From Desulfofundulus salinus (lineage in GTDB: Bacteria > Bacillota > Desulfotomaculia > Desulfotomaculales > Desulfovirgulaceae), in NCBI RefSeq assembly GCF_003627965.1, contig NZ_RBWE01000001.1, forward strand, positions 265,525-329,524: a stretch of 64,000 nucleotides of DNA, written 5' to 3'. Positions 1-64,000 of the stretch are shown in pieces (the stretch's first letter is position 1; each line of letters opens with the position of its first letter). A program made the translations under genes and the position numbers. The notes below the pieces were generated by a model, which was not told where the DNA came from, ran no database searches, and was given only the letters and a program-made list of their open reading frames with translations.

Positions 1-360
1 ATGCGTTCGAAGTTCTGCCTGGCCTTCCTGCCGGACGGTACGCCCCCCGCAAAACTGCGGGTGCTGGATTATGAAAAGTTTCCGGAAGCGAAAGAACTGA
101 AGAGTTTAAACAGAACTCAACCCTTGGGAAAGAATCGGTTACAGGATGAGCCGATGAAAGGAACCGTGATGGGAGAACGGCAGACAGAATTTTCCCGGGC
201 GTGGGGATCCCGGTTGAAGCAAGCTGCAGGGCCCGGTATTTCCCTAACTGAACAACAAAAACTGGGTGCCGAAGCACAGACCGCAGGCGAAATGGCAGCG
301 GAGCAAAAAGAAACCCCGGACGATGCTGCCGGTACCAGACGTGCAGCATTGCCGTGGTAA
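1..360 (+). CDS. hypothetical protein, possibly truncated by window edge
   Basis: An open frame of 119 codons begins exactly at the first base, so the true start may lie outside the window. The product is polar, rich in Lys, Glu, Ala and Gln, with no recognisable domain, signal peptide or membrane segment. It ends just before a strong intrinsic terminator, which fits it being the last gene of a transcription unit in the mobile element. I do not recognise the family and propose no function; it could also be a chance open frame. Confidence 0.35.
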   Translation: MRSKFCLAFLPDGTPPAKLRVLDYEKFPEAKELKSLNRTQPLGKNRLQDEPMKGTVMGERQTEFSRAWGSRLKQAAGPGISLTEQQKLGAEAQTAGEMAAEQKETPDDAAGTRRAALPW

Positions 361-367
361 AAAAGAG

Positions 368-397
368 AACCCGCGTGAGGTACACGCGGGTTTTTTT
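368..397 (+). terminator. intrinsic terminator
   Basis: A 9-bp perfect stem (ACCCGCGTG pairing with CACGCGGGT) with a 5-nt loop is followed directly by seven T residues. It separates the first open frame from the replication gene, and argues against the upstream start at 354 for that gene. Confidence 0.85.
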
Positions 398-479
398 ATG
401 GACTTCCGGGAGGGAGGTTCAAAACAAAATGCCATTCGCTCCTGCAAGCGGATGGCAAAGAAAGGAGATCTCTGAGGTT

Positions 480-1583
480 ATGGTAGTGGAAAAACCGGCC
501 GCTGTCAAGCAGGAAATCGTCACGGAGCCTAATGTGACTTTGCAGGACGGTAGAAGGAAGAACTGGTTCTGGGATTACAACGATGTTTTCGAATCGGACC
601 TTTCAGCCAACGCCATGCTGGTGAGATTGTACCTTGCCAGGTGTGCCAACGGAGACCGTCATGCGTGGCCATCGCTGAATACTATAGCCAGGAATTGCAA
701 GATCAGCAAGCCGACGGTAATAAAAGCTCTCAAGGAACTTGAGGAAAAAGGATGGTTGGAAAAGATCATTCGGAAACGGCCCAATCAAGAGTACGAAACA
801 ACCGTATACGTTCTCAAGGATCCACCGGCCGCGTATGCCTCCGGTTCGGAGGAGGGGGGTGGTAAAGCAGATTTACCACCGGTAAAAAATAAAACCGGTG
901 AAGGTGGGGGGGTGGTAAACGACGTTTACCACCTGGTAAATCAGATTGACAACCTGGTAAAGCAGGTTGACTCTAACAATACCCAGATAACAATACCCAA
1001 TGAACAAGAAAAAGATCTGTCGTTTGTATCCTCACTTCGTTCAGATACAAACGACAGCGCATCGGCCTTTCAGGCCTCCGGCGCTGCCGGCGGCAGTGCC
1101 ACACCTGAAAACAGAGCAGACCAACGCGATAGCCACCCACGGGCGGGTGCAGCAGATGCAGCAGGAAAGAGAAAGAGGGACGAAGATCAGGGGAACGAAA
1201 GAACCGGTGTGGATGGAGTGCCGTCGAGCAAAGAGCTGATTGCTGAACTGGTCAAAGAATACCGTGCCGTGGAGGGCGTGGAGGGAAAAAAGGGGGACTA
1301 TGCCTTCATAGGGGCGCTTTACAACCGCTACGGTTATGACCGTGTACTGGAAGCAATCAACGAGCTCTCCCTCGCAACTGCCGTTCAGGAGATCGAGAAG
1401 CCCCTTTTGTACCTGAAGGCTGTTGTACAGGCCATTGCCCGACGGGGAGATCGGGAACGGGACGGGGGGAGATCTGACCGCGGGTCCGGCCGGAAAAAGG
1501 TGGAGCCGGGGATGAGCGACTGGTCCACCTGCGGGGATAAGGAGAAAAAGCGGGAACTGCTCAGGTCGCTTTATTTGAGCTAG
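480..1583 (+). CDS. helix-turn-helix replication initiator-like protein
   Basis: A 367-residue protein of the kind used by phages and integrative elements to start replication. The N-terminal ~100 residues form a winged helix-turn-helix of the HTH_36 type (typical stretch NCKISKPTVIKALKELEEKG). A low-complexity middle region follows, then a charged helical C-terminal domain (about residues 245-320, containing YNRYGYDRVLEAINEL) that resembles DnaD-like or primosome-loading tails. The ATG at 480 is chosen because AAAGGAG lies 12 bases upstream; the longer frame from 354 would run through the terminator. The middle of the gene carries iteron-like repeats, as in lambda O-type initiators whose origin lies inside the gene. 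The domain assignment is by recognition of sequence style and not by a search. Confidence 0.7.
   Translation: MVVEKPAAVKQEIVTEPNVTLQDGRRKNWFWDYNDVFESDLSANAMLVRLYLARCANGDRHAWPSLNTIARNCKISKPTVIKALKELEEKGWLEKIIRKRPNQEYETTVYVLKDPPAAYASGSEEGGGKADLPPVKNKTGEGGGVVNDVYHLVNQIDNLVKQVDSNNTQITIPNEQEKDLSFVSSLRSDTNDSASAFQASGAAGGSATPENRADQRDSHPRAGAADAAGKRKRDEDQGNERTGVDGVPSSKELIAELVKEYRAVEGVEGKKGDYAFIGALYNRYGYDRVLEAINELSLATAVQEIEKPLLYLKAVVQAIARRGDRERDGGRSDRGSGRKKVEPGMSDWSTCGDKEKKRELLRSLYLS
861..975 (+). repeat. iteron-like repeats inside the initiator gene (candidate origin)
   Basis: Four imperfect 20-bp units beginning GGTAAA lie at 861-880, 914-933, 935-954 and 956-975. The last three have an exact 21-bp period. 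The first two end in TTTACCACC and are themselves partly palindromic. The first unit is out of reading-frame phase with the others (offset 53 bp), which argues for selection on DNA and not only on protein. An 11-bp direct repeat AACAATACCCA at 975-985 and 989-999 adjoins in AT-richer DNA. This layout matches an initiator-binding origin. Confidence 0.6.
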
Positions 1584-1649
1584 GACCGTTGATTCCAAAA
1601 TTTTTAAGAGACAAATTTTCCTTACAGGCATTGCATTTGTTTCCATGCG

Positions 1650-1862
1650 GTGATACAATTACCGCAATATCATTGGAACCTGGGCGACGATGCGAGTATG
1701 GACCGGGCGTGGAAGATCAGCCGTTATTTTGACCTGCCCACCCTGTACGACGCGGCTTTCATGGCCGTTGCTGAAGTGGTGGCGGAGAGGACAAGGGAAG
1801 AATGTGAGTACTGGACTGCGGATGAAAAGCTCGTAAGTGCGGTTGCCCCCGAGGAAAACTAG
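1650..1862 (+). pseudogene. C-terminal remnant of a PIN-domain (VapC-type) toxin
   Basis: The 70-residue frame contains the C-terminal signature of VapC ribonuclease toxins: DLPTLYDAAFMAVAE, then CEYWTADEKLVSAV. The first of these carries a conserved Asp of the PIN metal site. Full VapC proteins are about 130-150 residues; the N-terminal half with the first catalytic Asp is missing, and no antitoxin gene lies upstream. It is therefore most likely a dead fragment of a type II toxin-antitoxin module, though the short frame is still open. Confidence 0.6.
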
Positions 1863-2161
1863 AAAGAATTATACCAAAATAGCTCTAAAGAGTTTGAGAT
1901 GTAAAGGAAAAACCGATCTGTTGAATAGATATCCCACGAAAACCATTGTTTTTGGAGAACAAAGAAAGTGGACAGAAAAAAGATCTCTAAAATAAAATTT
2001 AGCTAATATTATTTTTCTAAAATTATTGGGGACAAACGGGCTGATATTCTTCAATTTTAATTGATTTTAGGCTACAAAGATATTTGACAAAATCCTGCAT
2101 ATCCATCTTTTCTCACATTTGCAACTCTCGAACTTTTTGGTTTTAAGAGGGGAGTAGTAGG
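1863..2161. other. AT-rich intergenic stretch
   Basis: About 300 bases of clearly lower GC than the flanks. No hairpin terminator or RNA gene was recognised. It presumably holds the promoter of the following ATPase gene, but I could not fix convincing -35/-10 boxes. The shift in base composition suggests a junction between acquired segments. Confidence 0.4.
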
Positions 2162-3100
2162 GTGGGAAAGAATGAATTAATCATTCCCCTTCCAACTGTA
2201 TTAAGCGTGGATAGTTTATGCGAAATAGATTTTGCATCTTTTTGGAATGCTAGGTATAATCCGGTGGGCAAGATCGTTTTCGACTTTTCCCCGATCGATT
2301 TTGTACGACCAGCAGGACTCGTTTCCATCGTATCTTTAATGAAGCTTTCAAAGTATTTAAAAGTTGCAGATCAGTATTATCTCAGGGAACCAAAAGATGA
2401 TAATGTAAAACAATACCTAAAACGAATGGGGTTTTATGAACAATTCAGGATCATAAAAGAGACAGTAAGTCCAAAAGTAGAATCCTCATCTCTTTGTGAG
2501 TTGAGGGAAGTAAAAGACGAATTGGAAGCATATAAATTAACAAGTCAACTTACCAGAATCGTTAAAGAACAAGTACAACTTGAAGAAAAAATGATGCGAG
2601 CCATTTCTCATGCTCTCGGTGAAATAATAGATAACATATTTCATCATAGTAATTCGCCAATAAATGGTTTTGTCTGCGCACAAACATACAAAGGTGCAGG
2701 GGAAATCGAAATTGCTGTAGCAGATTGTGGCATTGGTATTAAAGAATCGTTAAAAGGAAATCCTATTTACAGGAAGATTAGGGACGACGAAGAAGCCATT
2801 ACTACTGCGGTGGGGAAAAGAGTAACAGGCAAGCCGCACACCAATACCGGGCAAGGTCTCTTTATATGTCGAAGATTCATAAAAGAAAATTTTGGTCGAA
2901 TGGACATTATTTCCGGAAGTGCACAATATACCTTAAGAAACACCGATGCTCATGTGAAATGCTACCCCTTTTGGCAAGGAACAGTAGTTTCTTTGGTATT
3001 CAATTTAAAACATCCCATTGATCCTAAGAGAATTTTGGATAGCGAATTTCCGATGGATGCCGAACTTGATGATTTGTTTGGGGAGACGGATGAAAAATGA
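2162..3100 (+). CDS. HATPase-family ATP-binding protein with N-terminal STAS-like region
   Basis: A 312-residue protein. Residues ~1-95 look like a STAS-type fold (VFDFSPIDFVRPAGLVSIVS, then KRMGFYEQF). Residues ~140-275 form a GHKL ATPase: N box with ALGEIIDNIFHHS, G1 box VADCGIGI, and G2 box TNTGQGLFICRR. The GHKL fold is that of anti-sigma kinases such as SpoIIAB and of histidine kinases, but no phosphoacceptor His box is present. The GTG start at 2162 follows a GAGGGGAG Shine-Dalgarno region. The gene overlaps the next by four bases, so the two are translationally coupled. The likely role is a partner-switching signalling ATPase on the mobile element; the target is unknown. Confidence 0.7.
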   Translation: MGKNELIIPLPTVLSVDSLCEIDFASFWNARYNPVGKIVFDFSPIDFVRPAGLVSIVSLMKLSKYLKVADQYYLREPKDDNVKQYLKRMGFYEQFRIIKETVSPKVESSSLCELREVKDELEAYKLTSQLTRIVKEQVQLEEKMMRAISHALGEIIDNIFHHSNSPINGFVCAQTYKGAGEIEIAVADCGIGIKESLKGNPIYRKIRDDEEAITTAVGKRVTGKPHTNTGQGLFICRRFIKENFGRMDIISGSAQYTLRNTDAHVKCYPFWQGTVVSLVFNLKHPIDPKRILDSEFPMDAELDDLFGETDEK

Positions 3101-3396
3101 TCATGCTAGGAAGTATTAGCACTCACCTGACAACCCGAGCATTAGGAAAGAGAGTTAGGGAGTTGATTTTGAAGAGGCTAGAAAGCTCAACTCAAGTATT
3201 ATTAGATTTTACCGGAGTAGAAATGGCATCACACTCTTTTTGTGATGAGGCGTTTGGTAAGCTACTCCAAGAACTAGGATTTGTAAAATTCAAGCGCAGA
3301 GTAAAATTCTCTGGTTGTTCTGCTGAAGTCGAATCTGTTATCAAGTTTGCCTTGAGAAATAGGCTTGTGGAAGAAAAGGTGTACGTTACATGCTAA
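3097..3396 (+). CDS. STAS-like DUF4325 protein
   Basis: A 99-residue protein of the DUF4325 family (STAS-like). It shows the strand-helix pattern VLLDFTGVEMASHSFCDEAFGKLL, in which SHSFCDEAFG is typical of the family and occupies the place of the phosphorylated loop in anti-anti-sigma factors. It starts inside the stop codon of the upstream ATPase, giving tight coupling. By analogy with SpoIIAA/SpoIIAB this small protein would be the partner and possibly the phosphorylation target of the ATPase; that is inference. AT-rich DNA with no clear terminator follows. Confidence 0.7.
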   Translation: MIMLGSISTHLTTRALGKRVRELILKRLESSTQVLLDFTGVEMASHSFCDEAFGKLLQELGFVKFKRRVKFSGCSAEVESVIKFALRNRLVEEKVYVTC

Positions 3397-3488
3397 TTTA
3401 GTAAAGTTTTCATTATAACACATTTTTTTAGTTAGTCAAAAGTGATAAAATAAATGAAAATTTACAGGAAATTTATACTGATTTACAT

Positions 3489-4200
3489 TTACCAACCGAT
3501 AGCACTGTTAATGAATTGGTAAATAACTGAGAAGAACTTAAAGGGACTGGGCATATATCCGTCAACGGATTTAGCGTGGGGTACCCAATGGTACCTGTTC
3601 CACCGCAGTGCAACTGGCGCAGGGGTTTCGGCCTCCACCCCGTGCCTCTTCGCGGGTCCCTCAAGCAGTATGTTCAAAGCCGCGTTGGCATCGGCGTGCC
3701 AGATACAACCGCACTCTCGGCAGAAAGCCTTGTGCCTGGTTATCCGATCCACCGGGGAGTCGCAAGCTGCGCAAACGGCAGAAGTCCCGGTGGGATCGAC
3801 TGCGACCACTGATACCGTACCGGGCACAGGTGGCTTCAATGGTCCTCCTCAACATGCGGAAGGCCCAGAAGTTATGCACAAGGAGGTTCTTCGGTCCGAA
3901 GTCTATATCTTTTCGGATGCCGGTCAGGTCTTCGAGGAAAACCGTGGTCACCCCGTGCTGCTTGTCCTAGAATGCGGGCAATTTCCGCGGCCAGGGCAAT
4001 GAAAGCGTGTTTGAGCCTCTTCGCTCAGATGCGGTAGAGCAGGTGCAGGATGCGGGAAGTTTTCCGCTCGGCCTTGTTGAGTCTGGACTGCTCTGCCGAA
4101 ATCCGCCCTGTCCAGTAGAGGAAATCTTTCCAGGGCTCGCGGCTCGAGAAGAGCAGTTGGTGACCCAAACTTGATCCTTTTCGAAATTTGGATATTACAT
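3489..4200 (-). pseudogene. tnpB: broken IS200/IS605-family TnpB
   Basis: Read on the minus strand, three different frames carry consecutive pieces of TnpB: RISAEQSRLNKAERKTSRIL (mid region), VFLEDLTGIRKD followed by WAFRMLRRTIEATCARYGI (RuvC-II region), and the C-terminal zinc finger AVCAACDSPVDR...CRECGCIWHADANAALNIL. At least two frameshifts and an in-frame stop separate them, and the N-terminal part (about the first 150 of roughly 400 residues) is gone. No tnpA is seen. TnpB is an RNA-guided nuclease whose guide RNA comes from the 3' end of its gene; this copy cannot be functional. Confidence 0.8.
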
Positions 4201-4388
4201 AGTAAGGGGGGGATGCGCATTGGCCCAGTTTTTGTGCATCCTCCGCGGCCAGGTTCCGTGAGAGCCGGAACAGAAACCCACAACCTCAATGCGTAAAACA
4301 CCAGAAGATTTAAGCCAGCGCCTGGCCACCCGACCGGAGGTTTAACAATAGTCGGGAAGGGGTTCCTGGTGTGCCCCTACAGAGGTTG

Positions 4389-4416
4389 AAAGCCCCCCAA
4401 CAAATGGGGAGCTTTT
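4389..4416 (-). terminator. probable terminator of the exonuclease operon
   Basis: A GC-rich hairpin (AGCCCCC facing GGGGAGCT, one bulge) lies about 40 bases past the stop of the minus-strand exonuclease gene. Only a short T-rich tail follows in that direction, so termination may be partial. The rest of 4201-4455 holds no gene that I can recognise. Confidence 0.5.
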
Positions 4417-4455
4417 ACTTTTTCTCTATAAGAGCACGCTATGTAAATACGCAAT

Positions 4456-5166
4456 TTACTTTACCCAAGACAAAGCCAATACCAACAATGCCCCCATTAA
4501 TATTGGTAACAGACACCCACCGGCCTTAGAGGCCTTTTGGAGGGATGCTTCTTCTCTCGGTTCCTCTCTTGGTCCGGTAGAAGCTGCAACCTCTTTTCGT
4601 GCGACCTCCCTTTGATAGGAAGGACTTTGTAACAACTCCCAAAAATATGTTTTCCCGTTGCTGTTGCACATGGACAATAGTGTTAGGGTGGCTCTGGTGT
4701 CATGGCCAGCTCTATGCTTGGTTTCAGGCTCGATGCCATGATCTTTCAACAGGTTCTGTAACCCTTTAGATAAAAAGCCCTTTTCTTTCCAGTTGATCCC
4801 GTTCATTGAGCAAAGCCAGGGTTTTTCGGCGGCAGATGGGAACATCCGCACCACAAAACCCCAGTCGAAACGGGCATTATGTGCCACAAAAAACTCGGCC
4901 CTGGCAATCATAGATTCTATCTTGGAATGGTCCAATGTCTTTCCGCGAACCGTCCTCTTATAAATCCCATGAATCCGGCTTGTCTCCTTCCTGATTGGAA
5001 CAGACGGTTCGCGTAATCCGCAATACTCATCAACGATTTCCAGGATTTCTCCCGTTTTTCGGTTGAACGTAAAGAGGATTAAGCTGAGTTCCACGATTTC
5101 GTCCGCTTTTGAATCCAGCCCGGTGGTTTCTACATCCAAAATACCGGCAATTCCAACAGATTCCAT
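4456..5166 (-). CDS. DnaQ-like 3'-5' exonuclease with C-terminal membrane anchor
   Basis: A 236-residue DEDDh exonuclease of the DnaQ/epsilon family. Exo I is DVETTGLD (residues ~11-18), Exo II lies around HNARFDWGF (~96), and Exo III is HRAGHDTRATLTL (~152) with the catalytic His of the DEDDh type. After a polar Glu/Lys-rich linker the protein ends in one hydrophobic segment (GCLLPILMGALLVLALSWV), so it is probably tethered to the membrane, which is unusual for this family. It is the last gene of a leftward unit with the ImmA-like protease and the repressor. Possible roles are nucleic-acid degradation in element maintenance or competition; no function beyond exonuclease can be fixed. Confidence 0.75.
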   Translation of the reverse strand: MESVGIAGILDVETTGLDSKADEIVELSLILFTFNRKTGEILEIVDEYCGLREPSVPIRKETSRIHGIYKRTVRGKTLDHSKIESMIARAEFFVAHNARFDWGFVVRMFPSAAEKPWLCSMNGINWKEKGFLSKGLQNLLKDHGIEPETKHRAGHDTRATLTLLSMCNSNGKTYFWELLQSPSYQREVARKEVAASTGPREEPREEASLQKASKAGGCLLPILMGALLVLALSWVK

Positions 5167-5202
5167 CTAGACACCTCTTCGGTTTTTGTCCTCCATTTAC
5201 AA

Positions 5203-5571
5203 TTACTTACTCGCAGCAACCTGGTAAGCAGCCGCTACTTCCCTGAAAAACATATCTGCACGTATTTCTATTTCGTGACGCTGCATGTCCAATCCCAGTA
5301 TGTAGCCGGAACGGGGCATGTCCTCGATGATGTGGCATAGCTCGTGAAAAAAGACCTCCTGCCTGGTTTCATAGCTGAGGTGCTGGTTGACTATTATGTA
5401 AAACCGGTCCTTTCTGGAACGGTAGACGAAGGCGGCAACGTCCGGTTCCAGGTCTGCCAGGCTGGGGAAAATATCGAATGACCGCATGACCTCATCCGGA
5501 CTGATGGTGCCCTCCAGCAGGGCCCTGATAACGGCATACCTGGACTTTTGTCTCAAGTCGTCTGCACGCAT
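5203..5571 (-). CDS. ImmA/IrrE-family metallopeptidase
   Basis: A 122-residue zinc protease of the ImmA/IrrE (DUF955) family. The HELCH motif with the catalytic Glu lies at about residues 77-81, and the third ligand region HEIEIRADMFFREVAAAY follows. In ICEBs1-type elements such proteases cleave the element's repressor during the SOS response or cell-cell signalling and so derepress excision genes. Here it lies just downstream of the repressor gene, separated by a strong hairpin, as expected for that pairing. Length is normal for the short, phage-associated form. Its pairing with the neighbouring repressor is inferred from position. Confidence 0.8.
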   Translation of the reverse strand: MRADDLRQKSRYAVIRALLEGTISPDEVMRSFDIFPSLADLEPDVAAFVYRSRKDRFYIIVNQHLSYETRQEVFFHELCHIIEDMPRSGYILGLDMQRHEIEIRADMFFREVAAAYQVAASK

Positions 5572-5607
5572 AGTCCCAATTAGTCACATCCAGTCGAATA
5601 GTGTCGA

Positions 5608-5646
5608 TAAACCAACTGCTGCCCGTGCAGGCAGCAGTTGTGGTTT
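5608..5646. terminator. hairpin between repressor and protease genes
   Basis: A perfect 10-bp stem (CAACTGCTGC with GCAGCAGTTG, 8-nt loop) with short A- and T-rich flanks on both sides. On the minus strand it could reduce read-through from the repressor into the protease gene and so set their ratio. Confidence 0.55.
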
Positions 5647-5680
5647 TATACGCAAATTTTTCACGAGGGCGGCCGGTCCT

Positions 5681-6118
5681 TTAATCTTCCATGGCTTCGG
5701 CGTCCTCGATGGCCTTGATTACCTTGATTATCTTTTTGATGGATTTTGGTGTGAGGGGCTTAACCTGCTTGAAAAGGAGCTGCAGATCCTCGCGCTTGAC
5801 GAGTTCCTGCCAGAATTCCAGAAGTTCCGGATCGTCTGAGATGGCAGCCTCTATTGTCCTGGCCGCCGATTCGTTGGGATCTTGTTCTTTTTCGGGTAGA
5901 TAACCAGCAGCAGCCATGAGGTCTTCGTAGGTAACATTATTATAGGCATGATCAGCTAACTTTTTTATTGTCTGTGGGGTAGGTGGAGAATCAAGTAGAG
6001 CTCGGGAAAGCCTTGAAATATGGGCAGCAGTGACTCCAGAATGTAAGGCATACTGGTTAATTGATCTGTCTCCCCTTGCTTTATTTAGTAATCGAGCAAA
6101 TTCTTTTTTGTCAAACAT
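5681..6118 (-). CDS. XRE/CI-type repressor
   Basis: A 145-residue transcription regulator with an N-terminal Cro/C1 helix-turn-helix (about residues 5-70; SINQYALHSGVTAAHISRLS carries the HTH) and a C-terminal helical region rich in Lys and Glu (KPLTPKSIKKIIKVIKAIEDAE) suited to oligomerisation or protease recognition. It faces a small Cro-like gene across a 167-bp divergent control region that contains repeated ATGTAAC/GTTACAT-like sites. A Shine-Dalgarno AAAGGTGGGG precedes the ATG. The arrangement is that of a lysogeny or ICE-maintenance switch; the target promoter is inferred. Confidence 0.8.
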   Translation of the reverse strand: MFDKKEFARLLNKARGDRSINQYALHSGVTAAHISRLSRALLDSPPTPQTIKKLADHAYNNVTYEDLMAAAGYLPEKEQDPNESAARTIEAAISDDPELLEFWQELVKREDLQLLFKQVKPLTPKSIKKIIKVIKAIEDAEAMED

Positions 6119-6145
6119 AAGATATCCCCACCTTTGTCTTCAATA

Positions 6146-6274
6146 ATTATACACAAAGATATTGACTATAAACAATGTAATTGAAAAACTCGCTAGAAAT
6201 TTTTTAAAAAGTATTGACGGCATGTAACAACAGTAGTATAGTATTACATATAAACAATATTGACTTTATGTAAC
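6146..6274. promoter_or_regulatory. divergent promoters and operators of the element switch
   Basis: Rightward: TTGACG (6214-6219), exactly 17 bp, then TATAGT (6237-6242), a near-consensus sigma-A promoter for the Cro-like gene. Leftward: TATAAT at 6151-6146 with a weak -35 (TTGTTT). Candidate operators are ATGTAAC at 6222-6228 (in the rightward spacer), ATTACAT at 6243-6249 and ATGTAAC at 6268-6274, plus a repeated TATAAACAAT at 6167-6176 and 6249-6258. The sites overlap both promoters, as expected for a bistable switch. Confidence 0.65.
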
Positions 6275-6285
6275 GTTCAGGGGGT

Positions 6286-6570
6286 GTGAAAGTCTTGTAT
6301 CTGAATAAAGAAAAAATCAAAGAACTAATGCAAGTAAAAGCCGGTGGGAACTATCACGAATTTGCAAGGCAGTTAAGAATTGATGTAGCTCAACTTCATA
6401 GAGTTTTAAATACACAGGCAAAAGCTGGACCAAAACTCTTAGGCTGCTTTATGCGGTATTGTCAAGATAATGGGTTGGATTTCAAACAATATATTTTTTT
6501 AGAAGAACCATTACATGTATGTAACAGTAGTCAAACGACCGTTTTGGATACCGGTACCGAAGGGAAATAA
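6286..6570 (+). CDS. small Cro-like helix-turn-helix protein
   Basis: A 94-residue protein with an XRE-like N-terminal domain (NYHEFARQLRIDVAQLHRVLN looks like the two HTH helices). The GTG start at 6286 follows a GGGGGTG run. It is the first gene of the rightward unit, directly downstream of a near-consensus promoter and opposite the repressor, which suits a Cro or excision-activator role. Near its 3' end the coding sequence contains another ATGTAACAGTAG match to the operator region, possibly an extra binding site. Function is inferred mainly from position. Confidence 0.6.
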   Translation: MKVLYLNKEKIKELMQVKAGGNYHEFARQLRIDVAQLHRVLNTQAKAGPKLLGCFMRYCQDNGLDFKQYIFLEEPLHVCNSSQTTVLDTGTEGK

Positions 6571-6605
6571 CACCTACCGACCCGTCAGCAAAGAGGAAGT
6601 GGTAC

Positions 6606-6800
6606 ATGAATAACAAGTTCTGTCTTCTACTACGGATCGAGCGCCTGCGCCGGCGGCTAAACGAAACAGGTTGGAAAGAACAGGACAGGTTGCTGACCTT
6701 GAGCCGGCGTCTTGATACGTTGATTGTTCAGTACCAGCGGCTGCTGCTGAAAATTCAAAAACCACCGCCCGGAGAAAGGAGGTGGCATGAACGTTCATAG
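6606..6800 (+). CDS. Spo0E-like aspartyl-phosphatase family protein
   Basis: A 64-residue helical hairpin protein matching the Spo0E family: an IERLRRRLNE first helix, then a second helix with LSRRLDTLIVQYQRL, which carries the SxxLD-like signature that contacts the phospho-aspartate of Spo0A. Spo0E proteins dephosphorylate Spo0A~P and delay sporulation. The expected Gln/Ser of the SQELD motif is replaced (SRRLD), so activity is not certain. It lies in the rightward unit of the mobile element behind the Cro-like gene, so the element may influence its host's decision to sporulate. Shine-Dalgarno GAGGAAGTGG precedes the ATG. Confidence 0.65.
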   Translation: MNNKFCLLLRIERLRRRLNETGWKEQDRLLTLSRRLDTLIVQYQRLLLKIQKPPPGERRWHERS

Positions 6801-6814
6801 CAGGATTAATTCTG

Positions 6815-7003
6815 GTGGCAGTATGCGGCAGCCTGGCCGACAGCCGGGGTCCGGTAGAATGGGTAGCCCTGGCCGGAACCCTGGCTGGAATGGGAATCAT
6901 CAGCCTGCCCGACGCCATGCAGGTAAAAAGAAAAAGGGCTTTCGCCCACAAACCTCAAGCACAAACTATCACAGTAAAGAGAAAAAGTCAACTGGTTGGT
7001 TAA
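6815..7003 (+). CDS. small putative membrane protein
   Basis: About 62 residues from the GTG at 6815, with an AGGA sequence 9 bases upstream. The open frame reaches further up (ILVAVCG precedes the chosen start), giving one clear hydrophobic segment and a second Gly/Ala-rich one (VALAGTLAGMGIISLP), then a basic tail. This is the pattern of a small two-segment membrane protein, loosely holin-like. The overlapping frame from ATG 6787 gives a low-complexity Arg/Pro/Gly protein and is rejected. I do not recognise the family. Confidence 0.4.
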   Translation: MAVCGSLADSRGPVEWVALAGTLAGMGIISLPDAMQVKRKRAFAHKPQAQTITVKRKSQLVG

Positions 7004-7139
7004 CTCTCTTCAGAAAGGAAAGGGGCCGGGATTTTGGCCCGGCCCGCGTACATAACAATTTTCGCTGCCCCCGTACGGAACACCTGAAGCAAAACGTCAA
7101 ACAAATCGCGGTCCGGCCCTTAAAAGGCGGGACGGAAGG

Positions 7140-8117
7140 GTGTGGGGTAAAGTGTGTCCAAGAGCCTGTCCTCCACAAAAAACCGACATGCTGGATCGCT
7201 ACTTGGACGGGTTCTACCTCTGCGGCTTGACATTGGTGGCGGTGGCGGAGCGGTGTTCCGTTTCCCCCGATGCAGTGGAAAAGGCGCTGAAGCGCTACGA
7301 CAGGGAAGCATATATGGTGGAGCGTGCACGCCGCAAGCAAGAAAACGGCCGCAGGCGCCGGCAAAAGGATCAGGAACGGAAGCGCACTCCAGAAGCCAGG
7401 AAAAAGGACCGCGAAAGGAAACGGCGCGAGCGCGTGGAGGAGCGCACCTATGTTGAAGCCGTGCGGGAAGCCCTCCGGGACCTGGAAGTGATCGACCTCC
7501 TCCGCCGGGCTGCCAGGGAGGCCGGAGTGGCGGAAGAGCAACTGGCGTGTGCCAGGTACCTACCCGGAGCGGCCTCGGTGCACCACCCCTGCCCCGGCAG
7601 GGCCAGGGAGGCTGCCGAGGCCATGACCCCCTCGGAGGCCGGGGGCCGGGCCGAGTACGAGTTCCGCCTGATCAGGGGCGTTATGGTGGGCGTACCCGGG
7701 CCAGCAGTACTCCTCATCAGGGAAGCCCTGGACGCGGGTGATCTGTGCCTGGCGCTACGGCTGGCCAGGGAGGCGGTACTGGGAGCCGGGTTCGTGAACC
7801 CGTTTGCCAGCGTGGAGGACCTACGGGACGGCGTCACGAGGACCTACCTGCCCGAAGAGGTGGAGACCCTGCGGGAAAGCCTGGTGTCTGCCGCCCGGGC
7901 GGCGGCCCCGGTGCCGGAGCCGCCGGCACTGCACGAGCTCACCAAGGGGGAAAAAATGAAAATGGCAAGGCGGTGGCTGGCCCAGGCCCGGGCCGCGGAG
8001 CGTGACGCGGAGCGGATATGGTACGGCACATGCGGAGGGACAGGTAAGATAGGCAAGAAGGGAGGGTTGCGCAGCCCGGAGCGGGGCGAGGCGATGAGCG
8101 GGCTGATCAGGGGTTGA
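7140..8117 (+). CDS. hypothetical protein with basic coiled region
   Basis: A 325-residue protein of unknown family. Residues ~30-55 (LVAVAERCSVSPDAVEKALKRY) resemble a helix-turn-helix. A very basic segment follows (~65-105, dense in Arg, Lys and Glu), then a long Ala/Leu/Glu-rich helical domain and a Gly/Lys-rich tail. This could be a DNA-binding cargo protein. GC content is higher than in the genes upstream, hinting at a different origin. The GTG at 7140 has a GGAAGG Shine-Dalgarno; an internal ATG at 7188 lacks one. It runs to within 30 bases of the next start. No function is proposed. Confidence 0.55.
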   Translation: MWGKVCPRACPPQKTDMLDRYLDGFYLCGLTLVAVAERCSVSPDAVEKALKRYDREAYMVERARRKQENGRRRRQKDQERKRTPEARKKDRERKRRERVEERTYVEAVREALRDLEVIDLLRRAAREAGVAEEQLACARYLPGAASVHHPCPGRAREAAEAMTPSEAGGRAEYEFRLIRGVMVGVPGPAVLLIREALDAGDLCLALRLAREAVLGAGFVNPFASVEDLRDGVTRTYLPEEVETLRESLVSAARAAAPVPEPPALHELTKGEKMKMARRWLAQARAAERDAERIWYGTCGGTGKIGKKGGLRSPERGEAMSGLIRG

Positions 8118-8146
8118 AAGAAACAAAAGAAAGGAGGCGTTGGATA

Positions 8147-8503
8147 TTGGGGAGAAATCCTGCTTTTGGATGGTGGCCGCTTGACGATGCTTTTCCCGAC
8201 CAGGTGTGGAAAGTCGAAAATGATCACCTCACCTCAAGAGGTCCAGTGGCTTACCTGTGGGACCTGCGGACCGGCGAGAGAAAGACTTTACCCTGCACGG
8301 TAAAGCTTGGTTCATTCTTGATCGAAGGAGTATATTTCCCACGCCGGGAAAAGACTGCAGAGCGCGTGCGGGAGTTAGCCCGCAGGGCCGTTTCGATTTA
8401 CGGGCGGAAAGACCATCTTGCGGAATACCCGCTACCGGCAGGCCTCGGCCGCAGACTGGTACCGTTCTATCGGTACTGTATTGCCAGGTTGCTTGTTAGC
8501 TGA
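8147..8503 (+). CDS. hypothetical protein
   Basis: About 118 residues. The TTG at 8147 is chosen because AAGGAGG stands 9 bases upstream, although the frame stays open to 8114. The N-terminal part is Trp/Pro/Gly-rich (FGWWPLDDAFPDQVWKVE) and the C-terminal part is basic and helical. No known domain, signal peptide or membrane span was recognised. It ends just before a strong terminator, so it closes the rightward transcription unit of the element. Confidence 0.55.
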   Translation: MGRNPAFGWWPLDDAFPDQVWKVENDHLTSRGPVAYLWDLRTGERKTLPCTVKLGSFLIEGVYFPRREKTAERVRELARRAVSIYGRKDHLAEYPLPAGLGRRLVPFYRYCIARLLVS

Positions 8504-8510
8504 AGGTTGC

Positions 8511-8537
8511 CCGGGCATGTAGCTGCCCGGTTTTTTT
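8511..8537 (+). terminator. intrinsic terminator
   Basis: A 7-bp GC-rich stem (CCGGGCA with TGCCCGG, 6-nt loop) is followed by seven T residues. It ends the cargo operon upstream of the recombinase module. Confidence 0.85.
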
Positions 8538-8586
8538 ATGGATATGAAGAGGAGACGATCAAAAGCCAATTTAGGGGGTGTTGAAT

Positions 8587-8829
8587 GTGGGAGGGATAAA
8601 GGAGAACACAACAGGCTCATCGAAAATAAAGGTAGAGCACAAAAAAAGCGAGTATACGGTGGTGCATGTTTTTCCGGCCAATACCGAAGATGGTGATGAA
8701 CGCCTGAAAAAATTCAAGCGGCAAGTCATTGACTTAATTCTGGCCAGTGCACCACATGTTCAAGGAGTTAGTAATTATGCGGGCTGCTGCTTTATATCGC
8801 GTATCGACTTTGAAACAGGTGAAGAATAA
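8587..8829 (+). CDS. small protein upstream of and overlapping the recombinase gene
   Basis: About 80 residues from the GTG at 8587 (AGGGGG lies 9-14 bases upstream; GTG 8578 and TTG 8581 are alternatives). The sequence has an alternating strand/helix pattern (YTVVHVFPANT, then KKFKRQVIDLILASA) with a Cys pair near the end. It overlaps the recombinase gene by about 50 bases in another frame. Small genes in this position often accompany large serine recombinases and may act as accessory or regulatory factors; that role is inference only. Confidence 0.5.
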   Translation: MGGIKENTTGSSKIKVEHKKSEYTVVHVFPANTEDGDERLKKFKRQVIDLILASAPHVQGVSNYAGCCFISRIDFETGEE

Positions 8830-10426
8830 TCAAGAAGAAACCATTCCGTTGCAACAGCACGCTGTATACGCTTTTGTTGCCCAAAAGGGCTGGGAACTGG
8901 CCGTGGAGTATTTCGAGTCGGGCGTATCCGCATACAAGAAATCCTTCAAAAACAGGGATGTTATACAGGATATCATCAAGGACGCGGCCGCCGGGAAATT
9001 CGACGTCCTGCTGGTGTTTAAAGCCGACAGGCTCAGCAGGAACAGTTTCGAATATCCCCTGGTTCTCTGGGAACTGAGCAAGCTCGGTATCACAGTGATC
9101 AGTGTGGCAGACGAAAAAGTCCTCAACATCGAAGATCAGGCCGAGAAGCTTATCAGGTTTATCGAGGGGTGGCAGGCCGAAACGGAGTCCCGGAACACGT
9201 CTATCCGGGTATCCCGGGCCATGATGGACATGGCGAGAAAAGGCAAATGGTCCGGGGGGAGGCCTCCGTACGGATTCAGGTATTCGCAAAAGAAGAATGT
9301 AAGCATAGAAATTGATCCCGAGGAGGCCCGGGTAATTCAGATTATGTTTGAAATGGCTGAGGACGGTGCGGGGGGAAATAAAATCGCCAAATGGCTCAAC
9401 CAGCAGGGTTACCGGACGAAAAACGGTCGTTTATGGACAGGATATACTGTTAGGAGGGTCATGCAAAACCCTATTGTGGCGGGGTTGCCTGCCTACAACC
9501 GCTCAACCAGGCGCGATAAATCTTCTTGTTCTTATGATCTTAATAATCCTGAGATCATAATCCCCCGGGATGAAAACGGGAACCCCTTGCCTATTCCCGG
9601 GTTGCAGATAATACCGCTCGAAACCTGGCTTAAGGTAACGCAAAATATGAGACAAATTGCCGAACACAGTAAAATAAGTGGAAGAGCGATAGAAAGCACA
9701 TCTCTGCTGACAGGCTTTTTAAAGTGCGGTTCATGCGGGCGGGGTTTCCTTTCATCTACAAGGCGCCTGCCAAACGGAAAGATCAGGAGGGCCTACGTTT
9801 GCTCTACGAAAAACCGGCGGGGGTCTCAGTTCTGCAACGGGCAAACCCAATATGAACAGCATATTATCGATAAAATTTTTATGGACGAACTTGAGCAGTT
9901 TTTGCAAAAAATAGATCTTGGTGATTTAGCGGAATACCTGAGGGGAAAGCAGGCAGCCTCTCTTTCTATCGCTCAAAAAAGAGAAAGAGAACTGAACCGC
10001 GAAATCTCAAAGGCCAAGCGCATACTGGACTCATGGGTTGAGCGCTTGAACATGTATTTTGCGGACCCCCACAGCAGTCTATACTCTGAAGAACGTATTG
10101 CCACAGAAATCTCCAAGTGGGAGAAAAATATCCGAGAATTAGAGGAATCCCTCTCTGCTGTAAGAAACGAGTTGCAAACGGAAGTATGCGAGCAGGATAA
10201 GATTAAGGCTTTTATGCGAGTCGCGCCGCGTTGGTTGGAGCTGTTTAAGTCATCTCCTGTGCCCATTAAAAAGAAAATGCTCGCACAGATTGTAGACAGG
10301 GTGGTTTTATCTGGAAAACGAATCGAGATACATTACAACGTAAACCTTCTGGAAGTAGAGCGCACTGTCGGCGCGAGCGAGCAGCAGCAAGGAGAAATTA
10401 AATTGAAGGTAATACGTTCAATTTAA
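8777..10426 (+). CDS. large serine recombinase (integrase)
   Basis: A 549-residue site-specific recombinase. The N-terminal resolvase domain has the nucleophile Ser10 in ALYRVSTLKQ and the KADRLSRN motif (~82-89). A Recombinase domain follows (~155-290, including GKWSGGRPPYGFRY), then a zinc ribbon (KCGSCGRGF ... VCSTKNRRG ... FCNG), and a long coiled-coil C-terminal part typical of phage and ICE integrases of the TnpX/phiC31 kind. ATG 8777 is chosen for its CAAGGAG site 9 bases upstream; the ATG at 8747 lacks one. As the last element gene before chromosomal genes it should catalyse integration and excision; the right attachment site should lie within 10427-10540. Confidence 0.9.
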   Translation: MRAAALYRVSTLKQVKNNQEETIPLQQHAVYAFVAQKGWELAVEYFESGVSAYKKSFKNRDVIQDIIKDAAAGKFDVLLVFKADRLSRNSFEYPLVLWELSKLGITVISVADEKVLNIEDQAEKLIRFIEGWQAETESRNTSIRVSRAMMDMARKGKWSGGRPPYGFRYSQKKNVSIEIDPEEARVIQIMFEMAEDGAGGNKIAKWLNQQGYRTKNGRLWTGYTVRRVMQNPIVAGLPAYNRSTRRDKSSCSYDLNNPEIIIPRDENGNPLPIPGLQIIPLETWLKVTQNMRQIAEHSKISGRAIESTSLLTGFLKCGSCGRGFLSSTRRLPNGKIRRAYVCSTKNRRGSQFCNGQTQYEQHIIDKIFMDELEQFLQKIDLGDLAEYLRGKQAASLSIAQKRERELNREISKAKRILDSWVERLNMYFADPHSSLYSEERIATEISKWEKNIRELEESLSAVRNELQTEVCEQDKIKAFMRVAPRWLELFKSSPVPIKKKMLAQIVDRVVLSGKRIEIHYNVNLLEVERTVGASEQQQGEIKLKVIRSI

Positions 10427-10542
10427 TACATGTGTTTGGTCGTGACTAGGGAACAATAGGAAAGCCCAGGTTGCCTACAGCTTGCAAAATGGTTTCCACA
10501 AGGCAGCACCTCCGTCTCTCAAAATTTCTGGCTCGGGGAGGC

Positions 10543-10570
10543 CGGCCCCCGGCAGTGTTGCCGGGGGCCG
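10543..10570 (-). terminator. terminator of the DUF1659/DUF2922 operon
   Basis: A perfect 12-bp stem (CGGCCCCCGGCA with TGCCGGGGGCCG, GTGT loop) lies 20 bases past the DUF2922 stop. The T-tail on the minus strand is weak, but the stem is very stable. The ~115 bases between it and the recombinase stop hold no gene and are the likely element/chromosome junction. Confidence 0.7.
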
Positions 10571-10589
10571 GGATGTTGAAGGGGATGGT

Positions 10590-10823
10590 TTAGGCCGGGT
10601 CGTACAGGTCGTTGGTGGTGCGGTCGACGATCTGCACATCCTGCTTGGATACCAGGGCGCCGCCGCCGGTGAGAAAGACGTTCCTGCTGATGATCAGGTC
10701 CATTACGGCTTCGATTTCGGCGGCGGTAACGTTATCCCGGGGGTTGTCCAGGCTGATGGTGAAGTTGGAGCCGCTTTGATTTTTAAAAACCATGCGCAGG
10801 GTCTGGGTGGTGGTGACAGCCAC
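10590..10823 (-). CDS. DUF2922 family protein
   Basis: A 77-residue protein of the DUF2922 family, recognised from the pattern TLRMVFKNQSGSNFTISLDNPRDN followed by VMDLIISRNVF. These small soluble proteins are common in spore-forming Firmicutes and usually sit directly beside a DUF1659 gene; their function is unknown. Here the partner lies 446 bases upstream, because a palindromic MITE-like element is inserted between them. A good Shine-Dalgarno (AAGGAGGTG) precedes the ATG. Confidence 0.75.
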   Translation of the reverse strand: MAVTTTQTLRMVFKNQSGSNFTISLDNPRDNVTAAEIEAVMDLIISRNVFLTGGGALVSKQDVQIVDRTTNDLYDPA

Positions 10824-10850
10824 AAAAATGCACCTCCTTGTTGTTTTGGC

Positions 10851-11158
10851 GTAAATATTCAGTGAACCTGGTTAGATGCGGCGCTGTCCCCCGCTCACTC
10901 CGGTGCTCCGCGCCGACAGCACCGCGGTTCGCTTCGGGCCGACTCTGGCTCTCTGCGGATTGCCCGCTACTAATCATTCTTCGTTGTTACCTCTTGAAAC
11001 AGTATGTCTTAAAAGGTCTTCTTCCGGGTAGTTCATCATGCGTCCTCGAGAGCCGAGCCGGCAGCCTCGCTTCACCGGGTGCTGTTACCGGCGCTTCGCA
11101 AGTCGTTCGCTCCGGACAGCGCCGCATCCTCTTCATAACGGTTTTACTGAATATTTAC
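10851..11158 (+). mobile_element. palindromic MITE-like element, copy 1
   Basis: 308 bp bounded by perfect 13-bp terminal inverted repeats GTAAATATTCAGT / ACTGAATATTTAC. Inside them lie long palindromic arms (ATGCGGCGCTGTCC near one end and its complement near the other). Eight-base flanks GTTTTGGC and GTTTGGGC differ at one position and look like a target-site duplication. No protein is encoded. Relative to copy 2 (12998-13201, opposite orientation) it carries about 100 extra bases at 10931-11030. It splits the DUF1659/DUF2922 gene pair. Confidence 0.8.
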
Positions 11159-11268
11159 GTTTGGGCCGGCTTTTAGCCGTGCCAGGGGAACCTGCTTTCT
11201 AATCGACAGGGGGGATCAACAGGCGGGGCCTGTATCCAAACCGGCCCCGCCTCCCTATGTGCTGATCG

Positions 11269-11493
11269 TTACACCTGTACCAGGCGGGCGTTGTCAATCC
11301 GGTTCACGCCGGCCAGGGTATATTCCTGCAGCCCGGCCAGGGCCTGGGCCACATCAAAGAGATCCTGGTCGGCGGCATCGGGGCGCACGTTATTCAGGTT
11401 TTTGTTGCGGTAGACCGGGTTGCCCTCCCCGTCAACGCCGGTTTGCAGCACCAGCCGCAGGACCGTGGTGTTGGGAACCTTGCTTACTGCCAT
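11269..11493 (-). CDS. DUF1659 family protein
   Basis: A 74-residue protein of the DUF1659 family: it starts MAVSKVPNTTVLRLVLQTG, and the middle DLFDVAQALAGLQEYTL and end RIDNARLV match the family pattern. The start at 11493 is chosen from the CAAGGAGGTG Shine-Dalgarno; the longer frame to 11595 would include the promoter. It is the first gene of the pair with DUF2922 and is transcribed from a near-consensus sigma-A promoter. The function of the family is unknown. Confidence 0.75.
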   Translation of the reverse strand: MAVSKVPNTTVLRLVLQTGVDGEGNPVYRNKNLNNVRPDAADQDLFDVAQALAGLQEYTLAGVNRIDNARLVQV

Positions 11494-11547
11494 AACGTGA
11501 AACACCTCCTTGAGTTTTGACCGAACACGTGTTCGCCTTGTGGTTCT

Positions 11548-11576
11548 ATTATACCCCGGGCAGGGGGTACCGTCAA
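11548..11576 (-). promoter_or_regulatory. sigma-A promoter of the DUF1659 gene
   Basis: On the minus strand TTGACG (11576-11571), 17 bp, then TATAAT (11553-11548). A palindrome GAACACGTGTTC lies just downstream (centre ~11528), in the transcribed leader, and could be an operator. Confidence 0.75.
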
Positions 11577-11695
11577 GTCCAGAATTTGTCAGCATGTGTC
11601 TAATTTTGGAGCAGTTCTATTCGGGGCATTTGCTGTATGCCAGAATATGGTTGGGCCGCGCTATTGCCGATTTTCAAGATTAATACCGATTTAAT

Positions 11696-11724
11696 TTGAC
11701 ACTATTCGGGCTATTTGCTAGAAT
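11696..11724 (+). promoter_or_regulatory. sigma-A promoter of metK
   Basis: TTGACA (11696-11701), 17-bp spacer, TAGAAT (11719-11724), 44 bases before the metK start. The short leader leaves no room for an S-box SAM riboswitch. Confidence 0.8.
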
Positions 11725-11767
11725 AGTCGTGGCAGTTTTTGCCCGCAAGACATGGAGGTGGGTTGTC

Positions 11768-12958
<1,191 letters not shown>

Positions 12959-12997
12959 GAGACCAGGCACATAGACATTGAGTTAAGCAATTTAAAA

Positions 12998-13201
12998 GTA
13001 TTCAGTAAAACCGTTATGAAGAGGATGCGGCGCTGTCCGGAGCGAACGACTTGCGAAGCGCCGGTAACAGCACCCGGTGAAGCGAGGCTGCCGGCTCGGC
13101 TCTCGAGGACGCATGATGAACCGAGCCGCGGTGCTGTCGGCGCGGAGCACTGGAGTGAGCGGGGACAGCGCCGCATCCAACCGGGTTCACTGAATATTGA
13201 C
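12998..13201 (-). mobile_element. palindromic MITE-like element, copy 2
   Basis: 204 bp, near-identical to copy 1 in opposite orientation but without its ~100-bp central extra segment. The ends are GTATTCAGT and ACTGAATATTGAC, and the 16-bp internal arms GGATGCGGCGCTGTCC (13023-13038) and complement (13163-13178) are perfect. It is flanked by the exact 8-bp direct repeat ATTTAAAA (12990-12997 and 13202-13209), a good target-site duplication. It lies just past metK and may act as its terminator, since the arms would form a long hairpin. Confidence 0.8.
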
Positions 13202-13274
13202 ATTTAAAACGCCGGGTAACCCTTTCACCCCCGTTCGCGGTCCTGCATATGGTGGAGCAAGAGCGGATTGAGGG

Positions 13275-13763
13275 GTGATTGACTTGTTGGTGCAGTTTCT
13301 CCTGGCGCTCTGGCTTGTGTGGCTTGTTCTGGTAGTGGTGAAGGTGTGCCGCCTGGTTTTGGTTTACCGCTGTTATGCCGGGCAAAGCCGGGGAAAACTG
13401 GTGTTGCTCCTGAGCAACCAGGATCAGGCCTGCGAGGGGTTTTTACGCCGGCTGGCTTTTGGGTGCGAACTTTTGTTACCCCGGGTGGAAATGGCCGTGG
13501 TGGTGGATGAGCACAGTTGCGACGATACCTTTGGCATTGCCCGTATCCTTGGCCGCAAACTGGGCTTTAGCGCTCTGCGGGCCAGGGAAACCACCGGTGA
13601 GGAAAAGGCGGCCCTTTCGGCCATGCTGGCTCGCCTGCCGGGGGAGCCCCGGAACGGCCTGGTTGGCGGGAAAAGACCTGCCTGGTATTACGATGCCCGG
13701 GGATTGCAGGGCCGGAATCTTTTACGCACACCCGTATTACGACAGATGGGCTGGGCGGCCTGA
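13275..13763 (+). CDS. hypothetical protein with N-terminal membrane segment
   Basis: A 162-residue protein from GTG 13275. One strong membrane span covers residues ~4-24 (LLVQFLLALWLVWLVLVVV). A cytosolic part follows with the pattern GKLVLLLSNQDQACEGFLRRLAF and, later, MAVVVDEHSCDDTFGIARILGRKL, which resembles a small nucleotide- or glycosyltransferase-like fold, though I cannot assign it. It lies 50 bases upstream of a diguanylate cyclase and probably shares its transcript. No function is proposed. Confidence 0.6.
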   Translation: MIDLLVQFLLALWLVWLVLVVVKVCRLVLVYRCYAGQSRGKLVLLLSNQDQACEGFLRRLAFGCELLLPRVEMAVVVDEHSCDDTFGIARILGRKLGFSALRARETTGEEKAALSAMLARLPGEPRNGLVGGKRPAWYYDARGLQGRNLLRTPVLRQMGWAA

Positions 13764-13821
13764 AAAACGGGGAGGAGGTAATCGGTCTTTCTTGTCGAAA
13801 TAGACCCTTGAGGTGAGGAGT

Positions 13822-15519
13822 TTGAAGGGCATGCGTCGCATTACCCACGTTGCTTACACCTGGCTGATCATCGGCCTGGGTGCGTGGGGCCTGGCGCGCC
13901 TTTTTTCTTTTCTGGACCTGGATTACGGCGGGCATTTTCTAGTCTTCATCGTCCTGGGAGTGGCCGCCGAGTGGCTGGCGGTCAACTTTCCCCACGGCCA
14001 GCTGTCGGGGGGCTTTGCTCTGGTTCTGGCCACCTTTATCCTTTTCGACGCGTCGGCAGCGGCCTGGACCGGGGCGCTGGCCACCCTGATCAGCCAGGGG
14101 TTTTTGCCCCGGGGCAATCCCCTGCGGACCGTTTTTTTCAATGCCGCCCAGCATGTGCTGGCGGTGATGGCCGGGAACTACGTTTTTCTCCGGGTTGCCG
14201 GTGCGGCCGGCAACCGGCTTACGGTGGAACTGGCTGTTGGCCTCCTTGCCTTTTCGGGGGCCTACTTTCTGGTGAATCACCTGCTGGTCTCTTTGTACGT
14301 TGCCCCCAGGAGATCCCTTTACCCCATGCTTTCCTGGTGGGATGCCCTGCGCTGGGACGGGTTTACCTGCCTGTTCAGCATCCCCATAGGGCTGCTCATG
14401 GCCTTTTTGTACCGCGAAGCAGGGTTGTCTGGTGTGGTTCTCCTTTTCCTGCCCGTTTTGGTGGTACAGTTTGTCTTGCGGTTGTACGTGCATATGGAGC
14501 TGACCAACAGGGAATTGCTGGCCCTCTACCACGTGGCCCGGGGATTGAGCCAGAGGCTTGATGTGCAGGAAATATTGGATTTGGTGCTCAAGGAGACCCG
14601 GCGGGTGGTGTCTTATCATAGCGGGGTAATTTATTTATGGTCCGAGCAAAAGGGCTATTTTGAGGCTCGAGCGGCTGCCGGTCCTTTCAGGGAAAAATTA
14701 TGTAAGAGCGTGGTTTTTTCAGGGGAGGGTTTTACCGGTTGGGTCGTAGAAAACGGTGAGCCGGAAATTATTCACGATGCGCGGGAAGATCCCCGGGTTC
14801 GGCAGGAGCCGGGATTATTCCAGGTGCTGCGTTCTTTAATGGTTATTCCCCTTTTGGCCGACACAAGGACGGTGGGTGTTCTGGTCATCGGGGATAAGCG
14901 CCCCTTTGCCTTTAATGAAAACCACCTGCACACCATCTCCGTCATTTGCGGCCAGGCGGCGGTGGCCATTGCCAACACCATTTTAATGAAGCGCCTGGAG
15001 GAAAGCGCCAATACCGACGGCCTGACGGGCATTTACAATCACCGTTATTTTACCCACCGGCTGGGGGCCGAGTACCGGCGCACCCGGGATGCCGGGCTAC
15101 CCCTGGCGCTGATCATGCTGGATGTGGATAATTTTAAGCTGATCAACGACCGCTTCGGGCACGTGGCCGGGGATGCGGTGCTGGTGGAACTGGCCGGGCT
15201 CCTGCGGGATGCCGTGGGTGAGGCGGGGGTGGTTTGCCGGTACGGTGGGGAGGAATTTGCCGTCCTCCTGCCCGGCTGTGATGCCGCCCGGGCCGGTGCC
15301 CTGGCCGGGGAGCTGAGGCGGCTGGTGCGGGAACATCATTTTGCGGTGGAGGGCATGCCCCGGCAGGTACGGATCAGCCTGGGGGTAGCGGCCTGCCCCC
15401 GGGATGCGGTGGATGTAAACACGCTGGTGCAACGGGCCGACCAGGCACTTTACGGGGCCAAAAAAGCAGGCAAAGATCGCGTGGTGTTGTACGAGCAGTT
15501 AGCCGAACTGCCGCGGTAA
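13822..15519 (+). CDS. membrane GAF-GGDEF diguanylate cyclase
   Basis: About 565 residues. The N-terminal ~220 residues hold six or seven membrane spans (a MASE-like sensor). A GAF domain covers ~230-380 (GVIYLWSEQKGYFEARAAAG ... SVICGQAAVAIAN), and a C-terminal GGDEF domain ~400-560 has DGLTGIYNHRYF, LDVDNFKLINDRFGH and the active-site variant RYGGEEF. It should make cyclic di-GMP from two GTP. The RxxD product-inhibition site expected before GGEEF is absent. Start candidates are GTG 13813, TTG 13822 and ATG 13831 behind a GAGGTGAGGAG site; TTG 13822 has the best spacing. It is followed closely by comF. Confidence 0.85.
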   Translation: MKGMRRITHVAYTWLIIGLGAWGLARLFSFLDLDYGGHFLVFIVLGVAAEWLAVNFPHGQLSGGFALVLATFILFDASAAAWTGALATLISQGFLPRGNPLRTVFFNAAQHVLAVMAGNYVFLRVAGAAGNRLTVELAVGLLAFSGAYFLVNHLLVSLYVAPRRSLYPMLSWWDALRWDGFTCLFSIPIGLLMAFLYREAGLSGVVLLFLPVLVVQFVLRLYVHMELTNRELLALYHVARGLSQRLDVQEILDLVLKETRRVVSYHSGVIYLWSEQKGYFEARAAAGPFREKLCKSVVFSGEGFTGWVVENGEPEIIHDAREDPRVRQEPGLFQVLRSLMVIPLLADTRTVGVLVIGDKRPFAFNENHLHTISVICGQAAVAIANTILMKRLEESANTDGLTGIYNHRYFTHRLGAEYRRTRDAGLPLALIMLDVDNFKLINDRFGHVAGDAVLVELAGLLRDAVGEAGVVCRYGGEEFAVLLPGCDAARAGALAGELRRLVREHHFAVEGMPRQVRISLGVAACPRDAVDVNTLVQRADQALYGAKKAGKDRVVLYEQLAELPR

Positions 15520-15535
15520 ACGGGAGCTGATCGGG

Positions 15536-16408
15536 GTGCAGCGTCTTTTAATCCCCTTGCGGGAACTGTGGACCGATTTTCTGGATCTATTATTTCCCCC
15601 GTCCCGGGGGTGTCCCCTCTGTGGTGCCGCGGCGGAAGATGGAGAGCTTTGCTCCAGGTGCCGGGAGATGTTTTTAGACAACAGAATGCCGGTTGGCTGT
15701 ACTATTTGCGGCTGCTTTCAGAGACCGTCAGGAAAAAGAACCGGCACCCCTGGTGAGGAGCCCGGAGGGTCTGGCGGTGGGGCTCTTGTTACAACTTCCC
15801 GGTCCACCGGCCGGGGCGGTGCTCCTTTCCCGCACCTGCCCTGTCCCCAGTGTGGGGCCGGGTGCCCTCCCTTTAACGCAGCCCGGGCTGTCGGTCCCTA
15901 CGAAGGCGTGTTGAAGGAAGCTGTCCTGCGCCTGAAGTTTCGCCGGGAGCGGTGGCTGGCCCGTCCCCTGGGACGTCTTTTGGCCGCGGTGGCCCGGGAA
16001 TTGGTTCCCCCTGGAACGCCTCCCCTTGTGGTCCCGGTGCCCCTTTCCCGGAAACGCTTACAGGCCCGGGGGTTTAATCAGGCCGAATGGCTGGCCCGGG
16101 AGCTGTCCCTGACGCTGGGCTGGTCCCTTGTGCCGGCCCTGCGCAAGGTGCGGGAAACCCCTCCCCAAACGGGACTGCCGCGCTCCGCCCGTTTGAGCAA
16201 TCTGTCCGGGTCCTTTGCCCTGGCCGGTGATATTCCGCCGGGATCGGTGGCGGTCCTGGTGGACGACGTTATTACCACCGGTTCTACCGCTCGAGAATGT
16301 ACCCGTACTCTTCTGGCGGCCGGAGTAGTTGCGGTTTATGTAGTTACCCTGGCCGGGCCTTTGTGCTGCGGTTCGACAGAAGGCGATACAGGCGGTCCTT
16401 TATTTTAA
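15536..16408 (+). CDS. comF: ComF-family phosphoribosyltransferase-like protein
   Basis: A 290-residue ComF protein. The N-terminal zinc-binding part has paired cysteines (CPLCG, CSRC, CTICG, CPQCG). The C-terminal phosphoribosyltransferase domain has VPVPLSRKRLQARGFNQAEWLA and the PRPP loop VAVLVDDVITTGSTARECTR. ComF supports DNA uptake in competent bacteria and is also widespread in non-competent species. The zinc region contains an insertion rich in Gly/Thr/Ser (about residues 65-90) that looks like a linker expansion. The GTG start lies 17 bases past the cyclase stop, so the two are co-transcribed. Confidence 0.85.
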   Translation: MQRLLIPLRELWTDFLDLLFPPSRGCPLCGAAAEDGELCSRCREMFLDNRMPVGCTICGCFQRPSGKRTGTPGEEPGGSGGGALVTTSRSTGRGGAPFPHLPCPQCGAGCPPFNAARAVGPYEGVLKEAVLRLKFRRERWLARPLGRLLAAVARELVPPGTPPLVVPVPLSRKRLQARGFNQAEWLARELSLTLGWSLVPALRKVRETPPQTGLPRSARLSNLSGSFALAGDIPPGSVAVLVDDVITTGSTARECTRTLLAAGVVAVYVVTLAGPLCCGSTEGDTGGPLF

Positions 16409-16440
16409 CCTGTTGTGACAAAATTTTCGCTCACCAACAG

Positions 16441-16532
16441 TTTATCCAAATCCGAAAGGGTTGTCCGACGGGTTATTAACAGGCTTATCCACATTATCCA
16501 CAGATTTTTCATCCACAGGAGACTTTTCCACA
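16441..16532 (+). other. cluster of DnaA-box-like sequences
   Basis: Two perfect, directly adjacent TTATCCACA boxes lie at 16485-16493 and 16494-16502. Related sites are TTTATCCAA at 16441-16449, TCATCCACA at 16509-16517 and TTTTCCACA at 16524-16532. All have the same orientation within about 90 bp. The region between comF and the cold-shock gene otherwise holds only transposon relics. The boxes match the bacterial DnaA consensus; function is unproven. Confidence 0.55.
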
Positions 16533-16670
16533 GGCGTTTTTCGACATGACGATCCCGGTTGGACGGTGCCGGGTGCGGTTTTCAACTGTGCGCAGCTCCT
16601 GGAATTTCCCCGGCTGGAGGTGGGTGGGTTCAGGAGTAACGTATGGTCGATTACATGGCAGGCCTGTCAA

Positions 16671-16762
16671 CGGACAGTGAAAATGTCACCTAAAAAATGC
16701 TTTATCTGGACTGAGAAAATGTCACCCACATAGATCGTTCATCTGGACTGAGAAAATGTCAC
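16671..16762 (+). repeat. IS-end-like direct repeats
   Basis: A 22-bp sequence containing CTGGACTGAGAAAATGTCAC occurs at 16704-16725 and 16741-16762, and a related copy (CGGACAGTGAAAATGTCAC) at 16671-16689. Multiple end-proximal repeats of this style are typical of the transposase-binding ends of IS21-like elements. No IS21 genes are present, so this is probably a leftover end. Confidence 0.5.
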
Positions 16763-16859
16763 ACCCCTGTTTTTAATAATGAGCCAATTGCGATGTTCGG
16801 AAGTAGAGATGAATAGGCCGTTTTAGGGCAGTGGCAAAAATATTTTACCCCGGCACGGG

Positions 16860-17138
16860 GGTGGAGTACGTATTCCTCTGGCAGAGGACCGGCGGGTCTT
16901 CACGCCCTTAGCGCGGTCCAGTTACAAATGGAAGACAACCTATAAGAAGCGTACGGCCGTGGAAAGGGTAAATGCCCGTTTGGATGAGGTCTATGGATTT
17001 GAAAAGCATTTTATCCGGGGCCTGAAAAAGATGAAGCTGCGTTGTGCACTGGCCCTGATGGTGATGCTGGCGATGGCCGTAGGCCGGTTACGACAAAAAC
17101 AAGGAATAAATTTGAGGAGCCTGGTAAAGGCGGCCTGA
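16860..17138 (+). pseudogene. C-terminal fragment of a DDE transposase
   Basis: An open frame without a proper start encodes about 92 residues typical of the end of DDE transposases: RRVFTPLARSSYKWKTTYKK, then RTAVERVNARLDEVYGFEKH, followed by LKKMKLR and a hydrophobic helix. The Glu of RTAVERVN would be the third catalytic acid. The rest of the enzyme is missing, so the copy is dead. It lies between direct repeats and IS-end-like sequences. 17139-17348 holds no recognisable gene. Confidence 0.75.
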
Positions 17139-17363
17139 CAAGGACCAATCGGAGAAATTGCACTACGGGAAGGGCGCCCCAAGGGGGTGTTAGGGTAAGT
17201 ATGCCCTTTGACAGGGGTAGTTAAGGATATATAAGCCATTAGCCCCAATATTAGGTTAATCTCCCTGTCCTGTGGCTTGGAAAACGTCCATGTCTGGTAT
17301 GGGCGTTAGCCTCCCAGAGGGCAAAAATGTTGACAACGCAAATAGCTCATTACATGGCAGGCC

Positions 17364-17392
17364 TTGACATTAGGGGTTGAATATGTTAGTAT
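17364..17392 (+). promoter_or_regulatory. promoter of the cold-shock gene
   Basis: TTGACA (17364-17369), 17-bp spacer, TAGTAT (17387-17392), giving a leader of about 50 bases. The -35 box adjoins the downstream copy of the 16-bp direct repeat. Confidence 0.75.
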
Positions 17393-17446
17393 TCACCTAC
17401 GTGAGTGTGCAGGCACCCACGGGATTTTATGCTGGGAGGAATGTTC

Positions 17447-17644
17447 ATGCAAGGAAGAGTCAAGTGGTTCAGCGCCGAGAAGGGTTACGGCTTCATTGAA
17501 AGGGAGGACGGAAAGGACGTCTTTGTCCACTTCTCGGCCATCCAGGAAGAAGGGTTCAAAACTCTGAACGAGGGACAACTCGTGGAGTTTGATATCGTCG
17601 AGGGTGCCCGTGGGCCTCAGGCTGCCAACGTTGTCAAGTTATAA
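17447..17644 (+). CDS. csp: cold-shock protein (CspA family)
   Basis: A 65-residue single-domain cold-shock protein that binds single-stranded RNA and DNA and melts RNA structure. It has [19 protein letters not shown] with RNP1 (KGYGFI) and RNP2 (VFVHFSAI); length is standard. The ATG at 17447 is chosen because GGGAGG lies 7 bases upstream; the ATG at 17441 would be too close. It is monocistronic: own sigma-A promoter and a strong terminator downstream. Confidence 0.95.
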
Positions 17645-17658
17645 GAATACGGGAACAA

Positions 17659-17684
17659 ACCCCGGCCCGGTGGCCGGGGTTTTT
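17659..17684 (+). terminator. terminator of the cold-shock gene
   Basis: A 9-bp stem (ACCCCGGCC with GGCCGGGGT, 4-nt loop) runs into five T residues, 15 bases past the stop. Confidence 0.85.
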
Positions 17685-17705
17685 GGCATTTTTGCCAGGA
17701 GACAG

Positions 17706-17732
17706 GCAGGAATTACGGTTATTTTCGGGAAT
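17706..17732 (+). promoter_or_regulatory. possible sigma-H promoter of hpf
   Basis: GCAGGAATT, 11 bp, CGGGAAT resembles the sigma-H consensus (RNAGGAWWW, 11-12 bp, RNNGAAT) with one mismatch. In Bacillus subtilis the orthologue is driven by sigma-H and sigma-B, which fits stationary-phase induction. The assignment is tentative. Confidence 0.35.
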
Positions 17733-17770
17733 AATATAAATACCAGGGACCAGAAAGGAGAGGGTACCAG

Positions 17771-18295
17771 ATGAAAGTACAGGTACGGGGCAGAAACGTG
17801 GAAGTAACCAACGCCTTGAAGGAGTATGTGGAAAAGCGCCTGGGCAAGCTGGTGAAGTATCTGGATCTGATTGAAGAGGCGCAGGTAACCCTCACCGTGG
17901 AAAAGGATTCCCACCGGGTGGAAGTAACCATTCCCATCAACGGCATCATTTTGCGGGGCGAGGAAAGCACCGGAGACATGTACGCTTCCATCGACCTGGT
18001 GGTGGAAAAGCTGGAAAAACAAATCGAGCGCTATAAGGGCAAGCTGTTCCGCCGCCTGGGCCGCCAGAACATGGAGATGAAAGCCGGGGACAATAAGAAG
18101 GAGGAGGAAGACAGCCCCCAGGTTGTGCGTACCAAGCGGTTTGCCATGAAGCCCATGTCGGTTGACGAAGCGGTCATGCAGATGAACCTTTTGGGACACA
18201 GCTTCTTTGTCTTCTCCAACGCGGAAACGGAAAAAGTCAACGTGGTCTACCGGCGCAGGGACGGCAACTACGGCCTGATTGAGCCCGAGTTTTAA
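17771..18295 (+). CDS. hpf: long-form hibernation-promoting factor
   Basis: A 174-residue ribosome hibernation factor of the long type. The N-terminal RaiA/S30AE domain (~1-100; MKVQVRGRNVEVTNALKEYV) blocks the decoding site. A charged linker (~105-120) leads to the C-terminal dimerisation domain (~120-174; RTKRFAMKPMSVDEAVMQMN, HSFFVFSNAET, RRRDGNYGLIEPEF), which pairs two 70S ribosomes into 100S dimers. Shine-Dalgarno AAAGGAGAGGG precedes the ATG. It stands just upstream of secA, the usual order in Firmicutes. Confidence 0.95.
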   Translation: MKVQVRGRNVEVTNALKEYVEKRLGKLVKYLDLIEEAQVTLTVEKDSHRVEVTIPINGIILRGEESTGDMYASIDLVVEKLEKQIERYKGKLFRRLGRQNMEMKAGDNKKEEEDSPQVVRTKRFAMKPMSVDEAVMQMNLLGHSFFVFSNAETEKVNVVYRRRDGNYGLIEPEF

Positions 18296-18335
18296 AGGTT
18301 TTACCCTCTAGAAATCCGCTGGCAGCCGTCTGTAC

Positions 18336-18408
18336 TTGAAACCATCCCCGGCGGGTGCTACAATAATACCGGAGTTATTTTGGAAGAGGAACCTTTACGG
18401 TTCCTCTT
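18336..18408 (+). promoter_or_regulatory. secA promoter and leader hairpin
   Basis: TTGAAA (18336-18341), 17 bp, TACAAT (18359-18364). A 10-bp perfect hairpin follows in the transcribed leader (AAGAGGAACC at 18384-18393, TTTAC loop, GGTTCCTCTT at 18399-18408), ending about 20 bases before the secA start. The hairpin could be an attenuator or an mRNA-stability element. Confidence 0.6.
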
Positions 18409-18428
18409 ATTTGCGAAGGTGATTTTTG

Positions 18429-21068
18429 ATGCTGAAGTTACTGCGCAACTGGCTGGATGACAACGCGCGGGAAATAAAGCGTTTGCAGCGGACGGTAGAT
18501 CAGATAAATGCCCTGGAGGGGGAGATTTCGTCCCTTTCCGATGGGGATTTGCGCGCCAGGACCGGGGAATTCAAGGAGCGCCTGGCAAGGGGTGCCACCC
18601 TGGACGACCTCCTGCCCGAGGCCTTTGCCGTGGTGCGGGAGGTCAGCCGGCGGGTCCTGGGGATGCGCCATTTTGATGTTCAATTGATGGGCGGCATTGT
18701 CCTGCACCAGGGAAAAATTGCCGAAATGAAAACCGGTGAAGGTAAAACCCTGGTGGCCACCCTGCCGGTGTATCTCAATGCCCTTACCGGCCGGGGCGTC
18801 CATGTGGTTACGGTGAACGATTACCTGGCCCGCCGGGACAGCGAGTGGATGGGCCGGATTTACAAATTTCTGGGCCTTTCCGTGGGACTCATCGTGCACG
18901 GGCTGGACACGGCCGAACGGCGTAAAGCCTACGCCGCCGACGTGACCTACGGCACCAACAACGAATTCGGCTTTGACTATTTGCGGGACAACATGGCCAT
19001 CCACCCGGACCAGCTGGTGCAGCGGGAACTTTTTTACGCCATCGTGGACGAGGTGGACAGCATTCTCATCGACGAGGCCCGCACACCCCTGATCATTTCC
19101 GGCCAGGCCGACAAGGCCACCGATTTGTATTACACCTTTGCGCGCCTGGTGCCCAGGTTACAAAGGGACGTTGACTACACGGTTGACGAAAAGGCCCACT
19201 CGGTCACCCTCACCGAGGAGGGCGTGGCCAGGGTGGAAAAGATGCTGGGGGTGGAAAACCTCTATGACGACCAGCACATGCAGCTGACCCACCACCTGAA
19301 CCAGGCCCTGAAGGCCCATGCCCTGATGAAGCGGGACCGGGATTACGTGGTCAAGGACGGCCAGGTGATCATTGTGGACGAATTCACAGGCCGGCTGATG
19401 TTCGGGCGCCGTTACAGCGACGGCCTGCATCAGGCCATTGAGGCCAAAGAAGGGGTGCGGGTGGAGCGGGAGTCCCAGACCCTGGCCACCATCACCTTCC
19501 AGAACTACTTCCGCATGTACGAAAAATTGGCCGGGATGACGGGTACTGCGGCCACCGAGGCGGAGGAATTCCGCAAGATCTACGGGCTGGACGTTGTGGT
19601 CATCCCCACCCACAAGCCCATGATCCGCAAGGACCTGCCCGATGTGGTTTACAAAACCGAACAGGCCAAGTTCCGGGCGGTGGTGGAGGAAATTGCTCGC
19701 CGCCACGCCACCGGCCAGCCGGTGCTGGTGGGCACCATCTCCATTGAGAAGTCGGAGATCTTAAGCCAGATGCTCAAAAAGCGGGGCATTCCCCATCAGG
19801 TGTTGAACGCCAAATATCACGAAAAAGAAGCCGAAATAGTGGCCCAGGCCGGGCGGCTGGGGGCGGTGACCATTGCCACCAACATGGCCGGCCGGGGTAC
19901 CGACATCCTCCTGGGGGGGAACCCGGAATTCCTGGCCCAGGCCGAGCTGCGCCAGCAGGGGTACGACCCGGGCGACGACGATCCCGGGGTGCAGGAACTC
20001 TACCGGGTCACCCTGGAGAAATATAAGAAGATTACCGATGAGGAGCATGAGCGGGTGGTGGCCCTGGGCGGCCTGCACATCATCGGTACCGAGCGCCACG
20101 AAAGCCGGCGCATTGACAACCAGCTACGGGGCCGGGCGGGCCGCCAGGGGGATCCCGGCTCAAGCCAGTTCTTTATTTCCCTGGAAGACGACCTGATGCG
20201 CCTGTTCGGTTCGGAGAACATTGCCGGGATTATGGACCGGCTGGGCATTGAGGAAGACATGCCCATTGAGCACGGCCTGATTACCAAATCCATCGAGACG
20301 GCCCAGAAGCGGGTGGAAAACCGCAACTTTGACATCCGCAAGCACGTCCTGCAGTACGACGACGTGATGAACCAGCAGCGGGAAGTGATCTACCGCCAGC
20401 GGCGGCAGGTTCTCATGGGTGAAAACCTCAAGGAAGTCGTGCTGCAGACCATCGCCCAAACCGTTGAGCGGGCGGTGGACACCTACTGCCCCGAGGGAGT
20501 GCATGAGGAGGAGTGGGACCTGGCGGGGCTTTTGCATTATGCCGAGCAGCTCTTCCTCCCCGGCCACAAGCTTACCCCCGAGGACTTCACCGATATGGGG
20601 CGCCGGCAAATTGTCGAAGAGCTCAAGGAGAAAGCCCTGGCCGCCTACGAGGCCCGGGAGTCGGAGCTGGGTGCCGGGGTGCTGCGGGAGCTGGAGCGGG
20701 TCCTGCTGCTCCGCATTGTAGATGAGAAATGGATGGACCATCTGGATGCCATGGACCAGCTGCGGGAGGGAATTGGCCTCCGGGCGTACGGGCAAAAGGA
20801 CCCCCTGGTGGAGTATAAATTTGAAGCCTACGAAATGTTCCAGAACATGATTGCCAGCATCCAGGAGGACCTGGTCCGTTACATCTACCGGGTTAACGTG
20901 GTGCAGGCCCCCCAGCCGCAGCAGCGGCAGCTGGTGGAAAACCGCTACCAGGAGGAAGGCCCCCGGCAGCCGGTGCGGCGGGAACAAAAGGTGGGCCGCA
21001 ACGATCCCTGCCCCTGCGGCAGCGGCAAAAAGTACAAGAAGTGCTGCGGCCGGGCGGCGGCGGGCTAA
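18429..21068 (+). CDS. secA: preprotein translocase ATPase SecA
   Basis: An 879-residue motor that pushes precursor proteins through SecYEG. Walker A is MKTGEGKTL (~residue 100) and the DEAD-type motif is [20 protein letters not shown] (~205). The second ATPase domain has [17 protein letters not shown] and the arginine-finger region [15 protein letters not shown]. The C-terminal SEC-C zinc motif is [13 protein letters not shown] (~860). The ATG at 18429 is preferred over the TTG immediately before it. It is followed 30 bases later by prfB, the conserved secA-prfB pair. Confidence 0.98.
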
Positions 21069-21098
21069 AGTCATCAAACAACAAGAGGTGAACAGGTT

Positions 21099-22200
21099 AT
21101 GTACGCCGAACTGTCCCGGGAACTGGAAAACCTGGGTAAACGCATTGAAGAATTGAGGGTTTCTCTTTGACATTGCCCAAAAGGAAGAGGAAATAAAGCG
21201 CCTGGAGGAAGCCATGCTGGACCCGGGCTTCTGGAACGACCCGGAACAGGCCCAGCAGGTGACGCAGAAACTGGCCGCATTAAAGGACCGGGTCACCCGT
21301 TTTCAGGAACTGGCCCGGGCCCACGAGGACCTGGCCGTCCTCCTGGCCCTGGGGGAAGAGGAGGAGGACGAGGCGGTGGCCCGGGAGGTGGCCGGGGAGC
21401 TGAAGAAGCTGGCCCGGCAGGTGGAGAAGATGGAGCTGGAGGTGCTGTTGAACGGCCCCTACGACCGGGGGAACGCCATTGTCTCCCTCCATGCCGGGGC
21501 CGGCGGCACCGAAGCCCAGGACTGGGTGGAGATGCTCCTGCGCATGTACACCCGCTGGGCGGAGGAAAAGGGTTACCGGGTGGCCATCATGGATATGCTG
21601 CCCGGGGATGAGGCTGGCATAAAAAGCGTCACCTTTTCCGTGGCCGGACCCAACGCCTACGGCTACCTGCGGGCGGAAAAGGGTGTCCACCGGCTGGTGC
21701 GCATTTCCCCCTTTGACGCCGCCGGGCGACGGCACACCTCCTTTGCCTCGGTGGATGTGCTGCCCGAGGTGGAAGAGGATGTGCAGCTGGAAATCAGGCC
21801 CGAGGACCTGAAGATAGACACCTTCCGCTCCAGCGGGGCCGGCGGGCAGCACGTGAATAAAACCGAGTCAGCGGTGCGCATCACCCACCTGCCCACGGGC
21901 ATCGTGGTCCAGTGCCAGAGCGAGCGCTCCCAGATTGCCAACCGCAACGCGGCCATGAAGCTTTTGCGGGCCAGGCTTTTAGACCTGGAAATGAAGAAAA
22001 AGGAGGCCGAACTGGCCGCCTTGCGGGGTGAGCAGACGGAGATTGCCTGGGGCAACCAGATCCGCTCCTACGTCTTTCACCCCTACAGCCTGGTCAAGGA
22101 CCACCGCACCGGGGTGGAGGTGGGCAACGTCCAGGCGGTCATGGACGGGGAAATAGACGAGTTTATCTCCGCCTATTTGCGGCAGAAGGCAAAGGGTTAG
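21099..22200 (+). CDS. prfB: peptide chain release factor 2, with programmed +1 frameshift
   Basis: RF2 of 366 residues, recognising UGA and UAA. Codons 1-23 run from ATG 21099 to an in-frame TGA at 21168; reading then shifts +1 and continues from 21169 to the stop at 22200. The tripeptide anticodon SPF is in RISPFDAAG, and the catalytic GGQ is in [18 protein letters not shown]. Start and frameshift site are canonical for autoregulation: scarce RF2 favours the shift. Its final ~140 bases and terminator are repeated 8.6 kb downstream. Confidence 0.97.
21156..21171 (+). promoter_or_regulatory. RF2 programmed frameshift site
   Basis: AGGG (a Shine-Dalgarno-like stimulator) stands three bases after TTG and just before GTT TCT, followed by the slippery CTT TGA C. 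The ribosome slips one base forward at CTT-TGA, avoiding the stop. This is the classic sequence found in most bacterial prfB genes. Confidence 0.95.
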
Positions 22201-22228
22201 AACCAGTGCGAAGAGCACTGGTTTTTTA
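22060..22228 (+). repeat. prfB 3' end, left copy of a 169-bp direct repeat
   Basis: This segment (the last ~47 codons of prfB plus the terminator) recurs at 30657-30825, offset exactly 8,597 bp, with about five substitutions and no gaps. It is the functional copy, in frame with the rest of prfB. Confidence 0.9.
22201..22227 (+). terminator. prfB terminator
   Basis: A perfect 9-bp stem (AACCAGTGC with GCACTGGTT, 4-nt loop) with six T residues starts immediately after the prfB stop codon. Confidence 0.9.
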
Positions 22229-22296
22229 CAATTTTCCACAATTCCTTGATAATTTTTCCGCATTCCACCTGTATATTTTTAAGTGTGGCGCCACAT
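22229..22296 (+). promoter_or_regulatory. promoter/operator of the secreted repeat protein
   Basis: TTGATA (22246-22251), 18 bp, TGTATA (22270-22275), then a perfect 12-bp palindrome TGTGGCGCCACA at 22284-22295. Upstream of the -35 box is a direct repeat CAATTTTCC / ACAATTCC (22229-22245), a plausible response-regulator site. The whole arrangement is repeated upstream of the response-regulator gene. Confidence 0.6.
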
Positions 22297-22328
22297 ACAT
22301 ACTAAATATTTACAGGGAGGAATGAGTA

Positions 22329-23054
22329 ATGAACAAATGGAAGACGAGAATTATATCAACTGCCCTGGCATTGTCGCTGCTGGTTCCAGCTGCCGCTTTT
22401 GCCGGTAATGCCGTCACTGCCCGGAAGGATATGCCTGTTAAAAAGGGATTTGCCTACCACCAACGCTTTAACAGTGAGCAGCGCCAGCAAAATGAGCAAA
22501 AGCTGATGGAAATGGTTGGCAAGTATACTCCGGAAATTCTGGAAGAGTGGAAAAATGCCCTTGCTGAGCGGGAGCAATTAATGGGTGAGTTGAAGGAAAA
22601 GGCACCGGTGCAAAGGCAAAGACCTCAAATATCCGGTGAGGTGAAAGAAAAAGTCGAGGCCATCCGTAAAGATGTCGAGAACGGCAAGCTGACGCCGGAA
22701 CAGGCAAGGGAAGAGTTCAGAAAACTGGGGCTTGGCAGAGGGGAACCGCCCCAACTGCCCGCTGAGGTGAAAGAAAAAGTCGAAGCCATTCGTAAAGATG
22801 TCGAGAACGGCAGGCTGACACCGGAACAGGCGAGGGAGGAGCTCTTAAAGCTGGGGCTCGGTAAAGAAGGCCCGCGCGTGCCGGGACCCGGTTCGTCCCA
22901 GGCTGACGAAGAAAAGCAGTTGATGAATGAGTTTAGAAAAGCAGTGGAGGCCGGTGATGAAGCCAGGATTAAAGAGCTGCTGCCGCAGCTTTTGAAACAG
23001 CTGCAGGAAAGAAACAAGGGGCTGTCTGAGATGCTGTCGAAAACAAATCAATGA
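22329..23054 (+). CDS. secreted helical protein with tandem repeats (Spy/CpxP-like by context)
   Basis: A 241-residue exported protein: signal peptide (~1-25, ending AAAFAG), then an all-helical, highly charged body. Two near-identical units of ~38 residues (EVKEKVEAIRKDVENGKLT, then PEQAREEFRKLGLG) lie in tandem at about residues 100-135 and 140-178. The 'LTPEQAREE' motif recalls Spy/CpxP-type and SHOCT-like helices, but I cannot assign a family with certainty. It shares its promoter architecture with the downstream two-component system, so it is probably an envelope-stress target or accessory sensor of that system. Shine-Dalgarno AGGGAGG precedes the ATG. Confidence 0.6.
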   Translation: MNKWKTRIISTALALSLLVPAAAFAGNAVTARKDMPVKKGFAYHQRFNSEQRQQNEQKLMEMVGKYTPEILEEWKNALAEREQLMGELKEKAPVQRQRPQISGEVKEKVEAIRKDVENGKLTPEQAREEFRKLGLGRGEPPQLPAEVKEKVEAIRKDVENGRLTPEQAREELLKLGLGKEGPRVPGPGSSQADEEKQLMNEFRKAVEAGDEARIKELLPQLLKQLQERNKGLSEMLSKTNQ

Positions 23055-23091
23055 CAGGAAAATTTTGATAGCCCCACTGCGTGTTAACTAC

Positions 23092-23152
23092 AAAGGCACG
23101 GCGTTGTCCCATGCGGAAGCCCAGGGAGTTAGCGGGACAACGCCGTGCCTTT
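23092..23152 (+). terminator. very long hairpin after the secreted protein gene
   Basis: A perfect 19-bp stem (23092-23110 pairing with 23134-23152; arm ends AAAGGCACGG / CCGTGCCTTT) closes a 23-nt loop. The T-run after it is short (TTTCT), so it may act as a terminator or as an mRNA 3' stabiliser. Confidence 0.6.
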
Positions 23153-23153
23153 C

Positions 23154-23232
23154 TAAAGTAGATAAACCGGCCGGCCTTTTCGCCGGCCGGGCTGCAGGTG
23201 GATGTGATTGTCATGCTCATCATGCCCGGCCT
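23154..23232 (+). pseudogene. fragment of the sensor-kinase 5' end
   Basis: About 80 bases align with the start of the sensor kinase gene at 24285-24365 (shared stretch TGTGATTGTCAT then CTCATCATGCCC, with matching flanks), but with several changes and no usable frame. It suggests that the kinase/regulator region was once duplicated here and then decayed. A local GC palindrome (CCGGCCGGC / GCCGGCCGG) has formed within it. Confidence 0.55.
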
Positions 23233-23268
23233 GTACAGAAGCATATGATCACGAAAAACCGGTTTTCA

Positions 23269-23341
23269 CGATTTCCCACAATTCCTTGATAATTTTTCCG
23301 TAATCCACCTGTAATATATTAATTTAAGTGTGGTGCCACAT
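23269..23341 (+). promoter_or_regulatory. promoter/operator of the response regulator, duplicated
   Basis: Near copy of the control region at 22229-22296: TTGATA (23286-23291), 18 bp, TGTAAT (23310-23315), and the imperfect palindrome TGTGGTGCCACA (23329-23340). The upstream CAATTCC repeat is also kept. It implies co-regulation of the secreted protein and the two-component operon. The leader to the regulator start is long (~180 bases). Confidence 0.6.
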
Positions 23342-23520
23342 AATTGCTTAATATAAAGTAAAACATAACTTACCGGTTACGGGTTGAGCGGGAGATTGTT
23401 CTTGAAGCCCCTGGAAGCTGCCCAGGTAATGCCTGACCGGCGGCCAGTGAGGAGCGTCCTGGCCCGGCTTTTGGTATAATACGTGGTATAAATTACAGAA
23501 AAAGAGAGGGGGGCTGGCGC

Positions 23521-24198
23521 TTGTACCGTGTGTACCTGGTTGAAGACGAAGTAAACCTGAGCAAAATACTGGTTTCCTATCTGGAGAAAGAGGGCTGGGA
23601 AGTGCGGTCCTTTTACGATGGCCAATCCGCCCTGCAGGCCGTGGGAGAGCATCCCCATCTTTGGATTCTGGATATCATGCTTCCCGATATCGACGGGTAC
23701 CAGCTCCTGCGCAGCATCAAGGAGGTGTCGCCGGAGGTTCCGGTTATCTTTATATCGGCCCGGGATGCCGATCTGGATCGAATCATAGGCCTGGAGATGG
23801 GAAGTGATGACTACCTGGCAAAACCGTTTTCACCCCGGGAACTGGTTATTCGCGTACACCGTCTCCTGGAACGGGTTTACAAATCAACGCCAAAAAACTC
23901 ATTGATTAACCTGTGTCCCTATGTTCTGGATGAAGATAGGCGAATAGTTCTTAAGGGACAGGACAACATTGAATTAACGTCAAAGGAATTCGACCTTCTT
24001 TTATATTTTGCCAGACACAGGGGACAGGCCCTATCCCGGGAACAGATTATCAACCACGTATGGGGGGTGGATTACGTCGGCAGCGACCGGTCCGTGGATG
24101 ATCTGGTGCGACGCTTGCGGAAAAAAATGCCGGATCTCCGTATCGAAACCATCTATGGTTTTGGTTACAGGTTGAATGCTAATGAAGAATTTCGCTGA
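23521..24198 (+). CDS. OmpR-family response regulator
   Basis: A 225-residue two-component regulator. The receiver domain (1-118) has the acidic pair (VEDE), phospho-acceptor Asp in WILDIMLPDIDGYQ, conserved Ser in FISARD and Lys in YLAKPFSPRELV. The C-terminal winged helix (~130-225) has IELTSKEFDLLLYFARHRGQ and RSVDDLVRRLRKKMPD, ending in GFGYRL. The TTG start follows AGAGGGGGG. It lies 71 bases upstream of its kinase. The duplicated promoter suggests autoregulation together with the secreted protein gene. Confidence 0.92.
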   Translation: MYRVYLVEDEVNLSKILVSYLEKEGWEVRSFYDGQSALQAVGEHPHLWILDIMLPDIDGYQLLRSIKEVSPEVPVIFISARDADLDRIIGLEMGSDDYLAKPFSPRELVIRVHRLLERVYKSTPKNSLINLCPYVLDEDRRIVLKGQDNIELTSKEFDLLLYFARHRGQALSREQIINHVWGVDYVGSDRSVDDLVRRLRKKMPDLRIETIYGFGYRLNANEEFR

Positions 24199-24269
24199 TG
24201 GTAAAAAACTGCTGCCTCTTTAACTGCCGGTCGATAAATAACCTGTTATTGAACGCAGGATGATGCCTG

Positions 24270-25625
24270 ATGAAAAAAATTTCGCTGACAGTAAAAATGT
24301 GGCTGGCCCTTTCGCTGGTCAGCCTGCTGGTGTATGTGATTGTCATACTCATCATGCCCTTTCTGGTTCGCAACTTTTTTACAGTTACCATGATGGAACC
24401 ACACGTACCGCCGAAAAAAAATGCCAGGGGAGAGGCGTTACCTCCCGGACCACCTCCCGGACCACCTGTTCTAGGTTCCCGGGACTTTCGTATTCGTGAT
24501 TTTATTGTTTTAGAAGACGGGACAACCATACCCGAACAGGCCAAACAAATGTTCTCCTCTTCGTTAATACAGGAAATTATGCAAAATGCCGTATCACAGC
24601 AAACATCCATACAACTGTATGAATATAATCGTGGCCAGGAAACGGTTCGCTATGTCATAAGAAAAGAGCAGGCCTACGGGCGTCCCCTGTATCAGGTTGC
24701 GCTTATAAGAAAATCGGAAGAAGACAGGTTTATAAAATCATTATTGCTCAACTTTATGGTATTTACCGGCATTGCTCTGATAATCAGCTGGTTTGCTTCT
24801 CTTTTTATTGCCCGTTACTTAACCCAGCCTTTGATTCAAATGGAACGGCATGTAAAGCGTATTGCAAACCGCAACTGGCACGAACCCCTGGATGTAAAGC
24901 GGGGTGATGAAATAGGCCGGCTGGCCCGCTCCATTGAGATTATGCGCCGGCAGCTTGTTCGCCAGGATGAAATGCAGCAGTCCATGCTGCAGAATATCTC
25001 CCACGAGTTGAAAACACCGGTCATGGTGATCCGCAGCTATGCCCAGGCCATCCAGGACGGGGTCTACCCGAAAGGCGATCTGGCCGGCAGCATCCAGGTG
25101 ATCGACGAGGAAGGTGCACGCCTGGAAAAGCTGGTTAAACAGTTACTTTACTTAACACGACTTGATTACCTGGCAACGCGGGAACAGGTTCAAAAAAAGG
25201 TAAAATTAGACAGGTTGATTGAGAATATAGTGCAGCGTCTATGCCCGCAACGGCCGGAAATATCATGCCAGCTGGATTTGCAGCCGGTAAGTATTTCTGG
25301 AGATGAAGAGGTCCTGCGGGTTATGATTGAGAACCTGCTGGAAAATCACCTGCGTTATGCGGTTTCGCGTCTTGAGATCAGCCTCGGGTTAAGCGATGAA
25401 AAAACGGAGATAGTCCTCTCTTTCTGGAATGACGGTTCCAGGATTGAGCCCCACATCCTCGACCAGTTGTTCCAGCCTTTCCATAAAGGGCGGGAGGGCA
25501 AATTCGGGCTGGGGTTGACCATAGTCCAGCGGATCGTAAAAATGTACCGGGGAGAGATCAACCTGAAAAATGAGAGGGGCGGTGTCTCTTCGACGGTTAA
25601 AATCCCGTCAAGGGGCATTGATTAA
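24270..25625 (+). CDS. membrane sensor histidine kinase
   Basis: A 451-residue kinase: membrane span ~12-33, an extracytoplasmic sensor region of ~120 residues with a Pro-rich stretch (LPPGPPPGPPVLG), and a second span ~160-180. Then come HAMP (LTQPLIQMERHVKRIANRNW), the dimerisation/phosphoacceptor H box NISHELKTPVMVI, and the ATPase with N box (IENLLENHLRYA), NDGSRI and the G2 box GKFGLGLTIV. It pairs with the preceding response regulator. Position between a secreted repeat protein and an efflux operon suggests sensing of envelope or drug/peptide stress; the ligand is unknown. Confidence 0.9.
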   Translation: MKKISLTVKMWLALSLVSLLVYVIVILIMPFLVRNFFTVTMMEPHVPPKKNARGEALPPGPPPGPPVLGSRDFRIRDFIVLEDGTTIPEQAKQMFSSSLIQEIMQNAVSQQTSIQLYEYNRGQETVRYVIRKEQAYGRPLYQVALIRKSEEDRFIKSLLLNFMVFTGIALIISWFASLFIARYLTQPLIQMERHVKRIANRNWHEPLDVKRGDEIGRLARSIEIMRRQLVRQDEMQQSMLQNISHELKTPVMVIRSYAQAIQDGVYPKGDLAGSIQVIDEEGARLEKLVKQLLYLTRLDYLATREQVQKKVKLDRLIENIVQRLCPQRPEISCQLDLQPVSISGDEEVLRVMIENLLENHLRYAVSRLEISLGLSDEKTEIVLSFWNDGSRIEPHILDQLFQPFHKGREGKFGLGLTIVQRIVKMYRGEINLKNERGGVSSTVKIPSRGID

Positions 25626-25660
25626 ACTGGTTGTCGACCGGAATACGAGGAGGAAACGTC

Positions 25661-27199
25661 ATGCAAAGCGAGCCCAATTTCTTTTTGAAACAACTAAATA
25701 TTCTTTCCAGTGGCTTAAAAAGAAGAAAAATAATAATTGGGATATCAGCAATTATTGTCCTTGCGCTGGCAGGTTTTTATGTTCTGGGAGGAGCCAAAAA
25801 AGCAGAGGGCAATTACATTACCGAAACCGTTAAGAGGGGTACTGTCACCAGTACCATCCCGGCCAGCGGTATAGTGGAGCCGGTAAGTACTGTTTCGTTA
25901 AGTTTCAAAAACTCGGAAGTAATTAAGAAAATATACGTTAAAGTGGGCGATCGCGTGACCGCAGGACAGCTTCTGGCCGAACAGGATACTGCTAATTTGG
26001 AAGCGCAGGTAAGTCAGGCTGCAGCAAATTTGAAGGAAGCGACCGCCAAACTGGAACTCTTAAAGAAAGGCGCGAGGCCGGAAGAAATAGCCAGGGCCGA
26101 GGCAGACGTCAAAATGGCCCGGGCGAGCTACGACCTGGCAAAATCCAACCTGGAACGTTATCAACAATTCTATCAGGAAGGATACATTTCACAGGCAGAC
26201 CTTGATAAAGTAGTTAATGACTATGTTACCGCGGAGGCTAAATTAAAGCAAGCTGAGGAATCTTTAAAGCTGCTTCAGGCGGGTAATCGTCCGGAAGATA
26301 TCGCGGCGGCTGCCGCCCAGGTGGAAAGCCGTAGAGCCCAGCTTCAAATGGCCCAAAAAGAACTTGCGGAATCAAGGATGGTCAGCCCCATAAACGGTAT
26401 TGTAAGTGCAATAAATGGTTCGGAAGGCCAGCGAGCTGTGGCCAACAACAATAATACCAGCGGAGGCGGGTTTATTGTTGTTATTTCACAGGCTTTACAG
26501 GTCAAGGCCCAGATTAACGAAGCTGACATTGGCAGGCTGAAGGTGGGACAAAGGGCAGAATTTACGGTTAACTCCTTCCCCAACAAAACTTTCACCGGCA
26601 GGGTAAGCAGCATCTCCCCTCAGGCGTACACGGAATCAAACGTGCAGCTTTATGATGCGATTATCCAATTGGACGAAAACCAGCAGGGATTAATGGCCGG
26701 AATGCCCGCGAATGTTAACATAATTGTTGAGAGGCACGAGAACACCCTCACCATACCTAAAGGTGCCGTGACTTATGCTGTCAGTTACCTGAATAAAATG
26801 AGGCAGAGCGGTGCCCTGAAGCCGGAATCGTCCGGGGGCGGGTTTGGTGGCGGCCGCCCGAACAGTTTACAGGCCGGCGGTAGTGTCAGTTCCGTCCGCG
26901 GCGGCAGCGGCAATGCAGCCGGGACTTCCGGGCCGGCAAGAGGAAATGAGCGGGAGCAGCAGGCCTTCGTCCTTGTCCTGGACAAATCCGGCAACCCCGT
27001 GCCCCGGCGCGTTGTGTTGGGGCTATCGGACCTCACAAGCTATGAAGTTTTAGCTGGCCTTGATGAAGGAGACAGGGTGGTGGTAGGGTCTCTTGGCCAG
27101 GAGGCTGCCAGCGTGCGCAGTCAGGGCAACAACCCGCCGTTTATGCCTGGTGCCGTAGGCGGCGGCATGCCTCGAGTTGGAGGTGGCGGAATGCGCTGA
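25661..27199 (+). CDS. efflux membrane-fusion protein (MacA/HlyD family)
   Basis: A 512-residue periplasmic-adaptor-type protein with an N-terminal membrane anchor (~25-45). The first half-lipoyl region has SGIVEPVSTVSLSFKNSEVI, long coiled-coil hairpins follow (~105-240), and the beta-barrel part contains MVSPINGIVSAINGSEGQ. The C-terminal region is expanded by Gly/Ser-rich linkers (~385-430 and the last 25 residues). It is followed by the ABC ATPase and permease, so it forms a MacAB-like tripartite exporter with the TolC-like protein. ATG 25661 has GAGGAGG upstream and lies 35 bases past the kinase stop. Confidence 0.88.
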   Translation: MQSEPNFFLKQLNILSSGLKRRKIIIGISAIIVLALAGFYVLGGAKKAEGNYITETVKRGTVTSTIPASGIVEPVSTVSLSFKNSEVIKKIYVKVGDRVTAGQLLAEQDTANLEAQVSQAAANLKEATAKLELLKKGARPEEIARAEADVKMARASYDLAKSNLERYQQFYQEGYISQADLDKVVNDYVTAEAKLKQAEESLKLLQAGNRPEDIAAAAAQVESRRAQLQMAQKELAESRMVSPINGIVSAINGSEGQRAVANNNNTSGGGFIVVISQALQVKAQINEADIGRLKVGQRAEFTVNSFPNKTFTGRVSSISPQAYTESNVQLYDAIIQLDENQQGLMAGMPANVNIIVERHENTLTIPKGAVTYAVSYLNKMRQSGALKPESSGGGFGGGRPNSLQAGGSVSSVRGGSGNAAGTSGPARGNEREQQAFVLVLDKSGNPVPRRVVLGLSDLTSYEVLAGLDEGDRVVVGSLGQEAASVRSQGNNPPFMPGAVGGGMPRVGGGGMR

Positions 27200-27340
27200 C
27201 CGGGGCGGCCGGTTTGGTCCGTAAGCAAGCCGGAATGCGTATTTGACGAATACCAGGGGGTAAGCGAAGGTTTTCGCCGCGACATAACAGGTGATTTCAC
27301 TGAAATGTTACAGAAAAACAGCTTCGGATGGTGATGCGGT

Positions 27341-28096
27341 ATGGCCGGGAAAACGGCGATCATGCTGGAAAACATCAAAAAAGTATATAACATGGGGGAA
27401 ACTCAGGTCTTCGCCTTAAAGGGTATCAGTCTGACCATCCAGGAGGGTGAAATGGTTGCAATCATGGGGCCTTCCGGTTCGGGCAAGAGCACCCTACTCA
27501 ACATTCTGGGCTGCCTGGACAGGCCTACCGGGGGAACCTATTACCTGGGCGGCGAGGATGTTTCCCGGCTGAACAAAAACCAGCTTGCCCTTGTCCGCAA
27601 CAAAAGGATTGGCTTTGTCTTTCAAAGTTTCAACCTGCTGGGAAGATTTCCGGTACTGGCCAATGTTCAATTGCCGCTGGTCTATGCCGGGGTGGGGAAG
27701 AAAGAGATGGCGGACAGGGCAAAAGAGGCCCTGGACTGGGTCGGGATGTCAAAATATGCACATCACTTTCCCGGTCAATTGTCGGGGGGCCAGCAGCAAA
27801 GAGTCGCCATAGCCCGGGCCCTGGTAAACAACCCTTCCTTAATCCTGGCGGACGAGCCTACGGGTGCCCTTGATTCAAGGACAAGCATGGAGATTATTTC
27901 GGTAATTCAGAGATTGAATATCGAAAAAGGCATCACTGTGGTGATGGTCACCCATGAAAAAGACATCGCCCTGTACTGCCGCCGCCTGATTAATGTGAAG
28001 GACGGCCGTGTTTTGGGCGATACCCCGGTGTCGAACCCGAGGAACGCCGCCGAGGATCTGGCAGCCATTCCGGAAGAAAGGGAGGCGTTAACTTGA
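27341..28096 (+). CDS. MacB-type ABC transporter ATPase
   Basis: A 251-residue ATP-binding subunit of the MacB/LolD class. Walker A is GPSGSGKST (~47-55), Q loop [12 protein letters not shown], signature [15 protein letters not shown] (~147), Walker [13 protein letters not shown], and switch His in VMVTHEKDI. It powers the permease whose start codon overlaps its stop by four bases. Mechanotransmission-type exporters of this class move peptides, antibiotics or lipoproteins. The 140-base gap upstream contains no clear terminator, so it is likely co-transcribed with the adaptor gene. Confidence 0.93.
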
Positions 28097-29310
28097 GTTT
28101 TATACATAATTTAGAAGTGGCAATAAACGGCTTGAGGGCAAATAAGTTGAGATCTTTCCTGACAATGCTCGGCATTATCATTGGTGTTGCTGCAGTCATA
28201 ATCATGATCTCCGTGGGGCAGGGCGCCAGTAAAAAGATTGCCAGCCAGATTGCCAGCATGGGCTCAAACCTGCTTATAGTCTTCCCCGGGGCCGGGCAGG
28301 GACCCGTGCGCGGGGCCTCGGGCAGCGTCAACACCCTCACCCTGGAAGACGCAGAAGCCATAGCCGGGCTGAGCATGGTGGCCCATGTGGCACCGGAGTT
28401 GAGTACCAACGCCACCATAGGTTACGCCAGCCAGACCTGGACCGCCCAGGTTGTCGGCACCACCCCGGAAATGCAGATGATAAAAGATTGGCCTGTCAGC
28501 GCGGGATCGTTTTTTACCGGAGATGACGTAAGAAGTGCTGCCATGGTGGCGGTTCTGGGCAAAACGGTGGTTGACAACCTTTACCTGCCCGGCACCAATC
28601 CGGTGGGTTCAACGATCAGGATAAATAAATTACCCTTTACTGTTGTGGGTGTTCTTGCCCCCAAGGGCGCTTCCCTGACCGGTCAGGATCAGGATAACGT
28701 TGTATACATACCGGTAAGTGCGGCTCAGAAAAGGTTGATGGGTGTAAAATATGTCCGCCTGATCAATGTCCAGGCCAAAACGCCGGAAAGTATGAATTTC
28801 GTGCAGAGCAATATAGAAAACCTGCTGCGAGAGAGGCATCGTCTGGTTGGCACTAACTCTGACGACTTTAACGTGCGCAATTTAACTTCCGTCCTTGAAA
28901 CCGCGGAAAGCACCACTACCGTTATGACCCTGCTCCTGGCCAGTGTGGCGGCCGTGTCCCTGCTGGTGGGCGGTATAGGAACCATGAATATTATGCTGGT
29001 TTCCGTTACGGAGAGGACAAGGGAGATCGGCCTGCGCATGGCGGTGGGGGCTACCGAGAGCAATATCCGCAACCAGTTCCTGGTGGAAGCCCTGGTTCTC
29101 TGCCTGATTGGCGGGGTTGCGGGAATTCTCGTGGGAATCGTCGGCTCCAGGGTAATCTCCAAAGCTTTCGGGTGGCCGACGTATGTCACGCTGTCTTCCA
29201 TATTATTATCCGCGGGTTTCTCGGCGGCGGTGGGCATATTCTTCGGGTATTACCCCGCCAGGAAGGCGGCAGGCCTGAACCCCATTGAAGCGCTCCGCTT
29301 CGAGAGGTAG
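28093..29310 (+). CDS. MacB-type ABC permease (FtsX domain)
   Basis: A 405-residue permease with the N-terminal MacB_PCD pattern (NLEVAINGLRANKLRSFLTM, first span), a large extracellular domain (~45-270), and three C-terminal spans of the FtsX domain (TVMTLLLASVAAVSLLVGGI, GTMNIMLVSVTERTREIGLR). The TTG start overlaps the ATPase stop. Together with the adaptor and ATPase it forms a MacAB-like exporter. An intergenic gap of 180 bases without recognised features separates it from the TolC-like gene. Confidence 0.92.
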   Translation: MSFIHNLEVAINGLRANKLRSFLTMLGIIIGVAAVIIMISVGQGASKKIASQIASMGSNLLIVFPGAGQGPVRGASGSVNTLTLEDAEAIAGLSMVAHVAPELSTNATIGYASQTWTAQVVGTTPEMQMIKDWPVSAGSFFTGDDVRSAAMVAVLGKTVVDNLYLPGTNPVGSTIRINKLPFTVVGVLAPKGASLTGQDQDNVVYIPVSAAQKRLMGVKYVRLINVQAKTPESMNFVQSNIENLLRERHRLVGTNSDDFNVRNLTSVLETAESTTTVMTLLLASVAAVSLLVGGIGTMNIMLVSVTERTREIGLRMAVGATESNIRNQFLVEALVLCLIGGVAGILVGIVGSRVISKAFGWPTYVTLSSILLSAGFSAAVGIFFGYYPARKAAGLNPIEALRFER

Positions 29311-29490
29311 AAACTGTTCCGAAAATAGCACCTGCCCGCCGTTTTGCACGCGCTCTCCGGTGAGCCTCGCAGGCCAAACTAGCGCTCGACCTCAGCCTAC
29401 GGCGGGTTCCCGGCAAATTTGGACGTTGGAAGTCAGATGTCAGAGGTTAGAACTGTTGTTGGAACTCGCTACGCGATGGGAGGTAAAGTT

Positions 29491-30633
29491 ATGAAAAAAT
29501 GGATTTTGTCAATTTTCATGGCAGCTCTGGCCTTTTTTAACGTACTGCAGCCTGCAATGGCCGGGGAACCCGCCCGGCCTGAGCTTTCGTTGAACAAGGC
29601 CATAGAGATGGCTGTTAAGCAAAACAAGGCGCTTAAAAAAGCCGAACTGGAAATAAAACGTACTGAAGCGCTGCGTGAGGAAGCGGCGGACCAGCTTGAC
29701 TTCACCCCCACCGGGGGCAGCGGTTACGACCCGCAGGTGGAAGCGGCGTGGGCTTCCCTGTTACAGGCAGACCTGACCTGGCGCATGTCTAAAAAAAGTT
29801 ATGATGCCCGGCTCGACGGCATCACCCTGGCTGCTTGCCAGCTGTACTGGAATGTGTTGAAGGCCCAGGAAAATGTTAAGGTAAAGGAACTGGCCCTGGA
29901 GCTGGCCCGCCTGGAGCTGCAAAAGTCCCAATCTGCATACCGGCTGGGTTTGACCGGTAAGTTGCAGAGTAACTCGGCAGGCGGGACGGTTGCGGCCGTT
30001 AAGGGGCTGGAACAGGCCAGGGCGGAAATGGTAAAAGCGGAAAGCGAACTGGCGGCGGCGCAAAATGAGCTGGATAAAGCGTTTGTGGAGCTGAATCAAC
30101 TGGTGGGGCTGTGGCCAGAGGACCGGCCGGTTCTGGTTGATAAGCTGGAGTTTTATCCGCTGCAGGTATCAAACCTCGACACAGAGGTAAACCGGGTGCT
30201 GGAAAGCAGCCCGTCCGTGTGGCTGGCTGAACAGGAGGTTGTGCAAAAGAAGTATACGACCGACCTGATGTGGGCCAGGGGACAGTACACTCCCTACGAT
30301 GCCCGGCAGGCGGAAATGGAGCAGACCGAACTGGATGCCCAAAGCGTCAAAGATGCTGTAGGGCTGCAGGTGCGCAACCTGTACTATACCTTAAAAAATC
30401 TGGAGGAATCTTATAGATCCGCGGAGCAGGCGGCAACTATGGCCGGGGAGGAACTCAGGGCCAAACAATTCATGTACCAGGTGGGTCTGGCAACCAGAGC
30501 TGATGTATTGACGGCGGAGGTCAATCTGGCAAGGGCAAAATACGCGCTGACGGAACTCGCCGCACAGCATGCCTACAACAAAATGGTGTTCCAGAAACCC
30601 TGGGCGCCTGCGTACAGCGGCACCGGCGGGTAG
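29491..30633 (+). CDS. TolC/outer-membrane-efflux-like protein
   Basis: A 380-residue secreted protein with a signal peptide (~1-27, ending QPAMAG) and the repeated helical pattern of outer-membrane efflux proteins: [20 protein letters not shown] at the start, [20 protein letters not shown] near the end. It is shorter than Gram-negative TolC (about 430-470 residues after processing) and may lack part of the beta-barrel. Such proteins occur in some Peptococcaceae although these are usually described as having one membrane; how the protein is placed is an open question. ATG 29491 follows GGGAGGT. Its operon ends in a duplicated prfB terminator. Confidence 0.8.
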
Positions 30634-30656
30634 CCTTCCGGCGGCATGTGATTCAA

Positions 30657-30825
30657 ATCCGCTCCTGCGTCCTTCACCCCTACAGCCTGGTCAAGGATCA
30701 CCGTACCGGGGTGGAGGTGGGCAACGTCCAGGCGGTCATGGACGGGGAAATAGACGAGTTTATCTCCGCCTATTTGCGGCAGCAGGCAAAGGGTTAGAAC
30801 CAGTGCGAAGAGCACTGGTTTTTTT
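30657..30825 (+). repeat. prfB (fragment): prfB 3' end, right copy of the 169-bp direct repeat
   Basis: Non-coding duplicate of 22060-22228 with about five substitutions, three of which change the amino acid (Tyr to Cys, Phe to Leu, Lys to Gln). It starts 23 bases after the TolC-like stop and ends in the same terminator hairpin. The two copies bracket the whole signalling/efflux cassette. Confidence 0.9.
30798..30825 (+). terminator. duplicated prfB terminator, now serving the efflux operon
   Basis: AACCAGTGC / GCACTGGTT stem with a T-run, identical to the one after prfB. The stretch 30826-31041 beyond it holds AT-rich promoter-type DNA and no gene. Confidence 0.85.
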
Positions 30826-31041
30826 ATGCCCAGGGGTGGCCCCTTTTTTGATCGCCAAAACCACCAGGAAGGTTCTGGTGAAGGAAGTTCCCTGGTCACA
30901 ACATACGGTGCTGCAATTAGATCTAATTATTGCGTCAATTCGAAGAAAAAAATTTTTTTAACTCGCGACATTTTTTTGTTTATTCAGCAGGAAAAACCGA
31001 ATTTTTGTCGAAACAACACCTATGTTCAATATATGATTAGT

Positions 31042-31060
31042 TATCTCAAATATTGAGATA
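31042..31060 (+). promoter_or_regulatory. palindromic operator upstream of the IclR gene
   Basis: A perfect inverted repeat TATCTCAA-ATA-TTGAGATA lies 19 bases before the IclR start codon. Its position and symmetry suit autoregulation by the IclR protein. Confidence 0.6.
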
Positions 31061-31078
31061 GGGTAAGAGGTATCATAT

Positions 31079-31888
31079 ATGAAATCAGGACACAAGCCAG
31101 GAAAACGCAGTTATACCAATCAATCTGTTGAAAAAACCATCTCAATTTTCAATGCCTTCCGGCTGGACCGGCCGGAGCTTTCCTTTGCCGAACTGCAAAA
31201 GATTACTGGTTTCAACCGCAGTACCCTGCACCGTTTTCTGGTCACATTACTGGACCATGGTTACCTGGAATACGACACAGGTGCCGGATTATACCGTTTA
31301 GGCATCAGGCTTTTTGAATTAGGTGCCATTGTCATGAAGAACATGGACCTGCGGCGGGTGGCGATGCCCTTTTTAAAGGAATTGGCCGAAACGTTAAATG
31401 AAACTGTACATGTTGTCGTAAGGGAGGGCATTGAGGGCATCTATGTTGAAAAATACGAGCCGCCAGGGGCTATGGTTACTTATTCACTGGTCGGCAAACG
31501 TCTGCCCTTATACTGTACAGCAGTAGGTAAAGTTTTGCTCGCTTTTCTGGAGGAGGCCGAACGGGTCGATTTACTGGCACAGCTGGTGTTGGAGCGGCGT
31601 ACCCCGAAAACCATAACAGATAAAGAACAACTAAAAGCACATTTGCAACAGGTTTATAATCAGGGTTATGCCGTAGATGATGAAGAATTAGAAGAAGGTT
31701 TAATCTGCGTAGCAGTACCCATTTTTGGTCAGACCCAAAAGATAGTGGCCGCCATGAGCGTGTCGGGTGCAGCGCACAGGATAAAAGCCAAGCTGGCTTC
31801 ACCTGACGGGAAACTGATAGCTTTGTTGCAAAAAGTAGCTGCCGCCATTTCGCGTCAGCTGGGTTATGTGCCAGAACGTAAGAGTTAG
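31079..31888 (+). CDS. IclR-family transcriptional regulator
   Basis: A 269-residue regulator. The N-terminal winged helix (~18-75) has SVEKTISIFNAFRLDRPELS and TGFNRSTLHRFLVTLLDHGY. The C-terminal effector domain (~90-260) has GKRLPLYCTAVGKVLLAFLE and the helix/strand pair DDEELEEGLICVAVPIF. IclR proteins commonly control catabolic operons and bind small organic acids. It heads the sugar-acid cluster on the same strand, with a palindrome at its own promoter, so it probably controls the cluster. The ATG has an AAGAGG site 9 bases upstream. Confidence 0.9.
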   Translation: MKSGHKPGKRSYTNQSVEKTISIFNAFRLDRPELSFAELQKITGFNRSTLHRFLVTLLDHGYLEYDTGAGLYRLGIRLFELGAIVMKNMDLRRVAMPFLKELAETLNETVHVVVREGIEGIYVEKYEPPGAMVTYSLVGKRLPLYCTAVGKVLLAFLEEAERVDLLAQLVLERRTPKTITDKEQLKAHLQQVYNQGYAVDDEELEEGLICVAVPIFGQTQKIVAAMSVSGAAHRIKAKLASPDGKLIALLQKVAAAISRQLGYVPERKS

Positions 31889-32053
31889 TTAGGAGTCCAT
31901 CATGGTGATCCATCGCCGCCACCGTGAATGAAAATGGGCTCTGGCAGGCTTACATTTTCGAGGGGGGTGAGAAAAACCTGTTCTTAATCAGCCAGCAAAC
32001 TGCACGAAACAGAACATTTTACGGAACAACTCATTTCAACAGGAGGTATTAGA

Positions 32054-32902
32054 ATGCGTAAAAAAATAATGATCCCCGACCTGTATGCCAAATACGAGAA
32101 AGGCGAGCCCATTACCATGTTAACAGCCTATGATTACCCCATGGCTTTGTTAGAAGAAAAAGCCGGGGTGGATATTATCCTGGTGGGCGATTCCATGGGC
32201 ATGACGGTATACGGTCTTGATACTACCTTGCCGGTAACCCTGGATATGATCATTCGCCATGCCCAGGCCGTGCGCCGGGGTGCACCAACGGCCTTCATTG
32301 TAGGCGATATGCCCTATATGACCTATCAGGTGAACAAGGACGAGGCGATCCGTAACGCCGGCCGCCTCATGGCTGAGGCAGGGGTGGACGCGATCAAATT
32401 AGAAGGCGGACGGGAGATGGCGGAAACCATTGCGGCTATAGTTAAAGCCACCATTCCTGTGATGGGACACATTGGCTTAACGCCACAGTCAATTTCACAA
32501 CTGGGTGGTTTTAAGGCTCAAGGGAGAACTGCCGAATCGGCACTTAAGCTGATTGAGGATGCCAAAGCATTAGAAGCCGCCGGCTGCTTCAGTATCCTGG
32601 TGGAAGCTGTGCCGCCGGAAGTTAACAAAGCAATTGTCGAAACAGTTAAAATACCTATCATCAGCTTGGGTTCCGGTGTCTATGGTGCCGGTCAGTGCCT
32701 GATCGTCCACGATATGCTGGGCTTCTTCGATCGCTTTACACCCAAATTTGTTAAGAAGTATGCCAGTTTGAATGCAGAAATAGTAAAGGCCCTGGAAGCT
32801 TATGTTGCCGACGTTAAGGAGAAAAATTTCCCCGGTCCTGAACACGTTTACCCCATGAGCCGGGAAGAAGTGGAAAAGTTCCTGGCCGAGCTGAATAAAT
32901 AA
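32054..32902 (+). CDS. panB: PanB-family ketopantoate hydroxymethyltransferase (probably catabolic)
   Basis: A 282-residue enzyme of the PanB family, which transfers a hydroxymethyl group between methylene-tetrahydrofolate and a 2-oxoacid. The metal and catalytic sites are intact: GDSMGM (Asp), VGDMPYMTYQ (Asp), AIKLEGG (Lys, Glu) and VEAVPPE (general base Glu). No panC or panD is nearby; instead it is the first structural gene of a TRAP/GlcDEF/IlvD/DUF1537/PdxA2 cluster. A reverse, degradative reaction on ketopantoate or 4-hydroxy-2-oxobutanoate is therefore plausible; a plain biosynthetic role cannot be excluded. Shine-Dalgarno AGGAGG precedes the ATG. Confidence 0.85.
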   Translation: MRKKIMIPDLYAKYEKGEPITMLTAYDYPMALLEEKAGVDIILVGDSMGMTVYGLDTTLPVTLDMIIRHAQAVRRGAPTAFIVGDMPYMTYQVNKDEAIRNAGRLMAEAGVDAIKLEGGREMAETIAAIVKATIPVMGHIGLTPQSISQLGGFKAQGRTAESALKLIEDAKALEAAGCFSILVEAVPPEVNKAIVETVKIPIISLGSGVYGAGQCLIVHDMLGFFDRFTPKFVKKYASLNAEIVKALEAYVADVKEKNFPGPEHVYPMSREEVEKFLAELNK

Positions 32903-32922
32903 AAAGACAAGGAGGAATAGTT

Positions 32923-33951
32923 ATGCGTAAGCATAAGAAGCTAATTGCCCCGCTATTAGTGCTGGCCTTGTTAGCGCTGGCTTTGACAGGCTGCGGCGGT
33001 GCCAATACTGGCGGTAAGACGGACGCAGCAAAAAGCAGTGACAGCGGTCCCATCACGCTGAAAGTAGGTCACGTATTAGCACCAGACCATCCCTATAATT
33101 TGGGGCTGGAGAAGTTTGCTGAGCTGGTAGACCAGAAGACCCAGGGTAAGGTCAAGGTAGAGGTTTTCCATAGCTCTCAACTGGGTAATGAGCGGGAAAT
33201 GATTGAAGGCTTGCAAATGGGTACGGTGGATATGGCCCTGGTTTCCACCGCACCTTTGATGGGATTTACCAAGAAGTTCATGGTCTTCGACCTGCCCTAT
33301 ATCTTTGAGACCCGGGAACATGCTTACAAAACGTTGGACAGTGAATTTGGTCAGGAACTGCTCAAGTCCCTGGAAGAAAAGGGTATTGTGGGTCTGGCCT
33401 ATTGGGAAAATGGCTTCCGCCATTTAACAAACTCTGTCCGTCCCGTAGTGCACCCCTCCGATGTTAAAGGCTTAAAAATTCGTACCATGGAGAATAAAGT
33501 GCACATGGAATCATTCCGGGTTCTGGGTGCCGACCCCACGCCCATGGCTTTTGGCGAATTGTTTACCGCCTTACAGCAAAAGACTGTTGATGGCCAGGAA
33601 AACCCGCTGGCTCAGATTGAAACATCGAAGTTTTATGAGGTTCAGAAGTATCTCTCCATGACCGGTCACTTCTATGCCCCGGCACCGCTATTGATTAGCA
33701 AGCAAAAGTGGGACTCCATACCCGCTGATTTGCAGGATAAAATTAGGAGTGCTGCCATTGAAGCGAGAGATTACGAGCGGGGACTCGTTCAGAAGGCTGA
33801 CACCGAGCTAAAAGAAAAGCTCAAGTCCCGCGGCATGCAGGTAATTGAAGTTGACATTAATGAGTGGCGTGAAGCCATGTCGCCGGTATACCAGATGTTT
33901 GAAGCTGAAATTGGCAAAGATGCGATTGAAAAAGTCAAAAGCTATAAATAA
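32923..33951 (+). CDS. dctP: TRAP transporter substrate-binding lipoprotein
   Basis: A 342-residue DctP/TAXI-type binding protein. The signal peptide ends in the lipobox LALTGC (Cys24 lipidated). The mature protein has the DctP pattern KVGHVLAPDHPYNLGLEKFA, then ENGFRHLTNSVRPV with the carboxylate-binding Arg, and VDGQENPLAQI. It captures an organic acid outside the cell for the DctQ/DctM carrier encoded next. It follows panB by 20 bases. The hairpin behind it may raise its expression over the membrane subunits. Confidence 0.93.
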   Translation: MRKHKKLIAPLLVLALLALALTGCGGANTGGKTDAAKSSDSGPITLKVGHVLAPDHPYNLGLEKFAELVDQKTQGKVKVEVFHSSQLGNEREMIEGLQMGTVDMALVSTAPLMGFTKKFMVFDLPYIFETREHAYKTLDSEFGQELLKSLEEKGIVGLAYWENGFRHLTNSVRPVVHPSDVKGLKIRTMENKVHMESFRVLGADPTPMAFGELFTALQQKTVDGQENPLAQIETSKFYEVQKYLSMTGHFYAPAPLLISKQKWDSIPADLQDKIRSAAIEARDYERGLVQKADTELKEKLKSRGMQVIEVDINEWREAMSPVYQMFEAEIGKDAIEKVKSYK

Positions 33952-33985
33952 TTTGGGTATGGATTAACTGAGCAAAAGTAGTGAC

Positions 33986-34006
33986 GGGGCACGGTCTCCG
34001 TGCCCC
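33986..34006 (+). terminator. hairpin between dctP and dctQ (mRNA stabiliser or partial terminator)
   Basis: GGGGCACGG / CCGTGCCCC, 9 bp with a 3-nt loop, without a T-run. Such hairpins after binding-protein genes commonly protect the upstream mRNA and give excess binding protein. Confidence 0.55.
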
Positions 34007-34052
34007 CGACTAACTCTTATTTTAATACCACTGTTTAGAGGTAGGTGGGTTT

Positions 34053-34526
34053 ATGCTGGACAGGATAGAGAAGATTATCAAGGAGAGCGGTTCCTTTTTT
34101 GCTGGGTTGCTGTTGTCAGCAATGACCGTTGTGGTGTTTTTGCAGGTGGTTTTTCGCTTTGTTATTAAGGGTTCTTTGCCGTGGTCAGAAGAATTAGCGC
34201 GCTACCTGATGGTATGGGCCACCTTTATCGGTGCCGGTTTAGCTGCGGCCAATAATGCTCATATTGGTGTCGAATTTTTTGTGAAACTTTTTGGGCCCAG
34301 GGCTAGCAAGTTATTTTTAACCTTAACTTATCTCGTTGTTATGGCTACCTCCCTGGTCCTGGTCAACTATTCGTGGGTAATAGTTAATTACCAGATTAAA
34401 ACCGGTCAAGTTTCGCCAGCTATGGCTATACCAATGGTTATACCTTATCTGGCTTTACCAGTTGGGATAATTTACATGGCCATCTGTTTTACCTTAGCTT
34501 ACTGCCGCAACATAAAGAATTTTTAA
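34053..34526 (+). CDS. dctQ: TRAP transporter small membrane subunit
   Basis: A 157-residue protein with four membrane spans, the standard size and topology of DctQ. It has the family pattern SLPWSEELARYLMVWATFIGA between spans 1 and 2 and NAHIGVEFF after it. It forms the carrier with DctM, using a sodium or proton gradient. The ATG is preceded by AGGTAGGTGGG; dctM follows after 25 bases. Confidence 0.93.
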   Translation: MLDRIEKIIKESGSFFAGLLLSAMTVVVFLQVVFRFVIKGSLPWSEELARYLMVWATFIGAGLAAANNAHIGVEFFVKLFGPRASKLFLTLTYLVVMATSLVLVNYSWVIVNYQIKTGQVSPAMAIPMVIPYLALPVGIIYMAICFTLAYCRNIKNF

Positions 34527-34551
34527 ACGTTAAATTCAAGGAGGATAAAGA

Positions 34552-35829
34552 GTGGGTTGGCTAATATTTCTCTGCTTTGCCATCCTTGTTCTATTAAACG
34601 TACCCATTGCATATAGCCTGATTTTATCTTCCATTATCTATATCTGGGCAACGCATTCTGTTCCCGTTCACGTTGTAGCTCAGAAGATGTTTACAGCGGT
34701 AGATACTTTTCCCATTATGGCAGTACCCTTTTTCATGATTGCCGGTAACTTGATGGAGAAAGGCGGTATATCCCGCCGTCTGATTAATTTTGCCAGCAAG
34801 CTGGTGGGTTCCCTCCCCGGCGGCCTGGGGATGGTAACTATTCTGGCTTCGATGTTCTTTGCAGCCATTTCCGGCTCTGGTCCGGCTACGGTGGCGGCCA
34901 TTGGTTCCATTATGATTCCAGCCATGATTAAGGCAAAGTACGATGAGGGTTTTGCTACCGCCCTTCAGGCTACATCTGGTTATATTGGCGTCATTATTCC
35001 GCCCAGCATTCCCATGGTAACATTTGGAGTAGTGACAGGTGTTTCAATTGGCTCTTTGTTCTTATCAGGATTTTTGCCGGGTTTTTTAATTGGCCTGTGT
35101 TTGATGGGCATTACCTATGTGGTGGCAAAAAGAAATGGCTATATTGATCGGCAAACCGTATCATTAAAAGAACTGCTCGTTGCTTTTAAGGAGGCAGCTC
35201 TTGCGCTGTTAATGCCGGTCATTATTTTGGGCGGCATTTACGGCGGTGTATTTACGCCTACAGAGGCAGCTAACGTGGCGGTAATCTATGCCATTATTGT
35301 TGGTGTGTTTGTCTATAAAGAACTTACCTGGAAGGAAGTTTTTCAAATCATTTCCCGTTCATCCATTAGCTCGGCCATAGTGCTGTTGATAATCTCTACC
35401 GCTGCGGTCTTTGGCTTGATTTTGACCCGGGAGATGATCCCCAACCAGGTAGCCAATATGATGCTTGAGATCGCCGGGAACAAGTATGTATTATTGTTGC
35501 TAATTAACATAATGTTGCTAATTGCTGGTACCTTTATGGAAACCAACGCGGCAATAATTATTTTGGCGCCCATCTTCTACCCGGTAGTTGTCCAAATGGG
35601 AATTGATCCCATCCACTTTGGTTTGCTTATGGTGGTTAACCTGGCCATTGGTATGATTACACCGCCCCTGGGTGTGAACCTGTTTGTTGCTTCCAGCATG
35701 ACCAAATTGCCCATTGAAAGAATAGTGAAGGCGAACTGGGGCTTCTTAATTGCTTCTCTAATCGCTTTACTGCTTATTACCTACTTCCCTTCCATCAGTC
35801 TGCTCTTACCAAAGATCTTTATGAAGTAG
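34552..35829 (+). CDS. dctM: TRAP transporter large permease subunit
   Basis: A 425-residue protein with about twelve membrane segments. It has the DctM hallmarks FPIMAVPFFMIAGNLMEKGG, ISGSGPATVAAIGSIMIPAM, GYIGVIIPPSIPMV and NLAIGMITPPLGVNLFVASS. It is the ion-coupled channel subunit. The GTG start at 34552 follows AAGGAGG. The substrate is not visible from sequence; the neighbouring enzymes suggest a hydroxylated C4-C6 acid. Confidence 0.94.
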   Translation: MGWLIFLCFAILVLLNVPIAYSLILSSIIYIWATHSVPVHVVAQKMFTAVDTFPIMAVPFFMIAGNLMEKGGISRRLINFASKLVGSLPGGLGMVTILASMFFAAISGSGPATVAAIGSIMIPAMIKAKYDEGFATALQATSGYIGVIIPPSIPMVTFGVVTGVSIGSLFLSGFLPGFLIGLCLMGITYVVAKRNGYIDRQTVSLKELLVAFKEAALALLMPVIILGGIYGGVFTPTEAANVAVIYAIIVGVFVYKELTWKEVFQIISRSSISSAIVLLIISTAAVFGLILTREMIPNQVANMMLEIAGNKYVLLLLINIMLLIAGTFMETNAAIIILAPIFYPVVVQMGIDPIHFGLLMVVNLAIGMITPPLGVNLFVASSMTKLPIERIVKANWGFLIASLIALLLITYFPSISLLLPKIFMK

Positions 35830-35880
35830 GCATAAATAAATAGGCAATATGAAGTAGTCGAGATGAAAGAAGGAAGGGCT

Positions 35881-37284
35881 ATGCATAGCAACGTTGAGTT
35901 GTTCCTGCGCGCACTGCGCCAACATTTCCGGGTTGACCAGTTAGTGGTAAACAAAGAGGTACTAAGCCTCTATAGTTATGACAGTTCCCATTATTTTGGT
36001 CAACCCGCCGCTGTCTTTTTCCCTGAAAGTACCCAGGATGTAGCCACTTTTTTCATTCTGGCTGCAAAGTTCAAAGTAGAAACGCTGCCCCGGGGTGCAG
36101 GGACCAACTTGAGCGGAGGAACTGTCCCTCAGCGGGGAGAGGTTGTTCTTTGCCTGACCCGCATGCGGCACATTTTGGCCATTGATTGGGAGCGGGAGTA
36201 TGCTATTGTTCAGCCGGGGGTAACCAATTTAGAGTTACAAAGGGCTGTTGAGGCCAGGGGCTATATGTTTGCACCCGATCCGGCCAGTATGAACGTGGCA
36301 ACCATTGGCGGTAATGTGGCCGAAAATGCCGGCGGCATGCGGTGTGTTAAATATGGCGTCACCCGTGATCATGTCCTGGGTCTGGAACTGGTTACTCCTG
36401 AAGGCAAAATACTCTGCCTGGGCAAGCTGGCGCAGTTAGACGGTGGGTATGCCATTAACAGCTGGGTAAATGACGCGAACCTGGTAGACCTGATAGTTGG
36501 TTCGGAAGGAACGCTGGGTGTGGTGACCCAAATTATGGTCAAGCTGGTTAGAAAACCAGTAGCCTGCAAAACCCTGCTGTGCAGTTTTAATGATCTCCGT
36601 CAGGCAGGAGAGGCGGTAAGTGAGATAATTAAGGCCGGGATTGTGCCTACCGCCATGGAAATAATTGACCAGAAGCTTACCCACGCCATTGATGACTTTG
36701 TAGGCCTGGGTCTGCCGCGGGATACCCGGGCCCTGCTCCTGATTGAACTGGATGGATGGGAGGAGGAAGACTTAAACGCCCAGGTAAACCGGGTAATGCT
36801 GATATTGCGAGCAAATGAGGTGACGAGGGTTGATGTTGCCACAGACAGTAAAGAAAGGGAACAAATATGGCTTGCGCGGCGTTCAGTAAACGGGGCACTG
36901 GGCCGAATTAAGCCATATTACGTGGTTCAGGATGTTACCGTGCCGCGCCATAAAGTAGCGGCCATGATTAAAAAGGTAGAAGAGATTGGGCAAAAACATG
37001 GGGTTACCATTGGCCTTTTAGCCCACGCAGGGGATGGCAACTTGCATCCTCACCTGCTTTACAGCGACCGGGAGCGGGAAATGCCGCAAGTTGAGGCGGC
37101 AGCGGAAGAGATTTTTAAGGCGGCAGTTGAGTTGGGAGGAACCCTTTCGGGTGAACACGGAATTGGCATGGAAAAACGTCCCTATCTTAAGCTGGTATTT
37201 AAGCCAGCTGAATTAGAATTCTTAAAGGCAATTAAAGAGGCATTTGACCCGTCCTGGTTGTTAAACCTGGAGAAAGCAATTTAA
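35881..37284 (+). CDS. glcD: FAD-linked oxidase, glycolate oxidase GlcD-like
   Basis: A 467-residue flavoprotein. The N-terminal PCMH-type FAD domain has LPRGAGTNLSGGTVPQRGEV and TIGGNVAENAGGMRCVKYGV. The C-terminal cap has LAHAGDGNLHPHLLY and TLSGEHGIGMEKR, the metal and substrate region of GlcD and D-lactate dehydrogenases. It oxidises a 2-hydroxy acid to a 2-oxo acid, passing electrons to the GlcE/GlcF-like partners encoded next. The ATG at 35881 is chosen for the GAAGGAAGGG site; the ATG at 35863 is further out without one. Confidence 0.9.
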   Translation: MHSNVELFLRALRQHFRVDQLVVNKEVLSLYSYDSSHYFGQPAAVFFPESTQDVATFFILAAKFKVETLPRGAGTNLSGGTVPQRGEVVLCLTRMRHILAIDWEREYAIVQPGVTNLELQRAVEARGYMFAPDPASMNVATIGGNVAENAGGMRCVKYGVTRDHVLGLELVTPEGKILCLGKLAQLDGGYAINSWVNDANLVDLIVGSEGTLGVVTQIMVKLVRKPVACKTLLCSFNDLRQAGEAVSEIIKAGIVPTAMEIIDQKLTHAIDDFVGLGLPRDTRALLLIELDGWEEEDLNAQVNRVMLILRANEVTRVDVATDSKEREQIWLARRSVNGALGRIKPYYVVQDVTVPRHKVAAMIKKVEEIGQKHGVTIGLLAHAGDGNLHPHLLYSDREREMPQVEAAAEEIFKAAVELGGTLSGEHGIGMEKRPYLKLVFKPAELEFLKAIKEAFDPSWLLNLEKAI

Positions 37285-37305
37285 ACTCAATTGTAGGTGA
37301 AAGTA

Positions 37306-38388
37306 ATGAAGGCAACTGGCATCATGGCGCGGGAATTTAACCTATCTAACGGCCTGGAAGTCGCCGTTTATTACCCGCAGGATGAAAAAGAAATACGGGA
37401 ACTGCTTAAAATGGCCGAAACTTCCGGGCGTGAAATTTGCCCCGTGGGTAATTTGACCAGGTTAACAAGATACATCTCACCCGCAAAACTTAAGCATGAC
37501 CGGTATATGCTGGTCAGCATGAGTAAATTTAACCGCATTATAAGCTATATCCCGGAGAATATGGCTTTAACTGCCGAAGCCGGTGTAACTTTAGGTCAAA
37601 TTTTAGAGTTAACGGGGCCACAGGGGCAGTTTTGTCCTGCTTTATTGTTTTTGCCGGCACAGGCTACGCTGGGTGGTACGGTGGCCTCTAATCAAAAGCA
37701 CCTGCTCGAGCACGCCTATGGTAGCATTGCCAACTATATGGGCGGGATAGAACTTATTTCAACCTATGGGGTGCTCAATTTTGGCGGCGCTAATGTTAAA
37801 AACGTAACCGGTTATGAGGTCAGCCGCTTTTTGGCCGGTTCTGGAGGCGTGTATGGATTTATTAGCAAGGTAACGCTTTTTTTAAAGCCGGTTCCTGATG
37901 AGATGGTTTATATACTTTGGAAGACTCCTCATGCGCAAGCTATCTTCAGCAAACTGGCAGAACTTAAGCGGATGCTGTACTCTCTTAAAGGTTGTTGGGT
38001 TTGGCCGGATGCAAACCAATTATATAATGTACTGTTTGCCCTCTTTGGTACCACAGGCCAGGTCGAAAAAGAGCAGGGGCAAATTAGACAGGCTTTGGGA
38101 CCAGATGCCTTTCCCATTGCGGCACCAGAAATTCAAGCGGAATTGTTTTCTCTAAACGAAAAGAAACACCAGGCCAGGGTAATTGTTTGGGATAAACAGC
38201 AAATAACTGACTTCGTTAACCGGCGTGATTTTGTTTTGTATGATTACCTGAGCGGGGAACTGTTTACCAATAGCGTTCCCGGTGAAACAGCGGGGGTTAA
38301 GTATGATGATCCAATTACCCTGGTCCGCAAGCTGAAAGTCAGATTGGACCCGGCGCAAGTATTTATTGGAGATGAGTTCTATGCTTGA
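37306..38388 (+). CDS. glcE: FAD-binding oxidase subunit, GlcE-like
   Basis: A 360-residue protein with a PCMH FAD domain (ALTAEAGVTLGQILELTGPQ; then ATLGGTVASNQKHLLEHAYG), and VKNVTGYEVSRFLAGSGGVYG typical of GlcE. GlcE is the second flavin-type subunit of glycolate oxidase. It overlaps the next gene by eight bases. The ATG at 37306 is preferred over GTG 37297 because AGGTGA stands at suitable distance. Homology is weaker than for GlcD, as usual for this subunit. Confidence 0.82.
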   Translation: MKATGIMAREFNLSNGLEVAVYYPQDEKEIRELLKMAETSGREICPVGNLTRLTRYISPAKLKHDRYMLVSMSKFNRIISYIPENMALTAEAGVTLGQILELTGPQGQFCPALLFLPAQATLGGTVASNQKHLLEHAYGSIANYMGGIELISTYGVLNFGGANVKNVTGYEVSRFLAGSGGVYGFISKVTLFLKPVPDEMVYILWKTPHAQAIFSKLAELKRMLYSLKGCWVWPDANQLYNVLFALFGTTGQVEKEQGQIRQALGPDAFPIAAPEIQAELFSLNEKKHQARVIVWDKQQITDFVNRRDFVLYDYLSGELFTNSVPGETAGVKYDDPITLVRKLKVRLDPAQVFIGDEFYA

Positions 38389-39610
38389 GAAGGAGCAGGT
38401 TTATAAGGAGCTGTTACGTTGTAACAAGTGCGGTGGATGCCAGGTTATTTGTCCCACCTATAAAGCTACTTATTATGAAGGAAATGTGGCCCGGGGGCGC
38501 CTTTTTCTGGTGCGCAAATACCTTGAAAGTGGTGAGCAGGCTTTATTGAAAACGCCAGAAATTATCCAAAGCCTGGAGCAGTGCTTGTTATGTGAAAGTT
38601 GCACAAAAGTGTGTCCGTCCGGGGTTCGCACGGCAGAGGTGGTTTTGTACTACCGCCAGCAGCTATTAGAAGTTAAGGGGGCAAAAAATAAATGGAAGGA
38701 AAGGCTTTATCGCCTTGCCTTTTTAAACAAAGCCTTTATACCCCTGGCTGCTAAGCTGGCCTACTATTATCAAAAATTTGGTGTGATACCTGACCCCTAC
38801 CAGCTAAGGTCATTTTTAAGCCAGTATCTTGATGGCCAGGTGTTAAGGGATAATCCCGGAACGGGCATAACACTGCCTGCCACCGGACAACGTAAATACA
38901 AGGTTACTTTCTTTGTGGGCTGTGCCAGTAATACTTTTTACCACAGGGCGGCCCTGGCGGCTATCAATTTGCTTCGCCGCTGGGCTGACGTAACCCTGCT
39001 GGACAATTACTGCTGTGGGGCACCACTTTTAAGTTTGGGTGCTGTGGATGGCTTTCGGGAGGTGGCAAGCCGCAATTTGGAGCTCATTAGCCGGGAGCAA
39101 ACTGATTTTATTGTCACCGACTGTTCCACCTGTGCCAGCGTTTTAAAGCAGTACCCTGCAAGGTTGGGCGTTGCCGTGCCGGTCATGACAAAGCTCAGGG
39201 ACCTGGTGGAAATCCTGATCCAGGAGCGGGAGCACCTGTCCCCAGTTAAAGGCAGTGGGAGACAAAAGTTTACTTTTCATTATCCCTGTCATCTGGCCAG
39301 AGGGCAAAACCTGAAAGAGCCAACCCAAAAACTGCTCGACGGCTTATTTGGTTCATCCTACCAGCCCCACCTGGAGGATGATAGCTGTTGCGGTGGGGCA
39401 GGCACTTTCGGCATCTTACACCGCGATCTTGCGCAAAAGATCACGGCAGCCAAGCTGGCCAATATCCAGAACAGCGGGGCAGCGCAGGTTGTTACTTCTT
39501 GCCCGGCCTGCTTAATGCAGTTAGGTGCCGTGGTCAAAAGATTGGCACTGCCGCTGGTGGTAAAACCTTTAGCCGTATTCTTAGAGGAAGCAATGGGGGA
39601 GAGCAGATGA
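38381..39610 (+). CDS. glcF: iron-sulfur oxidase subunit, GlcF-like
   Basis: A 409-residue protein. Two 4Fe-4S motifs lie at the N-terminus (CNKCGGCQVICP and CLLCESCTKVCP). Two CCG (DUF3400/heterodisulfide-type) domains follow with FFVGCASNTFYHR, DNYCCGAP, FHYPCHLARGQN and DDSCCGGAGTFGI. It accepts electrons from the GlcDE flavins and hands them on, probably to the quinone pool. Start ATG 38381 has GGAGA upstream; the stop overlaps the LarA-like start (ATGA). Confidence 0.9.
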   Translation: MLEKEQVYKELLRCNKCGGCQVICPTYKATYYEGNVARGRLFLVRKYLESGEQALLKTPEIIQSLEQCLLCESCTKVCPSGVRTAEVVLYYRQQLLEVKGAKNKWKERLYRLAFLNKAFIPLAAKLAYYYQKFGVIPDPYQLRSFLSQYLDGQVLRDNPGTGITLPATGQRKYKVTFFVGCASNTFYHRAALAAINLLRRWADVTLLDNYCCGAPLLSLGAVDGFREVASRNLELISREQTDFIVTDCSTCASVLKQYPARLGVAVPVMTKLRDLVEILIQEREHLSPVKGSGRQKFTFHYPCHLARGQNLKEPTQKLLDGLFGSSYQPHLEDDSCCGGAGTFGILHRDLAQKITAAKLANIQNSGAAQVVTSCPACLMQLGAVVKRLALPLVVKPLAVFLEEAMGESR

Positions 39611-40851
39611 AGCTTAATTTATACCGCGTGCAGGATTTAGAGGTGCCGCCCAGTTTATCGCTTGAGGAGATCCGGACTAAAATTACCCGGGGCTTCCAGC
39701 AGTATTTTGGGCAACAGGACTTCACAGGCAGAAAAATTGGCATTTTAGTAGGGAGCAGAGGGATCCGTAACCTGGCCCTCATTGTAACCGAAACCGTTAA
39801 GTACTTTCAAAATAAAGGGGCCAGGGTTTATCTCATACCGGCTATGGGTAGCCACGGCGGGGCTACATCCCAGGGTCAGAGGCAACTGGTAGAACAATAC
39901 GGCATAACAGAAGCTACTACGGAGGCACAGTTCCTTTCCTCCATGGAAGTGGAGTGTCTTGAGGAAATTGACGGTTTCCCGGTCTATGCAACCAGGGATG
40001 CCCTGGCCATGGATGGACTGGTGGCGATAAATAGAATCAAGCCGCATACGGATTATCATGCCCGGCACGAAAGCGGCCTGGTTAAAATGCTGGCCATTGG
40101 ATTGGGCAAGCAAAAGGGTGCAGAGACCATTCACCGGTATGGTTTGCGTGGTTTGACCGAACTAATTCCTTTAGCGGCTAAAGTGATCTGGGAGAAGCTA
40201 CCCGTGTTGGGCGGTATCGCCATTGTGGAAAATAAGCTCGATGAGACGGCACTGGTGGAAGTAGTGCCCCGGGAAGCATTTTTTGACCGCGACGCAGAAT
40301 TATTGTCTTGCGCCCGCCAAATGATGCCCAGGTTGCCCGTGGCGGACCTGGATGTACTGGTGGTCCGGGAAATGGGCAAAAACATAAGCGGTGTGGGCAT
40401 TGATCCCAATGTCACCGGTCGTTTCCGGATTGCTGAGTACGGTGAAAAAACCGGGTTGGCCCGCAGGATTGTTGTGCTTGACCTTACCGATGCCAGCGGC
40501 GGTAACGCTTTAGGTATGGGTATTGCCGATGTTATAACAGAGAGATTTTACCAAAAGATTGACCTGAAGAAAACATACATAAATACCATCACTTCTACCT
40601 TCCTGGAGCGGGCCTTTGTACCAATTGTTGCACCTGATGATCAAGAAGCTATTAAAATTGCCATTGAAACCTGCGGGCGTTATGTGGACCCCGGGCAAGT
40701 GCGCATGGTGGTAATTAAAAATACCCTGGAACTCAAAGAATTTTACATTAGCGAGGCTTTGCGGCCAGAGTTGCCGGAAGGTTATAACATTGTGGAAGGA
40801 CCGCTTGCAGACGTGTTTGATGCGGATGGGAATTTGCTTCTTGCGTTTTAA
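39607..40851 (+). CDS. LarA-like (DUF2088) protein
   Basis: A 414-residue member of the LarA/DUF2088 superfamily. It has the N-terminal pattern GSRGIRNLALIVTETVKYFQ, then YLIPAMGSHGGATSQGQRQL, and the central NRIKPHTDYHARHESGLVKM with Lys and His in place for a nickel-pincer type cofactor. LarA racemises lactate; homologues act on other 2-hydroxy acids. Here it may convert one stereoisomer of the transported acid into the one used by the GlcDEF-like oxidase. No larB/C/E cofactor genes are in the window. The ATG overlaps the previous stop; the far longer upstream frame is a shadow. Confidence 0.75.
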   Translation: MKLNLYRVQDLEVPPSLSLEEIRTKITRGFQQYFGQQDFTGRKIGILVGSRGIRNLALIVTETVKYFQNKGARVYLIPAMGSHGGATSQGQRQLVEQYGITEATTEAQFLSSMEVECLEEIDGFPVYATRDALAMDGLVAINRIKPHTDYHARHESGLVKMLAIGLGKQKGAETIHRYGLRGLTELIPLAAKVIWEKLPVLGGIAIVENKLDETALVEVVPREAFFDRDAELLSCARQMMPRLPVADLDVLVVREMGKNISGVGIDPNVTGRFRIAEYGEKTGLARRIVVLDLTDASGGNALGMGIADVITERFYQKIDLKKTYINTITSTFLERAFVPIVAPDDQEAIKIAIETCGRYVDPGQVRMVVIKNTLELKEFYISEALRPELPEGYNIVEGPLADVFDADGNLLLAF

Positions 40852-40890
40852 TTTACTACTTTGAATTTGTTGCCCTGGAGGGTTGGCAAG

Positions 40891-42609
40891 ATGGAACTTA
40901 AAAGTCAAATGTTGCGGCAGGTTAATTTTCAGGGTGATGGCCTGCGCATGGGCACGCTCTGGGATGAAAAAGACCTGGCTAAACCCCAGATCTTAATCGA
41001 TAGCGCCTTTGGAGATAGCCATCCCGGCAGCAAGCACTTAGATAAGCTGGTGGAAGCGGCCAGGATCAGTGTTTACGAGCATCAAGGTAAGCCAATTTGC
41101 TATACAGTTACCGATATTTGCGACGGCATGGCCATGGCCCATGACGGCATGAATTACTCCCTGGTTTCCCGGGATATCATGGCTTACATGTATGAAATTC
41201 ACGCCCTGGCCACCCCTATTGACGGAGCCATTTTTATAGCCAGCTGCGATAAATCCATTCCTGCGCAGTTGATGGCCATGCTGCGGGTTAATTTGCCGGC
41301 CATACAGCTGCCCGGCGGTTCCATGCTGAGCGGGCCGGGCTATATGTCGTCTGAAATCCTGTACGGCTGCGGTGACCAGGTTCTTAAAGGCAAAATGGGA
41401 TTAAGGGAACTGGGATATTACACCCGTAACTGCTGTCCAAGCGCCGGGGCATGCCAGTTTATGGGGACAGCCAGCACCATGCAGTGTATGAGTGAAGCAC
41501 TGGGGTTGGCCCTGCCCGGCAGTGCTCTGGTTCCGGCATATTCTAATCTGATTGGGCGGTATGCCCGGCAGGCTGGCCGCCAATTAATGGAACTGGTCAG
41601 GCAGAACTTGCGGCCGCGGGACATTGTAACTCATAAAAATATCGAAAATGCCATTATTGTGCACGCGGCCATCTCGGGGTCCACCAATGCTTTGCTGCAT
41701 CTACCGGCCATAGCAAAAGAAGCGGGCATTAAAATAGACCCCGATTTATTTGACCGGGTTAACCGGAAAGTTCCCGTTCTGGTTAGTTTAAAAACCGGTG
41801 GCCAGTGGCCAACTGAGCTATTCTGGTATGCCGGCGGTGTTCCCGCCATCATGCGTGAATTAAGGGATTTCTTGCACCTCGATGCCTTGACCGTGACTGG
41901 CAAGACGGTGGGGGAAAACTTGCGTGAACTGGAAGAAAGCGGCTTTTTTGCCGAGGTAAATAGTTACCTGATAAACTATAATTTAACTCCCAACGCTATA
42001 ATAAAAACCTGTAACAATCCAGTTAAACCGCAGGGCAACATAGTTATTTTGAAAGGTAACCTGGCTCCCGGAGGAGCGGTAATTAAGACCGCCGGGCTGG
42101 CGCCGGAAATGCACTGTTTTACCGGCCGGGCCCGGGTTTTCAACAGCGAAGAAGACGCTGTTGCCGCCCTGCTGGCCGATCAAATTGTTCCAGGAGATGT
42201 TATCATCATCCGGTTTGAAGGGCCGCAGGGATCCGGTATGCCTGAGATGCTGCGGATGACGGAGGCGTTGTATACCAGACCTGAATTAGCGCAGCAGGTT
42301 TTGCTCATCACCGATGGTCGTTTCTCAGGTGCTACCCGCGGTCCTGCTGTGGGGCATGTAACGCCGGAAGCTTATACAGGTGGCCCCCTGGCTTATGTCA
42401 AAGATGGTGATTTAATCCGCATGGATATACCTGCCCGTAGATTAGACGTAATTGGTACTGAAGGACAGGTAAAAGACCCGGCGGAAATTGAGGCCGTTTT
42501 TGTAGAACGAAGAAGAAATGCTGTGCTGCCGAAAAAAGAAAGTACGGGTGTTTTGAGTTTATACCGCCGCCTGGCAACATCGGTGGCCGAGGGGGCAACC
42601 ATCGGGTAA
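40891..42609 (+). CDS. IlvD/EDD-family dehydratase
   Basis: A 572-residue iron-sulfur dehydratase of the dihydroxyacid/sugar-acid dehydratase family, which turns 2,3-dihydroxy acids into 2-oxo-3-deoxy acids. Cluster cysteines are in VTDICDGMAM, IASCDKSIPAQLMAML and NCCPSAGACQFMGTASTMQC; the C-terminal part has GRFSGATRGPAVGHVTPEAY. Position beside a four-carbon-acid kinase and PdxA2, with no other branched-chain amino-acid genes, favours a sugar-acid substrate over valine/isoleucine synthesis. ATG 40891 is chosen for the TGGAGGG site. Confidence 0.87.
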   Translation: MELKSQMLRQVNFQGDGLRMGTLWDEKDLAKPQILIDSAFGDSHPGSKHLDKLVEAARISVYEHQGKPICYTVTDICDGMAMAHDGMNYSLVSRDIMAYMYEIHALATPIDGAIFIASCDKSIPAQLMAMLRVNLPAIQLPGGSMLSGPGYMSSEILYGCGDQVLKGKMGLRELGYYTRNCCPSAGACQFMGTASTMQCMSEALGLALPGSALVPAYSNLIGRYARQAGRQLMELVRQNLRPRDIVTHKNIENAIIVHAAISGSTNALLHLPAIAKEAGIKIDPDLFDRVNRKVPVLVSLKTGGQWPTELFWYAGGVPAIMRELRDFLHLDALTVTGKTVGENLRELEESGFFAEVNSYLINYNLTPNAIIKTCNNPVKPQGNIVILKGNLAPGGAVIKTAGLAPEMHCFTGRARVFNSEEDAVAALLADQIVPGDVIIIRFEGPQGSGMPEMLRMTEALYTRPELAQQVLLITDGRFSGATRGPAVGHVTPEAYTGGPLAYVKDGDLIRMDIPARRLDVIGTEGQVKDPAEIEAVFVERRRNAVLPKKESTGVLSLYRRLATSVAEGATIG

Positions 42610-42628
42610 AAATAAGGGGAGAGAAGAT

Positions 42629-43888
42629 TTGTACAGGGTAATCGTAATAGCCGACGACTTTACAGGCGCCAACGATAGTGGAGCCCAGCTTGTAAAGCAC
42701 GGTTACCTTACAGTTACGGTAATGGATAAGGGCGATATACAAAGGTACGAAGGTGTGGCAGATGCACTGGTAATAGATACCGAAACCAGGAACATTCCTG
42801 CTCTGGATGCCTACGAAAAACTTAAAGAGGTTTCCAGGGCGGTAAAAGAGTATAAAGCGGCCATAGTGTATAAAAAGATTGATTCCACTTTAAGAGGCAA
42901 TATCGGTATGGAGCTCAACGCTCTTAGAGAGGTTTTTAAGCCGGAACTCACCGTATTTGCTCCAGCCTTTCCTAAAAACGACCGTACCACGGAAGAAGGC
43001 ATTCATTTTTTGAGGGGCATCCCGGTAGATAAAACTGAACTGGCCAGGGACCCGAGAGCTCCCATTACCACTTCAAATATAAGGGATTATCTGGAAAACG
43101 AGCTGCGTGTTAAAGTCAGGCATGTGACTTTAAAGGAAATACGGCGGAACCTGGAAGCAGTTCTGCTAAGAGAACTAAAAGATTGCGATACTTTTTCTTT
43201 CGATGCGGCGAGCGATGATGATCTAATAAAGATAGCAAGGGGTGTGTTGAATTTAAATAAAAGGACGATCTGGGTGGGTTCCGCCGGTTTAGCGGAAGCC
43301 CTGATAGATTGTCTTAAGGATAAATTAAGGATTGACCCGGTTTTAGTTATAGCAGGAAGTGTTAGCCGGGTCACCCGGATGCAGATTTATAAAGCTCTGG
43401 AAGATAGCAGCACTGAGCTGGTGAAAGTGGATGTAAAGAAGTCCCTGATCTCTCCCGTCCGGGAAATAGAACGAGTTCGGAGTTTGTGTTTGGAGTTTAT
43501 GAGTTCTGGGAAAAATGTGGTTATTGCTTCGGCGCCCGATGAGGATTCCATAAAGGAGGCGCTGGAAGCTGGACGGCAAAAAGGGCTTTCCCCGCAAAAT
43601 ACCAGCGAAGCAATTTCCGAAGTCCTTGGAGATATCGCCCTTTCAATAGTCAGCCTGAAGAAACCGGCTGGCATGGTTTTAACGGGTGGGGATACGGCTT
43701 TTCATGTTGTTAAAAAACTTTCAGCTGGTGGGTGCAGGATAGATTCGGAAATTGAACCAGGACTACCGGAACTGCTGTTGATGGGAGGGCCCTTCCATGG
43801 GCTTAAGTTAATCACGAAAGCCGGAGCTTTCGGGAGCAGGGATTCCATATTAAACGCAATGCGATTTTTGAGAGGAGAAGGAAAATGA
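42629..43888 (+). CDS. four-carbon acid sugar kinase (DUF1537 family)
   Basis: A 419-residue kinase of the OtnK/DtnK family. The N-terminal substrate domain has VIADDFTGANDSGAQLVKHG, IDTETRNIP and YKKIDSTLRGN. The C-terminal nucleotide-binding domain has GSVSRVTRMQI, and GMVLTGGDTAFHV followed by LLMGGPFHGLKLITKAGAFG. Family members phosphorylate threonate, erythronate and related acids at O4. The gene overlaps pdxA2 by four bases, the pairing known from D-threonate catabolism. TTG start after GGGGAGAG. Confidence 0.9.
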   Translation: MYRVIVIADDFTGANDSGAQLVKHGYLTVTVMDKGDIQRYEGVADALVIDTETRNIPALDAYEKLKEVSRAVKEYKAAIVYKKIDSTLRGNIGMELNALREVFKPELTVFAPAFPKNDRTTEEGIHFLRGIPVDKTELARDPRAPITTSNIRDYLENELRVKVRHVTLKEIRRNLEAVLLRELKDCDTFSFDAASDDDLIKIARGVLNLNKRTIWVGSAGLAEALIDCLKDKLRIDPVLVIAGSVSRVTRMQIYKALEDSSTELVKVDVKKSLISPVREIERVRSLCLEFMSSGKNVVIASAPDEDSIKEALEAGRQKGLSPQNTSEAISEVLGDIALSIVSLKKPAGMVLTGGDTAFHVVKKLSAGGCRIDSEIEPGLPELLLMGGPFHGLKLITKAGAFGSRDSILNAMRFLRGEGK

Positions 43889-44889
43889 AACCTCTTGTGG
43901 CAATAACCATGGGAGATCCGGCGGGTGTAGGTGCGGAAATTAGCCTGAAAGCTGCAAGTTCCACCCAATTATCTGATATGGCAAGGATTTTAATTTTGGG
44001 CTCCGGGCCTGTACTGGAGTACTACAGGAAATTATTAAAAATATCGTTTCCGCTTAAGGAAATAAAAACGCCCGAACAGTATGAAGAGGGATATATAAAC
44101 TTCATTTCGGTCAATAAATTATCTTTATCTGACTTCGAAGCAGGTAAAGTTTCCCCGGTTTGCGGGCGGGCTGCGTATGAATACCTGGAAGTGGGCGTTA
44201 AACTCGCATTGGAAGGCAAAATTTCGGCTATAGCTACTGCTCCGATTAATAAAGAGGCCCTTCATAAAGCGGGGCTGGATTATTCCGGTCATACGGAGAT
44301 CCTGGCAAGGCTTACGGGAGCGGCGGATTACGCGATGATGCTGGTAAGCGGAACATTGAGGATAATCCATGTTTCCACCCATGTGGCTCTTAAAAAGGCC
44401 TGCGAATTAGTAAAAAAAGAAAGGGTATATAAAGTCATAAAACTGGCCGATAAAGCTGTAAAGGCTCTTGGTATACCGGCTCCCCGAATTGCCGTCGCCG
44501 GCCTTAACCCCCATGCGGGAGAAGGGGGTCTTTTCGGCCGTGAAGAACGGGAGGAAATAAGGCCTGGAATAGAAAAGGCCCGGGAAGAAGGCGTGCAGGT
44601 TTCTGGCCCGTTACCCCCGGACACCGTTTTTTTGAAGGCTTATAAAGGTCATTATGATGCAGTGGTGGCTATGTACCATGACCAGGGGCATATACCGGTA
44701 AAAATTCTGGGTTTTGAAACCGGTGTAAACATAACCGTTGGACTGCCCATCATTCGTACTTCGGTAGATCACGGCACGGCCTTTGACATCGCGGGCAGGG
44801 GAATTGCCGACGAGCGTAGCATGGTGGAAGCTGTTAAAATTGCAGTAAAATTAAATCAGGGTTGCAGGAAGGTAACTGTCACCGGCTGA
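43885..44889 (+). CDS. pdxA2: 4-phospho-D-threonate/erythronate 3-dehydrogenase (PdxA2)
   Basis: A 334-residue NAD-dependent dehydrogenase of the PdxA family. It has MGDPAGVGAEI at the start, metal ligands in SGHTEIL, VAMYHDQGHIPVKILGF and SVDHGTAFDIAG, plus GLNPHAGEGGLFG. Working after the DUF1537 kinase, PdxA2 oxidises the 4-phospho acid, and spontaneous loss of CO2 gives dihydroxyacetone phosphate. No other vitamin B6 genes are nearby, supporting the catabolic form. A strong terminator follows and ends the cluster. Confidence 0.9.
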   Translation: MKPLVAITMGDPAGVGAEISLKAASSTQLSDMARILILGSGPVLEYYRKLLKISFPLKEIKTPEQYEEGYINFISVNKLSLSDFEAGKVSPVCGRAAYEYLEVGVKLALEGKISAIATAPINKEALHKAGLDYSGHTEILARLTGAADYAMMLVSGTLRIIHVSTHVALKKACELVKKERVYKVIKLADKAVKALGIPAPRIAVAGLNPHAGEGGLFGREEREEIRPGIEKAREEGVQVSGPLPPDTVFLKAYKGHYDAVVAMYHDQGHIPVKILGFETGVNITVGLPIIRTSVDHGTAFDIAGRGIADERSMVEAVKIAVKLNQGCRKVTVTG

Positions 44890-44913
44890 TTGGAAGCCCG
44901 GGTGTACGCAAAA

Positions 44914-44942
44914 AACAGGGGCACCTTGGCCCCTGTTTTTTA
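44914..44942 (+). terminator. terminator of the catabolic cluster
   Basis: A 9-bp stem (AACAGGGGC with GCCCCTGTT, 6-nt loop) and a T-run, about 25 bases past pdxA2. It may also serve the minus-strand permease relic. Confidence 0.88.
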
Positions 44943-44953
44943 AATCCTTTTTG

Positions 44954-45573
44954 TTAATGCCCCAGAGACTGGAAGACGGGTGGTTTTTCCGTGAAGAATC
45001 TGGTTTTAAAAGCCGCATAAACGAAGCCGACGGCCAACCAGATCAGCCCCAGGATTTTGGCTTCGGACTGCAGGCTTATCCAGACGTAGAAAATGATGGC
45101 GAAGCCGCAGGCCGGCGCCACCAGGTATTTTAACAGGGAAGCGGCGTCCGTTTTCTTCTGCCTGATCACATAATGCACGAACACGGACAGGTGCAGGAAC
45201 AAAAATCCGGTCAGGGCACCGAAATTCACCATGGAAGTCAGCTTGTCCATCTGGATGAGTGCACCCATCGTAATGGCCAGCACCGCAACCAGCAATGTGC
45301 TCATGTAAGGGGTCTGGTAGCGCGGGTGAACTTTGGCCAGGAAGCCGGGCATCATTTTGTCCCGGGCCATGCTGTACAGCAGGCGGGAAATAGCCGCCTG
45401 GGCCACCAATCCGTCACCGATACCCCAGGCAATGGCCGTGGCCAGGGCGCAGAGAAAGCGCAGCCAGTCACCGCCGGCCGCCTGGGCCACGGTATAAAAG
45501 GCCGTATCCAGATTATCGAACGCTTTGTGATCCGGTACAACCAGCCCTGCCAGGTAGTAGAACCTGGCATCCT
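44954..45573 (-). pseudogene. C-terminal part of an APC-family amino-acid permease
   Basis: An open frame of about 206 codons without a proper start encodes the last five or six membrane segments of an APC permease, including AIAWGIGDGLVAQAAISRLL, YSMARDKMMPGFLAKVHP and the two final spans. Full members have 12-14 spans and ~450-500 residues; everything upstream is lost at about 45573. The frame remaining open suggests recent truncation. Confidence 0.75.
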
Positions 45574-45806
45574 TTTTTTATTTATGATTGATCCAGCCTG
45601 TTCTGTATCTCGCGTGCCGGAACAATGCTTTGGCCTGGAAACACGGCGGGTTTTCCGGCTCCGGCCAAGTTCGCATCCAGTCGGAAGATCCCGGCCCCGG
45701 GCATCCATACCCTCGAACCTGCCCTTGCTTTTCGCCACGCCAGGATTAGCCGGGCCGTTTGGCTCAGGTTACCCGCTGCAGGTTATTTTTAACAAGTTTT
45801 TTATGC
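45574..45806. other. intergenic region without recognised gene
   Basis: GC-rich sequence of ~230 bases between the truncated permease and the DeoR promoter. The open frames crossing it look like chance frames. It is probably the scar of the deletion that removed the permease N-terminal half. Confidence 0.4.
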
Positions 45807-45835
45807 TTGACAAAGAAAATGAATAGTCTTATTAT
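45807..45835 (+). promoter_or_regulatory. promoter of the DeoR-fru operon
   Basis: TTGACA (45807-45812), 17 bp, TATTAT (45830-45835). Just downstream, CACAAACGAACA and TCACAAATAAAA are A/C-rich repeats of the type bound by DeoR-family regulators. Confidence 0.7.
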
Positions 45836-45911
45836 AAACACAAACGAACAGAAATAATCACAAATAAAAGTTACAACGAATATAAATGATAAAGAAGGGT
45901 AGTATGCAGTT

Positions 45912-46676
45912 ATGTTTGCCGAAGAAAGGAGACAAAAAATTCTGGAAATCATAGGAAGGGAGCAGGTTGTTAAAGTTTTGGATTTAAGCGCTTACTTTAA
46001 TGTCTCCGAGGCCACCATTAGAAGAGATCTTCAGGAACTGGAAGAGGCTGGTTTCCTGAAGCGTACCCATGGAGGTGCCATAAGCAATCAAGCCGCTACC
46101 TTCGAACCCTCTTTGGCTGAGAAAGAGGATCAGTATCAGGCCGAGAAGATAGCTATTGCCGGAATTGCCGTACAGCTTGTTCAGGAAGGCGATACGGTTA
46201 TGCTGGATGCGGGTTCAACTACTTTGCAGATTGCCCGTCAGTTGAAACAAAAGAGGAATATTACTATCGTAACCAATGCGGTTAACATTGCCTGGGAGCT
46301 GGCTGCGGGAAATGCTGAAGTCATTCTTCTTGGTGGAAACTTGCGTCGAAGGACACTCTCTCTTGTCGGCCCCATTACTGAAAATATTCTATCCGGTTTA
46401 TATGTGGATAAACTTTTTCTGGCCACCAACGGTCTGGATTTAAAGAAAGGTTTAACTACACCCAATCTCGCAGAGGCACAAACGAAAAAAGCGATGCTCA
46501 ATAGTGCCAAAGAGGTGATTCTGGTCGCCGACCATAGTAAGTTTGGCCGCGTATCTTTTAGCCATATTTGTAATTTAGACAGGATTAATTGTTTAATTAC
46601 GGATAACGGTGCTCCTGCCGCTGTTTTAAACGCATTGAAAAAGCAAGGAATAAAGGTACTTGTTGCTGATGATTAG
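45912..46676 (+). CDS. DeoR-family regulator (FruR-like)
   Basis: A 254-residue regulator. The N-terminal winged helix has MFAEERRQKILEIIGREQVV and YFNVSEATIRRDLQELEEAG. The C-terminal sugar-phosphate-binding domain has DTVMLDAGSTTLQIARQL, TNAVNIAWELA and VADHSKFGRVSF. It heads the fructose operon and would be released from DNA by a fructose phosphate. The protein is complete, unlike the PTS genes behind it. Complex A/C-rich repeats at its own promoter suggest autoregulation. Confidence 0.9.
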   Translation: MFAEERRQKILEIIGREQVVKVLDLSAYFNVSEATIRRDLQELEEAGFLKRTHGGAISNQAATFEPSLAEKEDQYQAEKIAIAGIAVQLVQEGDTVMLDAGSTTLQIARQLKQKRNITIVTNAVNIAWELAAGNAEVILLGGNLRRRTLSLVGPITENILSGLYVDKLFLATNGLDLKKGLTTPNLAEAQTKKAMLNSAKEVILVADHSKFGRVSFSHICNLDRINCLITDNGAPAAVLNALKKQGIKVLVADD

Positions 46677-46720
46677 GAAGTAATTATTGCGGCAGGAAAG
46701 GGGTGAAGGTAGTAACAAGC

Positions 46721-47653
46721 ATGATTGCTACGGTAACATTGAATCCCGCACTGGACAAAACAGTGATTGTCCCCCATTTTGCCGTCGGCAAAACCAACAG
46801 GGTTCAGGTCAAGTATGTGGATCCCGGCGGCAAAGGGATTAACGTGGCTAAAGTTTTAAAACAGCTTGGTTCTCCCGTAATAGCCACCGGCTTCTTGGCC
46901 GGAAACAATGGCCGTTACATTTCTGAGGCTCTGGCGTCCAGGGATATCCTTACCGACTTTGTTTATCTTACTGGCGAGACGCGTGTGAATCTCAAGATCA
47001 TCGATCCGGTATCCGGGATGGAGACTGAGATTAATGAACCCGGCTTTTTAATTGCCGATGAGCACCTGAAGCAGTTTAAACAAAAAACAAGGGAACTGGC
47101 TGAGCGGTGTTCGGTAATGGTATTCTCTGGGAGCCTGCCGCCCGGTGTTCCCCCGGATACCTATGCAGCGCTCATCCGCATTGCTAAAGGTTGCGGTACC
47201 AAAACAATTCTAGACACCAGCGGGGAGGCCCTGGAGATCGGGCTGGGTGCGGGGCCTGACCTGATCAAACCAAACCGGGCTGAAGTGCAGGAACTGCTTC
47301 AAATCAGGGTTGAAAAGGAAAAGGATCTTATTGATGCTGCTCGCAGGTTGCTGGCAATGGGCACCGGTACAGTAGTCATCTCCCTGGGAGCTGCCGGGGC
47401 GCTGGCTGCCTCGGGAGATAGGATGATACGTGCACGGCCTCCTTCCATCAAAACCGGCAGCACTGTCGGTGCTGGTGATTCCATGGTGGCAGCCTTCGCC
47501 TATGCAATGATGAAAAACCTCTCGCTTGGTGAAGCATTGCGTCTGGCCACTGCCGCCAGTACAGCTACTGCCACAGTAGATGGAAGCGGGGTGGGAGACT
47601 TCCAACTGATCCAGGAATTCCTGCCACAGGTAGAGCTGGAAGAGTTGCATTAA
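46721..47653 (+). CDS. fruK: 1-phosphofructokinase
   Basis: A 310-residue PfkB-family kinase making fructose 1,6-bisphosphate from fructose 1-phosphate. The N-terminus MIATVTLNPALDKTV matches FruK, and PGGKGINVAKVLKQLG (substrate) and TGSTVGAGDSMVAAFAYAM (catalytic Asp, anion hole) are intact. The start at ATG 46721 is preferred to GTG 46703 because FruK proteins begin with this motif. It looks functional, but the PTS that would supply its substrate is damaged, so another source or use may exist. Confidence 0.9.
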   Translation: MIATVTLNPALDKTVIVPHFAVGKTNRVQVKYVDPGGKGINVAKVLKQLGSPVIATGFLAGNNGRYISEALASRDILTDFVYLTGETRVNLKIIDPVSGMETEINEPGFLIADEHLKQFKQKTRELAERCSVMVFSGSLPPGVPPDTYAALIRIAKGCGTKTILDTSGEALEIGLGAGPDLIKPNRAEVQELLQIRVEKEKDLIDAARRLLAMGTGTVVISLGAAGALAASGDRMIRARPPSIKTGSTVGAGDSMVAAFAYAMMKNLSLGEALRLATAASTATATVDGSGVGDFQLIQEFLPQVELEELH

Positions 47654-47694
47654 GAACATTGGGCATGGGGGAATCATCCAGGCTGTAAACCGAA

Positions 47695-48837
47695 ATGCAT
47701 TTAGTTTCCGTAGGGGAAGCTATTAAAAACGCAGGTAGCTTGATAGACCAGGCATTACAGCAAAAGGATTCTGCCACTGTAACAGACATTATCCAGCTGG
47801 TACAGCAGGAAAAGTCCAAACGGAGTGCTGAGGCTGTCGGTTTCTACAAACACTTGATGACCGGTGTATCTTATATGATTCCTCTCGTTGTAGCCGGTGG
47901 TCTCATTATTGCCCTATCATTTATTTTCGGGATTGAAGCCTTTAAGCAAAAAGGTACCCTGGCGGCGAATTTAATGAACATAGGTGGCGGAGCTGCGTTT
48001 GCGCTGATGGTACCGGTCCTGGCCGGGTTTATTGCCTACTCCATTGCGGACCGGCCAGGGTTGGTACCCGGCCTGGTTGGTGGTATGCTGGCTTCACAAA
48101 TGGGTGCCGGTTTCCTGGGCGGTATTGTAGCGGGCTTTCTGGCCGGGTACGTGGCAAGAGCGCTCAGGGACTATATTAAACTTCCGGCGGGAATGGAAGG
48201 GTTAAAGCCGGTTTTAATTATCCCTCTCTTCTCCACATTAATAGTCGGCCTGCTGCTGATTTACGTCATCGGTGTTCCTATTAAGGGTATTATGGACGGA
48301 TTAAAAGTCTGGCTTACCGGTATGAGTAAAGGGAATGCTGTCATTCTGGGATTAATTTTGGGCGCCATGATGGCCTTTGATATGGGCGGTCCAGTTAATA
48401 AGGCAGCTTATACCTTTGCAGTGGGTCTTTTGGGAAGCAATATCTTTGAACCTCAAGCTGCTGTGATGGCTGCCGGTATGACTCCTCCCCTGGGGCTGGC
48501 TCTGGCCACTTTGCTGGCGCCCGGGAAATTTACCAGGGATGAAAAAGAGGCTGGAAAAGCCGCAGCGGTACTTGGTATCTCATTCATTACGGAGGGGGCC
48601 ATACCCTTTGCTGCAGCTGATCCGTTCCGCGTTATACCATCTATTATGATCGGATCCGCGGTGGCAGGTGCCCTTTCCATGGCATTCGGTGCTACTTTGC
48701 GGGCACCACATGGGGGAATATTTGTGCTGGCCATTCCTAATGCGGTAGGCCACCTGGGGTTATACGTCCTTGCCATCGCCATCGGGACCGTGGTTACCGC
48801 TTTATTAGTATCTATCTTGAAGCCGAGCAAACAATAG
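47695..48837 (+). CDS. fruA (partial): PTS fructose EIIC, IIB domain deleted
   Basis: A 380-residue membrane component with the complete fructose-type IIC domain (~45-378; [40 protein letters not shown], and the [12 protein letters not shown] motif). The N-terminal ~25 residues ([20 protein letters not shown]) match only the last part of a IIB domain; some 85 residues with the phosphorylated Cys are gone. There is no good Shine-Dalgarno before the ATG at 47695. Without IIB the protein cannot phosphorylate its sugar, so it is probably non-functional or at best a facilitator. Confidence 0.8.
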
Positions 48838-48906
48838 CGGCGGGGACTCCGGCCTGGTTCCGGAGTCCCGGAATATTGGTTTTTTTAAAGATGGGGGTAA
48901 GATGGG

Positions 48907-49359
48907 ATGGATGTTCGAAGTCTAATCACTCAACAGTTGATAACCCTTAGACTGCGTTCTGAAGAGAAAAAGGCGGCTATCGAAGAACTTTCCAGTATTC
49001 TTATGGAAAACGGTTATCTAACAGATCTGGAAACATATTTACAAGATGTTTTTAAAAGGGAAGATTTGAGTACTACTGGTATTGGTTTCGGGGTAGCCAT
49101 TCCCCACGCCAAATCTACGGCGGTGAACAGGCCTGTGCTTGCTTTCGGTCGTTCAATGTCCGGAATTGAATGGAACAGCCTGGACGGCCGGCCCGTACAC
49201 CTGGTCTTTTTAATTGCCGTACCGGCAGAAAGTGCTGAAAACGAGCATTTAAAAATCCTGTCCGCTCTTTCGCGGAAGCTGATACATGAAGATTTCCGCC
49301 GGAGCCTGCGGGAAGCACAGGACGAGTCGCAAATACTGGCTGCGTTGACCGGAATTTGA
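48907..49359 (+). CDS. fruA-IIA: PTS fructose EIIA domain protein
   Basis: A 150-residue single-domain IIA of the mannitol/fructose family, with phosphorylated His in IGFGVAIPHAKSTAVNRPVL and the downstream VFLIAVPAESAENEHLKILS. Length and motifs are complete. It would take phosphate from HPr and pass it to IIB, but IIB is missing here and the EI gene behind it is broken. It might survive as a regulator or be a remnant. The ATG follows GGGGGTAAGATGGG. Confidence 0.85.
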   Translation: MDVRSLITQQLITLRLRSEEKKAAIEELSSILMENGYLTDLETYLQDVFKREDLSTTGIGFGVAIPHAKSTAVNRPVLAFGRSMSGIEWNSLDGRPVHLVFLIAVPAESAENEHLKILSALSRKLIHEDFRRSLREAQDESQILAALTGI

Positions 49360-49362
49360 TGA

Positions 49363-50487
49363 GGTATCCGGGAGGGCCACCTCTCTGCAGAAGAAGCTGT
49401 TGACCGGGCGGTTGCACTGCTTATCGAAAAGTTTCAGGCTTTAAAAGATACCTATCTGCGTGAAAGGGCAGCTGACATCAAAGATGTGGGCCAGCGCCTT
49501 CTGCGCAATTTAACCGAAGGATCTTCTGAGGAAAATCGAATGACAAAATCAGGTATTGTTTTTGCGCTTGATTTAACCCCTTCCGAAACCAGTCTCCTCG
49601 ATTCGTCAAAGGTTTTGGGTCTTGTAACCGAAGAGGGGGGCAAGACTTCCCATACCGCCATTCTCGCCCGCGCTTTGAATATCCCTGCGGTGGTAGGCGT
49701 AAAGGGTGCTTTGGCCCGGGTGCGTGAGGGGGATACCGTAATTGTGGACGGGGAGAAGGGAGATGTGCTTGTTTGCCCGGATGAGCGTACCCTGGAGTTT
49801 TACCGGCATCGGCTGGAGGAGGAAAGAAAAATCCGAAAGATGCTGGCTGCCAGGAAAGACCTGCCGGCAATTACCCCGGATGGATTCCAGATAAAGGTTG
49901 TTGCCAACATCGGTGGTCCTGAAGAAGCTGGTACAGTCCTGTCTGCCGGTGCGGAAGGTGTCGGGCTTTTCCGGACGGAGTTCCTGTTTTTAAACCGGCA
50001 TACATTGCCGTCGGAGGAAGAACAGTTTGAGGCCTATAAAAAGGTTTTAGCACAACTGGCGCCCCGCCAGGTCATTATCAGGACGCTGGATATCGGTGGA
50101 GATAAAGAGGTTCCCCTTTTAAAACTTTTCCGAGAACAAAATCCTTTTCTGGGTCTGCGTGCTATTCGCCTGTGTCTGCGGAATAAGGAGCTATTCTATA
50201 CACAGCTTCGTGCTATCTTGCGGGCGAGCGGTTTCGGAAACCTGGCCATTATGTTGCCAATGGTTTCGGATATAGTTGAAGTGAAGCAGACTAAAGAGAT
50301 TATCGGCCAGATCAAGAAAGAGCTGGCAGCCAGGGGGGAAAAAATAGCGGAGGAGATCCCCTTGGGGATTATGGTGGAAACCCCTGCTGCTGCAATAATG
50401 GCAGGTTTTAATATTTTAAAAAGTTGGCCAGGACATCAAGTATATCTATCGTCCGGACAACCCCCACGACCTTGCGCTCCTTGTTAA
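49363..50487 (+). pseudogene. ptsI: PTS enzyme I, truncated at both ends
   Basis: The frame opens directly behind the EIIA stop without a start codon and encodes the middle of enzyme I: LRERAADIKDVGQRLLRNL, the phosphohistidine site EEGGKTSHTAILARALNIPA, GVGLFRTEFLFL, TLDIGGDKEVPLL and IMVETPAAAIMA. The first ~80 residues (the GIPASPGIAIG start) are missing. After FNILKS the sequence leaves the family, losing about 130 C-terminal residues including the catalytic Cys region. 50488-50600 contains no recognisable remainder. Confidence 0.85.
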
Positions 50488-50600
50488 GAACGGGGCCGAA
50501 TCGTTGTTTTTAACGCCCGGCGCTGGATGAAGAAAAGGCGAAAATTTCACAAAGATTGGCGAGACTTTTGCTTTAAGAACTTTAAGAACAACAAATAATA

Positions 50601-50640
50601 ACCTCTCCGGCAGGCCAACCTACTGCCGGGAGGTGTTTTT
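50601..50640 (+). terminator. terminator after the fru remnant
   Basis: A 12-13-bp stem (ACCTCTCCGGCAG with CTGCCGGGAGGT, one mismatch) with an 8-nt loop and GTTTTT tail. 50641-50957 has no gene that I recognise and presumably carries the yitT promoter. Confidence 0.85.
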
Positions 50641-50957
50641 ATGATCAAAACGCGCAATCTTTACAACAGGGGAAAAGTTCGCGGGAGCCTTAGTCTATAC
50701 TTCCCGCCTCCTTTTAAGGTGTCCGGACTAACGACCCAGAATTTTCCCGAGAAGCTCAGCAACACGATCCTGGGTAAAGCAAGAAACCCGGAAAAACCGT
50801 AAACCTTTTTGTCGCTCCATGCAGGATTCTGTTGTTCGCGTTGAGAATAATTATGTTCTGTGTCATTTGATAGAGCCGCCTTATTCTGGTTAACATAATC
50901 CTGGTTTATACTGGAGTACAATCTGAACATCTACTTACTGGAGATGGTAGTTCTCCC

Positions 50958-51800
50958 ATGGCCATTCTTAGCGAATTTTTGGGAGTAACGCTGGGGGTGG
51001 TCCTTACCGCCCTTGGGCTGGATCTCTTCCTGGTGCCAAATAAGATTGCCGCCGGGGGAGTAAGTGGCCTGGCTACAGTCTTCCACTACCTCACCGGTGC
51101 CCCCGTGGGGATGACCATGCTGGCGTTAAACGTCCCCCTTTTTGCCATGGGCATTTACCGGCTGGGTCTGAAATTTGGCTTTCGCTCTCTTTACGGCACC
51201 ATCAGCCTGTCCCTGGTGGTGGACGCGCTGGCTCCCCATCTCCCCGTGCCCACCCACGATCCCCTGCTGGCCAGCATCTTCGGCGGGGTGCTCACCGGCC
51301 TGGGGCTGGGTCTGGTTTTTCGCTACCGGGGCACCACCGGCGGCACCGACCTGGCCGCCGCTATTTTGCGCACCTACACCGGCGCCAACGTGGGCCAGCT
51401 CCTTTTCCTGGTGGACGGCATGGTAGTGCTCATTGCGGGGTTTACCTTTAACTCCTGGGAGCTGGCCATGTACGCCCTGATCACCATTTTTGTTACCGCC
51501 TGGCTCATCGACCTGGTGCAGGAGGGGATCAGCTATACCAAGGCCTTCTTCATCATTTCCCAAAAGGCGGATGAAATTGCGGCCGCGGTGCTGCAGGAGC
51601 TCAACCGCGGCGCCACTGCTTTGAAGGGGCGGGGCATGTATACCGGCATGGAGCGGGACGTCCTGCTGGTGGTGGTGAACCGCTCCGAGGTGACCCGTTT
51701 AAAGGATCTGATCTACAAGGTGGACCGGGAGGCCTTTGTCATCCTGGCCGACGTGCACGAAGTGCTGGGAGAAGGATTTAAACAGTGGCGGGAATCATGA
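50958..51800 (+). CDS. YitT-family membrane protein
   Basis: A 280-residue protein of the YitT family (DUF161 plus DUF2179). It has five or six membrane segments (~1-190) with GLDLFLVPNKIAAGGVSGLA and YRGTTGGTDLAAAILRTYTG. A cytosolic C-terminal DUF2179 domain (~200-280) has FIISQKADEIAAAVLQELNR, RGATALKGRGMYTG and VVVNRSEVTRLK, a PII-like fold. The substrate is unknown. It precedes the transketolase genes but has a 30-base gap, so it may be co-transcribed with them. Confidence 0.9.
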   Translation: MAILSEFLGVTLGVVLTALGLDLFLVPNKIAAGGVSGLATVFHYLTGAPVGMTMLALNVPLFAMGIYRLGLKFGFRSLYGTISLSLVVDALAPHLPVPTHDPLLASIFGGVLTGLGLGLVFRYRGTTGGTDLAAAILRTYTGANVGQLLFLVDGMVVLIAGFTFNSWELAMYALITIFVTAWLIDLVQEGISYTKAFFIISQKADEIAAAVLQELNRGATALKGRGMYTGMERDVLLVVVNRSEVTRLKDLIYKVDREAFVILADVHEVLGEGFKQWRES

Positions 51801-51841
51801 TTTCATTAACATAAAAATTTTTCGTCCAGGGAGTGTTCAAG

Positions 51842-52660
51842 ATGGATGGGGAAAAAATCAAAAGGCTGGAAGAGAAGGCCCGGGAAATCCGCCGGCACAT
51901 AATCCGCATGACCGGCGCTGCCGGTTCGGGCCATCCCGGAGGGTCTTTGTCCAGTGCCGATATTGTAACTGCCCTCTACTTCGAGGTAATGCGCATTGAT
52001 CCCAAAAATCCCCGCTGGCCCGACCGGGACCGCTTTGTCCTTTCCAAGGGGCATGCCGCGCCGGTGCTCTATGCGGCCCTGGCAGAAAGGGGTTTTTTCC
52101 CGGTGGAGGATCTCCTCACCCTGCGCCGCCTGGGCAGCCCCCTTCAGGGGCATCCGGACATGAAGAAATTGCCGGGGGTGGAGATGTCCACCGGCTCACT
52201 GGGCCAGGGGTTGGCCTGTGCTAACGGGATGGCCCTGGCGGCCAGGCTGGACGGCCGGGACTACCGCGTTTACGTTCTTTTAGGTGATGGGGAGATTCAG
52301 GAAGGCATGGTTTGGGAGGCGGCCATGGCGGCGGCCCACTACCGGCTGGACAACGTGACCGCCTTTTTGGACCATAATGGCCTGCAAATTGACGGGCCCG
52401 TTGCGAAGGTGATGTCCGTGGAGCCGGTGGCCGAGAAATGGCGCGCCTTTGGCTGGGACGTGCAGGTGATTGACGGCCACAACATGGAAGAAATTCTCCA
52501 GGCGGTGGAAAAGGCCCGGGCCGTGCGGGGCAAACCCCAGATGATTGTGGCCGAAACGGTGAAGGGCAAGGGGGTATCCTTTATGGAGAACATGGTGGAA
52601 TGGCACGGCGTGGCCCCCAAACCCGATGAAGTGGAACGGGCCCTGGCTGAGCTGGCTTAA
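51842..52660 (+). CDS. tktA: transketolase, N-terminal subunit
   Basis: A 272-residue half-transketolase with the thiamine diphosphate part: [52 protein letters not shown] and the ThDP motif [20 protein letters not shown] ending in HNGLQIDG. It works with the C-terminal subunit encoded 17 bases downstream in the non-oxidative pentose phosphate pathway. Split transketolases are common in clostridia and archaea. ATG 51842 is preferred (CCAGGGAG spacing); GTG 51833 is an alternative. Confidence 0.94.
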
Positions 52661-52677
52661 AAAGGGGGTATTGATCT

Positions 52678-53622
52678 ATGAGAAAGATTGCCACCCGGGA
52701 TGCCTACGGTGAGGCTCTGGTGGAGTTGGGGCGGGAAAACCCCGACGTGGTGGTGCTGGACGCGGACCTGGCCAAGTCCACCAAAACCATTGAGTTCGCA
52801 AAGCACTTCCCGGAACGCTTTTTCGATATGGGCATAGCCGAACAAAACATGATTGGAACGGCCGCCGGCCTGGCCGCCGCCGGAAAAATTCCCTTTTGCA
52901 GCACCTTTGCCATCTTTGCCACCGGCCGGGCCTTTGAGATAATTCGCAACAGCGTGGCCTACTCGCGGCTCAACGTCAAGATTGCCGCCAGTCACGCCGG
53001 CATTACGGTAGGGGAGGACGGCGGCTCCCACCAGTCGGTGGAGGACATCGCCCTGATGCGGTCCCTGCCCAACATAACCGTGCTCGTCCCCGCCGATGCG
53101 GTGGAAACCCGGGCGGCGGTGCGGGCGGCGGTGCAAATCCAGGGCCCGGTTTACATCCGCCTGGGGCGTCCGGGTGTGCCCGTGCTGCACGGGGACGATT
53201 TTCATTTCGAGCCCGGCCGGGCGGTAACCATGCGGGGAGGCAATGACGCCACCATTATTGCCACCGGGATTATGGTGGCCACCGCCCTGGAAGCCGCCGG
53301 CCTGCTGGAGCAGGAGGGCATAGGGGTACGGGTGGTCAACATGCATACCATCAAGCCGCTGGATGAGGAGGCGGTGATTGCGGCCGCCCGCGAGACGGGG
53401 GTCATCGTTACCGCCGAGGAGCATTCCGTCATCGGCGGCCTGGGCGGGGCGGTGGCGGAAGCCGTCTGTGCCCGCCATCCCGTGCCCGTCTACCGGGTGG
53501 GCGTCCCCGATGTTTTTGGCGAATCGGGCAAGCCCGGGGAGTTGCTGGAAAAATACGGTCTCACTGCTGCGCACCTGGCGGACAAAGTGCGGGAGGCAGT
53601 AACAAAGAAAGTTGGGAGGTAA
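52678..53622 (+). CDS. tktB: transketolase, C-terminal subunit
   Basis: A 314-residue partner of the N-terminal subunit. The pyrimidine-binding domain has VVVLDADLAKSTKTIEFAKH and FDMGIAEQNMIGTAAGLAAA with the catalytic Glu, plus SHAGITVGEDGGSHQSVEDI. The C-terminal transketolase domain has VRVVNMHTIKPLDEEAVIAA and EEHSVIGGLGGAVAE. Together the two make one active site per heterodimer. A strong terminator follows. Confidence 0.95.
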   Translation: MRKIATRDAYGEALVELGRENPDVVVLDADLAKSTKTIEFAKHFPERFFDMGIAEQNMIGTAAGLAAAGKIPFCSTFAIFATGRAFEIIRNSVAYSRLNVKIAASHAGITVGEDGGSHQSVEDIALMRSLPNITVLVPADAVETRAAVRAAVQIQGPVYIRLGRPGVPVLHGDDFHFEPGRAVTMRGGNDATIIATGIMVATALEAAGLLEQEGIGVRVVNMHTIKPLDEEAVIAAARETGVIVTAEEHSVIGGLGGAVAEAVCARHPVPVYRVGVPDVFGESGKPGELLEKYGLTAAHLADKVREAVTKKVGR

Positions 53623-53637
53623 AATATTGCAATTTAT

Positions 53638-53676
53638 ACAACCCCTCTCTTTCCGGGAGGGGTTGTCTGCTTTTTT
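53638..53676 (+). terminator. terminator of the transketolase operon
   Basis: A perfect 10-bp stem (ACAACCCCTC with GAGGGGTTGT, 9-nt loop) with a run of six T residues shortly after. Confidence 0.85.
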
Positions 53677-53799
53677 CTGGTTTTTTAAGAGGATTTCTGG
53701 AGAGCCTGTCGAAGTGTATACGAAAAAGCTGAAGTATCCCCAATTTTTTTTAAAGCCCCTGCTTTGGTTTCGGTAGCGAGCGACTTGAGCCGAGCGTTA

Positions 53800-53862
53800 T
53801 TATGGGGAGGATGCGGCGCTGTCAGCGCGTGACAACGCGGCACCATAGCGGGATCACTAAAT
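53800..53862. repeat. possible degenerate third copy of the MITE-like element
   Basis: GAGGATGCGGCGCTGTC at ~53817-53833 matches the inner arm of the two elements near metK, and GACAACGCGGC at 53831-53841 is an imperfect complement. GCGAGCGACTTGAGCC lies just before it. Terminal repeats and the rest of the element are not evident, so this is a deleted or diverged relative in the 290-bp gap before ftsE. No other feature was seen in 53677-53914. Confidence 0.45.
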
Positions 53863-53914
53863 TTACCTGAAAAAGCTTGTGCAACATGGTTTTCGACGTA
53901 ACTGAGGTGGGATA

Positions 53915-54601
53915 ATGATCCGTTTTTACGGTGTGACTAAAATCTACCCCAACGGGGTTAAGGCCCTGGATAATGTGAACCTGCATATTAGAAAGGGTGA
54001 GTTCCTCTTTCTTGTAGGCCCCAGCGGAGCGGGCAAGTCTACCCTGACCAAGCTGATTTTCCGGGAAGAACTGCCCACCCGGGGGCAGGTCCTGTTTAAC
54101 GGCAAGAACGTGGCCCGCCTGCGGTCACGGGAGGTACCCTACCTGCGCCGCAAGATAGGGATGGTGTTTCAGGATTTCCGTTTGCTACCCCAAAAAACGG
54201 TTTTTGAGAACGTAGCCTTTGCCCTGGAGGTAACTGGAGCCTCCTACCGGGAGATCAAAAGGCGGGTCCCGGAAGTGCTCAAACTGGTGGGTCTGGAGGG
54301 TAAGGCCAACGTGCTGCCCGCGCAGCTTTCCGGAGGGGAACAGCAACGGGTGGGTATTGCCCGGGCCATTGTGAACAACCCCGTACTGCTCATTGCCGAT
54401 GAGCCTACTGGCAACCTGGATCCGGAAACTGCCTGGGAACTGATGGAGCTGTTTCAAAAAATCAATAACGCCGGAACCACCATCCTGATGGTTACCCACG
54501 CCCGGGATATTGTGGATGCCATGAAAAAACGGGTGGTGGCTCTGGAATCCGGGCGCATTGTGCGGGACGAGGAAGGCGGGGGGTACCGCAATGAGGATTA
54601 G
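53915..54601 (+). CDS. ftsE: cell-division ATP-binding protein FtsE
   Basis: A 228-residue ABC ATPase. Walker A is VGPSGAGKSTLTKLIF (~35), Q loop MVFQDFRLLPQ, signature LSGGEQQRVGIARAIV (~140), Walker B LLIADEPTGNLD and H loop MVTHARDI. With FtsX it activates cell-wall hydrolases at the septum or during elongation. The ftsX start overlaps its 3' end, and a M23 hydrolase gene follows, the expected target system. Confidence 0.96.
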   Translation: MIRFYGVTKIYPNGVKALDNVNLHIRKGEFLFLVGPSGAGKSTLTKLIFREELPTRGQVLFNGKNVARLRSREVPYLRRKIGMVFQDFRLLPQKTVFENVAFALEVTGASYREIKRRVPEVLKLVGLEGKANVLPAQLSGGEQQRVGIARAIVNNPVLLIADEPTGNLDPETAWELMELFQKINNAGTTILMVTHARDIVDAMKKRVVALESGRIVRDEEGGGYRNED

Positions 54602-55478
54602 AACCCTCGTTTACTATTTCCGGGAGGCCTTTTTGTCCATCTTCCGGAACAGCTGGCTGTCCCTGGCCGCGGTGGGCACGGTGACCATATCCCTGCTTAT
54701 TTTGGGTTGTTCCCTGCTGCTGGTGGTGAACACAAACCAGCTTGCGGATCACCTGGAATCCAGTTTGGAGATCAGCGCTTTTCTAAAGGACGGCCTCAAA
54801 GACGAGGAAATCCAGGAGTTAAACGATAAAATCCGCTTCCTCCCTGGCGTGGTACAGGTGCAGTTTATTTCCAAAGAAGAGGCTCTGGAGGAAATGCGCC
54901 GTAGCTTCAGCCCGCGTAAAGAGATTTTGGACGGCCTGGAGGAGGATAATCCCCTGCCCGACACCTTTCGGATCAAAACCCGGCGGGCAGATCAGGTAGT
55001 GGAAGTGGCCCAAAAGGTTGCCTCCATGGACGGGGTGGAGGATGTGCGCTACGGCCAGGGCGTGGTGGAGAGGCTGGTGGTGGTAACGCACTGGGTGCGG
55101 GTGGCCGGAATAGGAGCCATGATCCTGGTAGGTGCGGCGGCGGTGTTCTTAATTTCCACCACCATTCGCCTGTCGGTGTTTGCCCGCCGGCGGGAAATCG
55201 GGATTATGAAGTACCTGGGGGCCACCAACTGGTTTGTGCGATTTCCCTTTTTAATTGAGGGGATGGTCCTGGGACTGCTGGGGTCTTTGCTGGCGGCCGT
55301 TCTGGTTTACACCGGGTATTTGTCGCTGGTGGAACATTTGGCCCGGGCTATGCCCTTCATCCCCCTGGTTTCCGACGGACAGGTCCTGTTCAGCCTGCTG
55401 GGGGGCCTGGTGGGGCTGGGGCTGTTTATCGGTGCCCTGGGCAGCGCCATATCCATTCACCGGTTTTTAAATGTTTAG
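54591..55478 (+). CDS. ftsX: cell-division protein FtsX
   Basis: A 295-residue permease-like protein with four membrane spans: ~22-45, then a large extracellular loop (~50-160) with [20 protein letters not shown] and [17 protein letters not shown], then the C-terminal FtsX domain with three spans ([20 protein letters not shown]). The loop contacts the secreted hydrolase. ATG 54591 lies inside ftsE and avoids the much longer upstream extension. Confidence 0.95.
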
Positions 55479-55498
55479 TTTTTTGGGGGGGAGATGGT

Positions 55499-56632
55499 TT
55501 GAAAGGTCTTACCGGCAGGATCGTGGCCCTGGGGCTGGTTCTGGCCCTGTCCGGGGCCGGAATGGGCATGGCCCAGGGGGCCAGTTTGCAGGAAAAGCTC
55601 CAGGAGACCAGGCAGAAGCTCTTCCAGGAACAACAAAAGGTCCGGGAGTCAAAACAGGCGGTGCGCGGCTATGCCGACCAGGTGGCCGATTCGGAGCGGG
55701 CCATCGTAGCTACGGAACAGCGCATCCGGGAGCTGGATGAAAACCTGCAGGTGGCCCTGCGTGAGGTAAACCGTGCCCGGCAGGAATTGGCCGAAGCCGA
55801 AGCAAAGCTGGAGGAGAGCCGCCGGGTGATGAAACAGCGCCTGCGGGAAATATACCAGTGGGGAGAGATTGATTACCTGGAAGTTCTGCTGGCCGCCCGG
55901 GATTTCAGCGACTTTATCAACCGTTACGAGCTATTAAAACGGGTGGTGGCCCGGGATGCGGCCATAGTGGACGATTTTACGGCCCGGCGCCAGGAAGTGG
56001 CCGAAAAGAAGGCCCGGCTGGAGGAGCGGCGGGACCGCATAATAGCTTTGATGCGGCAGCAGCAGGCCGCCCGGCAGCAGCTGGTGGAGCAGCAAAGGCA
56101 ACAAAAGGTGTTGCTGGCCCAGGCGCAATACGAATTGAGCCGGCATGAGGAAGAGGCGGAAAGGTTAAAGGCCCAGGAGCAGGAAATTTTGCGGCAGATC
56201 GCCCTGGAAAGGGCCCGCAGCCACCCCTCGGCGCCCCGGGGCAGCGGTGTGATGACCTGGCCGGTACCCGGTTACTCGTCCATTTCCTCGGGGTTTGGCT
56301 CCCGCCGCCACCCCATTCTGGGTTATGTGCGCATGCATAATGGCATTGATATCCCGGCTCCCACGGGTACGCCGGTGGTGGCCGCCCAGGAAGGAACGGT
56401 CATTTACGTCGGCTACATGAGCGGCTACGGCAATATGGTCATGCTCGATCACGGCGGTGGCATAACCACCCTTTACGCCCACCTTTCGGCCCAGCTGGTT
56501 TCTGTCGGCCAGGAGGTGGACAAGGGGCAAACCATTGCCCGGGTGGGCAGCACGGGAATGTCCACCGGTCCCCACCTGCACTTTACCGTCATGGTCAACG
56601 GTTCGCCGGTGGATCCCATGGGTTATTTGTAA
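55499..56632 (+). CDS. M23 peptidase / EnvC-like murein hydrolase activator
   Basis: A 377-residue secreted protein: signal sequence (~1-28), then a long coiled coil (~30-240, Glu/Arg/Gln-rich) as in EnvC and CwlO, and a C-terminal LytM/M23 domain. Zinc ligand motifs are [18 protein letters not shown] and [14 protein letters not shown], and [20 protein letters not shown] is intact, so the peptidase may be active. Coiled-coil M23 proteins of this layout are the direct partners of FtsEX. TTG start behind a G-rich Shine-Dalgarno, 20 bases after ftsX. Confidence 0.9.
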
Positions 56633-56801
56633 CTGTGATCCCTGCCGCGATTCCGGATGTCCCGGAGCCGCGGTTTATTATTTTTTCCGGGTTGGCTCCC
56701 TTCCGGTTCATTTGTCCGGCAACTGTTGTAATTACCCCGGCGTTGTTGTAGTATAATACGTGTGTACAGGAAAGATAAGGCAGGTGGGTGTGAAGGTGGG
56801 C

Positions 56802-57962
56802 ATGACAAATTATCACCGGACGGGAAGCAGATGGATCCGCTGGCTGGCTGCCTTAAGCGTCGTGGTTTTTTTAATTATCGCGGCTTTTGGAGGCATGCTG
56901 GCCAGTAACTATAAGCACCTGGGGACCCTGCTGGAGGTTATTCACCTGGTCCGCACAAGGTACCTGGAACCGGTGAGCGCCACTACGCTTGTTGACGGGG
57001 CCATTCGCGGCCTGGTCAAGTCGTTGAACGATCCCTATTCGGTTTACCTGGACCCCGGGGAATATGCCCGCTTGCAGGAGCAGATCCGGGGTAGCTTTGG
57101 CGGCCTGGGCATTTTGGTGGGCATTAAGGATGAATACCTGACGGTGGTACGGTCCTACCCGGATACGCCGGCCCAGCGGGCGGGGATCAAACAGGGAGAT
57201 GTGATCACCCGCATCGACGGCCGGGATGCCCGGGGGATGGACCTGGATACGGCCGTGAGCATGATGCGGGGGGCAGTGGGCACGGAGGTCAAATTGACCA
57301 TCGCCCGCAAGGGAGTGCCTCAACCCTGGGATGTAAAGCTGGTCCGGGAGGAGATTAGCGTACCTACCGTGGAGGGCAGAATGATATCGGGCAAAGGGAT
57401 CGGTTATATTTCCCTGACCCAGTTTACCGAAAAAACGCCGGAAGAACTGGAGGCCACCATTTCCCGTTTGAAAAAAGAAGGAATGCGGGCAGTTCTCCTG
57501 GATTTGCGCAACAATCCGGGGGGTGAGCTGCGTTCGGCAGTAAAGGTGGCCAGCTACTTTATCCCCAGGGGGCCGGTGGTTTACATCCAGTACCGTTCGG
57601 GCCGGGAGGAAACATATGCCTCCGAAGGCAAAAACCTCAACCTGCCTCTGGTAGTGCTCATTAACCGGGCCAGTGCCAGTGCCGCAGAGATTCTGGCCGG
57701 GGCCGTTAAAGACACCAGAGCAGGTATCCTGGTGGGGGAAAAAACCTTCGGCAAGGGCATTGTGCAAACGGTGTTTGACCTGGACAACGGTGCCGGTCTG
57801 AAACTAACCACGGCCCGTTACCTGACTCCCTCGCGCCATGACATCCATAAAAAAGGGATTACACCGGACGTGGTGGTGGAACAGGAGCCCCAGGCGGAAG
57901 TGGATCTGCAGCTGGAACGGGCCATTGAAATTCTGGAAAGCGAGATGGCCAGGGCCGCCTGA
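56802..57962 (+). CDS. ctpA: S41 carboxy-terminal processing protease
   Basis: A 386-residue protease: N-terminal membrane anchor (~12-32), a short helical region, a PDZ domain (~85-165; GGLGILVGIKDEYLTVVRSY, AGIKQGDVITRIDGRDARG), and the S41 catalytic domain. The nucleophile Ser is in ASASAAEILAGAVKD and the Lys in GEKTFGKGIVQT. In Bacillus the orthologue CtpB cleaves signalling proteins in sporulation. ATG 56802 follows AAGGTGGG. An isolated TATAAT at 56752-56757 suggests its own promoter. It overlaps in cluster order with ftsEX and minJ as in Bacillus. Confidence 0.93.
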   Translation: MTNYHRTGSRWIRWLAALSVVVFLIIAAFGGMLASNYKHLGTLLEVIHLVRTRYLEPVSATTLVDGAIRGLVKSLNDPYSVYLDPGEYARLQEQIRGSFGGLGILVGIKDEYLTVVRSYPDTPAQRAGIKQGDVITRIDGRDARGMDLDTAVSMMRGAVGTEVKLTIARKGVPQPWDVKLVREEISVPTVEGRMISGKGIGYISLTQFTEKTPEELEATISRLKKEGMRAVLLDLRNNPGGELRSAVKVASYFIPRGPVVYIQYRSGREETYASEGKNLNLPLVVLINRASASAAEILAGAVKDTRAGILVGEKTFGKGIVQTVFDLDNGAGLKLTTARYLTPSRHDIHKKGITPDVVVEQEPQAEVDLQLERAIEILESEMARAA

Positions 57963-57983
57963 CGTGGAAAGAGTGGTGAAAAA

Positions 57984-59225
57984 ATGTTCCCCTTTAGCCA
58001 GATATTACCGGCCATTATTGCCACCCTGGCCACTGTGTTTTTCGACCCCCTGTTCTGGGTGGTGGTGCTGCTGGTGGCCCTGCAGTACCGGCGCATGGCT
58101 GCCACCAGGAGGGAATTTTTTGGCCTGCCGGGCATTGGCGGGGTGTGGCGTGACACTCTGACCGCTACGGGGTACGGTCTTCTGGGCGGCTTTCTGGGCA
58201 GTTTCCTCATGGTGCTTATCGGGCTTTCCCTTACAGGCTCCGGGCTGATTTATCTCTGGCCGGTGGCCATTTTATTAATGCTGATCAATGCACGTTTTCT
58301 CTGTTTTGCCTATGCCGGGGGGGTGCTATCGCTCAGCAACCTCCTTTTCGGCTTTCCGGAAATACACATCGCCCAGGTGCTGGCCCTGGTGGCTGTTTTA
58401 CACCTGGTGGAAAGCGCGCTGATTCTGGCCGGCGGTCACCTGGGAGCCGTGCCGGTTTACTTTAAATCGCCCGCAGGGCAGGTGATCGGTGGGTTTACTT
58501 TACAGCGTTTCTGGCCCATTCCCATTGTTGCCCTGGCTGTGGTCGGCCCGGCAACGGTACAGCAGGGGGTGGCCATGCCGGACTGGTGGCCCCTGCTCAA
58601 ACCGGGAGTAAGCGGTGATGCGACCGATCTGGTTTATACCCTCATCCCGGTGGTGGCCGGGTTGGGTTACGGGGACCTGGCCATTTCCCGCAGTCCGGGA
58701 GAGAAGAGCCGCCTTTCGGCCCTTTTTCTGGGCGCCTATAGCCTCTGCCTGCTTCTCCTGGCGGTACTTTCCCAATATGTTCGTGGTCTGGCTTTTCTGG
58801 CCGCACTCTTTTCCCCCCTGGGTCACGAAATGGTCATCTATATCGGCAAAAAAGTGGAATTTTTGCGGCGCCCCCTCTTTGTGCCTCCACCCCGTGGGGT
58901 GGGAGTGCTGGACGTCGTTCCCGACAGCCCGGCCTGGCGCGCGGGTGTTCGATCGGGGGATGTGGTGTTGTTCCTGAACCAGTGCCCGGTAAATTCCCGC
59001 CCCGAGCTGGAGATGGTTCTGGCTAACCTTTGGGGTCCGGTGGAGGTGCAGTTCCTGCACGGGCCGGAGCAGGCTTTTCACCGGGAGGTGGCCTTCCGGG
59101 CCCCGGGCCGGCCCTTCGGTTTTGTACCTGTACCCGACGGCAGTGAGGAAGCAGTAATGGACCTCTCCACCGCCGGTCCCCTGGGGCGCTGGTGGCAGGA
59201 CTTCTGGCGGCGCATCAGGCGTTAA
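57984..59225 (+). CDS. minJ: PDZ-domain membrane protein, MinJ-like
   Basis: A 413-residue protein with about eight membrane segments (~1-295) followed by a cytosolic PDZ domain (~305-375; GVGVLDVVPDSPAWRAGVRS, GDVVLFLNQCPVNSRPELEM). MinJ of Bacillus subtilis has the same layout, lies near ctpB and ftsEX, and links DivIVA to MinCD to place the division site. The assignment rests on architecture and position, since overall sequence conservation of MinJ is low. It starts 21 bases after ctpA. Confidence 0.75.
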   Translation: MFPFSQILPAIIATLATVFFDPLFWVVVLLVALQYRRMAATRREFFGLPGIGGVWRDTLTATGYGLLGGFLGSFLMVLIGLSLTGSGLIYLWPVAILLMLINARFLCFAYAGGVLSLSNLLFGFPEIHIAQVLALVAVLHLVESALILAGGHLGAVPVYFKSPAGQVIGGFTLQRFWPIPIVALAVVGPATVQQGVAMPDWWPLLKPGVSGDATDLVYTLIPVVAGLGYGDLAISRSPGEKSRLSALFLGAYSLCLLLLAVLSQYVRGLAFLAALFSPLGHEMVIYIGKKVEFLRRPLFVPPPRGVGVLDVVPDSPAWRAGVRSGDVVLFLNQCPVNSRPELEMVLANLWGPVEVQFLHGPEQAFHREVAFRAPGRPFGFVPVPDGSEEAVMDLSTAGPLGRWWQDFWRRIRR

Positions 59226-59267
59226 TCTTTCTGCAGTTCTGCCCTCGAAACCGGATATAATTTGCCG

Positions 59268-59297
59268 TTGACACATGCCGGAAGCCGGGGCTATAAT
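59268..59297 (+). promoter_or_regulatory. sigma-A promoter of cooT
   Basis: TTGACA (59268-59273), 18 bp, TATAAT (59292-59297): both boxes are perfect consensus. The start codon lies 26 bases downstream. Confidence 0.85.
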
Positions 59298-59322
59298 CGT
59301 TTATGAAAAGGTGGTGTGGCGT

Positions 59323-59514
59323 ATGTGTGAAGCAAACGCTTACCTGCGTAAGGACGGTAAAGAAGAACTCTTTTTAGAAAATGTGGACCGGGTGATCCCC
59401 CACGAGGACGGGATTTTGCTGGAGGACATCTTCGGGCGGCGCAAAATAGTGAAGGCCAGAATTGTGGAGCTGGCTCTGGTGGATCACCGCATCATTTTAG
59501 AAAAAGAAGAATAA
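59323..59514 (+). CDS. cooT: CooT-family nickel-binding protein
   Basis: A 63-residue protein starting MCEANAYLRKDGKEELFLEN and ending with ARIVELALVDHRIILEKEE, the CooT/DUF2097-like pattern. CooT is a small homodimer that binds one nickel through Cys2 and helps mature carbon monoxide dehydrogenase. Cys2 is present. No CODH genes are in the window, but such enzymes are usual in this group of anaerobes. ATG 59323 is chosen; the longer frame from 59275 would lie over the promoter. Terminator follows. Confidence 0.85.
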   Translation: MCEANAYLRKDGKEELFLENVDRVIPHEDGILLEDIFGRRKIVKARIVELALVDHRIILEKEE

Positions 59515-59540
59515 ACGGCATGACACAAAGGCTTAAAGTG

Positions 59541-59569
59541 AAAGGGGCAGTGAAACCTGCCCCTTTTCC
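59541..59569 (+). terminator. terminator of cooT
   Basis: A perfect 10-bp stem (AAAGGGGCAG with CTGCCCCTTT, 6-nt loop) with a short T-tail. Confidence 0.75.
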
Positions 59570-59598
59570 TTAGAGTGTGCACTGGCGGGGTGAGATAG

Positions 59599-60237
59599 TT
59601 GTTCTGGTTGCAGGAGAACCTGTTCGGCGATCCCGAATGGGACCTCTCCGGGATAAACGATATGGCCGCCCTGGAGGAAAAGGTCAAAACATGCAACCGC
59701 TGCGGCCTGCGGGCGGGCTGCCAGGGAGTGGTTTTTGGCGAGGGCAACCCCGCGGCCAAGGTGGTGCTCTGCGGTGAAGGGCCGGGGGCTGACGAAGATC
59801 GTTTGGGCCGGCCCTTTGTGGGTAAAGCCGGCCAGCTGCTGGACAAGATTCTGGAGGCCTGCGGCTTCGGGCGTTTTGAGCATGTTTACATACTGAACAC
59901 CGTGAAATGCCGGCCTCCCGGCAACCGGATACCCACCGAGGAGGAACGGGCGGCCTGCCGTCCCAACCTGGAGGCCCAGCTGCGCATTTTACAGCCGCGG
60001 ATCATGGTCCTGCTGGGAGCCACCGCCCTGCAGGCCATCCTGGATCCCCGGGGGCGCATTACCCGGGACCGGGGGCGCTGGGTGGAAAAAAACGGAGTGT
60101 GGATCATGCCCACCTACCACCCGGCGGCCTTACTGCGCAACCCCAACTTGAAAAGGGATACGTGGGAAGATTTTAAGCAGGTGGTGGCCAGGTACCGGGA
60201 GCTGATCGACCCCAACCACTACTCTCCCCATTGTTAA
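59599..60237 (+). CDS. udg: type-4 uracil-DNA glycosylase (iron-sulfur)
   Basis: A 212-residue family-4 uracil-DNA glycosylase of thermophiles and Gram-positives. Motif A is GEGPGADEDRLGRPFVGKAG, motif B region contains TYHPAALLRNPN with the conserved His. Four cysteines of the 4Fe-4S cluster are in CNRC and in KCRPPGNR ... AACRP. It removes uracil from DNA produced by cytosine deamination, which is faster at high temperature. The TTG start lies behind GGGGTGAGA. The downstream neighbour is on the other strand. Confidence 0.92.
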   Translation: MFWLQENLFGDPEWDLSGINDMAALEEKVKTCNRCGLRAGCQGVVFGEGNPAAKVVLCGEGPGADEDRLGRPFVGKAGQLLDKILEACGFGRFEHVYILNTVKCRPPGNRIPTEEERAACRPNLEAQLRILQPRIMVLLGATALQAILDPRGRITRDRGRWVEKNGVWIMPTYHPAALLRNPNLKRDTWEDFKQVVARYRELIDPNHYSPHC

Positions 60238-60258
60238 AAACGCCACGGGGGACAAGGG

Positions 60259-60564
60259 TTATCCCGGAGAGTCGCTTATATTTCTGACAGGTCCCGGCAG
60301 GTCCGGGGGCCAGGCGGTAACTCCCATGCGCCGGGCCTGGAGCAAAAGCGCGATAAACCTGCGCTCCGCGGTATTAATCTTGAAAATTACATAATCAACC
60401 ATTTCATTGTCCACCAGGTGAAATTCCCTTAAGGCTTCCTGCCAGTCCCGGCGGGCCTCGTCAATGATTTCCACCAGGGTTAGCATCCGGCGCTGGCAAA
60501 ACGATCCCATCCATCTTAAAAAGCTCCTGAGCAGTGATTTCCAGAGAGCCAGCAGTTTATTCAA
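60259..60564 (-). CDS. DUF2508 (YaaL-like) protein
   Basis: A 101-residue protein whose central part (LVEIIDEARRDWQEALREFH, then VDYVIFKINTAERRFIALLL) matches the DUF2508/YaaL family pattern. YaaL-like proteins are sporulation-associated and usually lie near recR and bofA; here the gene is alone. The N-terminal ~20 residues are basic and hydrophobic. A GGAGG Shine-Dalgarno precedes the ATG, and a palindrome CATAACC-TAT-GGTTATG lies 15 bases upstream of it. Confidence 0.7.
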   Translation of the reverse strand: MNKLLALWKSLLRSFLRWMGSFCQRRMLTLVEIIDEARRDWQEALREFHLVDNEMVDYVIFKINTAERRFIALLLQARRMGVTAWPPDLPGPVRNISDSPG

Positions 60565-60765
60565 AGGGGACCACCTCCCATAACCTATGGTTATGAGCCT
60601 TTTGCCCCCTGTAGAAGGGCTTATTTTGTTGAACGCAAAAAACCCGAATTATATTTCCGGTAGCACGTAAGCATAATACGCTTTAAGGATGCATTCCATG
60701 CGAGGCAATTTCGGGTTCAAATGTTGTAACGTATTAGAACTTTCACTGCAGGGGGGGGGTTAAGA
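60565..60765. promoter_or_regulatory. divergent intergenic region with palindromes
   Basis: Contains CATAACC-TAT-GGTTATG (60579-60595) near the minus-strand gene, and a widely spaced inverted repeat AACCCGA (60641-60647) / TCGGGTT (60711-60717) that could close a structured leader of ~77 bases. Convincing -35/-10 pairs were not fixed. It must hold the promoters of both flanking genes. Confidence 0.45.
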
Positions 60766-62250
60766 ATGAGGGGCCGGTGCGCCGGGTGGAAGAGGGCCGG
60801 GCTGCCTGTTTTCCTGGCCGCATTACTAATGTTATCCGGATGTCCTGGGCGGGGTGAAGAGCAGCAAATAACCCCCCAGTTGCGGATTGCCGTCAGCCTG
60901 GCCGATATGCAGCGGGACGGCAACCAGATCATCAAGCAGGTGATAAACCGGCGCAGCCGTGAGGAAAAGGTGGAAATCACCTGGCTGGATGCCAAAAACG
61001 ATCCCGCGCAGCAGGAAAAACAGCTGCGGCAGCTTGCCGGACAGCGGATTAAAGCCGTGGTGCTCCAGGCGGTGGATCCGGCGAGTGCCCCCCGTCTTGT
61101 GCAGCAGCTCGTACAGAATAATATAAAGGTGGTGGCCCTGGAAACCCTACCCGCCAATACACCGGTGGATGCCTACGTGGCCTCAGATCACGCCAGGGCG
61201 GGAGAGCTGCAGGCACAGTTCATTAACGAGGCCCTGCGGCAGGCCGCCGGTATGCCTGCCGGGGCGGGCGCTTCCCCCGGCGGTCAGGGCGGCCAGACCG
61301 GCGGGCAGGGCCAGAGCCAGGCGGGCGGCCAGAGTGGTCAGGCCGGCGGCGGTCAGTCGACCATGCCCGGCATGCAGCTGCCTTCCAGGCGCCCCCTCAA
61401 CGTAATGATCCTGGCCGGCGATCCCCGGGATAACGCCGCCCGGGAAATTGTGGCTGCGGCCCGGAAAGCGCTGGAGGGCAACCCCCAGGTACGGGTGGTG
61501 GAAGAGGCCCAGCAGCCGGGAAACCAGCCGGCTCTGGCCTCCCTTGCCGTGCAGCAGACCCTGACCAGGTTCAATAATAAAATTGATGTGATTCTGGCCA
61601 GTGACAGCCGGCTGGCCATGGCCGCGGTGGAGGTCCTGCAGGCCGCGGGCTTAAACAGCCGCGTGCTTACAGTGGGGGTGGGGGCCGATAGGGAGGTTTC
61701 CCGGACCCTCCTGGCCGGGGAGCATGATGCGGAAGTGGATACCAGGCCCGATTTGCTGGGGCAGTACGCCCTGGACGCGGCGGTAGGCCTGTCCAAAACG
61801 GGACACTGGCAGTACGATACCCGGGTGACCAGTGGCGACTATAGCATTCCGGCCCGCATTGTACCCGTGCGGTTAATTCAGTCCGCCAACGCCTATTTGC
61901 TGCAGGAGCGCTGGGGAAGGGAAATAGTCCAGGAGCAGGGCGGCGGCCAGGGCCAGGGCGAAAGGCAAACTGGAGGGAGCGACCAGGGAAGCGGTTCCTC
62001 CGATCAAGCCGGCCAGCAGAGCGGGCAGGCCGGTGGGGGGGAACAAAAGCCCCGGACTACTTTGCGCATTACCACCCGCGAGGGAAAAACGGTGGAGGTG
62101 CAGATCCAGGGCGAAGTGGAGCGCATTGAAAGTGTGGAGGGCGGCAGGGCCGGCCTCCAGCAGCAAATGCCCATGCAGGCCGGGGGCGCCGGTGGCGGCG
62201 GTCCCGGCGGAGGAGGCGCCGGCGGCGGTGGCGGCGGTGGTGGTACGTAA
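60766..62250 (+). CDS. lipoprotein sugar-type substrate-binding protein with Gly/Gln-rich inserts
   Basis: A 494-residue exported lipoprotein (lipobox LMLSGC, Cys26) of the periplasmic-binding-protein-like I class (RbsB type): RIAVSLADMQRDGNQIIKQV, GQRIKAVVLQAVDPASAPRL, DAYVASDHARAGELQAQF and LNVMILAGDPRDNAAREIV. Two low-complexity inserts rich in Gly, Gln and Ser (~166-205 and ~390-430) and a poly-Gly C-terminus are unusual. A C-terminal segment (TLRITTREGKTVEVQIQGEV) forms a small extra domain. No ABC transporter genes are adjacent, so it may be a sensor or an orphan binding protein. Confidence 0.75.
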   Translation: MRGRCAGWKRAGLPVFLAALLMLSGCPGRGEEQQITPQLRIAVSLADMQRDGNQIIKQVINRRSREEKVEITWLDAKNDPAQQEKQLRQLAGQRIKAVVLQAVDPASAPRLVQQLVQNNIKVVALETLPANTPVDAYVASDHARAGELQAQFINEALRQAAGMPAGAGASPGGQGGQTGGQGQSQAGGQSGQAGGGQSTMPGMQLPSRRPLNVMILAGDPRDNAAREIVAAARKALEGNPQVRVVEEAQQPGNQPALASLAVQQTLTRFNNKIDVILASDSRLAMAAVEVLQAAGLNSRVLTVGVGADREVSRTLLAGEHDAEVDTRPDLLGQYALDAAVGLSKTGHWQYDTRVTSGDYSIPARIVPVRLIQSANAYLLQERWGREIVQEQGGGQGQGERQTGGSDQGSGSSDQAGQQSGQAGGGEQKPRTTLRITTREGKTVEVQIQGEVERIESVEGGRAGLQQQMPMQAGGAGGGGPGGGGAGGGGGGGGT

Positions 62251-62401
62251 GTATATGCGGGGTTTCCCGCGGCGCTCAACGGCATGTTTGCGGCTGGAGA
62301 AGTCATCCAGGAACGTGACGCTCAAACAGTGTAAACAACCATATCAACACTTTAAAGACCTTCTATGTCAATAGGTTTATCAAAAAATTTTAGGCAGTAC
62401 A

Positions 62402-62495
62402 AATGTTCGTGGCCTTTAAAAAGGACGGGCTTCGCCCGCTCCGCCCGGCGAGGGCCAGATTAAAATCCAGCCCTCGCCGGCGGCTAAAGAACATT
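62402..62495 (+). other. structured palindrome (three-way-junction-like)
   Basis: An outer 7-bp stem AATGTTC (62402-62408) / GAACATT (62489-62495) encloses two hairpins: CGGGC-TTC-GCCCG (62424-62436) and a perfect 11-bp CCGGCGAGGGC (62445-62455) / GCCCTCGCCGG (62470-62480). It lies between the lipoprotein gene and the IS110 relic. It may act as a terminator, be part of the IS end, or be a small RNA; there is no T-run. Confidence 0.5.
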
Positions 62496-62514
62496 GATAA
62501 CCGAATATTTAACA

Positions 62515-63721
62515 TTATGCTGCCCGACTAAGATGCCTGGCGCGGGCTGCTATAAACGTGGCTTCATCGTAGCAAGTACGGTTTTTCCACATGGCAAAGA
62601 TTATTCGTACCCAGATATTTGCCAATGCCCGCAAAGCCTCATGGTGGGTTTTGCCCTGGCTTCTCTTGGTGTCGTAATATTCCCGTGCCCAGGAAACCTG
62701 CCTGATGCTCTGGAAGGCGAACAGGTGCAGAGCTCGTCGGAAAGGTTTTACGCAGGATCTGCGCTGCCTGGCAAAGCGGTACTTGCCGCTTTGAAAGAGA
62801 ACCGGCTAGGTACCCGCTAAAGCCTGGACCACGGCCGCATTTTCGTAACGTTCCCGGTCGTCCCCCCACTCCGCCAGCAGTCTTGGCGCAAGCCGCCCGG
62901 CTGCCCCTGGCAGGCTAGCGAAGATCCTGCTGTCGGAGTGCTGCTGAAAAAGGCGGTTTATCTCCTCGTCGTAAGCAGCGATTTGGTCCTGGACTAATTC
63001 CAGCTGTCTCACCAGGGCGAGCATTAAGCGGCCTTTTGCCCGCACGGTGGGAGCGCTGGCCTGAAGCTGCGGCTCCTGCGCCTTCTGCCAGATGGAGATG
63101 GCCGTTTGATTGGGCCGGGGGTGCTTATGCTTTTTCAGAAAAGCTGCTATCTCCGGAACGGTAGCTTCTTTTACCAGTTCCGGGATGGGATAGCGCTTGT
63201 AAAAACTCCAGAGCTACCGGCAGGGTTGGCTTCGAGAAGAATGCCAGGGCTACCGGGTAATACTCCTTCAGGCAAGCAATGAGCTTATTGGTCAGCCGGG
63301 TGGATTCCTGGATAAAGCTGTCCTGGTCCCGGGTGAGCATCTTTAGTTCCGCGATTAGTTCCGCATCTGGCTTTAGCCTCTTCAACTGCGCCAGATCGGA
63401 GCGGCCGATGTTGGCCAGCAGCCGGGCATCGATGGGGTCGCTCTTTGCCCCGGAGGGCTTTCGCCGGTAATCCACAATCTTCGGATTTTGAGCGGGTAAA
63501 CCGGAAAGCCGGCTTCCAGCAGAAACTGCACCAGAAGACCGTTTTTGGTTTCGAGCAGGCAGGCGAAGTTTTCCGGTTCGGGATCGATGCTCACTTTCCT
63601 TTAATAATTCCATGCCTTTCCTGTTGTGAGGGATGGTGAAATACTTAAGCTCTTGACCCTTTTCATTGAGCACAGCTACGTCATGATGCAGGTCAGACCA
63701 GTCAATTCCTACGAAGTACAT
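62515..63721 (-). pseudogene. IS110-family transposase, multiply frameshifted
   Basis: On the minus strand the N-terminus MYFVGIDWSDLHHDVAVLNE carries the DEDD-type first Asp. Further pieces in shifted frames are LLVQFLLEAGFPVYPL and NPKIVDYRRKPSGAKSDPID (next acidic residues), LIAELKMLTRDQDSFIQEST, and the transposase_20 part DSRIFASLPGAAGRLAPRLL with its conserved Ser region, ending at 62515. At least three frameshifts (near 63590, 63490 and 63190) and a stop near 62810 break the gene. Length without breaks (~400 residues) is normal for IS110. Confidence 0.85.
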
Positions 63722-64000
63722 GCCGAGGACCTCCGGTATAGAGATTGGTTGCAGACTGGCAGTGGGCCTTATCTAACGTGGTGCTCGAAGCACAACCCTT
63801 CTATGAACCGCAGTCTGCAAATTTGATCCGGGAAAGGTAGCTCTTTTTTAAGCAGTCGAACTGCCAGGAGGTGAAATCCTTTTCCCGGAAACCTTTGGCT
63901 ATATTTTTGGCTAGCTTAGGCTAGCTTTCCTGCTATCTAATTTGAGTTTAACAGATAAGGAGGTGTATAGCAGCTGCTAACAGGCCAACAATTGTTGACA
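63722..64000. other. upstream flank of the IS110 relic, end of window
   Basis: No complete gene is seen. In functional IS110 elements the non-coding end upstream of the transposase encodes the bridge RNA, so a relic of it may lie in about 63722-63900. A GGAGG site at 63959-63963 near the window edge may precede a gene that continues outside; a short repeat GGCTAGCTTAGGCTAGC lies at ~63910-63926. Confidence 0.35.

Follow-up and report, generated by a model that had tools for sequence, protein, structure and literature searches.

A mobile kinase–STAS gene pair related to CapKS and VapKSC in Desulfofundulus salinus

Two overlapping genes of Desulfofundulus salinus, A and B, encode a GHKL ATPase and a small DUF4325 protein, and they raise the question of what such a pair does in the company of mobile DNA. 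We examined them within the window, by which we mean the whole 64,000-nucleotide stretch of DNA that was analysed (Table 1). On balance, we favour the explanation that they form a minimal, stress-activated kinase–STAS switch that acts on a partner outside the pair, plausibly in defence.

Table 1 Features of the kinase–STAS locus in window coordinates
Feature	Position	Strand	Basis
Gene A, STAS–GHKL kinase, CapK/VapK-like	2162..3100	+	312 aa, GTG start
N-terminal STAS domain of A	2162..2476	+	hhalign to host STAS proteins; column counts
GHKL ATPase/kinase domain of A	2483..3016	+	N, G1 and G2 boxes intact
Acidic C-terminal tail of A (...MDAELDDLFGETDEK)	3047..3097	+	predicted disordered in A modelled alone
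Gene B, DUF4325 STAS-like partner	3097..3396	+	99 aa, ATG start
His46-Ser47 of B	3232..3237	+	gapless alignment to VapS; pattern counts
TnpB (Cas12f1-like TNB) C-terminal remnant, just 3′ of pair	3489..3839	-	TNB domain 9e-10
Large serine recombinase, right element end	8747..10426	+	Resolvase 2.8e-23, Recombinase 3.6e-17, Zn ribbon 5.4e-11
14-bp insertion core, right copy (ACAATAGGAAAGCC)	10453..10466	+	empty sites in G299, G300 and G301

Both open reading frames are intact over the coordinates first assigned to them and overlap by 4 nucleotides (ATGA). The sequence AAGAGGGGAG (2144–2153) lies 8 bases 5′ of the GTG of gene A, and GGGGAG (3080–3085) lies ahead of the start of gene B. To judge from the overlap, gene B is translationally coupled to gene A, as the initial annotation had proposed, and its product matched DUF4325 (PF14213) with an E value of 4.2e-16 (58.8 bits, cut-off 23). 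Base composition bears out the AT-rich island described there, with a GC content of 0.38 in the pair and 0.36 across 1861–3560 versus 0.53 in the whole window. Promoter-like sites (7 versus 4.4 expected) and terminator-like sites (1 versus 1.6 expected) were near expectation, so we claim nothing from them, and an Rfam search matched no family.

We detected HATPase_c at residues 147–253 of A (E = 3.7e-7) in a domain search that recognised no helix-turn-helix (HTH) family in either A or B. Alignment of residues 1–105 of 20 A homologues to host STAS proteins with hhalign gave a probability of 87.6% (E = 3.5e-6, 80 columns). The AlphaFold model of A, built with 28 homologues, was confident except for the last 15 residues (pLDDT 86, pTM 0.87), with pLDDT mostly 93–97 in the N-terminal STAS region. 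A is thus a GHKL ATPase with a STAS-like N terminus of its own, as first described. The top PDB match of the model was SpoIIAB (Z 13.6, rmsd 3.3, 136 aligned), followed by RsbW (Z 10.4, rmsd 2.4, 103 aligned), and the likeness to SpoIIAB/SpoIIAA that had been noted holds in that both are kinase–STAS pairs and SpoIIAB heads the structural matches. A weak structural match (E = 0.38) came from a giant virus, Tetraselmis virus 1 (BFVD A0A2P0VNE6, annotated DUF4325). Residues E154, N158, H162, D188, G190, G192, G230 and G232 of the N, G1 and G2 boxes are conserved over 39 diverse A homologues, E154 being present in 38 of them. The intact GHKL boxes, and a partner STAS protein with a Ser close to where helix 2 begins, are features that the pair shares with the CapK/VapK kinase–STAS superfamily.

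The closest characterised relatives of the pair are CapK/CapS and VapK/VapS/VapC, in which a single kinase–STAS core is put to immune use in two ways (Chambers et al., EMBO J 2026; PMC13373217). CapK (HTH–STAS–GHKL) pairs with CapS (STAS–wHTH), and CapK activated by single-stranded DNA (ssDNA) phosphorylates CapS, a repressor, so that immune operons are derepressed (PMC13373217). In the VapK–VapS–VapC system, the VapK kinase is proposed to release the PIN toxin, and a VapKSC operon gave about 2-log protection against phage Bas42 (PMC13373217). VapS is the closest solved relative of B: Escherichia VapS (PDB 9z7o) was matched by a profile of B relatives with an E value of 2.3e-18 and by the single B sequence with an E value of 0.001. 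As in VapKSC, the gene for an STAS–GHKL kinase precedes that for a small STAS protein of the DUF4325 family, with an HTH on neither. A has an aromatic residue, Phe47 (codon 2300–2302), in the column that is Trp in the three VapKs recovered here. By comparison with these three, Phe47 may correspond to the predicted ssDNA-stacking position (VapK F54, CapK W68); F or W occupies the column in 16 of the 36 homologues that have an N-terminal STAS domain and is not universal. The locus resembles CapKS in that the kinase gene lies directly 5′ of the gene for its STAS partner and restriction–modification (R-M) or immune genes adjoin some relatives, but A has no N-terminal HTH, B no wHTH, and no immune operon follows. 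Two phage protein families with no assigned function also match: PHROGs phrog_3364 covers A (5.9e-41), and the 441-position profile of phrog_5816 spans both proteins.

At most of the roughly 110 loci surveyed, which span several phyla, homologues of A and B lay side by side or formed one protein, with pairs in Bacillota, Bacteroidota, Fibrobacterota and Verrucomicrobiota. Pairs are carried by plasmids of Alicyclobacillus, Nostoc, Deinococcus and Sulfobacillus and by Marinitoga phage MPV1, Clostridioides phages and streptococcal phages, and many others lie on chromosomes, where we recognised no integrase close by. DUF4325 was found in 13 of the 299 genomes sampled from the phylum, and a homologue of the pair in one of five sister species. 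This is not the distribution of core chromosomal loci with a dedicated sigma factor, the pattern that the initial annotation had set against its own reading. Fusion of A to B appears at several places in the kinase tree, and well-supported branches force at least two such lineages. A clade of rumen Bacteroidales (61 loci) has a shorter A of about 217 aa that lacks the N-terminal STAS domain. We consider it very probable that A and B act as one kinase–STAS unit. Three loci carry B with no recognisable kinase (L037, 9600–9893; L056 and L057, 7995–8288). In the relative G158 (L032, 7817–9415), the kinase is joined in one reading frame to a fragment of OrfB/TnpB; TnpB debris also lies beside the pair in the window. 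Scans of viral contigs with a single protein and a close A alignment returned no relatives.

Some 7 kb separate the pair from the right end of an 85.5-kb integrative element, for which three sister species (G299, G300 and G301) retain the empty site. In these species, the sequence to the right of window position 10453 is contiguous with sequence that lies 85.5 kb leftward here, at G000:C1:190,517. The 14-bp insertion core recurs at the left end as ACAATGGGAAAGCC, some 85.5 kb upstream and beyond the window; ACAAT(G/A)GGAAAGCC is found at both ends of the element and in single copy in the empty sites. The element encodes a type IA topoisomerase, an actin-like protein, an ArdC N-domain protein, a TraG/HerA-like ATPase, a T2SSE ATPase, a type ISP R-M enzyme, a D12 methyltransferase and two VapBC-like pairs, the last being the nearest toxin genes, 0.3–2.1 kb beyond the left edge of the window. 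The mobile setting that had been proposed is thus substantiated by the insertion itself. As for the toxin and transposon debris, the transposon part stands, in the form of the TnpB remnant, whereas the toxins are ordinary VapBC-like pairs just outside the window. Upstream of metK, at 10851–11158, the window also contains an interspersed repeat of about 310 bp without an Rfam match; dozens of full or partial copies, 72–99% identical, are present in most Desulfofundulus genomes searched.

Residence on such an element might mean that the pair regulates the excision, transfer or lysogeny of its carrier, as a CapKS-like system without a DNA-binding domain in which B acts on a DNA-binding protein of the host or the element. 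Copies on phages lie in or near the lysis–integrase–repressor region, XRE-like and IrrE-like genes are carried by this element, and CapS is itself a repressor (PMC13373217), all of which would suit such a role. However, B has no HTH, many copies are chromosomal with no recognised integrase nearby, and no conserved partner regulators stand beside the pair: when about 1,650 neighbour proteins were clustered, no family turned up next to it repeatedly across lineages, and the neighbour families that are shared are either scattered in position or, by eye, regulators, transposases, recombinases and integrases. We therefore regard control of the element as unlikely.

Somewhat less likely still is an incomplete VapKSC system, in which the toxin gene has been lost and TnpB debris occupies the place of vapC, or in which a VapC-like PIN protein encoded upstream acts in trans. 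A and B do resemble VapK and VapS, and in real VapKSC loci (L048, L155 and L156) vapC directly follows vapS, where the window has the TnpB remnant instead. Two VapC-like PIN genes lie 2.5–4.2 kb upstream of the pair, at window positions -2087 to -1620 and -736 to -341 (L040 15913–16380 and 17264–17659). But each is preceded by a small antitoxin-like open reading frame of its own, and we rejected them as partners of the pair because neither has detectable similarity to the VapCs of VapKSC. B carries HSFxDE where VapS proteins have [ST][AP]FxN. In the kinase tree, the kinases of the three PIN-linked (VapKSC-like) loci that we recovered, on Deinococcus plasmid P5, streptococcal phage Javan172 and faecal phage MT837343, group together (94/85), whereas the window kinase forms a separate group with those of L024 and L025 (99/99); the deep branches of this tree are unresolved and many of its rows are long, so we claim no ancestral order. 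Moreover, a VapC of the VapKSC family was present in only one of the roughly 110 loci of our first survey, and its absence is therefore the norm.

The putative acceptor site bears on whether the switch works by phosphorylation at all. The phospho-acceptor of VapS, Ser48 (numbered on the assumption that the PDB chain bears a tag of 18 residues, taken from the chain length relative to the 116-residue protein), aligns without gaps to His46 of B, with Ser47 adjacent. The window type and most relatives share [HNS]SFxDE, the dominant Bacteroidales group having Asn46-Ser47. With His, or Asn in that group, at the canonical position in place of Ser or Thr, phosphorylation of Ser at the known site is impossible: either the acceptor has shifted by one residue, which would make Ser47 the likely acceptor, although this is a guess, or phosphorylation is not the switch. 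A also differs from VapK in having Pro50, in the region that holds the phospho-Ser of classical STAS proteins. Given His or Asn at the canonical acceptor position, A could instead lack kinase activity and use ATP to remodel or sequester B, in a switch that works by nucleotide state only; GHKL domains do occur in non-kinase ATPases. We consider this improbable, since the best fold match of A is a Ser kinase, SpoIIAB, and a Ser at 46 or 47 is retained in nearly all clusters. By analogy with CapKS and VapKSC, we think that the switch probably works by phosphorylation.

A sigma-factor switch of the SpoIIAB–SpoIIAA or RsbW–RsbV type was considered and rejected. These systems likewise combine a GHKL kinase fold with a STAS partner, but they differ from the pair in the window, where A owns a STAS domain, B belongs to PF14213 rather than PF01740, and no wHTH, PIN, immune operon or sigma factor adjoins the genes; the initial observation that no sigma factor is nearby agrees with all neighbours examined. 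The host has a spoIIAA-like gene elsewhere, near a sigma-factor gene (G000:C1:1474451), but the idea of host manipulation, that the pair titrates or mimics the SpoIIAA/SpoIIAB/sigma-F sporulation switch through the resemblance of A to SpoIIAB, found no specific support and is very improbable given the missing sigma factor, the extra STAS domain, the different STAS family of B and the abundance of the family in non-sporulators (Bacteroidota, Streptococcus, Deinococcus, Gordonia and rhizobia). DISARM DrmA (PADLOC PDLC02567) was rejected as well: the similarity of A and B is confined to the first 400 of its 1,750 model positions and neither is a helicase of about 1,000 aa or more, as expected of DrmA, whereas in the DrmA-like helicases that we found, one of them in this genome, the match begins at about position 639. 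Orphan kinase–STAS pairs may therefore be miscalled DrmA. The helicase in this genome lies at G000:C1:2616429–2619314, in an open frame of 1,098 aa.

How A might hold its partner is suggested by its C terminus. Unfused A proteins close with an acidic stretch bearing [DE]xL[WF], which reads ...ELDDLFGETDEK in the window and EEEDLW, MMDDLW, NELEELW or EEDLF elsewhere. Counted per 40% identity cluster, 13 of 17 clusters of unfused pairs have the tail, whereas none of the 11 clusters of fused or A-only proteins does (Fisher test, p = 7e-5). Of 63 paired A proteins, 51 carry the strict terminal motif, compared with 5 of 958 other genes, but many of the 63 are closely related and the cluster count is the fairer number; a loose form of the motif is also found in 8% of other genes. 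The tail is gone from all fusions except L118, which groups with its unfused clade and retains the motif as a linker. Two of the three VapKs recovered here also have an acidic aromatic tail, and at two loci where B has a longer, CapS-like C terminus the kinases lack the LW tail. In the model of A alone, residues 298–312 have pLDDT below 50, whereas the tail reaches a moderate 72–78 in the model of L118, a natural A–tail–B fusion; a fold search with this fused model gave GHKL matches only, which do not probe the fold of B. The LW/LF tail may hold B tethered to the kinase, and such a role would explain its near-absence from covalent fusions. The main text of Chambers et al. (PMC13373217) describes neither this tail nor the His46-Ser47 acceptor arrangement.

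The neighbourhoods of some relatives connect the family to defence. The closest relative, in Desulfofundulus thermosubterraneus (62% and 59% identity; a TAG in this copy is a normal stop), is nested on the opposite strand between pglX and pglZ of a BREX locus that also has brxA, brxB, brxC and brxL. BREX cargo, PARIS for example, often lies between these two genes. Embedded auxiliary effectors have been described for BREX loci (PMC12839542). Four Bacteroidota pairs follow hsdR, genes for an N6 methyltransferase and a TIR protein come after another pair, and the B-only locus L037 adjoins a type I R-M system. In the window's own element, the full-length, single-chain type ISP R-M enzyme (1,583 aa; G000:C1:242783–247531, L197 2783–7531) is encoded about 20 kb to the left of the pair. 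A count of defence neighbours found R-M or BREX genes within 8 kb at 8 of 49 non-Bacteroidales loci versus 1 of 61 Bacteroidales loci, counts that are descriptive and not an unbiased test of enrichment because the probe genes were drawn from these same loci. The suggestion of a defence module is strengthened by these neighbours and by kinship with CapKS and VapKSC, but falls short of proof, with no output partner found and a single case among the Bacteroidales; we hold the chances that the output is defence-related to be evenly balanced.

Taken as a switch that acts on a partner outside the pair, A and B would operate as follows, with ssDNA sensing, phosphorylation and release inferred from CapKS and VapKSC, whereas the pairing, the fold and the mobility are shown by the computations above. 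At rest, unphosphorylated B would be bound to its target, an effector or repressor encoded outside the pair. A would sense stress, most plausibly as ssDNA in the groove between its own STAS and GHKL domains; that the signal is probably ssDNA follows from the analogy with CapK, and the groove model cannot apply to the Bacteroidales proteins because they lack the N-terminal STAS domain. Activated A would phosphorylate B, likely on Ser47, and phosphorylated B would release its target or release itself. The pair would then be a small, self-contained switch, carried by phages, plasmids and integrative elements, through which DNA damage or restriction probably triggers a protective response. More tentatively, it may represent a stand-alone class, the third after CapKS and VapKSC, in which a switch with no effector of its own acts in trans on a neighbouring or host machine such as R-M or BREX, with an LW-tail tether and an acceptor moved by one residue.

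Our survey indicates that the kinase–STAS core is far wider than CapKS and VapKSC and mostly comes without either of the described outputs, on phages, plasmids, integrative elements and chromosomes alike. Two points are now directly testable, namely the binding target of B and the role of the LW tail as a tether between kinase and partner. Should ssDNA prove to be what the minimal pair senses, the pair could serve mobile elements and defence islands as a portable alarm, to be connected to whatever machinery is at hand locally.
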